A stretch of DNA of 39,240 nt from a virus (IMGVR_UViG_3300036985_004977:1-39240), one strand, 5' to 3'. Positions 1 through 39,240 are shown, numbered from the stretch's first letter. Numbers and translations: made by a program. The notes: generated by a model not told the origin, from the sequence alone.

Positions 1-999
1 TGGGCTCCTGGTGAAGAGAACGGTTGCTTCCAGGTCCTGATGGATCACCTCGACGCTGCCAAACTCGCAGCGACTGCGCAAGGCGATACGCTTGAATGCA
101 TCGGAGTCTTCTACATCGGAGGTGAGGGCGATTCGATGTATGAGCCGTGGTCTCTTGCATACCAAGACAACCTCTCGGCCCTGAAGACGCGCGTGAGGCA
201 GGAAATCAAGGATCGTGGCTTCTGGTCAGATGACGCCGCAAAGATCCCCTGGATTCATCCGAAGATCACAACTACACCATGGACTTACGCTTCGACGATC
301 AACGCTGCGATTGTCGCTGAAGCCGCTGGCGATGAATACATGGATGTGGTTGAGACTGATGATCTCACAAAGATCTCAGGCGATACTGCCCATTACAGCG
401 GACTCGGGCTCACAATACTCGAGATGCGCCTGTATGACGCATGGAAGCCGTTCTATGATGGTGAGCGTAAGACAGCACTCGCTGCACCTACAGTCGTCGC
501 GACAGAAGCGCACATCAATGAACTGCGCAGGAAGGTTCAGGACTTTTACAACGCACGAACTGGCGCGATTCTGACGACTGAACAGCAAGCATTCACCGAC
601 ACTGAGCTTGGAGAGATTTTTGACTCCGCTGTCGCAGAGGCGACAGATGGCGAAGCAACTGCGGCGACGATCAATCCATTCCAGAAGTCGCTTGCAATGC
701 TACTTGCAAGGGCTGATGCAATGCTTCAGGTGGCTCAGGATGAGGCGAGAAGAATCAAGTGGCAGACTGGTAATGAGGTTCAGGATCCTAGCCAGGTCGC
801 ACCGAATCTCGTCAAAGTTGCCGAATCTCTCCAGAAGAGATACCAGCAGGCACGCGAGCGAAAGTTCAAGGAAGAACAAGTTGGCATCACGAATCGGCCT
901 ACTGGCGGGACGCTGAAGTTCAACGACACAGTCAAGGGTCACTACGAGCGCAACTTCAACAACGCGACCGTCAACCGTAACAAGTCACGCGATCACTGA
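1..999 (+). CDS. SGNH/CE6-like esterase joined to a helical neck-type region (5' truncated by window)
   Basis: The frame is open from base 1, so the gene probably starts upstream; the first ATG inside the window is at 40. The first ~150 residues resemble the C-terminal half of an SGNH hydrolase of the sialate-O-acetylesterase/CE6 type: a strand followed by GGEGDS (compare WxQGESD of the family) and, near bases 382-393, GDTAHYS, where Asp and His fit the block V DxxH catalytic pair. The nucleophile Ser block I would lie upstream of the window. From about base 470 on, the protein becomes helical and charged, with no esterase features, and it sits directly before neck/tail-completion genes. An enzymatic virion or neck protein acting on host surface glycans is inferred. 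Its stop overlaps the next start by one base (TGATG). The esterase call is moderate; the role of the C-terminal half is unknown. Confidence 0.55.
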   Translation, partial: WAPGEENGCFQVLMDHLDAAKLAATAQGDTLECIGVFYIGGEGDSMYEPWSLAYQDNLSALKTRVRQEIKDRGFWSDDAAKIPWIHPKITTTPWTYASTINAAIVAEAAGDEYMDVVETDDLTKISGDTAHYSGLGLTILEMRLYDAWKPFYDGERKTALAAPTVVATEAHINELRRKVQDFYNARTGAILTTEQQAFTDTELGEIFDSAVAEATDGEATAATINPFQKSLAMLLARADAMLQVAQDEARRIKWQTGNEVQDPSQVAPNLVKVAESLQKRYQQARERKFKEEQVGITNRPTGGTLKFNDTVKGHYERNFNNATVNRNKSRDH

Positions 1000-1454
1000 T
1001 GGCCAGCTACAGAAGGCACCACCACGTAATCATCCAGGATACCGCTGACCTGGAGAGTGATCGTCTACGACGTGACATGTTCGATGGGAATGAGGATGCG
1101 ACTCGCATTCACATGTTCTCGACGAGTGGCACGATCGATCCATTCACAGAAGAGGTGACGTTCCATACGGCTCACTCGTGGTTGAATGTATCAGGTATCG
1201 TTGGCACAATCCATGAGAAAGACGAACTTCTTGGTTCAGCAGGCGGCAGAATCAAGATGGGCGACACGACTGTGCTCTACCACTACGACAGCGTGAGTGG
1301 CGCATACCTCGCCAACCAACTGAGAGAGATTGAGATCGCGATTCCTGGCGTGAGTGGAACCTACCTCGTGACCGCAACCAAGATCGGAACCGTCGGCGGA
1401 AGGCCAGTGTTCCTGAAGGTTGCATTGACGCTGGATTCAAATGGGACGTTCTAG
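999..1454 (+). CDS. putative head-tail joining (stopper-type) protein
   Basis: A 151-residue protein with a His-rich start (RRHHHVII) and then a mostly beta pattern, including paired segments around TEEVTFHTAHSWLNVSG and GGRPVFLKVALTLDSNG. Size, beta character and position between the left-edge protein and an HK97 gp10-like gene fit a head-closure or stopper protein that seals the capsid connector and joins it to the tail. I see no diagnostic motif, so the call rests mainly on gene order. The ATG overlaps the preceding TGA by one base, and the 3' end overlaps the next gene by 14 bases, so translation is likely coupled. Confidence 0.4.
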   Translation: MASYRRHHHVIIQDTADLESDRLRRDMFDGNEDATRIHMFSTSGTIDPFTEEVTFHTAHSWLNVSGIVGTIHEKDELLGSAGGRIKMGDTTVLYHYDSVSGAYLANQLREIEIAIPGVSGTYLVTATKIGTVGGRPVFLKVALTLDSNGTF

Positions 1455-1923
1455 TAAAACCTTTGGCTTCAGGAACCTGAATGGCGCTGCCTTTCAGGTT
1501 GAGATCATCTCAGGCGCTGAGGGCAACTACATCCCTAACCTTGATGCAGTCGATCGAGTCGCAGAGCTTGCGATCAAGTCGATGAACAAGCATGGCAAGA
1601 GGGCTGAGAAGATCGCGAAGAACCCTCAGCACTCGCCTCACAAGCAGGGATGGCTAGTTCGATCGATCAAATGGATGAAGGCGAGCCAAGGCAAGAAGGT
1701 AGGTCGCGTCATCACTGGCTACCTCGAGGTTGGCGTTCCATACGGCAGGCGTCTTGAGTTCGAGCATGAAACGAAGTCGAGATACCTCCAGAGGGCACTC
1801 GATCAGGTCTTCCCTGAGTTTGTTGCCGAGATGAGCAAGAAGAACGTTCTCGGCGCTGCGTTGTTCGGAAGAACGCGCCAGCAGTCAGTTGACGGTGTGC
1901 AGGGAGGCTTCTTCAGTGGCTGA
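1441..1923 (+). CDS. HK97 gp10-like neck/tail-completion protein
   Basis: A 160-residue basic protein. It has a Lys/Arg-rich helical middle (residues ~35-85) followed by the pattern GYLEVGVPYGRRLEFEHETK and YLQRALDQVFPEF. This matches the closing pattern of the HK97 gp10/minor tail family, in which a glycine-rich strand and E(F/Y)GT-like turn precede a final helix. Those proteins sit at the head-tail interface. The gene overlaps its upstream neighbour by 14 bases and the next gene by 8 if the GTG at 1916 is that gene's start. Family assignment is moderate, because gp10-like proteins are very divergent. Confidence 0.5.
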   Translation: MGRSSKTFGFRNLNGAAFQVEIISGAEGNYIPNLDAVDRVAELAIKSMNKHGKRAEKIAKNPQHSPHKQGWLVRSIKWMKASQGKKVGRVITGYLEVGVPYGRRLEFEHETKSRYLQRALDQVFPEFVAEMSKKNVLGAALFGRTRQQSVDGVQGGFFSG

Positions 1924-2485
1924 TAGACTTGCCGAGTATGCATCGAAGAGCCTCACACGCTTCATCGAAACAGCAGTCGGTGTGAATGATTCTTACATCA
2001 TCACGCCTGATTTTGATTGGGACAAGCGTCCTGACCCTCAGAACCCGATCAACTCACAGGTCACCAGAGCGTTGCCGTATGCAGGCGTTCAGGTGATTGT
2101 TGAGAGCGACGTCCCATTCACGGTGTCATCGAACATCCTGTATGAGAAGTCGCTGCTTCATCACGTGTGGCTCTGCGGCTCAACATTTAGTGAGCGAGGT
2201 AGGCTTACGTCGGACCTCCGGCAGGCACTGAGGGGTGCCGTCTCGCTTACGAGCGGCGTTGGAATCACCCTCTACAACTTCGCATCGCCCAGTGGCAGCT
2301 ACTACGCGACTGGGGGCACTCTCCAGGTTGAGCTGGGTGATTCACAGCTATTCGATGCGGATAGTCAAGCTGAGGAAGGGAACCGTAAGTTCCGCTCCGT
2401 CACGCCAGTTACGCTGACTGCATTCAAGGACATCACTGCAACGCTGTTGGAGAACAAGGGGCGCATTAGTCTCACTGATCTCTAG
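1916..2485 (+). CDS. putative tail terminator protein
   Basis: I place the start at GTG 1916 because AGGGAGG at 1901-1907 is a near-perfect ribosome-binding site 8 bases upstream; a longer frame from a TTG at 1889 has none. The 189-residue product begins with a helix (ADRLAEYASKSLTRFIE) and continues as alternating strands with a central WLCGSTFSERGRLTSDLRQALRG helix. This resembles the alpha/beta layout of tail terminator/completion proteins (lambda gpU type), which cap the tail tube. Gene order (gp10-like, this gene, then tube proteins) supports that role. No unique motif is visible. Confidence 0.45.
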   Translation: MADRLAEYASKSLTRFIETAVGVNDSYIITPDFDWDKRPDPQNPINSQVTRALPYAGVQVIVESDVPFTVSSNILYEKSLLHHVWLCGSTFSERGRLTSDLRQALRGAVSLTSGVGITLYNFASPSGSYYATGGTLQVELGDSQLFDADSQAEEGNRKFRSVTPVTLTAFKDITATLLENKGRISLTDL

Positions 2486-2541
2486 TCGCGTTGTATATCG
2501 ATTGGCATACCACAGACCTGAGCAAGGATAGGTGAACAAAC

Positions 2542-3084
2542 ATGGCAGCTAGACCGCCCAATGGACCTGAAGGTTTCATCACAACCTTCAAGGACCTCGG
2601 CTCAATGATTGCGATCTATGATGAGATCGACAATGGCAACGTAGGCATTCAGACCAAGCTCGTCGCTGCTGTTGAACAGCAAGACTACGACTTTGGCACG
2701 GTGAAGGCTCTCTCAACCTTCATCAACAACATGGTGTCGGCGTCGAACAACCTCGACACCGCGAGAACGAATCTGGTCAGTGCAGTCAACAACTACCTGA
2801 CGGTGGTTGCTGCTGTCGACCTGAATTCGACGGCCACGACTGCATCGGGCGTCCTCGCTGACTTGATCAGCACGATGCAAGGTGCGACCGCTGGTGCGAG
2901 CCCGCCTTCTGGTGTGCGCGTTCTCCTGAGTGGAAACTTCTACAACTACGTCTGGGACGAATACGGGATCGTCATGCCGCACACTTCGGGCGCGGTGATT
3001 CTGTCACAGTCTGAATCGATGTCGTTGATTTCCGGCACGCTGCCAGCAACGCAGCGTCAGATTTCCGAAACATACGCGGATTGA
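2542..3084 (+). CDS. hypothetical virion-region protein
   Basis: I do not recognise this 180-residue protein. The ATG is preceded by GGATAGGTG, an acceptable ribosome-binding site. The N-terminal two thirds are predicted helical, with small residues and regular Leu/Val/Asn spacing (LSTFINNMVSASNNLDTARTNL suggests a helical bundle or short coiled coil). The C-terminal third is more strand-like (GVRVLLSGNFYNYVWDEYGI). It lies between the tail terminator and the two tube-like genes, so a tail or neck structural or assembly role is likely by position only. A 56-base gap precedes it, longer than most gaps here. Confidence 0.6.
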   Translation: MAARPPNGPEGFITTFKDLGSMIAIYDEIDNGNVGIQTKLVAAVEQQDYDFGTVKALSTFINNMVSASNNLDTARTNLVSAVNNYLTVVAAVDLNSTATTASGVLADLISTMQGATAGASPPSGVRVLLSGNFYNYVWDEYGIVMPHTSGAVILSQSESMSLISGTLPATQRQISETYAD

Positions 3085-3101
3085 TCCAATAGGAGCTGAG
3101 C

Positions 3102-3809
3102 ATGGCAGGTATTCATGGAAAGAACGCGTCAATCCGCGTAAGCACATCGCAGACCCTCATCTCGGGTGTTGCGATGACGGGCACGAACGGAAGCTACTTC
3201 CAGGTAGTTTCCGGAAGCAGGGACTGGCTCTACGATCGAGAGCGCACGCTCATCCAGTTCAGGAACGGAACTCCTCAGGGTTCTATCGCAAACATCGACA
3301 CGAGCATCAACACGCAGACGCGCCTCATCAACTATGCTGGTGGCGCGATTCACTTGGGTCAGTATCCGCTTGTTCACTCAGGCGTTTACGCGATGGCTCT
3401 GTCGATGCAACTGTCGCAGATTGCCAACCTTGTCGGTGATGCCAGAAGCTTCACTGTCTCGGTCAGCAACGACACAGTTGACTCAACGGTCATCGGTGAC
3501 TCTTGGAAGTCGTTCGAAGACGGTCTGTCAGGGTTCGAAGGAACACTCGACGGTCTGGTGATCGACGAGTTCTGGTTCAAGCGAGCAGTCTCGACTCTGT
3601 CTGGTCTGCTGCCTAGGACGGTGGCGCGGTTCCAGATCGATCCGAAGGATGCTTCGTCCTACTACCAGGGCACGGTGATCTTCCCGTCGTTCGAACTCAG
3701 CGGTGGTTTCGATGCGATCGTTGAATACAGCGTGCCCTTCCAAGGTCGTGGTCCTCTCGACCTGATCGATGGTGGCGTGCCGTTCTTCAAGGTTCACGAA
3801 ACCTCGTGA
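3102..3809 (+). CDS. tail tube-like protein, copy 1
   Basis: A 235-residue protein with a strong ribosome-binding site (AGGAG, 7 bases before ATG). Its sequence is beta-rich and closely related to the next gene along most of its length. Both begin MAGIHGKNAS and share long matching stretches such as NDTVDSTVIGDSWK, VIDEFWFKRAVSTLSGLLPR and VEYSVPFQGRGPLD. Position before the chaperone and tape measure is the classic place for the major tail tube protein. The pair may form alternating rings of the tube, or one may be a decorated or terminal tube variant (inference). Divergence is greatest in residues ~15-85, perhaps a surface loop. Confidence 0.65.
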   Translation: MAGIHGKNASIRVSTSQTLISGVAMTGTNGSYFQVVSGSRDWLYDRERTLIQFRNGTPQGSIANIDTSINTQTRLINYAGGAIHLGQYPLVHSGVYAMALSMQLSQIANLVGDARSFTVSVSNDTVDSTVIGDSWKSFEDGLSGFEGTLDGLVIDEFWFKRAVSTLSGLLPRTVARFQIDPKDASSYYQGTVIFPSFELSGGFDAIVEYSVPFQGRGPLDLIDGGVPFFKVHETS

Positions 3810-3827
3810 TGCGAGCAGGAGGCTGAG

Positions 3828-4562
3828 ATGGCAGGTATTCATGGAAAGAACGCTTCGCTCAGGATCAGCACGAGCGAAACAGTTCTATCAGGCGTGTTCG
3901 CCTGCCTTCTCAGCCCCACGAGCTTCATCGCGCAAGTCCCTCAAGGGCAGCGCGATTGGCTCTATGATGTGGATCGAACGTTCATCAGAAGTAATGACGC
4001 TTCGGGAGGCGCAGGTGATGAGGCAGATCCTGATCTAGTATCAATCAATCTCAATACGAAGAATCGCCTGATCAACTACGCCGCTGGCGCAGTTCACATC
4101 AAGAGCGTTCCGGAACTTTCACAGCTTCAGTCAGGCGTCTTCATCCAAGCTGTGTCGATGTCGCTGACGACTGTCGCATCGCTTGTTGGAGATGCGAGAA
4201 ATTTCACAGTCATGGTCGGCAACGATACTGTCGACTCGACGGTCATCGGCGACTCTTGGAAGCAGTTCGAAGATGGACTCACTGGGTTCGAAGGAACCAT
4301 TGATGGTCTGGTGATCGATGAGTTCTGGTTCAAGCGAGCTGTCTCAACGCTATCAGGCTTGCTTCCGAGAACCGTGCTGCGAATGCAGATCGATCCGAAG
4401 AGAGCAGACTCTTATTATCAAGGCACGGTGATCTTCCCGTCGTTCGAAATGACTGGTGGATTCGATGCGTTGGTCGAATACAGCGTGCCCTTCCAGGGTC
4501 GCGGTCCTTTGGACGCAATCGTTCAAGGTCTCCCGTTCTTTAAGACGGACGAGATTGCTTGA
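3828..4562 (+). CDS. tail tube-like protein, copy 2
   Basis: A 244-residue paralogue of the preceding gene, starting 18 bases after it with a stronger ribosome-binding site (AGGAGG before ATG 3828). The first 23 coding bases are identical in the two copies, and the C-terminal ~150 residues are nearly the same. An insertion in the N-terminal part (around RSNDASGGAGDEADPD) makes it longer and more acidic. Since the chaperone gene follows directly, this copy may be the main tube subunit and the upstream copy the variant, but the sequence does not settle that. The duplication is direct and in tandem, with no mobile element between the copies. Confidence 0.65.
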   Translation: MAGIHGKNASLRISTSETVLSGVFACLLSPTSFIAQVPQGQRDWLYDVDRTFIRSNDASGGAGDEADPDLVSINLNTKNRLINYAAGAVHIKSVPELSQLQSGVFIQAVSMSLTTVASLVGDARNFTVMVGNDTVDSTVIGDSWKQFEDGLTGFEGTIDGLVIDEFWFKRAVSTLSGLLPRTVLRMQIDPKRADSYYQGTVIFPSFEMTGGFDALVEYSVPFQGRGPLDAIVQGLPFFKTDEIA

Positions 4563-4613
4563 TGTAGCGAGATAGTTTCGCTTCATCCAGAGTGTATCAG
4601 GTATTCGACTACT

Positions 4614-5012
4614 ATGACGAAGCTGCTGAAGAAGTCTGATATCTTTGCTCGGAAGAGCCTCGAACCGCGATCGATCTACGTTGCTGACTGGGGTGGCGAT
4701 GTTCGCTACAAGCCGATGTCGATGACTGAGCGTCGCGAGGTTCGCAAGCGCAGTTCCGAGATTCGCCCCGACCCGATCACTGGTGAGCAAACAGTGTCAA
4801 TCGACACTGAGCGACTCGAGATCTACACGGTGGTCACCTGTGTTCTCGATCCGACCGACAATAAGAAGCTGATGTTCGGCCCTGATGACATTCCTGTTCT
4901 TGAAGAACAGATGGCTTCTGGCGGTATCAGCACTGTGGCTCAAGCGATTCTTCGCGATAGCGGAATGGCCGGTAACGCCGCCTTTCGACGCGAAGAGACT
5001 CCTGAGGGCTGA
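4614..5012 (+). CDS. tail assembly chaperone (gpG-type)
   Basis: A 132-residue soluble protein between the tube genes and the tape measure, the invariant place of the G/GT chaperones that coat the tape measure during tail assembly. It has the family's layout: a short basic start, a central segment on reaction to the tube (SMTERREVRKRS), a strand-rich middle, and a helical end (IPVLEEQMASGGISTVAQAILRDSG). It ends at TGA 5010-5012. A second frame (+1 relative) continues with chaperone-like sequence for 58 codons, as expected if a fraction of ribosomes change frame near the stop. See the next entry. Confidence 0.65.
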   Translation: MTKLLKKSDIFARKSLEPRSIYVADWGGDVRYKPMSMTERREVRKRSSEIRPDPITGEQTVSIDTERLEIYTVVTCVLDPTDNKKLMFGPDDIPVLEEQMASGGISTVAQAILRDSGMAGNAAFRREETPEG

Positions 5013-5187
5013 TAAAGAGCTCTACATCATCATGCAGATTGCAGCAGAGAAAAACTGCTGGCTTTCTGATCTTGATGATGTGCCTCTCGAAGAGCTGAAC
5101 CTCTGGATCGCGTATTACGATCTTGAGCAAGAACGACACAAGAAGCTGCAAAAGCAGCATGAGTCAGAGGGTAGGCGAGGTCGCTAG
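5002..5187 (+). CDS. chaperone T-like extension reached by frameshift or re-initiation
   Basis: The frame one base ahead of the gpG-type gene is open across its stop and encodes ADKELYIIMQIAAEKN, then PLEELNLWIAYYDLEQERHK, a typical T-domain ending with conserved Trp and acidic helix. A fused product of about 190 residues would need a +1 or -2 frame change between roughly 4999 and 5012, in the stretch CCTGAGGGCTGATAAAG. There is no classic slippery heptamer of the -1 type. The alternative is separate translation from ATG 5032, which would give a 51-residue protein with only a weak AGAG upstream. The start given here is simply an early codon of the open frame. Confidence 0.55.
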   Translation: MRADKELYIIMQIAAEKNCWLSDLDDVPLEELNLWIAYYDLEQERHKKLQKQHESEGRRGR

Positions 5188-5192
5188 GTTCC

Positions 5193-5212
5193 TGATCACT
5201 TGTATGTGATCA
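5193..5212 (+). promoter_or_regulatory. perfect inverted repeat before the tape-measure gene
   Basis: TGATCAC and GTGATCA form a perfect 7-base stem with a 6-base TTGTAT loop, in the 37-base gap between the chaperone extension and the tape-measure start. There is no T-run after it, so it is not a simple terminator. It could be an operator, an RNA processing site or a translational control hairpin for the tape measure. Confidence 0.45.
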
Positions 5213-5224
5213 TACCGAGCGACT

Positions 5225-8200
5225 ATGGCAACTAGCTTCTTCGTCGTCATGCGGATGACTGAGCAAATCAGTCGTCCGCTCCGCAGGATGGCGGATGCAG
5301 CGAACGTCATGGGCGGCGCTGCTGGTCGCCTGTCCAACGAGTTCGCCGCCCTCAACGGCATCTTCGTTGGCTTTGCAGCGACAGTCGTAACCGCAACTGG
5401 CGCGACTGTCGTCAGCGCCACCAAGCTCGAGGACGCCCTGGCTCGCTTGGAGACTGTGACTTCTTCGACTACGAAGACGATGGACACAGCACTGTTGGAT
5501 GCGACCGATTCAGCAAGACGATTCAGCACCCAATACACTGCCAGCATCACAGAGTTTCTTGACGCGCAGTTCGAAATCGGAACTGCTGGTATTCCTGTCA
5601 AAGAACAGATTGAGGCGACTTCATCAGCATTTTTGCTGGCGAAGGCTACAGTTGGCGACTTCACAAACGCCGCTCAGCTTCTCGGTAGCTTCCTCAACAC
5701 GTTCGGCAAGACGGCAGAGTTCAACTATCTGAACCCTGCTGAAAAGATGGAAGCGATCACTGACAGATTGTCAGTGGCAGTGCAGAAGTTCCAGGTGACT
5801 TTGCCAGTCTTGGCTGAGTCGTTCAAGTTCATCACCGGCCCAGCGTCGACACTGAACTTGAATTATGCTGAAATGAACGCTGCACTTGGTTTGCTGAATA
5901 CCGCTGGCTTCCGTGGCACGTTGGCAGGCACGGCTCTGTCGAACATGTTCAACAAGCTGGATCGAGCAGTCGACAAGCTGAATCTCGATCCAACGAAGTT
6001 CACCGACTTGAATGGTGAACTCACGAGTCTTGCAGCCTTCTTGGATGAAGTTAACCGCGCGCTCGGTGACAAGACTTCACTCGAACAGCAGAACATTCTC
6101 GTTGACGTGTTTGACATCAGAGCTGGCCGCGTGATCAAGACGTTGCTCGGTAACGTTGATGCACTCAAGCGATTCAGCTCAGAGCTTGACGTTTCGTCCG
6201 GTGCGACGAAGCGTATGGCTGACATCATCGAGAACACGGCGTCAGCGAAGTTCACAAAGCTCGTTCATACCATCAGCGCCACCGCGATGATTCTGGGACA
6301 GAATCTCCTTCCGCTGATTGGGTGGGTAAGTGAGAAGCTAACATTCCTCATCGACGTCATCGGCCGGTGGATGACAAGGAATGGCACTGTCATCGCGACG
6401 ATTCTTTCAGTGTCTGCCGCGCTACTCGGACTCGGCACAGCAGTCGCTGCGACATACTTTATCATCTCGAGGATCTCTACAGGTCTGACAGCTCTGATCG
6501 CGGGATCTGAGACACTCACAAGAATCGTCCGTCCGCTTGTTGTGGTGTACGGCTTCCTTTCAAATGTCTTCCGTGCGATCGCAGTGTCAGTGGTTCTCTT
6601 CACGAGGTTGCTGTATGCTGCGATCCTAAGAATGGTGACGGCGACAACCGTCACGATACTCTTTGCATCATCGCTCGTGGCGCTGATGTCCGCCTTCACA
6701 GTCGTCGGTGTGGTCGGCTTGCTTGCGTTTGGCCTCTACAAGCTCGTAGAGTCGATCGCTGCCACTGAAGTCGAGTTCGCGAAGAGTCGCGAAGAACTCG
6801 ACATGATGAACCGCTCTTATGGCAGCACGCTCGAGATGACTGCCAGGGTCGCTAATGAGGTGAACAAGCTCGGCAAGACACTTCGCGACAACGTCAACAT
6901 TCCTCTCCTGCCTGACATGAAGCTTGGTGAGCTTCCTTTCGCTGAGGACGCTACGCGAATGATGCGTGAGAATCCCGCGATGAATCGCGTCGATGCAATC
7001 TCCAAGGCGATGGAGGAAGCTGGCGGGATGAGCGGAGTCGTTCGACAGATCGCGCGCGTTCTTGGAGAAGGCGAGCGGGCGACACTTGATTTCATCAACT
7101 CGATCATCGAAATCAAGACTGCGACTGACGTCACATTCGCTGCGCTTAATCCGCTGGATCAGATCTTCAAGGCGTTGGAAGGAAAGATTCATGGGATCGA
7201 GATGGCGATCCATGCACTCAGCGGCGGCAACGAAGCTGGAGCTGAGTCAATCAAGGTTCTGACTCACAACTTCAATCTGTTGAATCGAGAGATGACAGAT
7301 ATGAGTCGTGCGAAGTTGTTGGGACAGTCGTTCGAAGCTATCACTGCCAACATCGACAATCTGAGAGGAAGTTCAAGTCAGGCGATCAAGGACCTTGTCA
7401 AGTTCTTCGATCAAGCTGCGGCGCTCGGCGAGCGATCAGGCGAGTTCAAGTTTGCTGAAATCTTCGACGGTCAAGAGATGGGGTGGTTCTCTGATGGCTT
7501 GGTAGAGCTGAACGCTAACTCTGAGTCGTTCCGGAAGATCGCAAGCACTTGGGGATTCCCGATCGATTCTGCGAAGGATGGTGTCGAGCAGCTTGTATCT
7601 GAAATCTCATCGCTAGCCGCTGGCGCTGCGAAGCTCGATGCGTCTCTGATCGGCATGAAGACGTCGATCCGTCAGGTTGAGACGATCACCAAGAGTATCG
7701 GAACTCAGTTCAAGCTCGCTGAGTTTGGAACAGGCGACTTCATCAGAGCGCAAGAAAATGCTGCGAAGAAGCTCGCTGAGTCGGAAGCCGGTTTGCAGAG
7801 AATCAGCATCGCAGCAGACTTCCTTCGCAAGTCAATCGAGTCGATCGAATCAGTTGAGAATAATCCGCTCATCAACGAAGAGAAGTTCAAAGAGGCGAAA
7901 AAGTTCCTCGAAGACCTTCAAGAGATCGAATTCCAAGCCCGAGTTCAGATCAACGACGCGCAAGTCGCGACCGAAGCGAACAAGATCAAAGCTCTGATTG
8001 AGAAGATCAACGGTTCGTTCTTGTCGAAGCAGACACAGGACGACCTGAAGACATTGACTGAATCATTCGGCCAGGTCGTGAACAAGGCTCTGAGCGGCGA
8101 GGTCAAGGGCCAAGCTGTCTTCAAGAACCTTCGCACTGCGTTCCAGACACAGTTCATCGCTGCGATCCAAGACGACATGTCGCAGCTTCTGGCCAATGCC

Positions 8201-9664
8201 TTCACCGAAGACTTCCGCAAGGCGGTCGACAGTGCTCGTGGCGTCATCCAAGACGCTGGCCTTGGTGGCACGTTGTTCGAAGGAATCGAGTCAGGCGACA
8301 TCTTCGGCCAGATTCTCAAGCGCGCCGAAGAAGTGTCGCCAAAGCTGAAGAAGCTTCTGGATGGAGTCTTCAACAGCGGCGACGGCGACAAGCTGGCGGA
8401 GACGTTTGAGAAGACTCTCATCGAGAGCACCGTTGCGCTCACCACTGCTGGCGCTGAGACTGCATCATACCTTCAGGTTCTGCAGAGCGTTCTGCAAGAG
8501 GGCCCTGGCAAGAACATCGCGCAGATCGACCAGCAGATCGAGAACGTTACGCGCCTGCTCAAGGACGCTGGAACGTTTGGCGGCAACGATGCAGTGCGCC
8601 CGTTCGAGGAGATCCTCACGGCCCTTCTCACTGCGAGAAAGCAGTTCGAAGGCAACACTGGTGCAACTGCCGCCCAGGAGCTGCGCGGCGCGACTCTCGC
8701 AGCCACAGGGGCCATCAACCAAAGCCTCACACTGCTGGCCGAGGTTATTGCGCGGCTCGACCCGGCGGGCAAGAGCTTCGCTGAGGCGCTGCGCCAATCG
8801 TTCAGCGATGGTGTTCAGAACATCAAGATTGGCGACTTTGCATCGCAGTTGAAGGAACAGATCGAGAGCGGAATGATTGCTGGCGAGGACAGCCTCAGCA
8901 GCACAGCATCGCTCCTCATGGATCTGATCAAGAGCACATCGGCACTCGGTGATCAAGTAGGCGTCAAGGGTCTCCAAGATGCACTGCAAGTCGCCTTGGA
9001 GAAACTCAATGACCCTGCTAGTTTTTCTGAGATGCTTACGGCTGCTGACCTATCCGCACAGAAGATCAGCAGTGCGGGTGACGGAATCAAGAACGCGGCG
9101 GGTGGCATCGGAGCTGCGCTCGATGGTGCGAAGGCCGCTCTGGGCACTGACCTTATCAACAATGCTGCTGAAGTCCTCAAGCCGCAGAAACTTGTCGATG
9201 AGACTTCGATCGCTGCCGTGCAGCAGATGGCCAGTGGCTTTGAGACTCTGAGGCAATCGATCGTTGAAACCGCTGCATCGATCGTCGCGCCAATCACTGC
9301 CGCGTCCAACGAGCTGAGATCAGCGGCGACTGCGTTCGCCGAGTCGGTGTCGTCAATCGTTCCTGCCGCGAACACGTTCAAGACCATCATCAGCGAGGCG
9401 ATCGAGAAGTTCACCAAGTCGGAGCTTCCTGAGAATCTTGCTGCGCTGATTGAAAACTTCGGCGTGAGCAGCAGAGGCGACACGAGCATCAACATCAAGA
9501 CTGAGGGCGGCGAACTCAACGTATCAGTTGAAAGCACTGGCAGTGCCACGGGGACACTTGATGATCAAGATGTGCGAGCTATCCTGCGCGACACTAGAGT
9601 TGAACTGATGCGCGATGTTGACGAGAAGATCAATCGGCTTGAAAATGAGTTGAGAAGAAGATGA
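5225..9664 (+). CDS. tail tape measure protein
   Basis: At 1,479 residues this is the tape measure that sets tail length and is ejected with the DNA. The N-terminal ~350 residues resemble the TP901-type tape-measure core (segments ATKLEDALARLETVTSSTTK and DATDSARRFSTQYTASITEF). Residues ~385-510 hold three to four hydrophobic segments (for example ILSVSAALLGLGTAVAATYF and SLVALMSAFTVVGVVGLLAF) expected to enter the host membrane. The rest is long, charged, mostly helical, with extended coiled-coil-like Lys/Glu stretches near residues 830-930. No lysozyme or peptidase domain is seen. The ATG follows a weak ribosome-binding site, and the 3' end overlaps the next ATG as ATGA. Confidence is high from size, membrane segments and position. 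Confidence 0.9.
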   Translation: MATSFFVVMRMTEQISRPLRRMADAANVMGGAAGRLSNEFAALNGIFVGFAATVVTATGATVVSATKLEDALARLETVTSSTTKTMDTALLDATDSARRFSTQYTASITEFLDAQFEIGTAGIPVKEQIEATSSAFLLAKATVGDFTNAAQLLGSFLNTFGKTAEFNYLNPAEKMEAITDRLSVAVQKFQVTLPVLAESFKFITGPASTLNLNYAEMNAALGLLNTAGFRGTLAGTALSNMFNKLDRAVDKLNLDPTKFTDLNGELTSLAAFLDEVNRALGDKTSLEQQNILVDVFDIRAGRVIKTLLGNVDALKRFSSELDVSSGATKRMADIIENTASAKFTKLVHTISATAMILGQNLLPLIGWVSEKLTFLIDVIGRWMTRNGTVIATILSVSAALLGLGTAVAATYFIISRISTGLTALIAGSETLTRIVRPLVVVYGFLSNVFRAIAVSVVLFTRLLYAAILRMVTATTVTILFASSLVALMSAFTVVGVVGLLAFGLYKLVESIAATEVEFAKSREELDMMNRSYGSTLEMTARVANEVNKLGKTLRDNVNIPLLPDMKLGELPFAEDATRMMRENPAMNRVDAISKAMEEAGGMSGVVRQIARVLGEGERATLDFINSIIEIKTATDVTFAALNPLDQIFKALEGKIHGIEMAIHALSGGNEAGAESIKVLTHNFNLLNREMTDMSRAKLLGQSFEAITANIDNLRGSSSQAIKDLVKFFDQAAALGERSGEFKFAEIFDGQEMGWFSDGLVELNANSESFRKIASTWGFPIDSAKDGVEQLVSEISSLAAGAAKLDASLIGMKTSIRQVETITKSIGTQFKLAEFGTGDFIRAQENAAKKLAESEAGLQRISIAADFLRKSIESIESVENNPLINEEKFKEAKKFLEDLQEIEFQARVQINDAQVATEANKIKALIEKINGSFLSKQTQDDLKTLTESFGQVVNKALSGEVKGQAVFKNLRTAFQTQFIAAIQDDMSQLLANAFTEDFRKAVDSARGVIQDAGLGGTLFEGIESGDIFGQILKRAEEVSPKLKKLLDGVFNSGDGDKLAETFEKTLIESTVALTTAGAETASYLQVLQSVLQEGPGKNIAQIDQQIENVTRLLKDAGTFGGNDAVRPFEEILTALLTARKQFEGNTGATAAQELRGATLAATGAINQSLTLLAEVIARLDPAGKSFAEALRQSFSDGVQNIKIGDFASQLKEQIESGMIAGEDSLSSTASLLMDLIKSTSALGDQVGVKGLQDALQVALEKLNDPASFSEMLTAADLSAQKISSAGDGIKNAAGGIGAALDGAKAALGTDLINNAAEVLKPQKLVDETSIAAVQQMASGFETLRQSIVETAASIVAPITAASNELRSAATAFAESVSSIVPAANTFKTIISEAIEKFTKSELPENLAALIENFGVSSRGDTSINIKTEGGELNVSVESTGSATGTLDDQDVRAILRDTRVELMRDVDEKINRLENELRRR

Positions 9665-11895
9665 TCCAAGTCATTTTCACCAATGGGACGCAGAGTCTCG
9701 AACTGAAGTTCGTCAGATCACTCGAGTGGTCCTCGACTATCTCTGATGAATCGCTCGTCAACACGACGACGCGGGTCGGTCAGCGCCGCCGCGAGGTTAC
9801 GATCCGCGGCTTCATCAACAAGTCGATGTTCAACGAGAACATCGCAGCGCAGCAGCAGCTCGAAACATCGCTGATGAGCGTCGGCGTCGGCGCACTTCAG
9901 ATCACCGGCGCAAGCAGCATCACAGTCCTACGGTTCCAAAGCCTCGAGGTCTCTGAGTTCCGCGGCAATCCGCTTGCCGAGTTCGTGATCAAGTTCTCGA
10001 CTGAAGAGGACAATGTTCACTCGCATGCGCCAGTCAGGATTGGGTCACTCACACTGTCATCATCCACTGGCTATGACTACGTCAGAGTTGATGATTCGAT
10101 CAGAGCCCAGGGCACTGACGAGCAGATCGTCAACAACAAGACTAGATCGTTCACGATCACCGGCAACTTCATCGGCAGCACGCTCAACGCAATCAACATC
10201 GCACAAGCGAACCTCGTAGCTGAGATTGAGAACAAGACGACACTGGTCATCGAGCTTTCAACATCTGATGGCGCGTTCGCAGGGCTTTACACCGTCAGAC
10301 CCGGCAAGCTCGAGTTCGGGTCGCCCAAGTCTACTGAATTCGGCGTTGCTCGCTCGTTCAAGTTCGAGTGCGCAACGCACGACGACTACTCGAAGGAGCC
10401 CTACACTCTCGGTGAGGTGGCGCAATCGTTCGCTGGCATCACGCTCGATGTCGTGGAGAATGTCGACCACAACCGAGAGAACGAGCGAATCAACTCCGCC
10501 GCCGTCTACGGCACGATTACTGAAGAGCTTACGGTCAGCGGCAAGAAGTTCTTCTCTGGATGGTCAACCTACACTGCATTCCGCGATCTGTTCCGTCCGA
10601 TTCCGACAAACACATACTTCTTCACGAGCGCAAGCGGAATCAACCTTGAGTTGGTCGATGTTCAGGTCGGCAAGTTCGAGCGTGACGGGAATGACCTGAC
10701 TGGCAACAAGCGGTATGCGACCTCGATCACACTGACCTTCCGTTGGAAGAAGGGTATCGAAGATCAGAGCATCGAAGCTGCCATTGAGCACTTTGGTGTT
10801 GCGTGGTATAACATCAAGAGTCTGAACTTCAACGCATCAGTTGACGCGTTTGGTAACGTAACGACCAGAAGCGCCAGCATCACCGGCGAGGTGATCGGAG
10901 ACGATGGGCTGGCTATCGCCAAATCGAAAGTCGGCGCGAAGGTCAACTACGATGGCGTCCTCGTAGATCTCTACGTCACATCGGTGAATGCTAGCTCAGT
11001 TGAGATCAGAAGCCTCAACGGAGTCATCTTCCGAATCTATTCGGTGACGATGAACGCACAGCAGCTTGATACTGCTGGCCAAGCGGTTCACTTCATCAGA
11101 AGCTTGTTCAGGATGGATCGTGCCGGTGCGCAGTCCGGATCATCCTATCTGACCGATACCATTCAGTTTGAGAACGTCAACAACCTGAGCAAGTCGATTG
11201 CGAATCGCTGGAATGCTCAGTCGCAGAAGTTCACCGTCACAGGCATCACGCTGAATGTTTCAGGCGAAGTTTGGGAACAAGATCTGAACGGAGCGCCAGC
11301 GAATCCGAACAAGATGGTCGATCTTCTCAATAAGATCGACTCGTTGCTAACGGCTCAGGTGAGTGCGAACATCGCTCTAACCACGAATGGCGGCGAAACT
11401 CTGCCGAGTAACGCGACAGTCTATTACATGCTGAGCAGCTTCAGCGTTGGCGCGTGGGCACCGTTCATCAAGCAGAAGTCGACGAATGCTGGGGCTCGCT
11501 ACTGGCAGCAGACTGTATCTATTGCTGCCACAGCGGTTTATGACCTCAACAACTCAGGTGGCGGAGACAATGAACCTGACACCGTTGAAACCAAGTCGGT
11601 CTCCTTCACCAAGGAATCACCGCGATACACTCAGCTTCAGGTGCTTGGGTTCGGAACCGTGTTCAAGAGGACTGGCACTGAGCCAGCGCGTGAGACTGTG
11701 ACGTGGCAAGTCCAGTTCAAGGATAAGACGATCTATTCTCAGCTGAATGGAGGCGGAAGTCTGTATCTCGGAAGTAACAACGTCACGCGAGTGAACTTGC
11801 CGGGCTCAGCTGTTGAGGTTCGTGACGAGACTGAAAACAGAGGCCTGACGAACCGGCACACGGTCGAATACATGGCCACTGAAAAGATGACGTAA
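9661..11895 (+). CDS. large tail-tip/distal-tail-like protein with repeated beta domains
   Basis: A 744-residue, almost entirely beta-strand protein directly downstream of the tape measure, overlapping it by ATGA. The position is that of distal tail (Dit) or minor tail proteins that form the tail tip. Similar strand motifs recur along the chain: [10 protein letters not shown] near residue 45, [10 protein letters not shown] near 165, [10 protein letters not shown] near 405 and [14 protein letters not shown] near 525. This suggests at least four related domains of 110-160 residues, perhaps the galectin/tube-like fold duplicated. No cysteine motif or enzyme domain is visible. Its size is well above that of a classic Dit (about 250-500 residues), so it may combine Dit and further tail-tip roles. 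Confidence 0.6.
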
Positions 11896-11896
11896 A

Positions 11897-14800
11897 ATGG
11901 TTCATGATATCAGGTTTATCAATGAGCCGGATACGTTTACCCCGAACTCGTTCAAGAATGAGGCGGGCAACTACTACGCTGAAGAACTCGTAGTTGGTCC
12001 GAAGCCTAGCGTCAAGTTCAAGAGACTTGAGCAGGACAAGGACGTTGCCGACATCAACCTCTCAGTCCTCGGCAACATTGACGCCGGGCACAGCGTCACG
12101 TTCGGCAACCAGGGCGTCGAGGTTGAGATTCGCGAGTATGATGGTAGAGCGACCGGCGAACTCTATTCCATCAACTACGACTACAACACGGAAGAAGGTT
12201 GGATCTTCAACGGACTGGTAGACGGAGTCGTCTACCGATCTGAAGACCATCCTGAAACGTGGTCGGGGATGACCTACACGGAGATCTTCCAAGACCTCCT
12301 CAACGAACAGGTTCCGAATGCGAACTTCGCATTCAATGCAGGCGAATGGAATACCGCTACTGACAACGGTGCGGAAGACAAATACGCCGGTTCCTTCAGC
12401 TTCCGCAACACGCCGCTCACCCAGGCTATCGACCAGTTGGTCAAGCGCCAAGGGAACGTTCTCTGGTGGGTTCAGTGGGATGGGACGAAGTGGGCACTCA
12501 AGTTTCGCAAGCGCGATCTGACGCAGACTGATCAGCAGATTGCGAAGACGACTGGTCCAGCCGCAGCTCGCAACGTTGTCGGTCTTGAGCTGGAGGGCCC
12601 GTCCACCGATCTCCAGATCGCCGGTAAGGTGATCGATCAGGGCGCTGGTTGGAAATATCAGGTCGGCGGTCCGATCTGGCAGCGTGGGATCACAGCTCCG
12701 CCCGGCGGTCCATTCCAGACTGAAGGCTCGCCTCCGCCGCCGATCAGATTCCAGCTCGCTCTGAGCGGAATCGACTCACTTGGTAGCATCGGCAGTTCGA
12801 TCGAGACAGCCGCTCTGAATGCAGGCTATTCGTTCGAAGTCGCAACGAGGCTCTACAATGCGATCGGCTGGTCGAACCTCGTTGCAAAGCTCGGTGACCT
12901 CGCAGGTGATGATGAGCTCAACAACTTCTCACTCGCACAATCAGGCTTCCATGGCGTAGGCAGTCCTGACAATTCAGTTGAGCAGCTTGTCATCGAGATT
13001 GCTGCTCCGATGACGCCAGATGGCGGCGCTGCGACGCAGTGGGGCGCGAATCGAACTCCGCCTGCTGGGATCCCTGATCTCAACGCAACGTTCCCAACCA
13101 AGCCACTCAACAGAGATTCGAGCGCCAACCAGTCGCGTTGGAGAATCGATAAGAATCTTCTCACGCACCCGAACCAATCGTTCATCATTGAACATGCTGG
13201 TTCGCGTCCGCCTGAGGTGATCAGCACTGAATGGTTCGACGTTACGGTTGCCGCTGGGCAGACTGCTCATACTGAGTATCGCACCGCAAGAATGACCTTC
13301 TGTGGTGATCAGGAAGGCAGGCGATACAATGGTTCGGTGATTGCTAAGTGCTACATCAGTGAGCACAGCTACACGAATGCCGGGAAGAGTTGGAAGGCTG
13401 TCGCCACCATCCTGTTCTTCGAGCGCGAATACCGGCAGCTCACGGCAGGTTCGATCGATACGAACGCCGCGAAGATCATCTTCAAGACCAACAACTTTCA
13501 GCTCTACGGCGACTGGAGCGCCGAGGGCCGGAATACTGGCGCAGCGAATGATGCACCGCCAGGAAGTATCGTCAAGTGGGTGAACGATGGCGCTAAGTAT
13601 CGCGGCTCTTCAGCTGCGAAGCCGCAAGTCCTCGTCTACGTCCCGCTCACGAAAGCATTCCAGACCTTCAGTAAGGTTGGCAGCACGCTGTTCGGTCAAG
13701 AGTTCGTGTTTCACGGAACTCTTACTCTCCCGATCCCGGTAGCGATCGAACCGCAGTCGAACACGACTGGCCCATACAGGATTGAACAGGGCGAGTATGA
13801 GGTTCATAACGTCCGCTTCAATGCCATCAGGCAAGACGGATACCCCGAGCCGCCATCGACTACTGATGGGCCGCGCGATGATTTCGATCGCATGCAGGAG
13901 CGTGCGAGCATTCTCCAGCGGCAAGTCGATCCCAGAAGAAACGTTTCAGGTCGCTACCAGATCTTCCCTGGTAACAGAGCCGAGGTTCAGCTTGGTGTGT
14001 TCACCAATGGCGGAACGATCGTCAAGATCCGCCACGATTACGTCCCATACTTCAGAACACAGTTCTGGCTCGAAGGCGATCCGGAGATCGATGAGCTTGA
14101 ACAGAAGGCTCCGCAAGTAGACGTCGGTGAGCTGAAGACTCGAATCCAGATCGGCGATCAGAAGATCGCAGCGATCCAGAAGACGCTTGCTGAAGTCAGC
14201 TCGCTGCTTGTTGCAGATGAAAGAAGCTCAACGCTGAAGGCAACGCCAGGTCTGAAGGGTTCAGACATCGGGTCGATTGAGGCTGGCGTTGAGATCAAGG
14301 ACGTAAACCTTGATCATGAGGACGTATCAGGAGCTAACGTTCCTGACATCAGTGCGCGCGGCTTCGGTGAGCGTGGGCCAGTCAGCCTGATGTATGCGAA
14401 GGGCGCTGACAGGTTCTTCAGCGACGGCGTCGTCATCGATAGCGTTCAGACAGCAGCGCATCTGACGAGACCGCAGAACTTCAGCTCAGCATTCGTCAAG
14501 ATCATCGACAAGACTAGGCCGGTCGTCGGCGGTCAGATGCTCGGGTTCTCACACAACCTGTTCGATCTTGTCAAGACGCACGACACTGGCGGGTTCGAAG
14601 ACGGTCCACGACACCGCGTCTGCTTCAACATCACCGACAGCGGCGGGCCGTCGTTCCTGAACAACTACGGCGGCGATCGGATCAACTTCCGTGATGCTGA
14701 GATTCAGCGATCTGGCTTGCCGCCAATCTCTGAGCGCACTGGCCAGCTGAGTTCTTACATCACGAATCCGCAGAGCTTCGTGACTCGTGTCGGTGGCGGC

Positions 14801-17800
14801 ACGTCAGGTTCAGTCTGGAGCGTTCATCTCGGTGTCAGCCGTGAGACTCAGTTCGGTGCCGGTGCGCTTGAGCTTGTCGACGGTGCCATCATGGGCATCG
14901 GAAAGGAAGTCGGTCAGACGAATGACTACACGTTCGTTCTTGATCTTCGACTGAACTCAAGCAATCCTCGCAACTTTGCGAGAACGTTCAGCAAGACTCC
15001 TCCCACGATCGTTGGCACATACTTCGGGCCCGACCTTGGCGTTCCTGACAATGCTGGCGGCAAGAACGTCCTACTGCGTCACAGAACATATGAGGAATCG
15101 AACCCGAAGCTTCGCGCGCTTTGGGATCTGAGAACTGTCCAGACTGGTGGCGAGCAGCGACATGAACAGAAGCTCACACTCGGTGAAGCGGTCGAGCAGC
15201 AGGTCATCCTCGAGGCCGATAACCTCGCAGGAACTTCGACCTACAAGCCGCTCATCCAGCACAGCTTCCAGGTTGCATACGGTGTCAATGACCGGCGCGC
15301 GTCGATGCGCCACACGCTCTTCGATGCGCCGAACTTCCCTGGGAAGCGACCGCACTTCAAGGTTGACCATGACGGCAGTCCGCTTGGATCGCTGGTCTAC
15401 CTTCAGCTGACTGAACGAAGCTTCATCCCAACAGGCGGGCTCTTCCCGCAACTGACGTCAGAAGAAACGCCACGGTTTGAGGTGCAGGCAGGCGGCAACC
15501 TCACCATAACTGGCACCGATGCTCTCGGTGGTGCCGAAGACGTTTTCATCTACACGACTGGCATTCACGGCTTTGGGCTGACGCAATGGCAGGATACCAA
15601 TAAGAAGACCCTCAGAGTCAACACGAATGGCATCTGGAAGAGAGTAGGCCATTCGCTGTCAGTCTTCTCACAGGGCGGCAGCGTATCGCTGAGCCTGATG
15701 GATTCAAATGAAGACGTCATCAGCACGGTTGTCTTCAGCCCAGGCACAGGAATCGCATGGCCGCCTGATGAAGCTATCACGGCTGTCATCCACGACTTTC
15801 CGCCTCGAGTCGCGGGCAGTAGCGATGATGCGAGAAACTGGAACCCAATCATCCACACCAGTGATGATGATTGGTCGAAGCTCGGCGTTGATATTGACGG
15901 CACTGGCGGCATCTTCGCTGGCGCTGACTATTCGATCACGAAGAAGCTCCTCTTCGGTGACTGGACTGCCACAGCCCCTCACACAACGAACGCGGCGATT
16001 GAGGAAGGCATCAGCGCGCTGGCGAATGCGCACAACAACCTCGTCGACAAGATGCGTGATCAATCGATCACCATCGCTCGACTCGCTGGTCGAATCTGGG
16101 GCGCTGAAGACACCGCTGCCACGACGCCCAAGTTCAACCGTCAGATCAACTTCAAGCTCGACAACCCGACTGGCGGTCTGTCAGCCTGGAAGTTCATCAC
16201 TGATGATACCCAGCTCTTCCTCGGTCGGAAGATTTCTCCAGGCGTAACACAGGAGCATGGGCTCACGATCGACAAGGTCAGTGGCACGATCAAGATCGCC
16301 ACTGCTGGAGATTCGGAGCCTAGGATTGTCGTCACGCATACGGCCAGCACGCTCTGGAAGGCCGAGTTTGTCGAGGGGACGCTTCACAAGTATGGCCTGG
16401 GAGTCGGAAGCGTAACTGTTCCGTCAGGGTATAACGAGGGCGGCGCACAGCGACCGATCCCGTTCGAGTTTGAGCTGCTTCCGAAGAACGGCGATGTTCG
16501 AATCGACCTCTTCTGGAAGGATGTCGACGGCACGACGATTGCCAACGACTACGCGCTCATTCCTTCGATTGAGGGTCCGACTGGCCCGACTGGTCCTGCT
16601 GGGCCGACTGGACCGTCAGGGCCGACTGGTCCGACTGGTCCTACTGGGCCGACTGGTCCTACCGGCCCGACTGGAGCCACGGGTCCGACTGGGCCTGCTG
16701 GTGCTGATGCTGACCAAGGTCCTCCTGGAACTGGTGGCGGTCGTCGTGGGCCGACTGGCAAGCGAGGTCCTACCGGCAAGACTGGCAAGCCGGGCAAGCA
16801 GGGCAAGCCAGGGTTCGCAAGAAAGGGCGCGACCGGGCCGACTGGGCCTACGGGTCCAACTGGAGCCACGGGGCCCACGGGCCCGACTGGGCCGACTGGG
16901 CCTGATGGTGCGATTGGTCCGACTGGGCCTACGGGGCCCGTCGGAGCGACTGGTCCGATCGGACCGACCGGGGCTGCTGGGCCTACGGGTCCGACTGGCC
17001 CGAGCGGCCCGAGCGGTCCCGCTGGCCCGACCGGGCCGACTGGCCCTCAGGGCCCCGGCGGCATCAACGGTGCCACGGGTCAAGATCTCAGGAAGGGCAA
17101 GAACTCCAACCGTGGTCCGAAGGGCGACAGAGGTCCGACCGGCCCTCCTGGAAAGAAGCCTGGTCCGAAGGGCGATAGAGGACTCAGAGGTCTCACGGGC
17201 CCGACTGGTCCGACTGGAGCCACAGGTCCGACGGGACCGACTGGTCCTGATGGTCTCACGGGTCCGACTGGCCCGACTGGTCCGCAAGGCGTCATCGGTC
17301 TCAGAGGATTCGATGGACCTACCGGACCCACTGGGCCGACTGGCCCGACTGGTCCGACTGGTCCGACTGGTCCGATCGGGCCACAAGGCGTTCCTGGAGC
17401 TGATGGAAGCTCAAACGGCCAGTCCTATGGAGGTCGTGGTCGTCCCGGCAAGCAAGGTCCCAGAGGCAAGGATGGAAGGGGCGGCGCTGATGGCAAGGAC
17501 GGCAAGGACGGCAAGCGAGGCAAGGATGGCCCGACTGGTCCGACTGGCCCTACCGGATCGGCTGGCGCAACGGGGCCGACCGGGCCGACTGGAGCGGCTG
17601 GCGCGACTGGTGCGAACGGCCCGACTGGTCCGACTGGCCCTGCGGGCCCTGCGGGTCCTGCTGGACCTGCTGGGCCGTCTGGGGCTGCTGGGCCGTCTGG
17701 GCCTGCTGGGCCTGCTGGGCCGTCTGGGGCTAATGGTGCTGATGGTCCGACTGGACCAGCCGGTCAAACTGGTCCGGCAGGTTCTGATGGATCGGATGGC

Positions 17801-19312
17801 CCGACTGGCCCGACTGGGCCTGCTGGGCCTCCGGGGAGGTCGGCTGTAACCTTGTCAGGAACGCCGTGCTGCGTTCAGACACAGCCTAGCGATCCTCTGA
17901 GTTCGATCTTCGGTTCGAGCAGCAAGTATATCCTCAGGGATTCAGAGGGGCACGAAGAAACGCTGTTCCTCACCGACTTCATCGGTAGCTACGACATGAC
18001 TGAGAGTAACGGCGTCGCAGCTACGCCGAACTCAGGAAGAAAGTTTGACTCCATCACGAATGAGAATGTTCTGCAGGCAGAGGGTGTCAGCCCCTACATG
18101 GTCGACGTCCGAAGCGACGAGGCTCGAGGCGTGCTGTCGCAGAGCCCGAGTGACCCGGCGCTCCTCGGCAAGTATGGGACGGCGGTCGTTGATCCTGACA
18201 CCGGCTTGCTTGATGACGGCACAACCACCATCAGCACGGCGGTCATTTCTCAAGATAATGCACAAGTTGAGATCATCACCGCCAAGGAGCCGGTCAGACT
18301 CGACATTGACTTCAATCTTGCAGTCATCAAGAACGACATTACCAGAACGCTTCCGAGAATCGCGATTAGTGCTGTTGAGTGGTCCTGGAGGTTCGGTGCC
18401 GGTGGTGGCGTTCCTAACGCTGCAATCAACGCGACGACTAAGCAAGCTAACTTCCCTGAGATCAACCCAAGGAACTTCAGCCACAATAACGATGTCTTCA
18501 TTCGCAATACCCTGCGAATGGGCGCACGCGCCCCAGACCTTCTGATCGATGCAGCCGGTCGGTATGTGATCAGTGCTGGCCTCTACGTCAAGCCAACCGC
18601 GATCGACAGCAACGGCAACATTCAGATCAACACCGACAGTGACGCCCGTGTCGCCTACAACGGGATCCACGGCATCATCTTTGGTATGATGAAAGACCTG
18701 CTGGGCCTGGAGATCCGTCCAGATGAGATCATCAGCCGTAGAGCGTTCGGTGTAAAGGGCACGGTGACAGGCGTCACTGGAGCCGGTGGTGGCACTACCG
18801 AGTATGACGTAATCGTCAACAACTTCGGTATCCACGGCGCGCAGTATGGCAACGATGGCGAGTTCACTGACTCATACTTCTACGATAAGAACATCACCCC
18901 TGGCAGTATCGTCTGGGGCGGCGATGTCGGTAAGGCGCGCACACAGCTCAACAGATTCGATGGCCTCGTAGCAACCGGCAACTCAGGCCTCTGGATCGGT
19001 GGACTGAACTATGCAGTCGAAGGCGACAGCGTCGAAGAGGCGGTCACCAAGCTCGACACTCAACTCTTCAAGGCTAGCGGATACTACGCGGCTGAGTTCA
19101 CGCCCACAGTAACATCGCCAGGGTCAGAGAAGACTGAGGTCATCACTCATAATCTGGGTTCACGACCCGTGGTCTTCGTCTACGACAAGGTGACACTCGA
19201 AGAAATCGTTGTCGCTATCACCCACACGAGCACAGATGCCTTCACGGTAGTCTACTCAGGTGAAACCGGAAACAAGTGGGTTGTCGTCGCAACCACGAAT
19301 AATCAAGCATAA
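11897..19312 (+). CDS. giant tail-hub/fiber protein with collagen-like rod
   Basis: A 2,471-residue protein in one unbroken frame. Residues ~1-230 look like a baseplate-hub (gp27/Tal-like) domain: strands followed by [20 protein letters not shown] and a Trp-rich [19 protein letters not shown] end. Residues ~230-1559 are largely beta, of unknown fold. Residues 1560-1982 are collagen-like Gly-X-Y triplets dominated by GPT, with three basic interruptions near 1614-1645, 1729-1766 and 1846-1879. Just after the rod comes TPCCVQTQP (Cys 1991-1992), then a ~480-residue C-terminal domain ending in [16 protein letters not shown], a pattern common at fiber tips. A trimer with hub, rod and receptor-binding head is the simplest model. 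The start follows the upstream stop by one base with a poor ribosome-binding site, so coupling is likely. Confidence 0.8.
16574..17842 (+). repeat. collagen-like tandem repeat region (9-base units)
   Basis: About 1.27 kb of degenerate 9-base units encoding Gly-Pro-Thr and related triplets inside the giant tail gene. Because the units are GGN-CCN-ACN, stop codons are nearly absent in all frames, which creates long false open frames on both strands. The repeat is expected to change length by slipped-strand copying. Codons for the same triplet vary between units, so the repeat is old or under codon selection rather than freshly amplified. Confidence 0.9.
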
Positions 19313-20775
19313 TGGCCAGGAAAGTTCTCATTGACTTTGATCTGAACCAGACGTCGAAGATTCTCGGTGCAGCTCAGATTCACGCTCACCCTGCGTATGA
19401 TGACAATGCTCTCATCATCCAGGGGTTCAATGGTGGCTCGAGTGCAATCGCGAGATTCCTCGACGGCCCAGGATCAGTGAAGTCTGACTTCAACTCTGAC
19501 GGAACCTGGACACATTACTCAGATCACTACATGCAGATGAATGCCGTGTCGCTGAACAGCCACGGCGTCAAGCTTCTGAGTGGCCACTACGTCAATCCGC
19601 TTCTGCGTGATGCGATTCTCAGCGGATCATTCAACGGTCGTAACACTGTTGAAATCGCAGGAATCATCAACGGAACAACCGCGCAATCAGCAGCAACAGT
19701 CAGTCAGCTGAATAATGCAGTGAGTGGCGTCACGCTCCCTGGAGGCGGAGTCACGAACGATCAGATGAATACCGCAATCAGCGGTATCTACCTTCTCAGC
19801 GGAATCATTCTCCACGGCAGGCTGGGAGGGCTCAGTGGAGATGATCACGGTCTTTACGCACGTCTTGATGGTGCGCGCGCATTCACATCTCCTCAAGCCG
19901 GTGTCGCTCCTGTTGGTATCAGTGACTTCTGCACGAAGAACTACACTGACACGCAGGACTTGGTTGTCTTCAACTACTTCGCAGCCGCCGCTCAGCCGAC
20001 TGATGCAACGCTGACTGCGCTTGCTGGGTTGACAACTGCCGCGTCACAACTGACGAAGTGGACTGGCGTTGATGCAGCAACCCAGATCTCACTCGGCGCA
20101 TTCGGAGAGACTCTGATTGGAGCGGCCGACTCAGCTGCCGCAAGGTCATCGCTCGCTCTCTCAGGATTCTATCAGCCTCTTGACGCAACGCTAACTGCGC
20201 TCGCAGGCGTGTCAACTGCCACGAATCAGCTTCCATACTTCACCGGAACCGATGCAGCTTCGGTAACTCCTCTCAGTGCATCTGGCAGAGCTGTCATCTC
20301 TGGCGCAACGATAGAGGAGATCAGAAATACTCTCGACGTCCGCCACATCAAGAGGAAGGTTGCTGACGAATCAACGGCACTGAACAGTGGCTTCTTGAAT
20401 GATAATGAGCTGTTCGTCGCAGTTGCTGCGAACACCAACTACTCGATCAGAGGAAGAGTGTTCTTCGACTCGGCAGCAACCCCTGACTTCAAGTGGAAGA
20501 TCGATGGCCCGGCCTCACCAACTAGAGTTCGAGTCTTCCGTCAGTATATTCTGAACGGCGCGACTGGTTGGACTGGCGTGACGATCGATACGAACTATAC
20601 TGCCGCGATTGCGACAACAGGAACTGGAACGGCTGGCCTCGTAGATTTCGAGGTGATGCTCAACAACGGAGCTAACTCAGGTTTCGTCATCTTCCAGTGG
20701 GCACAGAATACCTCGAGCGTCTCGTCGACGACAGTTCACAAGGGCAGCTATCTTGAATGGGAAGTGAGAGAGTAG
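19312..20775 (+). CDS. tail fiber / receptor-binding-type protein
   Basis: A 487-residue protein whose ATG overlaps the upstream TAA by one base. Residues ~229-345 carry two copies of a 60-residue repeat, (P)(T/L)DATLTALAG followed by TGTDAA-like and SALAL/SASGR-like segments. This is the well-known repeat of side tail fibers of many enterobacterial and other phages (DATLTALAGL...LPYFTGTD). The N-terminal part is a beta-rich region with GFNGGSS and ARFLDG segments. The C-terminal ~150 residues form a beta domain (RRKV start; FVIFQWAQNTSSVSSTTVHKGS near the end), likely the tip. It probably binds the host receptor or forms part of the tail-tip fiber set with the giant upstream protein. Confidence 0.75.
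   Translation: MARKVLIDFDLNQTSKILGAAQIHAHPAYDDNALIIQGFNGGSSAIARFLDGPGSVKSDFNSDGTWTHYSDHYMQMNAVSLNSHGVKLLSGHYVNPLLRDAILSGSFNGRNTVEIAGIINGTTAQSAATVSQLNNAVSGVTLPGGGVTNDQMNTAISGIYLLSGIILHGRLGGLSGDDHGLYARLDGARAFTSPQAGVAPVGISDFCTKNYTDTQDLVVFNYFAAAAQPTDATLTALAGLTTAASQLTKWTGVDAATQISLGAFGETLIGAADSAAARSSLALSGFYQPLDATLTALAGVSTATNQLPYFTGTDAASVTPLSASGRAVISGATIEEIRNTLDVRHIKRKVADESTALNSGFLNDNELFVAVAANTNYSIRGRVFFDSAATPDFKWKIDGPASPTRVRVFRQYILNGATGWTGVTIDTNYTAAIATTGTGTAGLVDFEVMLNNGANSGFVIFQWAQNTSSVSSTTVHKGSYLEWEVRE
19996..20340 (+). repeat. two tandem 180-base fiber repeats
   Basis: Two in-frame units of about 60 codons begin at PTDATLTALAG (19,996) and PLDATLTALAG (20,176). They share the same order of motifs but differ at many positions. 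The second ends near 20,340, before the C-terminal domain. Confidence 0.7.
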
Positions 20776-20807
20776 TTTTTCTCTGTGAATCGCGAACGCC
20801 AATCGTA

Positions 20808-20825
20808 GCCTACGTCTAAGTAGGC
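20808..20825 (+). promoter_or_regulatory. hairpin before the unknown gene at 20,832
   Basis: GCCTAC and GTAGGC form a perfect 6-base stem with a 6-base GTCTAA loop, ending 6 bases before the ATG at 20,832. The AAGTAGG element that could act as ribosome-binding site is inside the right arm, so folding would hide it. There is no following T-run. Confidence 0.4.
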
Positions 20826-20831
20826 AGCACT

Positions 20832-21410
20832 ATGGACATCCGCACAAAGATCATTCGGAACATCACCGACCAGCTTCTTATCGCCATGCAGGCTGATGAG
20901 TTGCGCACCAAGCTCGAAGAGAAAGGACGCGACATGACTGCCACCATCGGCAGGATGAGCATCCTGTCGGAGATGTTCGAAGAGGAGACTGGCAAGAATC
21001 TTCAGGCCGCGCTCAACACCGATCCTCAATGGAAGGGTGTGATTGATGACGCGCAGAAGAAGGCGCAAGCACTCTTCGCTGCATCGAGTCGACCGAGTGT
21101 CGCCGCTGCGCTTGATCAGGTCAATGCTGTGGCTACGAAGCCGCCAGTGCTGACCGCGAAGCCTACCAAGGTCGCTGAGCCGCATGCCAAGGCACCGCCG
21201 GTGATTGAACTTGGTGAAGACATCGAGTTCCAGTCAGAGGAGGACGCACTTGTTTCTGCGCAAGAGTCGGCGCAAGTAAACAAGGCAAGCAATAAGGCAC
21301 AACTCAATGATCGGAACAATCCGATCAAGATTGTGATTGATGACAACCCACATGAGCCGCCTCCAGGAACGAGGCGGACCGAGATTGGCGATGACGATGA
21401 TGGCGGATGA
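20832..21410 (+). CDS. hypothetical acidic-tailed protein
   Basis: I do not recognise this 192-residue protein. It has a helical N-terminal half (NITDQLLIAMQADELRTKLEEKG, then a further helix over EMFEEETGKNLQAALN). A low-complexity Pro/Ala/Lys stretch (residues ~95-125) follows, and then an acidic C-terminus ending in GDDDDGG. The acidic tail and flexible linker resemble scaffolding or DNA-processing accessory proteins, but nothing specific can be claimed. It sits between the tail module and the SF2 helicase and overlaps the helicase start by about 20 bases. Confidence 0.6.
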   Translation: MDIRTKIIRNITDQLLIAMQADELRTKLEEKGRDMTATIGRMSILSEMFEEETGKNLQAALNTDPQWKGVIDDAQKKAQALFAASSRPSVAAALDQVNAVATKPPVLTAKPTKVAEPHAKAPPVIELGEDIEFQSEEDALVSAQESAQVNKASNKAQLNDRNNPIKIVIDDNPHEPPPGTRRTEIGDDDDGG

Positions 21411-22842
21411 CAAGAACGTAGTAGTTGGAGTCATCGATCGCGTGCTGAGGCTCAAGAGGGATACTCTTGGGCCTCAACTGCTTTCTGACCTCCGTAATCG
21501 TTTGACGCGCAACAACCCCGCGTTCATGATGATGCAGCGGATGAGGGAAAAGAACCCTGCGAAATACCGCTACGTCAGCATGCCGCCCGCGACCATCACC
21601 AGTATCGCCGAGGATGCAGATACGGTGATGATCCCAAGAGGGTTCAAAAACGAGTTCCTTGAGTTGGCCGAGAGGCACAACCATACGGTGAAGTTCTTTG
21701 ATGAAACAATCGCATTCGACCGTGACCCAGCCATTGCTCTGAGCGGTGAACTCGAGCTGAAGCGATACCAGAGGCGCGGCCTGAGCACAATGGTGATGAA
21801 GAGCTGCGGCATCTTGATCGCACCATGCGGCGGCGGCAAGACTGTGACCGGCATTGCAATCATCACCACACTGAAGCAGCCGACCTTGGTCCTCGTTCAC
21901 ACGAATGACCTATTGACACAGTGGTGCGAGGAACTGCGGATCAAGGCCTCATTGCCCTCCGTGCCCGGCCAGTGGGCCGGTGGTGCTAGACAGCGAGAGA
22001 CGGTAACTGTCGCCACGATACAAACACTGATCCGGATGCCCGTGCCCAAACTGGTAGAGTTCCTCGACCACTTCGGATGCGTTATCCTTGACGAAGCTCA
22101 CCACTGCCCAGCCGACACTTTCATGTCGGTGATGAACCTTTGCGCGGCGCGATATCGGTTCGGACTGACCGCAACGCCGAAGAGGAAGGATGGGCTCGAG
22201 TTCCTGATGTTCGACACCATCGGACCCATCGTCGCTGAAATCACTGACAGTGATCTCGCTGGTGAAGGTAGGTCGCAGTCATGCATTGTGCATGAAGTGT
22301 TCACAACTTTCTACACGCGGCACACAGCTGACCAATGGACGTATCTTCTGTCTGAGCTGATTGCTGACAAGGACCGAAACAATCTGATTGTCAAGAACGT
22401 TCTGTCAGACTGGAAGGGAGGTCAGTTCCCGCTCGTGATCACAGATAGAGTCTCACACTGCTACGCGCTGCGGGACATGCTGGCTGCGAATGGGATGAGC
22501 GCATCCGTGCTCGCTGGAGATGTTGATAAGCTCGCACGCAAGAGGATCGTCGACGACGCTCGACTTGGTCGTATTGACGCAATCATCGCAACCAAGGTAG
22601 CAGACGAGGGTCTCGATATCCCGAATCTCTCATCCATCCACATGGTGTCTCCGACATCGAATGAGGCGCGCGTTCAACAGCGCATTGGTCGGATCAGGCG
22701 ACCCGTGGAAGGTAAGGTAAGCAGAGTTTATGATTACGTTGATTCCCGAGTTTCCTGCTGCTCTAGGATGGCACAGGACAGAAGGCGTCTCTACAAGCGG
22801 TGGAACTTCACGTTTGAACAACCGCCACGACGTGAAATCTAG
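21391..22842 (+). CDS. SF2 DNA helicase (UvsW/XPB-like)
   Basis: The core is unmistakable: a Q-like RYQRRG segment, motif I PCGGGKT (Lys 150), motif II DEAH (234-237), motif III TATP (260-263) and motif VI QRIGRIRRP (from 430), spanning both RecA-like lobes. The family, which includes T4 UvsW and RAD25/XPB, translocates on duplex or branched DNA and remodels forks and Holliday junctions. The start is uncertain. The frame is open from a TTG at 21,337, but ATGs at 21,391, 21,397 and 21,400 are more likely given only ~20 bases of overlap with the previous gene and a GAGATT upstream. Length from 21,391 is 483 residues. It is the last gene before a strong terminator and fits with the RecA- and RuvC-like genes downstream. 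Confidence 0.85.
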   Translation: MTMMADDKNVVVGVIDRVLRLKRDTLGPQLLSDLRNRLTRNNPAFMMMQRMREKNPAKYRYVSMPPATITSIAEDADTVMIPRGFKNEFLELAERHNHTVKFFDETIAFDRDPAIALSGELELKRYQRRGLSTMVMKSCGILIAPCGGGKTVTGIAIITTLKQPTLVLVHTNDLLTQWCEELRIKASLPSVPGQWAGGARQRETVTVATIQTLIRMPVPKLVEFLDHFGCVILDEAHHCPADTFMSVMNLCAARYRFGLTATPKRKDGLEFLMFDTIGPIVAEITDSDLAGEGRSQSCIVHEVFTTFYTRHTADQWTYLLSELIADKDRNNLIVKNVLSDWKGGQFPLVITDRVSHCYALRDMLAANGMSASVLAGDVDKLARKRIVDDARLGRIDAIIATKVADEGLDIPNLSSIHMVSPTSNEARVQQRIGRIRRPVEGKVSRVYDYVDSRVSCCSRMAQDRRRLYKRWNFTFEQPPRREI

Positions 22843-22915
22843 GACCGCAAAAAAAAAGTTGGGGAACCTTGTATTCATCGTCGCTCCTTCTCATATATCA
22901 TAACACTATTAGAAT

Positions 22916-22955
22916 AACCCTGAACCGAACCTGAGTGGTTTGTTCAGGGTTTTTT
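22916..22955 (+). terminator. rho-independent terminator after the helicase gene
   Basis: AACCCTGAAC (22,916-22,925) pairs perfectly with GTTCAGGGTT (22,942-22,951), and an inner stem (CGAACC with GGTTTG, one G-U pair) can form inside it by bulging one C. The stem is followed by a T-run (22,950-22,955, then GTTTT). The T-run lies only on the rightward side, so it stops transcription coming from the tail/helicase block. Confidence 0.85.
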
Positions 22956-22981
22956 GTTTTCAACTGGTGTTAGCCAAGCAA

Positions 22982-23005
22982 CTAGCTTTTGAAGCTATCA
23001 GCTAG
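22982..23005. repeat. nested alternative hairpins
   Basis: TAGCTT (22,983-22,988) and AAGCTA (22,992-22,997) form a perfect 6-base stem with a 3-base loop. CTAGCT (22,982-22,987) can instead pair with AGCTAG (23,000-23,005). The two folds exclude each other. They follow the terminator directly. Confidence 0.5.
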
Positions 23006-23020
23006 AGGCTACCAACAGTC

Positions 23021-23035
23021 AGAATCAAAGATTCT
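23021..23035. repeat. perfect short hairpin
   Basis: AGAATC and GATTCT form a perfect 6-base stem around an AAA loop. It sits between the nested hairpins and the tandem heptamers in the same non-coding region. No T-run of terminator type follows on either strand. Confidence 0.45.
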
Positions 23036-23045
23036 TCCTTCTACC

Positions 23046-23073
23046 GCGTTCCGCGTTCCGCGGTCCGCGGTCA
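23046..23073. repeat. four tandem heptamers (iteron-like)
   Basis: GCGTTCC, GCGTTCC, GCGGTCC and GCGGTCA follow each other without gaps. ACCGCG at 23,043-23,048 is also the inverse complement of CGCGGT found in the third and fourth units, so the repeat can fold as well. Short tandem units of this kind are typical of initiator-binding iterons or of a regulator's operators. Confidence 0.55.
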
Positions 23074-23160
23074 TTACAGACAGAGCTTCTCCAGTTCTCG
23101 CTTCACTAGGCGAGGGCTGCTTGACCGCTTGATTGGTGTATGCGACCCGTAGGTGGCTGT

Positions 23161-23889
23161 ATGCGAACCTACAAGGTCAAGGATCTCTACATCGAGGCAG
23201 AAAGCCTTGAGCTAGCTGAGCGAATCGCAGCTGAGATCGAGAAGAGTGCATCAGAAAGAATGCTGATCACTCGCTATGGGGATGGAACCTTCAAGCTGAC
23301 TGAGCTGCCTGAAGGAACGACGATGCAAGTCTGGGCAAAGTCCAAGAGTTCGATCAGTTACGCTGGCATGTCATCTAGCGGCACTGGATGTAAGATCATC
23401 CAATCGGCGTTGGAGAACTGTGGTGTGACTCTGAGCCAACGTGAGAAACTCAGAAGGGCAGTCAACAGTAGCAGAGCTGTCGTTAAGGGCGAAGCCCAGA
23501 AAGCTGATGTCGATCGACTTGAGTCGACGATACCAAAGGTCGCTAGGCTGCTCTACGATCAAGTCATGGACCGCATCGATACCTCAAATCTATCGCACAA
23601 GCTGGAGATCATCAATCTTCTCGATGAGGTAGAAGTCAAGGAAATCAAGGAACAACATTGGATTCCGCTCCTGACTTGGTTTCGCGATAAGGTCATCAAA
23701 GATGAGGAATCGCTTCCAACTGAAAAGCGGCAGACTTTCTATATGCTGCGCAAGTCGTTCGCTACAGCCGCCGCTCGTATTGTGAAGCAGAACATCAGGA
23801 ACGCAAACACAATGAAACTTGTGGCGACTGATCGTAATCATGACTCTGACTTCTGGGCCAAGTATGCAAAGAAACTGGAAGGAAGCTGA
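23161..23889 (+). CDS. hypothetical replication-block protein
   Basis: I do not recognise this protein. The start at ATG 23,161 is chosen over ATG 23,140 because AGGTGG lies just upstream of it. The 242-residue product begins with a strand-helix-strand unit (TYKVKDLYIEAESLELAERIAAEIEK). A helical, charged C-terminal two thirds follows, with NLLDEVEVKEIKEQHWIPLLTWF and basic SFATAAARIVKQNIRN segments. It is the first gene after the candidate control region and directly precedes the helicase loader, so it may be an initiator or replication accessory protein. That is inference from position; no HTH or nuclease motif is evident. Confidence 0.65.
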   Translation: MRTYKVKDLYIEAESLELAERIAAEIEKSASERMLITRYGDGTFKLTELPEGTTMQVWAKSKSSISYAGMSSSGTGCKIIQSALENCGVTLSQREKLRRAVNSSRAVVKGEAQKADVDRLESTIPKVARLLYDQVMDRIDTSNLSHKLEIINLLDEVEVKEIKEQHWIPLLTWFRDKVIKDEESLPTEKRQTFYMLRKSFATAAARIVKQNIRNANTMKLVATDRNHDSDFWAKYAKKLEGS

Positions 23890-24706
23890 TGAGCTTGCTA
23901 GAGCGAAACACCCTGGGTTCGATGATCAACAGCTTGCACTCGCCACTGCGTTCTATGAACGATGCTATGACTGGGCCTGCCGAAACTGTGGCAACACTGG
24001 CGTAGTTCTGAAGCTCAAAGATGGATCACTCAGAACCTCTGAGTGTATGTGCAGAACGATTCGTGCAAGGAGTCTTAATCGCGAGAAGCTGATTAAAGAC
24101 TCGGGCGTTCCTTTTAGATACCAATCCGCGAAAGTCGTTGACTGGAAGAATCCAGGGCGCACGCCAAGCGAGGTTGTAGCGAATAATGATAGCGTCCGCG
24201 TTGTTCAGGAATACTGCAACAAGATCAAGACCATGGTGAAGAAAGGATATGGGATCTATCTCACCGGTCCCAACGGAGTCGGCAAGACCTTTCTGGCTTG
24301 TGCCGTCGCTATCACAGCGGCGAGTTCAGGGGTTGACGTCAAGTATTACAGGATGTCGTCGATCATCAGCACGCAGATGAATGGCTGGTTCGAAGAGGAG
24401 GCGAAGCTTGCAGCTCACGGAATTCGTAGCGCGAGCATTCTCATCATCGATGACCTCGACAAGGTCTACAAGACGAAGACTGGTGTCGAAACTGTCATCT
24501 TTGACAACCTGTTGCGTGAACGTCTTCAGGAGAACCGCCCATGTATCTTCACCAGCAACCGAACGATCGACGATGCAGCTGATGACTTTGGGCCCCACAT
24601 TCACAGCATGCTGAAGGAACACTGCGCCGAGGTTGTGATCCTTGGTTCTGATTACCGGGCCAACTTCTCTACCGAAGTCAGGAGGAAGATCATCAATGGC
24701 GATTGA
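23864..24706 (+). CDS. DnaC/IstB-like AAA+ helicase loader
   Basis: An AAA+ ATPase of 280 residues from ATG 23,864; the frame extends to a TTG at 23,819, but neither start has a good ribosome-binding site. Walker A is GPNGVGKTF (residues 135-143) and Walker B is ILIIDDLDK (Asp 196-197). TSNR near residue 225 fits sensor 1 and ANFSTEVRRK near the end fits a terminal Arg element. The N-terminus has CRNCGNTG and CMC (Cys 39, 42, 61, 63), a zinc-ribbon often seen in phage DnaC-type loaders. The expected role is to load the DnaB-like helicase encoded next, with which it overlaps by 11 bases after an AGGAGG site. Confidence 0.8.
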   Translation: MQRNWKEADELARAKHPGFDDQQLALATAFYERCYDWACRNCGNTGVVLKLKDGSLRTSECMCRTIRARSLNREKLIKDSGVPFRYQSAKVVDWKNPGRTPSEVVANNDSVRVVQEYCNKIKTMVKKGYGIYLTGPNGVGKTFLACAVAITAASSGVDVKYYRMSSIISTQMNGWFEEEAKLAAHGIRSASILIIDDLDKVYKTKTGVETVIFDNLLRERLQENRPCIFTSNRTIDDAADDFGPHIHSMLKEHCAEVVILGSDYRANFSTEVRRKIINGD

Positions 24707-26069
24707 CGGCATCGCCCTTGAACAGACTGTCCTTGGCCATGCTCTGAACGACAGTGCATGCTACCAGCTCTTCATCAGTGACGTTCAGTGGAAGGACTTT
24801 GGCGCACAGAATCATCAGGTAATCGCATTCTGCCTTCAGCGGATGGGCGCGATTGGCATCCAGCGTCCTGATGAAGATACGTTCCAACTCGTCGTCGATC
24901 TCTTCCCAGGCGAGGAGAAAGACTACGGCGGCGCTGAGTATCTGAGAGAGTTGCGCGCCGCCTTTGCTGAGCCAACCCAGAACTACCAGTCATTCGTAGA
25001 GCGGCTCAAGCTACAGGCTGCGAAGATCAGAATCAGTGAGTCACACGTCAAGGACTTGCTGCGCATCTGCAACGATCCGAAGACTGGTGCGACCGATCTT
25101 CGCAATGTCCTGAACGGCTTGCACGAAGATGTCGAGCGTGCGAACTCGAGTAGCTTCCAGTTCAAGGATTCGACTGAGCTTGGCACTGAGTATCTTACCT
25201 ACATTGAGTCAAGGAAGAGCTTCCAGTTCTACACGACTGGGTTCGCCGAGCTTGATGGATTGCTAGCTGAGGGGTTCGCACCAAAGCAGATCACCGTCAT
25301 GGCTGGCTTCACCGGCATGGCGAAGTCAACTGTGGCCATCAACATGGCGCACAGGATCGCAGTCAAGGGGATTGGCACAGCCGTGTTCAGCATGGAGTCA
25401 ACCGACATGTCCATGATGGACAAGCTGGTGTCCACGCTGACGCAGATTCCTCTGAGGCGGCTGAAGAAGGAAGTAGCAGAGCTGACTGATCAAGAGAAGG
25501 GAAACATCCAGTCGGCCATCAATCAGATTGCCAAGGTTCCGATCCTCATCAACGACCAAGCGAGCATGAGTGTCGACGGCATGCTCTACCAACTTCAGTC
25601 AGCTCGTAGGCGAGGTTACGATCCGAAAGTGGTGTTCATCGATCTGTTCGGCAAGATCGAAGATGTCGACACCGGCGACAATCTCGCCTCGAGGATCCAG
25701 AAGGAAATGAAGCGAATGCGCGTGCTCGCGAAGACGCTCGACATTCACTTCGTTTGTGTAGTGCAGATCGGCAGGCAAGGCTTCGGGCGACAGCGCGGCG
25801 GTAGAATCAAGAGGCCAACGCTGATTGATATCAAGAACGCGAACGCCTACGCCGAGGAAGCGAACCTAGTTCTCCTCCTTCACCGAAACAAATACTACCT
25901 GCCTGACCTCCCAGATGATATCCTGGAGATCGACGTAGCCAAGCAGCGCGATGGTGAATCGAACACACGCGCCTTCTTCGAGATCTTCCCTGATAGATCG
26001 ACTATCATGGACACAGACAAGAGGCCGCACGACTTCCTTCAGCAAGAGGATGGTCAGAATGGCGATTGA
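24696..26069 (+). CDS. dnaB: DnaB-like replicative helicase
   Basis: I start at ATG 24,696, seven to ten bases after AGGAGG; the frame is open back to a TTG at 24,642 without such a site. The 457-residue protein has the DnaB layout: an N-terminal helical domain with EQTVLGHALND (the E..VLG pattern of DnaB), a linker, and a RecA-fold domain beginning TTGFAELDGLL. Walker A reads GFTGMAKST, with Ala 209 where the glycine before the catalytic Lys 210 is normal. Walker B is KVVFIDLFGKI, followed by VVQIGRQGFGR (the DnaB H4-type QLNR region, altered) and IKNANAYAEEANLVLLLHR (compare IEQDADVVxFIYR). It should form the fork hexamer with the adjacent loader and primase. Confidence 0.85.
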   Translation: MAIDGIALEQTVLGHALNDSACYQLFISDVQWKDFGAQNHQVIAFCLQRMGAIGIQRPDEDTFQLVVDLFPGEEKDYGGAEYLRELRAAFAEPTQNYQSFVERLKLQAAKIRISESHVKDLLRICNDPKTGATDLRNVLNGLHEDVERANSSSFQFKDSTELGTEYLTYIESRKSFQFYTTGFAELDGLLAEGFAPKQITVMAGFTGMAKSTVAINMAHRIAVKGIGTAVFSMESTDMSMMDKLVSTLTQIPLRRLKKEVAELTDQEKGNIQSAINQIAKVPILINDQASMSVDGMLYQLQSARRRGYDPKVVFIDLFGKIEDVDTGDNLASRIQKEMKRMRVLAKTLDIHFVCVVQIGRQGFGRQRGGRIKRPTLIDIKNANAYAEEANLVLLLHRNKYYLPDLPDDILEIDVAKQRDGESNTRAFFEIFPDRSTIMDTDKRPHDFLQQEDGQNGD

Positions 26070-27117
26070 TGTCGGCGTGCTTCTCCAAAAGGCTGATTGC
26101 GGTGAGGTTATCACCAAGCTGGGAATCAGGTTTGAGAAGAAGAAGTCGAAGCGAGGGCATGAGCTATACTTCGCTTGCCCGACGAACAACCATACTGATG
26201 ATGCGTTGAAGCTGCGGTGTAGCGTAGCTGAGGCAGGTCGCTACAAGGGTCACTTCTACTGCTGGGCATGTGGCTTTCATGGCAACTTGATTCATCTGAT
26301 CAAGTTCATGACTGGCTGCGGCTTCATGGATGCGGTTCGGTTCCTTGAATCTGATTATGGTTCAGGAACACTGGTCGGCACAGATGCTTTGAAGTTCAGG
26401 CTGAAGATGCAGAAGCCTGAGCGACCTGTCAAGTCTGAGCGTGAGTTCAGTTTGCCTGATGACTACACTCCGATCCTTGAATCAGATATGGTCGAGGCGA
26501 AGAATGCGATTACGTGGCTGACGACAGAAAGACACATCAGCCATGATGCGATGGCACGCTTTCAGATAGGCGTGTGCGTTCATGCACAGATCGGATTCTG
26601 CGTAGTGTTGCCAGTCATCTTTGAAGGGAAGATCAGGAGTGTGTTCTACGCTCAGCCATTCAAGGGAGGGCTGAAGAGGTATCCACCAGACTCCCCACAA
26701 GGAGAGATTCTCTACAACCACGACAACTGCGTGATCAGTAAGTCATGCATCGTGGTTGAGTCAATCCTCGATGTCGTGAAGATCTGGTCCGTGACTGAGC
26801 TTGATACTGCTGCATGCTTCACAAACATGATCAGCGCCAACCAACTCAAGCTCCTGAATAGATTTGAATTCCATGGAGTCATGCCAGATCTCGACGGTCA
26901 CCGTGGCTGGGACCTCGTTGAGCGAATGGTTCCGACCACTGGCAAAGGGCTCATGCTCTACTTCGTTCCGCTAGGGAAAGACCCTGGCGACTGCACGCCG
27001 GACGAGATCGTCCACACTCTTGAGAACGGGGTGAAGTATTCCGATTACGAGTTCGCTCAGATGCACACTGGAACTGCGCCACGGAATAATGTGGTGACGC
27101 GGGTGTTGAAGAGGTAG
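26059..27117 (+). CDS. DnaG-like primase (CHC2 zinc finger plus TOPRIM)
   Basis: The start at ATG 26,059 has AAGAGG nine bases upstream and overlaps the helicase stop by 11 bases, using the same ATGGCGATTGA sequence as the previous junction. The 352-residue protein has a CHC2-type zinc site (Cys 40, His 45, Cys 68, Cys 71; CPTNNH and CWACGFHGN). It then has a core with a TOPRIM fold: VVES with Glu 234, and MPDLDGHRGW with Asp 277 and Asp 279. TOPRIM normally has EG, but here it is ES. It lacks a C-terminal helicase-binding domain of the E. coli kind. It should make RNA primers for the split polymerase. A T-rich stretch follows its stop. Confidence 0.8.
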   Translation: MAIDVGVLLQKADCGEVITKLGIRFEKKKSKRGHELYFACPTNNHTDDALKLRCSVAEAGRYKGHFYCWACGFHGNLIHLIKFMTGCGFMDAVRFLESDYGSGTLVGTDALKFRLKMQKPERPVKSEREFSLPDDYTPILESDMVEAKNAITWLTTERHISHDAMARFQIGVCVHAQIGFCVVLPVIFEGKIRSVFYAQPFKGGLKRYPPDSPQGEILYNHDNCVISKSCIVVESILDVVKIWSVTELDTAACFTNMISANQLKLLNRFEFHGVMPDLDGHRGWDLVERMVPTTGKGLMLYFVPLGKDPGDCTPDEIVHTLENGVKYSDYEFAQMHTGTAPRNNVVTRVLKR

Positions 27118-27124
27118 TTTTTAT

Positions 27125-27152
27125 TTGCTTTGTGCCGCGCCTTGTGTATTGT
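27125..27152 (+). promoter_or_regulatory. possible sigma70-type promoter before the sigma-like gene
   Basis: TTGCTT (27,125-27,130) and TATTGT (27,147-27,152) are 16 bases apart, in the 74-base gap upstream of the sigma-factor-like gene. A GCGCC/GGCGC inverted repeat spans the same gap. Matches to consensus are partial (3 of 6 and 4 of 6), so this is tentative. Confidence 0.3.
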
Positions 27153-27191
27153 TTGGCGCAACGCCGTAGGTCCCAGGCGTGAGAGAAAACC

Positions 27192-27791
27192 ATGCTGAGT
27201 CAGATTCGGTCAGGAATCAATCGTGAAACGTTCTCAGATCTCGCCCGTGACGTCAGCCCTATGCTTCGAAGCTGTATCGCTCCATTCGCGAGAGACGGCA
27301 TGCTACGAAGATTTCAGGGTGCAGACGATCTCTTCAACATTGCGCTCATCAAGCTAGATGAGGCAGCGAAGAACTTCGTGTATGATGAGTCTCTTGATGA
27401 GACTCACAACGAACGAAGGTTCCTAGCGATGGTGAAGACATACGTCCGCAACGCGATGATCGACGAGCAATACGGAGCGAACGTCGGAAAGCGAAAACCA
27501 AGGGGAGCGATCGCATCGATCAGCACATCGGTGTCGCCAGAAGGGGAAGATGATTTTGGGTATGACCCAGAAGACAAGTCGCCTGATGCTCATCAGGTGG
27601 CGGAAGCGAATGAGATTCTCACTATGATTTCGCAGAGCCTCCGGGAAGAAGAGCGAACTATACTGTCGCTCATCTGTGACGGCTATCCTGCAGAGAGGAT
27701 TGCAGGCAAGCTCGGCTTGAACATCAGCCGTGTTCGGTATGTGATCTACGAGAAGATCCAACCAAAGGCCAAACGCTATGCAGAGTGCTGA
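27192..27791 (+). CDS. phage sigma-70-family-like factor
   Basis: A 199-residue protein with the two-domain layout of group 4 (ECF-type) sigma factors. A sigma-2-like helical region (residues ~20-95) contains QGADDLFNIALIKLDEAAK and RFLAMVKTYVRNAMIDEQ. A sigma-4-like helix-turn-helix follows (residues ~140-195): LREEERTILSLICDGYPAERIAGKLGLNIS, then RVRYVIYEKI. The linker is acidic and flexible. Such proteins redirect host RNA polymerase to phage promoters, often late ones. It sits alone after a 74-base gap, breaking the otherwise tight replication operon, so it may be separately regulated. T4 gp55-like late sigma factors are a functional parallel, not a close relative. Confidence 0.7.
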   Translation: MLSQIRSGINRETFSDLARDVSPMLRSCIAPFARDGMLRRFQGADDLFNIALIKLDEAAKNFVYDESLDETHNERRFLAMVKTYVRNAMIDEQYGANVGKRKPRGAIASISTSVSPEGEDDFGYDPEDKSPDAHQVAEANEILTMISQSLREEERTILSLICDGYPAERIAGKLGLNISRVRYVIYEKIQPKAKRYAEC

Positions 27792-28002
27792 TGTGATGCA
27801 CAAGAGTATCGACGCGATGGGCGGAGAGATCCTCTCGGTCTGCGCGAATGCATCTGAGGTCCACCCTGAAGCGAAGTATTGGCTTCCACTTGCGAACGCC
27901 GCTCGATTTGATGCGTTCGTCAAGATGAATAAGATTCAGCTGATTACGACGCCAGAACAGTTTGCAAAGCTACTTGCGGGGCGTATAGTAGTAAAGATCT
28001 AA
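27778..28002 (+). CDS. small hypothetical protein
   Basis: A 74-residue protein not recognised. The ATG overlaps the end of the sigma-like gene by 14 bases, with AAAGG upstream; ATG 27,796 is an alternative start. The N-terminal part is helical (HKSIDAMGGEILSV). The C-terminal half reads ARFDAFVKMNKIQLITTPEQFAKLLAGRIVVKI, an alternating helix-strand pattern with no known motif. It could be an anti-sigma or accessory protein by position, but the sequence does not show this. A TATAGT promoter-like box lies within its last codons. Confidence 0.55.
   Translation: MQSADVMHKSIDAMGGEILSVCANASEVHPEAKYWLPLANAARFDAFVKMNKIQLITTPEQFAKLLAGRIVVKI
27962..27989 (+). promoter_or_regulatory. sigma70-type promoter candidate before the SymE-like gene
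   Basis: TTGCAA (27,962-27,967) and TATAGT (27,984-27,989) are separated by 16 bases, with 4 of 6 and 5 of 6 matches to consensus. Transcription would start near 27,996 and give a leader of about 36 bases carrying an AGAGAAA ribosome-binding site before ATG 28,032. Confidence 0.45.
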
Positions 28003-28031
28003 CCTTAAACAGTAACCACAGAGAAACGACT

Positions 28032-28292
28032 ATGTCAGACGAAACGATTGAGGTGCGCACGCGCATCCGACGGACCAGAATTCTTCGCATGGGCCAGAAC
28101 CGATCACAGACTGACGGCTCGCTGGTAGCTGCGATTCGAATCAGCGGTATCTACCTTCACGATCTTGGCTTCGACCCGAAGGGGTTCTTCAAGATGACCA
28201 TCCAGGATGATGGCTCACTCCTGATCAGCCCGTCCAAGAATGGCGTCGTTACTGAGGACGAGGTTACGAATGATGACCAAGCACAAGCCTGA
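28032..28292 (+). CDS. SymE/AbrB-like small protein
   Basis: An 86-residue protein with a very basic N-terminus (RTRIRRTRILRMG). A region at residues 34-66, AAIRISGIYLHDLGFDPKGFF then MTIQDDGSLLIS, follows the pattern of the SymE toxin family (LRLSGxWLxxAGF..G..V.V..GxLxI), which has an AbrB-like swapped-hairpin fold. SymE-type proteins bind nucleic acid and some are toxins; in a phage replication block the protein could be a DNA-binding regulator instead. No antisense antitoxin RNA is evident. It follows a promoter-like box and overlaps the next gene by 23 bases. Confidence 0.5.
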   Translation: MSDETIEVRTRIRRTRILRMGQNRSQTDGSLVAAIRISGIYLHDLGFDPKGFFKMTIQDDGSLLISPSKNGVVTEDEVTNDDQAQA

Positions 28293-28731
28293 TGGCATTC
28301 GCTACTCGAAGCTTGACAAGGAGCGTTGGTTCCTCGGAGAGGTCGCCTCGCTGACTCCTCGTGGCGGGTTCAAATCCGACATCGAGATCTCGAAGTGCAT
28401 CGCTGTTGTCAGGAACAAGTTCTACCTCGCATTCAAGCGACAGGTATCTGGCGAGTTCATCAAGGGCATCGGTGAGAGGCTTGGCCAGACACGGAAGGAC
28501 TCAGCGAAGACTGTATTGAAGCGTCGATACATGTTCAGGATGATGAATCAGAACATGGCGCTTCGTGAGAATAGAACTCAGATGCGGAAGCTTCTGAATG
28601 ACTATTTTGCGGAAGAGACGCACACTGCTATCTTCGACGACCTGTGGGATCAATACCACAACATGAAGTCACACCCAAAGCCAATCAAGAACGTCGACGC
28701 TTACGGACAAGCAGCGATCTTTGAATCATGA
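28270..28731 (+). CDS. hypothetical basic protein
   Basis: The start at ATG 28,270 is chosen over ATG 28,240 because GAGGACGAGG lies six bases before it. The 153-residue protein is basic, with an N-terminal strand-like half (ERWFLGEVASLTPRGGF, ISKCIAVVRNKFYLAFKRQ). A helical C-terminal half follows (KTVLKRRYMFRMMNQNMALRE; QMRKLLNDYFAEETH). I do not recognise it. The position among replication genes and the Arg/Lys-rich helix suggest nucleic-acid binding, which is inference. It ends in an ATGA overlap with the Acb2-like gene. Confidence 0.6.
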   Translation: MMTKHKPDGIRYSKLDKERWFLGEVASLTPRGGFKSDIEISKCIAVVRNKFYLAFKRQVSGEFIKGIGERLGQTRKDSAKTVLKRRYMFRMMNQNMALRENRTQMRKLLNDYFAEETHTAIFDDLWDQYHNMKSHPKPIKNVDAYGQAAIFES

Positions 28732-28955
28732 GCGAGAATCAAGAACTTGTCGATAAGATCCTTCTAGGCAGACACTCGATCTTGAAGTATTTCAAGTATG
28801 ACCATCTTCCCATCCACTTGCAGGAGATCTCTGCTCCGATCAGTGCGATGGCATTCAAGATGGCCGCAACGCTTCCGGCGAATGCTGAGCTGTCAGCTGG
28901 CTTGCGCAAGCTGCTTGAAGCGAAGGACTGTTTCGTCAGAGCACAGATTGGATGA
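28728..28955 (+). CDS. Acb2/Tad1-hairpin-like protein (possible anti-CBASS sponge)
   Basis: A 75-residue protein matching, as I recall it, the pattern of the small Acb2/Tad1 hairpin-domain family of phages: an aromatic-rich start KYFKYDHLPIHLQ (Tyr 24, His 26, Pro 28), a helix (ISAPISAMAFKMAATLP), and the closing helix ELSAGLRKLLEAKDCFVRA (residues 54-72). Known Acb2 proteins form hexamers that bind cyclic di- and trinucleotides and so block CBASS defence; Tad1 relatives sequester cyclic ADP-ribose-type Thoeris signals. The gene is joined by ATGA overlaps to both neighbours, the downstream one being the PHP part of the polymerase. Some family members may have other roles, so an anti-defence function is a strong hypothesis only. 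Confidence 0.6.
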   Translation: MSENQELVDKILLGRHSILKYFKYDHLPIHLQEISAPISAMAFKMAATLPANAELSAGLRKLLEAKDCFVRAQIG

Positions 28956-29821
28956 CATTCGTCCACTTGACATGTCAGAGTGACCGATCAGTCGGGTGGG
29001 GTCTGTGCAAGCCATCAGAGCTTGTCAGCCACTACGCCTCGGTCGGCGCTCGCGCAGCCTGCATCACTGATAGCGGCAACATGAGTGCCGCTGTTCAGCT
29101 CTACAAGGAGTGCAAGGCTGCGAAGATTCTGCCAGTGTTCGGCATGATCGCGAACGTTGTGCCAGACATGTCAGCGAAGCGGCAGGGCAAAGAATCCCTC
29201 ACACTCATCGCGATGAACAGGACAGGGTTCTTCAACCTTGTCAAGATCGCGACGATCGGCGCGATGTATTTCTACTACATTCCGCGAGTCAGCTTCGAGG
29301 TGATAGCCAAGCACAGTGAAGGAATCATCGCTCTCACCGGTGGGCTCGATGGGATAGTGGCAAAGTCATTCATCCGCGATGGCAAGAACGGGATTGCCAA
29401 GTCATCTGAGATGCTCAGAGCTGCGTTCGGAGACAGAGTGTTCCATGAGATTCAGCCGGTGCCAGTCGAGTCACAGAAGCTCTATAATGAGAATCTGATG
29501 ATTTACGGCGATGGTAACTCGCTGCGAATGATCGCAACGGGCACGCCGCTCTATGTGAAGCGAGAGCATGCTGAGCTTCACGAGATGCTCTACAAGGCCA
29601 GGTCATTCAAGAAAGGCGAGTCTATCTATCCGCTGAAGGGAAGCTACCATGTCAAGAGCTATGAAGAGATGCTCGACGATTTCAGCAACCTTCATGGGTT
29701 CGGCGTCTATGAGATGGATGACTTCATCAATCCGATGAAGGCCTCAGATGATCTGCTCGAGGATATCGAGTCGTTCGATCTAAGGGATGGAGTCAAGGTT
29801 CCGCTCTTCCAGTCAACATGA
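28952..29821 (+). CDS. DNA polymerase III alpha subunit, PHP-domain part (separate gene)
   Basis: This 289-residue protein corresponds to the N-terminal PHP domain of DnaE and stops there. The start FVHLTCQSDRS aligns with DnaE FVHLxxHSxYS, ACITDSGNMSAAVQLYKECK with the TD(H)GN-L..V..Y segment, and ILPVFGMI with (I)KPIxG. The end, YHVKSYEEMLDDF to VPLFQ, aligns with the (Y)LKSxxEM and LPxF boundary before the palm. Metal-binding residues are mostly lost: only the first His of the HxH motif remains (His 5; Thr and Gln follow), and the TDHGN His is Ser. Nuclease activity is therefore unlikely and a structural role with the polymerase part is inferred. The gene uses ATGA overlaps on both sides. 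Confidence 0.8.
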   Translation: MTFVHLTCQSDRSVGWGLCKPSELVSHYASVGARAACITDSGNMSAAVQLYKECKAAKILPVFGMIANVVPDMSAKRQGKESLTLIAMNRTGFFNLVKIATIGAMYFYYIPRVSFEVIAKHSEGIIALTGGLDGIVAKSFIRDGKNGIAKSSEMLRAAFGDRVFHEIQPVPVESQKLYNENLMIYGDGNSLRMIATGTPLYVKREHAELHEMLYKARSFKKGESIYPLKGSYHVKSYEEMLDDFSNLHGFGVYEMDDFINPMKASDDLLEDIESFDLRDGVKVPLFQST

Positions 29822-30369
29822 CTTCTCGCCCGGCCCCTCATCCAATTCGGTATCTGCGGCTACCATACTTCTATCTTCCGACGAGGCTGGTGTGCGATCT
29901 CTACAAGAAGAGTCTGATGACTCTGAGGTCGATCCACTGCATCAGAAATGAAGAGCCGACTTTCCATTGGTGGATGCCTGAGGTCAAGGCTTACCTCTAC
30001 CACCCGCTCTTCATGGTCTGGGTCTACAAGAAGGCGTTCAACGAGCTTGTTGAACGCTCATGGAAACCAAAGGTTATCCTGAGTGATGAGATCCTCACGA
30101 TGAAAAGTAAGTCGATCGAAGGACTTCTTCCACCTAGTGATGCTGATCTGGCAGAGGATGTCGTTTGGTGTCTTGAAACCTGGAGGCAAGGTGCTTCCGT
30201 TGGTGGACAGAAACTTCCCAAGAACTACGTTGAGTTAGCTGAGAGATACTATGGTTACACCCCTCAAGAGCAAGCTGTCGAGAGAGTTGAGCAATCCGAA
30301 GGGCGTCATCGTGACGCTGACCGAGAGTGGTATTTCTCTCAAGGTCGCAGGCAACCACTCAAAGGTTGA
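29818..30369 (+). CDS. hypothetical protein inside the split polymerase
   Basis: I do not recognise this 183-residue protein. It begins in an ATGA overlap with the PHP gene. The first ~140 residues look like a real protein: aromatic-rich and partly helical, with FHWWMPEVKAYLYHPLFMVWVYKKAFNEL (residues ~49-77). The last ~40 residues (from VERVEQSEGRHRDADREW) overlap the next gene in another frame and are of low quality. Codon pattern suggests coding shifts to the other frame near 30,250. It may function with the polymerase parts, but only position argues for that. Confidence 0.5.
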   Translation: MTSRPAPHPIRYLRLPYFYLPTRLVCDLYKKSLMTLRSIHCIRNEEPTFHWWMPEVKAYLYHPLFMVWVYKKAFNELVERSWKPKVILSDEILTMKSKSIEGLLPPSDADLAEDVVWCLETWRQGASVGGQKLPKNYVELAERYYGYTPQEQAVERVEQSEGRHRDADREWYFSQGRRQPLKG

Positions 30370-30556
30370 GATCCCATGGGAGATCGTCATCGGATCAGGC
30401 GCTATGCTTGAAGGTCAGAACCGTGAGACGATGATTCGTAGCTACGCGGCAGTCATGCATGCGCTCGGTCACCAGCGATACCTGAAGCGAGTTGCCGATC
30501 GACTTGCTGGAAAGCAAGCGGAGGAGAAGGCACCTGAAGGAGACGCTCCGCAGTGA
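30251..30556 (+). CDS. small hypothetical protein before the clamp
   Basis: A 101-residue protein not recognised. The ATG has GAGAGA just upstream, and the frame opens only 12 bases before it, after a TAG at 30,236-30,238, so this start is nearly forced. It overlaps the previous gene by 119 bases, far more than any other pair here. The N-terminal half is strand-rich (GVIVTLTESGISLKVAG, VEIPWEIVIGSG). The C-terminal half is helical and basic, ending in a charged tail (GKQAEEKAPEGDAPQ). It ends in a GTGA overlap with the beta-clamp gene. Confidence 0.55.
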   Translation: MVTPLKSKLSRELSNPKGVIVTLTESGISLKVAGNHSKVEIPWEIVIGSGAMLEGQNRETMIRSYAAVMHALGHQRYLKRVADRLAGKQAEEKAPEGDAPQ

Positions 30557-31653
30557 TCATCTCACGACAGAAGCTCGTCGATGCGATGGGCATCCTCGGA
30601 ACGGCTGTCGGCAACAAGGTCATGCAGGTTGCCGACTACCTTCACTTTCGTCACGACAAGAAGAACGATTGCATCTTCCTGAGCACGACGAACTTCAACA
30701 CATTCATCACCCTGCGACTTCGTGACCAGTCGCTTGTAGGGTATGATCTTGACGATGTATTCCTGCTGAACTTCAGCCAACTGAACTCGATTCTCCGAGC
30801 CAGCACGACCGAAAATGTCGAGCTGAAGGACTCTGGCGGTTCGATCACAGTCAAGACGAACGGTGAGTATAAGCTCGGGAAGTGGGCGAACGTTGGCGAC
30901 TTCCCGAACAGCAACTTTCAATATGCTGAGGTCGCGAAGTGGGATGTCCCATCAGTCCTCTCATCATGGAAGAAGGTTGCCGTTGCAGTCAGCAAGGATG
31001 TGACGAAGCTGGCATACCAAGGCGTGAACTACGATGGCAACTTCGTGGCCACCGACAATCGTCGTCTTGCCGTTGTGCAGGGTGGCGCTGACCTTGAGAA
31101 GTCAATGCTGCTTCCACTGGCATTCGGAGATGTGCTGAAGCAGTGCCGCAATACGATCAGTGTTGGCCCGAACGAGGCTGGAACTACTGCCGTGATTGTC
31201 TGTGAAGAGATTGGAATGATCGCGTGTGTGCGTTTGCTTGACGCGCAGTTCCAGAAGTATCGTCAGGTTCTTGATACGAAGAAGCCAGGGCTAGTTGTCA
31301 CGGTTTCGAAGTCTGACCTGATGGGTGCCGCTGGGCGACTGTCGACGTTCACTGATGCGATGTTCAAGGTCGTGCAGTTGAGCGTCCATGTCGGTAAAGG
31401 CAAGGCGACACTCGTCCTTGACATCGAGAACCAGGGCGCTGGTGTCGAGTCACTTCCGATCACTTCGATGAGTGACAAGAATCCCACCGACGGGAAGAAG
31501 GCTGAGTTCAAGTATCACATCGAGAACTTGGTTGACGGCGCATCGGTTGTCAACAGCCAAGATGAGGTGACGCTCGACTTCCAGCCGAATGGCTTCCTGT
31601 GGATTGAGGAAGGAACCTTCCGGTATCTTCTGACTCCTATCAAGGAGAAGTGA
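30553..31653 (+). CDS. dnaN: DNA polymerase III beta sliding clamp
   Basis: A 366-residue protein starting at GTG in a GTGA overlap; 366 is also the length of E. coli DnaN. The family pattern is visible in the middle: GVNYDGNFVATDNRRLAVVQ (compare GVxxxxxxxxATDxHRLA). Strand-helix segments of the three clamp domains flank it, and the end YLLTPIKEK replaces the usual (Y)xxMPMRL. As a dimer it would encircle DNA and tether the polymerase. It lies between the two halves of the split polymerase, with no clamp-loader genes in view, so loading by the host or by unseen phage genes is likely. An AAGGAG site near its end serves the next gene. Confidence 0.85.
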   Translation: MIISRQKLVDAMGILGTAVGNKVMQVADYLHFRHDKKNDCIFLSTTNFNTFITLRLRDQSLVGYDLDDVFLLNFSQLNSILRASTTENVELKDSGGSITVKTNGEYKLGKWANVGDFPNSNFQYAEVAKWDVPSVLSSWKKVAVAVSKDVTKLAYQGVNYDGNFVATDNRRLAVVQGGADLEKSMLLPLAFGDVLKQCRNTISVGPNEAGTTAVIVCEEIGMIACVRLLDAQFQKYRQVLDTKKPGLVVTVSKSDLMGAAGRLSTFTDAMFKVVQLSVHVGKGKATLVLDIENQGAGVESLPITSMSDKNPTDGKKAEFKYHIENLVDGASVVNSQDEVTLDFQPNGFLWIEEGTFRYLLTPIKEK

Positions 31654-31654
31654 A

Positions 31655-31942
31655 GTGGACGGACTCTTTGAGGACGATAATGCGGTTCGAGGTAAGCGAA
31701 CTGTCGCTGAGCGTATCCGTGACAAGACGAAGAAAGAGCCGAAGAAGATCGTCCTCAGAGTGAAGCAGGCACCCGACAGCATTGATCCTCAGAAGCTCGC
31801 TAGCATGGCGTCTGCTCCGGACCCTGGTGTAGAGTTCAATGACGTCAACGTCAAGAAGGTCAAGGCAGATCAGGAGAAGAAGGCTGATGATGGAATCATC
31901 GTTCCTCTGATCAACTACGTAGGTGACACTGATGTGCCCTAG
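31655..31942 (+). CDS. small charged hypothetical protein
   Basis: A 95-residue protein starting at GTG, seven bases after AAGGAG. It is highly charged (RTVAERIRDKTKKEPKKIVLRVKQ) and likely partly disordered, with an acidic first ten residues (MDGLFEDD) and an alternating Lys/Glu end. The start could be a clamp-binding type peptide, since GLFEDD resembles short hydrophobic-acidic contacts, but that is speculation. It immediately follows the clamp gene and overlaps the next gene by 11 bases if that starts at 31,932. Confidence 0.55.
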   Translation: MDGLFEDDNAVRGKRTVAERIRDKTKKEPKKIVLRVKQAPDSIDPQKLASMASAPDPGVEFNDVNVKKVKADQEKKADDGIIVPLINYVGDTDVP

Positions 31943-32396
31943 AGGAAAGCCTGGGAAGTTGATCATCCCGAAGTATGAGCAGAAGAAGATCGAGAGGCTT
32001 CAGGAGGATTCTGATATCCCGATGGTTGGGAGCCTGAGGCTCAATCGGCAGCTGATTGAGGACCGCATGCAGGGTTTGGTCACGCATGCGATCCCGACCT
32101 ACATCCTTGAGACCCCAGCTTGGAAGTGGTCGATCGTTCTCTTAAAGAGAGGGAATCCGTTCAGCGTCGTGTCGAGAGCGCACAAGGTCTTCAGCTTCAT
32201 CGAGAAGAAGCCGATGACAACAGCGGAACTTGTGCAAGCTGTAGCTGATGCGAAGATCTACAAAGGGGTCTTTGAGCATCTCCTGATGGTTCATGAAGTC
32301 CTTGTGCAGTGCGTCACTGCCGGACTGCTAATCATGGATGACGAAACCGGTATCTTGTCGGTATGCAAGGGCAAGGCGAGGCCGCGCCGAGTATGA
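31932..32396 (+). CDS. hypothetical protein before the polymerase core gene
   Basis: The start at ATG 31,932 is preferred over a GTG at 31,923 because TAGGTGA lies just upstream. The 154-residue product is basic at the start (PRGKPGKLIIPKYEQKKIERL). Its C-terminal half (residues ~85-150) reads as three helices with two strands: KPMTTAELVQAVADAKIYKG, FEHLLMVHEVLVQCVTAGLLIMDD. That looks like a winged-helix arrangement, though it is not proven. It ends in an ATGA overlap with the polymerase core gene if that begins at 32,393. It may bridge DNA or the clamp to the polymerase, which is inference. Confidence 0.55.
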   Translation: MCPRGKPGKLIIPKYEQKKIERLQEDSDIPMVGSLRLNRQLIEDRMQGLVTHAIPTYILETPAWKWSIVLLKRGNPFSVVSRAHKVFSFIEKKPMTTAELVQAVADAKIYKGVFEHLLMVHEVLVQCVTAGLLIMDDETGILSVCKGKARPRRV

Positions 32397-34534
32397 ATGA
32401 TCTCGAACTCCTCACTTCAATCACCAAGGGGAAGCTCGAGTCTCTGATAGCGTCGAAGAAGATCTTCGCCAACGCATCAGATTATCATGCCCGTCTTGAT
32501 CACGAGCTGAAGGTATTCGCAAGTAGCGGGTATTCTTCGATCATTCTCATCATCGCTGATTACATCAAGTGGGCGAGAGAGAATGGAGTCGTGGTTGGCC
32601 CAGGGCGCGGCAGTGCAGCAGGCTCACTTGTCGTCTACCTGACGGGCATCACAACGATTGACCCGATCAGGTTTGGGTTGATCTTTGAACGCTTCCTGAA
32701 TCCAGAGCGCATCAGCCTGCCGGATATCGACACAGACTTCTCAGACAGAGACAAGGTGATCGAGTATCTGCGCAATCGCTACGGGAAGAACCGAGTCGCC
32801 AAGGTCTGCGTTCCTTCATTCTACAAGCCGCGCAGTGCGATTGATGAATTCTCACGCGCGCTCGAGCTTGAGCTGAAAGAGAACAAGCGCATCACGAAGC
32901 TCATCGGTGATGCTAAGACCTTTGATGAGGCTATCAAGAGCGAGCCAGCACTCGCTGACATCGAGCAAGAGAACGCTGATCTGTTCAGGCTTGCGCGCTC
33001 TGTGCAAGGGTTCGTCCGACAAGTGACGACTCACCCTAGCGCCGTGATCCTGTCGCGCGGACCTATCGGCTCGGAGATCCCGATGCAGAAGCCGCCGGGC
33101 GCTGACTCAGAAGGATACCTCGCAACTAGCTGGGATGGTGAAGAGCTTGATAGCCTTGGCTATGTGAAGCTCGACATCCTGACTGTTGACAACTTGTCGG
33201 TGATCAACAAGTCGATTGAACTCATCAAGCAGCGCCACAAGGTTGACATCGACTTCTACAATCTTGACATCACGGATAGACATGCGCTCGAGGGATTCGA
33301 GCTTGGCGAAACTGTCGCTGTCTTCCAGTTCGAAGAGCAGAAGTCAGTTGGTATCCTGAAGCAGTTGAGTGGCATCACCTTCGAGGAGGTGTGCGCGGTC
33401 AACGCATTGATCCGCCCAGGCATTGACGTAGGAAAGTTCATCAGGTCGCGCAACAGTGGTGAGGTGAAGTATCTCATCCCTGCACTTGAGCCGATCCTGA
33501 AGGAGACGTATGGCGTCATCATCTACCAAGAACAGGTGATGAGGATCTGCGTGGATGTGTGCGGCTTCACGATGGCTGAGGCTGACAAGTTCAGAAAGAT
33601 CATCGCCAAGACGTCTAACCAAGCGAAGGGCTTCGGCGATGAGGACCATGATAGATTCAAGCGAGGGTATGACGAGAAGGGTCAGCCGCCAGAGAAGTTC
33701 GACAGCTTGTGGTCGATGATTCTCGCGTGCCAGTCTTATCTCTTCAACAAGAGTCATGGCTACGCATACGGTTACATCGCGTATGCTGACATGTTCCTGA
33801 AGAGGCACTACCCGATTGAATTCATGTGCGCCGCCTTGCAGACTAAGAGCCGCGAACTATTCATCAAGGAGTGCGACAGGCTAGGCATCAGAGTTTTGCC
33901 GCCAAGCGTGAACAAGAGCGGCACCGATTACGAGATCGAGGATAAGTCCATCAGGATGGGTCTGTCATGCATCAAGCACGTCGGCGCAAAGGCGAAGACG
34001 ATCATGCAGCGCCGCCCATTCAACGATGAGTTTGACTTCCTTGAGCGCGCCAAGCCGAACCAGAAGCAGATCGTGTCGCTGTGCTACGCTGGCGCGCTCG
34101 ACTGCTTCGGCGATAGGCAGGACATCACACGTCGGTTCTGCAAGCAGTCGTTCAACGAAGATGTAACGATAGCTGAGCTTGCCGCTGGCGAGCTGGAGAC
34201 CTTCGGCTTCTACCTAGTCTTCAATCCGCTTGGTCCGTTTGAAGAACGTCTCCAGAACTGCATCACTCCGATGTCGGCTAGGAAGCCGCGTGACGTTCTG
34301 GTCGGTGGGCTGGTCAGCAGGTTACATGAGCACCAGTGCAAGAACGGAAAGATGATGGCGTTCGTGAACATCATCACAATCGATGGTGAGATGGATGTCG
34401 TGGTGTGGCCTGATGATTGGTTTGCTGAGAAGAAGCAGATCAAGGTCGGGCGGGTCATTATCGCGAACGGTCGTAAACTGGACAATGGTGGTTATTCGAT
34501 CAAGCAGAGCGAAGTGCTCAGCGGTGAACAATGA
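32393..34534 (+). CDS. dnaE: DNA polymerase III alpha subunit, palm-to-OB part (separate gene)
   Basis: The start at ATG 32,393 gives an ATGA overlap; an in-frame ATG at 32,363 is an alternative. The 713-residue protein begins at the domain boundary after PHP: YHARLDHELKVF aligns with DnaE (Y)xxRLexELxvI. Catalytic motifs are intact: PGRGSAAGSLVVY (from residue 70), PDIDTDF (Asp 111, 113), VKLDIL (Asp 261, matching E. coli Asp 555), EPTYG-like ILKETYGVIIYQEQVM, and FNKSHGYAYGYIAY. It ends in an OB-like domain (VGGLVSRLHEHQC to residue 713) and lacks the tau-binding C-terminal region of E. coli alpha. It should polymerise DNA with the PHP protein and clamp encoded just upstream. Confidence 0.9.
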   Translation: MNDLELLTSITKGKLESLIASKKIFANASDYHARLDHELKVFASSGYSSIILIIADYIKWARENGVVVGPGRGSAAGSLVVYLTGITTIDPIRFGLIFERFLNPERISLPDIDTDFSDRDKVIEYLRNRYGKNRVAKVCVPSFYKPRSAIDEFSRALELELKENKRITKLIGDAKTFDEAIKSEPALADIEQENADLFRLARSVQGFVRQVTTHPSAVILSRGPIGSEIPMQKPPGADSEGYLATSWDGEELDSLGYVKLDILTVDNLSVINKSIELIKQRHKVDIDFYNLDITDRHALEGFELGETVAVFQFEEQKSVGILKQLSGITFEEVCAVNALIRPGIDVGKFIRSRNSGEVKYLIPALEPILKETYGVIIYQEQVMRICVDVCGFTMAEADKFRKIIAKTSNQAKGFGDEDHDRFKRGYDEKGQPPEKFDSLWSMILACQSYLFNKSHGYAYGYIAYADMFLKRHYPIEFMCAALQTKSRELFIKECDRLGIRVLPPSVNKSGTDYEIEDKSIRMGLSCIKHVGAKAKTIMQRRPFNDEFDFLERAKPNQKQIVSLCYAGALDCFGDRQDITRRFCKQSFNEDVTIAELAAGELETFGFYLVFNPLGPFEERLQNCITPMSARKPRDVLVGGLVSRLHEHQCKNGKMMAFVNIITIDGEMDVVVWPDDWFAEKKQIKVGRVIIANGRKLDNGGYSIKQSEVLSGEQ

Positions 34535-35157
34535 GCGATGAAGATGTGAACGGTTCGACTGCACCATTCGAGCAGTGGGCAGTTGAGAAGTATAAGGAGA
34601 TTCAGAAGTCGATCAACGCCTGCGACGAGAATGGGAATCTCGATCCCGTTCGGCTCAACTACGTGTTGACGATCTTCAGCCAGAACTTTGCTTGGGCGAT
34701 TACGATCCAGGAGATCGAGTCGAATAGGCTGAGCAAGCTCACCCAAGAGTATGACAACTGGTCGAAGAAGAAGTTCAACGAGGCGTTCAGGGTGATCAGA
34801 GAAGAGGCTGGTGGCGGAGGCAGAGCGCCGTCACAAGCGACTGTCGAGGCTCGAGTCGTTGAGATCAACGAGGATGAGCGCGCAATCCTTGTCCATGAGC
34901 TGGAAACACAAAAGAGTCGGGTAGAGCTTTTGCGAGGATTCGTAAAGGTGCTAGACCGGCAGGCGTCTATTCTTCAGACGCTTTCGTCGAACATGCGCAG
35001 TGAGTTGTTCTTTGCATCTGAGCCGACACTTGGTGGCGGCAAAGGTTCACAGGATCACGATGCTGCGCTTCGTAACCGTGCCAAACTTGTCTTGAAGAAG
35101 GCAATGGCGAAACAACCAACTGAAACAGACGAGCTCGAAGAGCCAAAGGAATCATGA
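34531..35157 (+). CDS. conserved-looking hypothetical coiled-coil protein
   Basis: I do not recognise this 208-residue protein. It is largely helical and charged. It has a Gly-rich joint (EEAGGGGRAPSQATVEARV) followed by a long helix ILVHELETQKSRVELLRGF then VKVLDRQASILQTLSSNMRSEL (residues ~125-165), which could form a coiled coil. The end is acidic (ETDELEEPKES). It is coupled by ATGA overlaps to both the polymerase core and the SSB gene. Proteins with this helix pattern are common beside SSB/recombinase genes in phages (my recollection of such loci), suggesting a mediator or scaffold role. Confidence 0.55.
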   Translation: MSDEDVNGSTAPFEQWAVEKYKEIQKSINACDENGNLDPVRLNYVLTIFSQNFAWAITIQEIESNRLSKLTQEYDNWSKKKFNEAFRVIREEAGGGGRAPSQATVEARVVEINEDERAILVHELETQKSRVELLRGFVKVLDRQASILQTLSSNMRSELFFASEPTLGGGKGSQDHDAALRNRAKLVLKKAMAKQPTETDELEEPKES

Positions 35158-36230
35158 GCGGAATGGACATGGGTCGCTTCAAGGAGCGACATGAAGCAGT
35201 GCAGGCAAACAGCGGCGCTGAGTATGCAGACATCCCACGAATCGTTGTCACGAACGGAGCAATCGTCCGAATCGTTGGCGACTTTGCCTCGGTCTGGGAA
35301 CATTTCATCAACCTCGAGAAAGGGTCGCGACCGTTCTACTGTGAGGGTCCTGAGAGCGATTGTCCACTCTGTGCCGCAGCGAATCAGCTGAGCTACAGCG
35401 ACGACAAGGATCAGCAGGAGCTTGGCACCAACTCGCGAGCGAAGGAGAAGTTCTACTTCAACGCGCTCGATCGATCACCGACTGGCCGTGCGTGGCACGA
35501 ATCGAACAAGAAGATGAAGATCCTCTCCCAGAGCGAGAAGAGCATGAGCGTCGGCTCAATGCTGTTCAAGGCGATCGGAGATGTGGTCTCCATGCGCACG
35601 CAGCAGGGTCAGCCTGACGATCCGAATGGGTATGACATCCTCTTGCAGAAGTCTGGCACTGGGATGAAGACTCGGTATGGCGCACAGTTCACCGGATCAA
35701 CGAATCCGCTGACTGAGGATGAGGTCAGCTACGACCGTTGGCCACTCGAGAACCTCGCCAAGGTCAGTCCGCGCGGTGAGCGTGAGACTGCCGCAGCGTT
35801 CCTTCTCGGTCGCACCGCACCGGCACAAGGTCAGCAAGCGCAGTCGCAAGCGAAGCCGAACGCCTACGCGGCACGCGGTCCAGTTGCGCCGCCGCAGCAA
35901 GCCGCCCCGCAGCAAGCCGCCCCGCAGCAAGCCGCAGCTCGCCCACAGACGGGCCCGAGGCCTGCATCAGCGCCAGTGAAGCCAGTGGCTGCGCCTGCTG
36001 CCGCCCCGGCACGGCCAGCGGCACCTCAAGCCGCTCCAGCCAAGCTGGTCATTCCCCAGAAGCCGAGCGAGCATCAAGACACGACGCCGCGTGATGGTTA
36101 CGACGAGTCGAATCACATTCTCGTCCCGTGTTCGAACTGCAACAATGACATGCTCATCGCGATGGAAGACCAACGCGATCTGAAGTGCCATAGCTGCGGA
36201 ACTATCTACGACCACCCGAACAAGGGGTGA
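35154..36230 (+). CDS. gp32-like ssDNA-binding protein with C-terminal zinc ribbon
   Basis: A 358-residue protein in three parts. Residues ~1-215 resemble T4 gp32: a zinc site with His 50, Cys 63, Cys 70, Cys 73, where the His-x12-Cys and CxxC spacings equal those of gp32, followed by KFYFNALDR (compare the core strand with DR). Residues ~220-305 are a Pro/Ala/Gln-rich linker with three tandem 15-base repeats. The last ~35 residues hold a zinc ribbon, Cys 326, 329, 345 and 348 (PCSNCNND, KCHSCGTIYD), instead of the acidic tail of usual SSBs. It should coat single-stranded DNA at the fork and in recombination. The zinc ribbon may replace the tail as the protein-docking element. It sits between the coiled-coil protein and the RecA-like gene. 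Confidence 0.75.
   Translation: MSGMDMGRFKERHEAVQANSGAEYADIPRIVVTNGAIVRIVGDFASVWEHFINLEKGSRPFYCEGPESDCPLCAAANQLSYSDDKDQQELGTNSRAKEKFYFNALDRSPTGRAWHESNKKMKILSQSEKSMSVGSMLFKAIGDVVSMRTQQGQPDDPNGYDILLQKSGTGMKTRYGAQFTGSTNPLTEDEVSYDRWPLENLAKVSPRGERETAAAFLLGRTAPAQGQQAQSQAKPNAYAARGPVAPPQQAAPQQAAPQQAAARPQTGPRPASAPVKPVAAPAAAPARPAAPQAAPAKLVIPQKPSEHQDTTPRDGYDESNHILVPCSNCNNDMLIAMEDQRDLKCHSCGTIYDHPNKG
35892..35936 (+). repeat. three tandem 15-base repeats in the SSB linker
   Basis: CCGCAGCAAGCCGCC occurs three times in a row (the last ends in A instead of C), encoding a QQAAP repeat. It marks a recently expanded segment in the Pro/Ala/Gln linker. Confidence 0.8.
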
Positions 36231-36236
36231 TCGAAG

Positions 36237-37445
36237 ATGGATGCGAAGACGAGTGCGAAGACGCTCTATGACTTTGTTCTTCAGGACATCAAGAAGCGAC
36301 TGGATGACCCGGGAGTCATCTACACGCTGCATGACCGTCCCGCTGACTTCAGCCCGATCCCGAGCGACATCGCCGTTGTGGACGAAATCCTCAACGGCGG
36401 GTTGCCCGAAGGAAAGATCATCGAGATCTTCGGTTCTGAGGCTAGCGGCAAGACGACTCTGACTCTTCACTTCATTGCGGCTGCGCAGAGGCGAGGATAC
36501 ATCGTCTATTTCATCGATGCTGAGCAGTCTCTTGACCTCGCATACGCTGAACGTATCGGCGTCGACCCAAAGACACTTCTCTTCAGTCAGCCTGACTACG
36601 GTGAGCAAGCCCTGGAGACAGCTCGTGTAATCTGCGAATCTACTGAAGCAGCGAAGAACAAGTTTGGCGGGCAAGTTAGATCACTGATTGTGATCGACAG
36701 CGTTCCGGCATTGGTTCCGAAGTCGGCGTTTGACACCTACGAGAAGGATGGTCTTGATGCTACGATCTCTCTCGGCGCTCAGGCGCGAATGTTGAGCCAG
36801 TTGCTTCCGCCGATCGTGAATAAGGCTGGCAAGTCTGGTGTCACTGTCGTGTTCATCAACCAAGAACGTGACAAGATCGGAATCACATACGGTTCGCCAA
36901 CGACAACCCCTGGTGGCCGTGCATTGAAGTTCTTCTCATCGTTGCGACTGAAGGTCCAGCGAATCGGTTACTACGAGTCAGGCGGTGAGCGCACTGGTAT
37001 TCGCACTCAGGTTCTTCCGATCAAGAGCAAGATGTTTCCGATCTTCGGCCGCAGGGCCGAGTTCGTGATCGGCAACAACGGTGTGAATCAGGAGATCGCT
37101 CTCGTTGAATCGTTGATTGCTCGTGGCATCGCTGTCAAGTCCGGAGCTTGGATCAAGATCGAAGGATACAAGTCGTTCCAAGGATTTGGCGGACTTGAGG
37201 ATGCGGTTAAGACCGACAAGGAGTTCCGTGAGAAGATGGTCGCCGCGCTGAAGGATTCTGGCGGCTTGTCGACTCCGATTGAGCTCAAGAAGAAAGAAGA
37301 TGTGGCAGAGGCAAAGTCAGTTGATAAGGATCCAGATGAGGTCCCTAGTGAGCCTCTCACCAAGTCAGCTCTCTCGCCAGTCCCGCCGGGACCTAAGAGT
37401 GGAGTCAGATCGTGGTCGCCGCCAAAGCCAGGGGGCGACCAGTGA
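36237..37445 (+). CDS. recA: RecA-like recombinase (UvsX-role)
   Basis: A 402-residue protein with clear RecA motifs: Walker A FGSEASGKTT (Lys 72), FIDAEQSLD with the catalytic Glu 96, QPDYGEQALE, Walker B LIVIDSVPAL (Asp 154), and FINQERDKIGITYGSP followed by TPGGRALKFF. These align with E. coli RecA better than with T4 UvsX. It makes a nucleoprotein filament for strand exchange and recombination-dependent replication. The C-terminal ~55 residues are a charged and Pro-rich tail (SALSPVPPGPKSGVRSW). The start follows an AAGGGG-type site six bases after the SSB stop. It ends in a GTGA overlap with the nuclease gene. Confidence 0.9.
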   Translation: MDAKTSAKTLYDFVLQDIKKRLDDPGVIYTLHDRPADFSPIPSDIAVVDEILNGGLPEGKIIEIFGSEASGKTTLTLHFIAAAQRRGYIVYFIDAEQSLDLAYAERIGVDPKTLLFSQPDYGEQALETARVICESTEAAKNKFGGQVRSLIVIDSVPALVPKSAFDTYEKDGLDATISLGAQARMLSQLLPPIVNKAGKSGVTVVFINQERDKIGITYGSPTTTPGGRALKFFSSLRLKVQRIGYYESGGERTGIRTQVLPIKSKMFPIFGRRAEFVIGNNGVNQEIALVESLIARGIAVKSGAWIKIEGYKSFQGFGGLEDAVKTDKEFREKMVAALKDSGGLSTPIELKKKEDVAEAKSVDKDPDEVPSEPLTKSALSPVPPGPKSGVRSWSPPKPGGDQ

Positions 37446-38542
37446 AGATCCTCTTCACAGCCGACTGGCACATCGGCGTCAGTCAATACAGCAAGACTGA
37501 TCCGAACGGCGCGCAGTCACGACTCGAAGACACTGAAGATGTGTTGCGTGAGATTGTCGATATAGCAGTTGCGGAGGATATCGATTGCCTCATCGTTGGC
37601 GGCGACATCTTTCACACGAACAATCCGACCCCGAGGCAGCAGAAGGTCTTCCTTGACTTCTTGATGGATCTGCCGGACCAGTTCCGGACTGTGATCATTG
37701 GCGGCAACCATGACTGGAACTCAAAGTCGAGTTCAGGGAATGCCTTGCTGCCATTCGTCAGGATTTGCGAAGCGTTCATAGACAACGCATCGATTCACCT
37801 TGATACGAGTGTCATCGAACTCAGGTCGCGCGACCTTGTCAGTTCGCGTGCGCAGTGCATCGTCTATCCCTACCACGGGACGCCGTTTGACTTTGAGAGC
37901 TACAAGCGACCCGACTACCCTGTGATTCTCGTCTGCCACAGTCACCTTGAAGGTGCAGTGGTTGGCGCTGAGCCATTCGAGATCGCAAGTGATAGCGCAA
38001 CTCGATTCACGCATCTGCCGGTCGACTATGTGCTGGCTGGTCACTTCCACAAGCCGCAGGTCCTGTCAGAGAAGCCGATGGCATTCTACCCTGGAAGTAT
38101 CCAGTGCGTCGACTTCAATGAGCGCGTGGACGAGAAGGGTGTAACAATCATCGACACAGTCACAGGTGTGCGCACTCGAGTTCCTCTGAAGAAGGCGAGG
38201 AAGTTCAAGCAGATTGAGCTTCGCAATCGAGTGACCTTGACTGCGGACGACATGAAGGGAGTCAAGGGTGCAGTCGTCAAGGTAATCGTGACGATCCTTG
38301 AAGCTGACCTCCAGAAGTTCGATCAAGAGAAGGTGATCAAGACTCTCCAGAGCCTTGGCGCGCACACGATTGTCGGAATCTCGTTCGAAATCATCAGGCC
38401 GAAGCTCGTTCGCGACGTTACCATCAGCCTTGATAGTCAGATCACGAGCAACTTCGAGAGGTTTACACAGACACTTGATTGCGGAGATCTCCGTGAACAG
38501 GTCGATATCAAAGGAAGAGAGGTAATCAAGCGATGCGAGTGA
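37442..38542 (+). CDS. SbcD/Mre11-like nuclease
   Basis: The start at GTG 37,442 has AGGGGG seven bases upstream and overlaps the recA stop (GTGA); a longer frame to 37,412 lacks such a site. The 366-residue protein shows all metal-binding motifs of the metallophosphoesterase nucleases: TADWHIG (Asp 8, His 10), GGDIFH (Asp 55), GGNHDW (Asn 89, His 90), CHSH (His 166, 168) and AGHFHKP (His 201, 203). T4 gp47 and bacterial SbcD are the functional models. Their partner ATPase (gp46/SbcC/Rad50) is not in this window, so either it lies nearby outside or the enzyme acts alone. A capping domain follows residue ~230. Confidence 0.85.
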   Translation: MKILFTADWHIGVSQYSKTDPNGAQSRLEDTEDVLREIVDIAVAEDIDCLIVGGDIFHTNNPTPRQQKVFLDFLMDLPDQFRTVIIGGNHDWNSKSSSGNALLPFVRICEAFIDNASIHLDTSVIELRSRDLVSSRAQCIVYPYHGTPFDFESYKRPDYPVILVCHSHLEGAVVGAEPFEIASDSATRFTHLPVDYVLAGHFHKPQVLSEKPMAFYPGSIQCVDFNERVDEKGVTIIDTVTGVRTRVPLKKARKFKQIELRNRVTLTADDMKGVKGAVVKVIVTILEADLQKFDQEKVIKTLQSLGAHTIVGISFEIIRPKLVRDVTISLDSQITSNFERFTQTLDCGDLREQVDIKGREVIKRCE

Positions 38543-39153
38543 TGGCAATCGATCCGAGCATGACTGCGACTGGCGTCGTGAGGTTCCAGACATTCCTGAA
38601 TGATGATGCGCTGCTTGGTCTCAAGTATGTCCGCTCAGTGACGTTCCGTCCGAAGTCCACCGGCTTCTACAGGATGGCCGACATCGGAGAGTTCATCGGC
38701 GAGGAGATCAATAGCTTCAAGCCTGACATCCTAGTCAGGGAGCTGCATCACATGAGGCAGTTCGGAGCTGCTGCGGCCATCCAATGCATCAACGGATGCA
38801 TTGACCTCATGGCGCTCAAGGTAGGGAAGGATCTTTTCGAGAGCCGAGGATACTTCGTTCTGTCGCCATCCTCCTGGAAGAAGATCGTTGTCGGCAAGGG
38901 CAACCTCAAGAAGGATACAGCCTACCTGATGACTCTCAATCAAGCGTTGAGGAAGTTCAAGAGGGTGATCGACCTCCCTGAAAGCATTGAGGATGACAAC
39001 ATCGCCGATGCTATCTGCATGGGCATCGCTGGATTCGTTGGCCATCTCGCGTTGCGCAATGCGACTGAGTTCGACCATGTGAAGATCGACAAGGCGATGG
39101 TGAAGGTGATGGAAAACGCTACTGAGTATGGAAAGGCAGCAAAGGATGTGTGA
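38533..39153 (+). CDS. RuvC-like Holliday junction resolvase
   Basis: A 206-residue protein with the RNase H-fold start of RuvC, MRVMAIDPSMTATG (Asp 7). It then has VRELHHM (Glu 70), a basic GKGNLKKD segment, and a closing helix with EDDNIADAICMGIAGF (Asp 154, 155, 159). These fit the acidic quartet of RuvC. It would cut recombination intermediates or branched DNA before packaging. The ATG at 38,533 overlaps the upstream gene by 10 bases; ATG 38,542 is an alternative. It follows the recA and nuclease genes in a recombination cluster. No RuvA/RuvB partner is seen, as is usual in phages. Confidence 0.75.
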   Translation: MRVMAIDPSMTATGVVRFQTFLNDDALLGLKYVRSVTFRPKSTGFYRMADIGEFIGEEINSFKPDILVRELHHMRQFGAAAAIQCINGCIDLMALKVGKDLFESRGYFVLSPSSWKKIVVGKGNLKKDTAYLMTLNQALRKFKRVIDLPESIEDDNIADAICMGIAGFVGHLALRNATEFDHVKIDKAMVKVMENATEYGKAAKDV

Positions 39154-39176
39154 TTCCACACTGCGCGCGGTATAAT
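39148..39176 (+). promoter_or_regulatory. strong -10 promoter element with flanking inverted repeats
   Basis: TATAAT (39,171-39,176) is a perfect -10 box. A weak -35 (GTGTGA, 39,148-39,153) lies 17 bases upstream and overlaps a GTGTG/CACAC inverted repeat (39,148-39,161). CGCGC and GCGCG (39,164-39,168 and 39,177-39,181) flank the -10 box. A start site near 39,183 would leave almost no leader before ATG 39,184. Confidence 0.6.
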
Positions 39177-39183
39177 GCGCGGC

Positions 39184-39240
39184 ATGGTCAACACCTTCCT
39201 ACCCTACGCCAGTTTCGAGCGTTCAGCTCAGGCGCTCGAT
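39184..39240 (+). CDS. start of a gene cut by the window edge
   Basis: Only 19 codons are in the window (MVNTFLPYASFERSAQALD). I recall this start from a conserved phage and bacterial family beginning (M)NTFLPY..F..SA..LD, sometimes annotated as a pyrimidine-dimer glycosylase-like or uncharacterised protein; the evidence here is too short for a name. No ribosome-binding site precedes the ATG, but a TATAAT box sits 7 bases upstream, suggesting a leaderless message. Confidence 0.55.
   Translation, partial: MVNTFLPYASFERSAQALD

What the first reader, a model, noticed from the sequence alone, without database searches (positions are those of the whole stretch)
28952..34534. DNA polymerase III alpha split into two genes with the clamp gene and four small genes in the gap
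The PHP domain (28,952-29,821) ends at the DnaE LPxF boundary, and the palm-to-OB part (32,393-34,534) begins at the matching start of the palm. About 2.57 kb with the beta clamp and four unrecognised small genes lies between. All reading frames are intact and coupled by ATGA/GTGA overlaps, so this looks like a working arrangement and not decay. Unlike the cyanobacterial split DnaE, no intein halves are seen and the break is at a domain boundary. The small genes in between may be parts of the same polymerase assembly.
Basis: partly seen in the sequence, partly recalled or inferred. Interest (0 to 1): 0.92.

Follow-up and report, generated by a model that had tools for sequence, protein, structure and literature searches.

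The report
Phage DNA polymerase split into genes
In a small family of phages the DNA-copying enzyme, normally described as one long protein, is made as two separate proteins whose genes lie 2.6 kb apart with the sliding-clamp gene between them, and several unrelated phage lineages have cut the same enzyme at the same point.

Summary
Confirmed. The PHP domain (28952-29821) and the palm-to-OB core (32393-34534) of a DnaE polymerase are two intact genes. They match adjoining parts of the phage DnaE family (phrog_405, 42-329 and 336-1055), with dnaN and four small genes between. The record holds no second palm gene. The same order occurs in two diverged phage contigs (L082, L175). All three PHP proteins are 289 aa, and codon-position divergence shows purifying selection on all seven genes, so this is not decay or an assembly error. 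The split is not unique: at least 10 further IMG/VR contig groups and the mycobacteriophage genus Papyrusvirus also encode PHP separately, upstream of the polymerase. A palm tree needs four changes and rejects a single origin (p-AU 2.5e-14). Only the window's clade has the clamp gene in the gap and a degenerate PHP metal site (1, 2 and 5 of 9 ligands). Best explanation: a two-subunit Pol III alpha in which PHP is a separate, here structural, subunit. That the proteins bind is inferred. The small genes are under selection, but their membership of the polymerase is unsupported. No paper found describes this architecture; the full-text library is partial.

The parts
28952..29821 (+). PHP domain of DnaE as a stand-alone gene (289 aa); metal site degenerate (HTWSISGTL against HHDHEHCDH)
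   Evidence: PF02811, phrog_405 42-329; PDB DnaE E 4e-30 with the 3-member profile; motif; homologues L082 7989-8858, L175 5122-5991
29818..30369 (+). p2, 183 aa, unknown; conserved only in the window clade; weak fold resemblance to T4 endonuclease V
   Evidence: Conserved in L082 and L175; low-confidence model, pLDDT 50, best fold match 1enk Z 6.9; no profile support
30251..30556 (+). p3, 101 aa, unknown; overlaps p2 by 119 nt in another frame
   Evidence: Conserved in L082 and L175 with the same kind of overlap
30553..31653 (+). dnaN, beta sliding clamp, between the two polymerase genes
   Evidence: phrog_947 E 1.6e-28; conserved in L082 and L175
31655..31942 (+). p5, 95 aa, GTG start; invariant GLFED near the N-terminus
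   Evidence: Alignment of three members; codon positions
31923..32396 (+). p6, 157 aa; predicted winged helix at 57-152; relatives carry a CxxC zinc ribbon at the N-terminus
   Evidence: AlphaFold2 pLDDT 68; generic winged-helix matches Z 8.5; alignment
32393..34534 (+). PHP-less DnaE polymerase: palm, fingers, HhH, OB (713 aa); no C-terminal domain match after OB, no canonical clamp-binding motif
   Evidence: PF07733, PF17657, PF14579, PF01336; phrog_405 336-1055; PDB 3e0d E 5e-128; motif scan

Best explanation
This is a two-gene C-family replicative polymerase. The PHP domain and the palm/fingers/HhH/OB core, one chain in typical DnaE, are translated from separate genes of one tightly tiled operon and rejoin non-covalently to form the Pol III alpha core, working with the clamp encoded between them. 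In this phage clade the PHP subunit has lost most metal ligands, so it acts as a structural scaffold, as in E. coli Pol III, and not as a proofreading nuclease. The fission happened at the PHP-palm linker, a junction cut independently in several phage lineages; other genes then came to lie between the halves. Shown: two intact genes, conserved order and selection, no second palm gene in the records searched, recurrence, degenerate metal site. Inferred: physical association, joint function, scaffold role, and the order fission first, insertion later.
For: Adjoining coverage of phrog_405 by the two genes. Same seven-gene order in L082 and L175. Second codon position most conserved and third near random in all seven genes; PHP 289 aa in all three. 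One palm gene and at most one PHP gene in each of ten split records, up to 191 kb. Catalytic aspartate motifs kept in pol. PHP lies upstream on the same strand in every split locus, including Papyrusvirus. Four changes on the palm tree, three forced by starred branches; one clade rejected, p-AU 2.5e-14. Degenerate metal site in the window clade only. Precedent for a structural PHP in E. coli Pol III: PMC3666897.
Against: Binding of PHP to pol is untested. PHP evolves faster (40-44% identity) than pol (61-63%), as a released domain also might. The window and L082 records may be fragments, so a second polymerase outside them is not excluded. All clade members are metagenomic.
Confidence: 0.72

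Rival explanations
1. The detached PHP protein has left the polymerase and does something else (for example scaffolding another replication or repair protein), while the pol protein works without PHP.
For: Metal ligands are lost in this clade; PHP diverges faster than pol; the genes are 2.6 kb apart.
Against: PHP stays upstream of pol in one operon in every split lineage seen, and no other PHP gene is present. PHP is described as strictly conserved in bacterial replicative polymerases and needed for stability and activity (PMC3666897).
Confidence: 0.17
2. A full-length chain is restored after transcription or translation, by an intron, trans-splicing or a programmed frameshift.
For: Cyanobacterial DnaE is split and restored by a split intein; inteins occur inside the split genes of related L249, L290 and L263.
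Against: No intein domain in either window gene, no Rfam intron, 2.57 kb of selected coding sequence between the halves, and each half has its own start and stop codon.
Confidence: 0.03
3. PHP, pol, clamp and one or more of p2, p5 and p6 form one obligatory multi-subunit replicase, so the gap genes are part of the polymerase.
For: The gene set and order are conserved in all three members and under selection. Pol lacks the usual clamp-binding motif, and p5 has an invariant GLFED.
Against: No replication domain in p2, p3, p5 or p6. Other split lineages have unrelated genes, or none, in the gap. Tight packing is common in phage operons.
Confidence: 0.12
4. Artefact: gene decay, frameshift or a chimeric assembly.
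For: All clade members are metagenomic contigs.
Against: Three independent contigs with the same order at 27-63% protein identity, intact frames and purifying selection. 0 of 20,000 neutral simulations with half of the sites randomised kept the PHP frame open. The split also occurs in isolated Papyrusvirus genomes.
Confidence: 0.02

Closest known systems
Papyrusvirus mycobacteriophages (Send513, Papyrus, Riparian): PHP gene gp74, 128-aa gp75 and pol gp76 in Riparian; pol is phrog_11165, PHP matches phrog_7513
   Same: PHP and PHP-less pol are separate neighbouring genes, cut at the same linker
   Different: One unrelated gene in the gap and no clamp gene there; PHP metal site nearly complete (8 of 9); independent origin
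Fused phage DnaE (phrog_405; for example Streptomyces Likavirus, Pbunavirus)
   Same: Same domains and order, phage replication polymerase
   Different: One polypeptide; these have PHP and palm in one ORF
E. coli Pol III alpha (DnaE1)
   Same: PHP without its metal ligands, kept as a structural element (PMC3666897)
   Different: PHP covalently attached; E. coli has a separate epsilon proofreader, while no PF00929 gene was found in the three clade records
Cyanobacterial split DnaE
   Same: alpha subunit encoded by two genes
   Different: There a split intein restores one chain (PMC3919608); here no intein, and the break is at the PHP-palm linker

Membership tests
C-family (DnaE) DNA polymerase | Palm, fingers and HhH domains with catalytic Asp motifs | tested here: met
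   PF07733, PF17657, PF14579; PDIDTDF and VKLDIL align with T. aquaticus DnaE
C-family (DnaE) DNA polymerase | PHP domain present | tested here: met
   Present as a separate protein
C-family (DnaE) DNA polymerase | PHP and polymerase domains in one polypeptide | tested here: not met
   Two ORFs 2.57 kb apart in three contigs; hence a variant
C-family (DnaE) DNA polymerase | Polymerase activity of the assembled protein | not testable with these tools
   Needs biochemistry
Active PHP exonuclease | Nine metal ligands HHDHEH[CH]DH | tested here: not met
   Window 1, L082 2, L175 5 of 9
Split-intein DnaE | Intein halves at the break | tested here: not met
   No intein domain in either gene; PHP ends at the domain boundary
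Beta sliding clamp (30553-31653) | Clamp profile over the whole length | tested here: met
   phrog_947, residues 1-365 on profile 5-365/368
T4 endonuclease V family (p2) | Sequence or profile match to Pyr_excise | tested here: inconclusive
   No PF03013 match in the window; hhalign with one family member probability 0.2; fold match only, from a low-confidence model

The most novel reading that the evidence does not exclude
In the window clade the replicase is a wider multi-protein assembly: a detached scaffold PHP, a PHP-less pol without its own clamp-binding motif, the phage clamp, and p5 (invariant GLFED) or p6 supplying the missing clamp contact in trans.
Probability: 0.12. Interest if true: 0.85.

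Novelty: new variant of a known kind. Interest (0 to 1): 0.62.

Why it matters
The bacterial replicative polymerase family is described as four domains in one polypeptide, and the role of a degenerate PHP domain is still debated. Phages that have repeatedly turned PHP into a separate protein offer a natural dissection: they let one ask directly whether the PHP domain must be present, must be attached, or must be catalytic. They also give a testable case of how a multi-domain replicase breaks into subunits, and of how the polymerase reaches its clamp without the usual motif.

Tried and rejected
Window clade as the only split: rejected; more split contigs and Papyrusvirus were found. One ancestral split: rejected by AU test; window clade plus the large second clade as one group: p 0.016, so weaker. 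Pectobacterium phage PcaP2EGY, Gordonia phage Outis, Pseudomonas phage LMA2 and Escherichia phage EC150 looked like candidates but are fused. KLEB27-3 is interrupted by an HNH gene inside the polymerase and P1201 within its polymerase: other split sites; L327 and L331 too. p2 and p6: no convincing relatives in PDB sequences, Pfam, PHROGs or 50,697 phage records (97, 98). p2 as endonuclease V: top fold match only, model pLDDT 50, hhalign probability 0.2. p6 winged-helix matches are generic (Z 8.5, many families). More clade members sought with the PHP, p2 and SSB profiles: only L082 and L175. Literature searches for a phage PHP/pol split found none.

Full report
Observation. The window is the whole of a 39,240-base IMG/VR record of a tailed phage (tape measure and major tail protein). 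At 28952-29821 an intact ORF encodes a PHP domain (PF02811, E 8.7e-27); at 32393-34534 another encodes the palm, fingers, HhH and OB parts of DnaE. Against the phage DnaE family phrog_405 (1190 positions) the first covers 42-329 and the second 336-1055, so one gene has been cut cleanly and the pieces do not overlap. Between them lie dnaN (30553-31653, phrog_947) and four small ORFs. Most borders are 4-nt ATGA/GTGA overlaps. No other palm gene is in the record, and no Rfam intron.

Is it functional? Two other contigs keep the arrangement: L082 (18.7-kb contig) and L175 (82,960-bp contig). The order is PHP, p2, p3, dnaN, p5, p6, pol in all; L175 has one more gene after PHP. Amino-acid identities to the window are 40-44% (PHP), 39-42% (p2), 30-36% (p3), 39-41% (dnaN), 27-46% (p5), 32-34% (p6) and 61-63% (pol). 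In all seven genes the second codon position is the most conserved and the third the least, at 0.19-0.43: purifying selection, small genes included. The three PHP proteins are all 289 aa. The catalytic aspartate motifs of pol align with T. aquaticus DnaE. Decay and assembly error are therefore excluded for practical purposes. Each of ten other split records, up to 191 kb, has one palm gene, and nine of them one PHP gene; in the tenth (L206) PHP would lie beyond the contig edge.

How unusual is it? In the first IMG/VR scan the 80 best palm relatives were fused, or cut by a contig edge or a stop. Profile searches then revealed a second, divergent set of split loci (L177, L186, L191, L198, L206, L226, L249; later L263, L265, L290) and L211; in the last scan 62 of 79 loci were fused. 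In named phages, the mycobacteriophage genus Papyrusvirus (11 records) has PHP as its own gene, a 128-aa gene found only in those records, and a PHP-less polymerase; its nearest relatives, about 60% identical in PHP, carry PHP in a gene annotated as DnaE-like polymerase. PHROGs already holds the PHP-less polymerase as phrog_11165. On a palm tree of 120 rows the split state needs four changes, three forced by starred branches. Holding all split polymerases together is rejected (p-AU 2.5e-14); holding the window clade with the second clade is rejected less strongly (p-AU 0.016). The PHP-palm junction has thus been cut repeatedly. Long branches are present and the tree is a quick one, so the exact number of events is uncertain.

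What differs between lineages. Gap contents vary from none (L211, L265 and L290 have adjacent or overlapping ORFs) through one gene (L249, Papyrusvirus) to many (L198, with a DnaQ-like exonuclease). Only the window clade has dnaN in the gap, and no phrog_947 clamp was found in the second-clade or L211 records searched. The PHP metal site reads HTWSISGTL in the window, HCTYLNGMH in L082 and HHRNETDDH in L175, against HHDHEHCDH in cellular DnaE; the other split PHPs whose site is complete keep 8 or 9 of 9. The window-clade records contain no PF00929 proofreader. In E. coli the degenerate PHP supports the stability and activity of Pol III (PMC3666897), which is the model for a scaffold role here. 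The window-clade polymerase also lacks the canonical clamp-binding motif between HhH and OB, where many fused and cellular enzymes have QLSLF-like sequences.

The small genes. p6 is a predicted winged helix, with a zinc ribbon in L082 and L175 but not in the window. p2 gave a poor model whose best fold match was T4 endonuclease V (Z 6.9), without profile support. p5 has an invariant GLFED near its N-terminus, which might contact the clamp; this is speculation. Since other split phages have unrelated genes, or none, in the gap, the small genes are not required for a two-gene polymerase in general; whether they matter in this clade is open.

Mechanism. Most likely the PHP and pol proteins are made from one operon and reassociate through the normally intramolecular PHP-palm contact, and the complex works with the clamp made between them. 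Gene order, selection and recurrence are shown; association, scaffold role and joint action are inferred. Trans-splicing and intron removal are unlikely: no intein or intron at the boundary, and the inteins found in related L249 and L290 (pol) and L263 (PHP) lie inside the halves.

Novelty. Literature searches of a 5.39-million-paper open-access library did not find a description of PHP as a separate gene in phage DnaE; a standard account states that the four domains lie in a single polypeptide (PMC3666897). Most subscription papers are not held, so this is absence in that library only. I rate it a new variant of a known kind.

Noticed in passing
window 30251-30369; L082 9276-9367; L175 6771-6940: p2 and p3 overlap by 119, 92 and 170 nt in different frames, and both frames are conserved in all three phages: a conserved overlapping gene pair.
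   Followed up: partly
L173 4995-5930 (Mycobacterium phage Riparian gp74) and relatives: The stand-alone PHP of Papyrusvirus is annotated as 'DNA polymerase III sliding clamp' in most records; by profile it is the PHP domain of DnaE.
   Followed up: yes
L263 3175-5304; L249 8932-12345; L290 5902-9807: Intein domains inside a stand-alone PHP gene (L263) and inside PHP-less pol genes (L249, L290), away from the split point.
   Followed up: partly
L198 6571-7170: A DnaQ-like exonuclease (PF00929 E 6e-10) lies in the gap between PHP and pol, a candidate proofreader encoded there.
   Followed up: partly
window 11897-19312: A 2471-aa tail fibre protein with long collagen-like GPTGPTG tracts.
   Followed up: no
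window 35154-36230: A gp32-like single-strand binding protein (PF08804 E 3.5e-4) with a proline/alanine-rich linker and a C-terminal four-cysteine zinc-ribbon-like end, conserved in L082 and L175.
   Followed up: no
window 27192-27791: Small sigma-factor-like gene (weak sigma-70 region 4 match) upstream of the polymerase operon, conserved in L082 and L175.
   Followed up: no
L327 5059-9217; L331 5023-9602: DnaE split at another place: PHP plus the first part of the palm in one ORF, the rest downstream.
   Followed up: no
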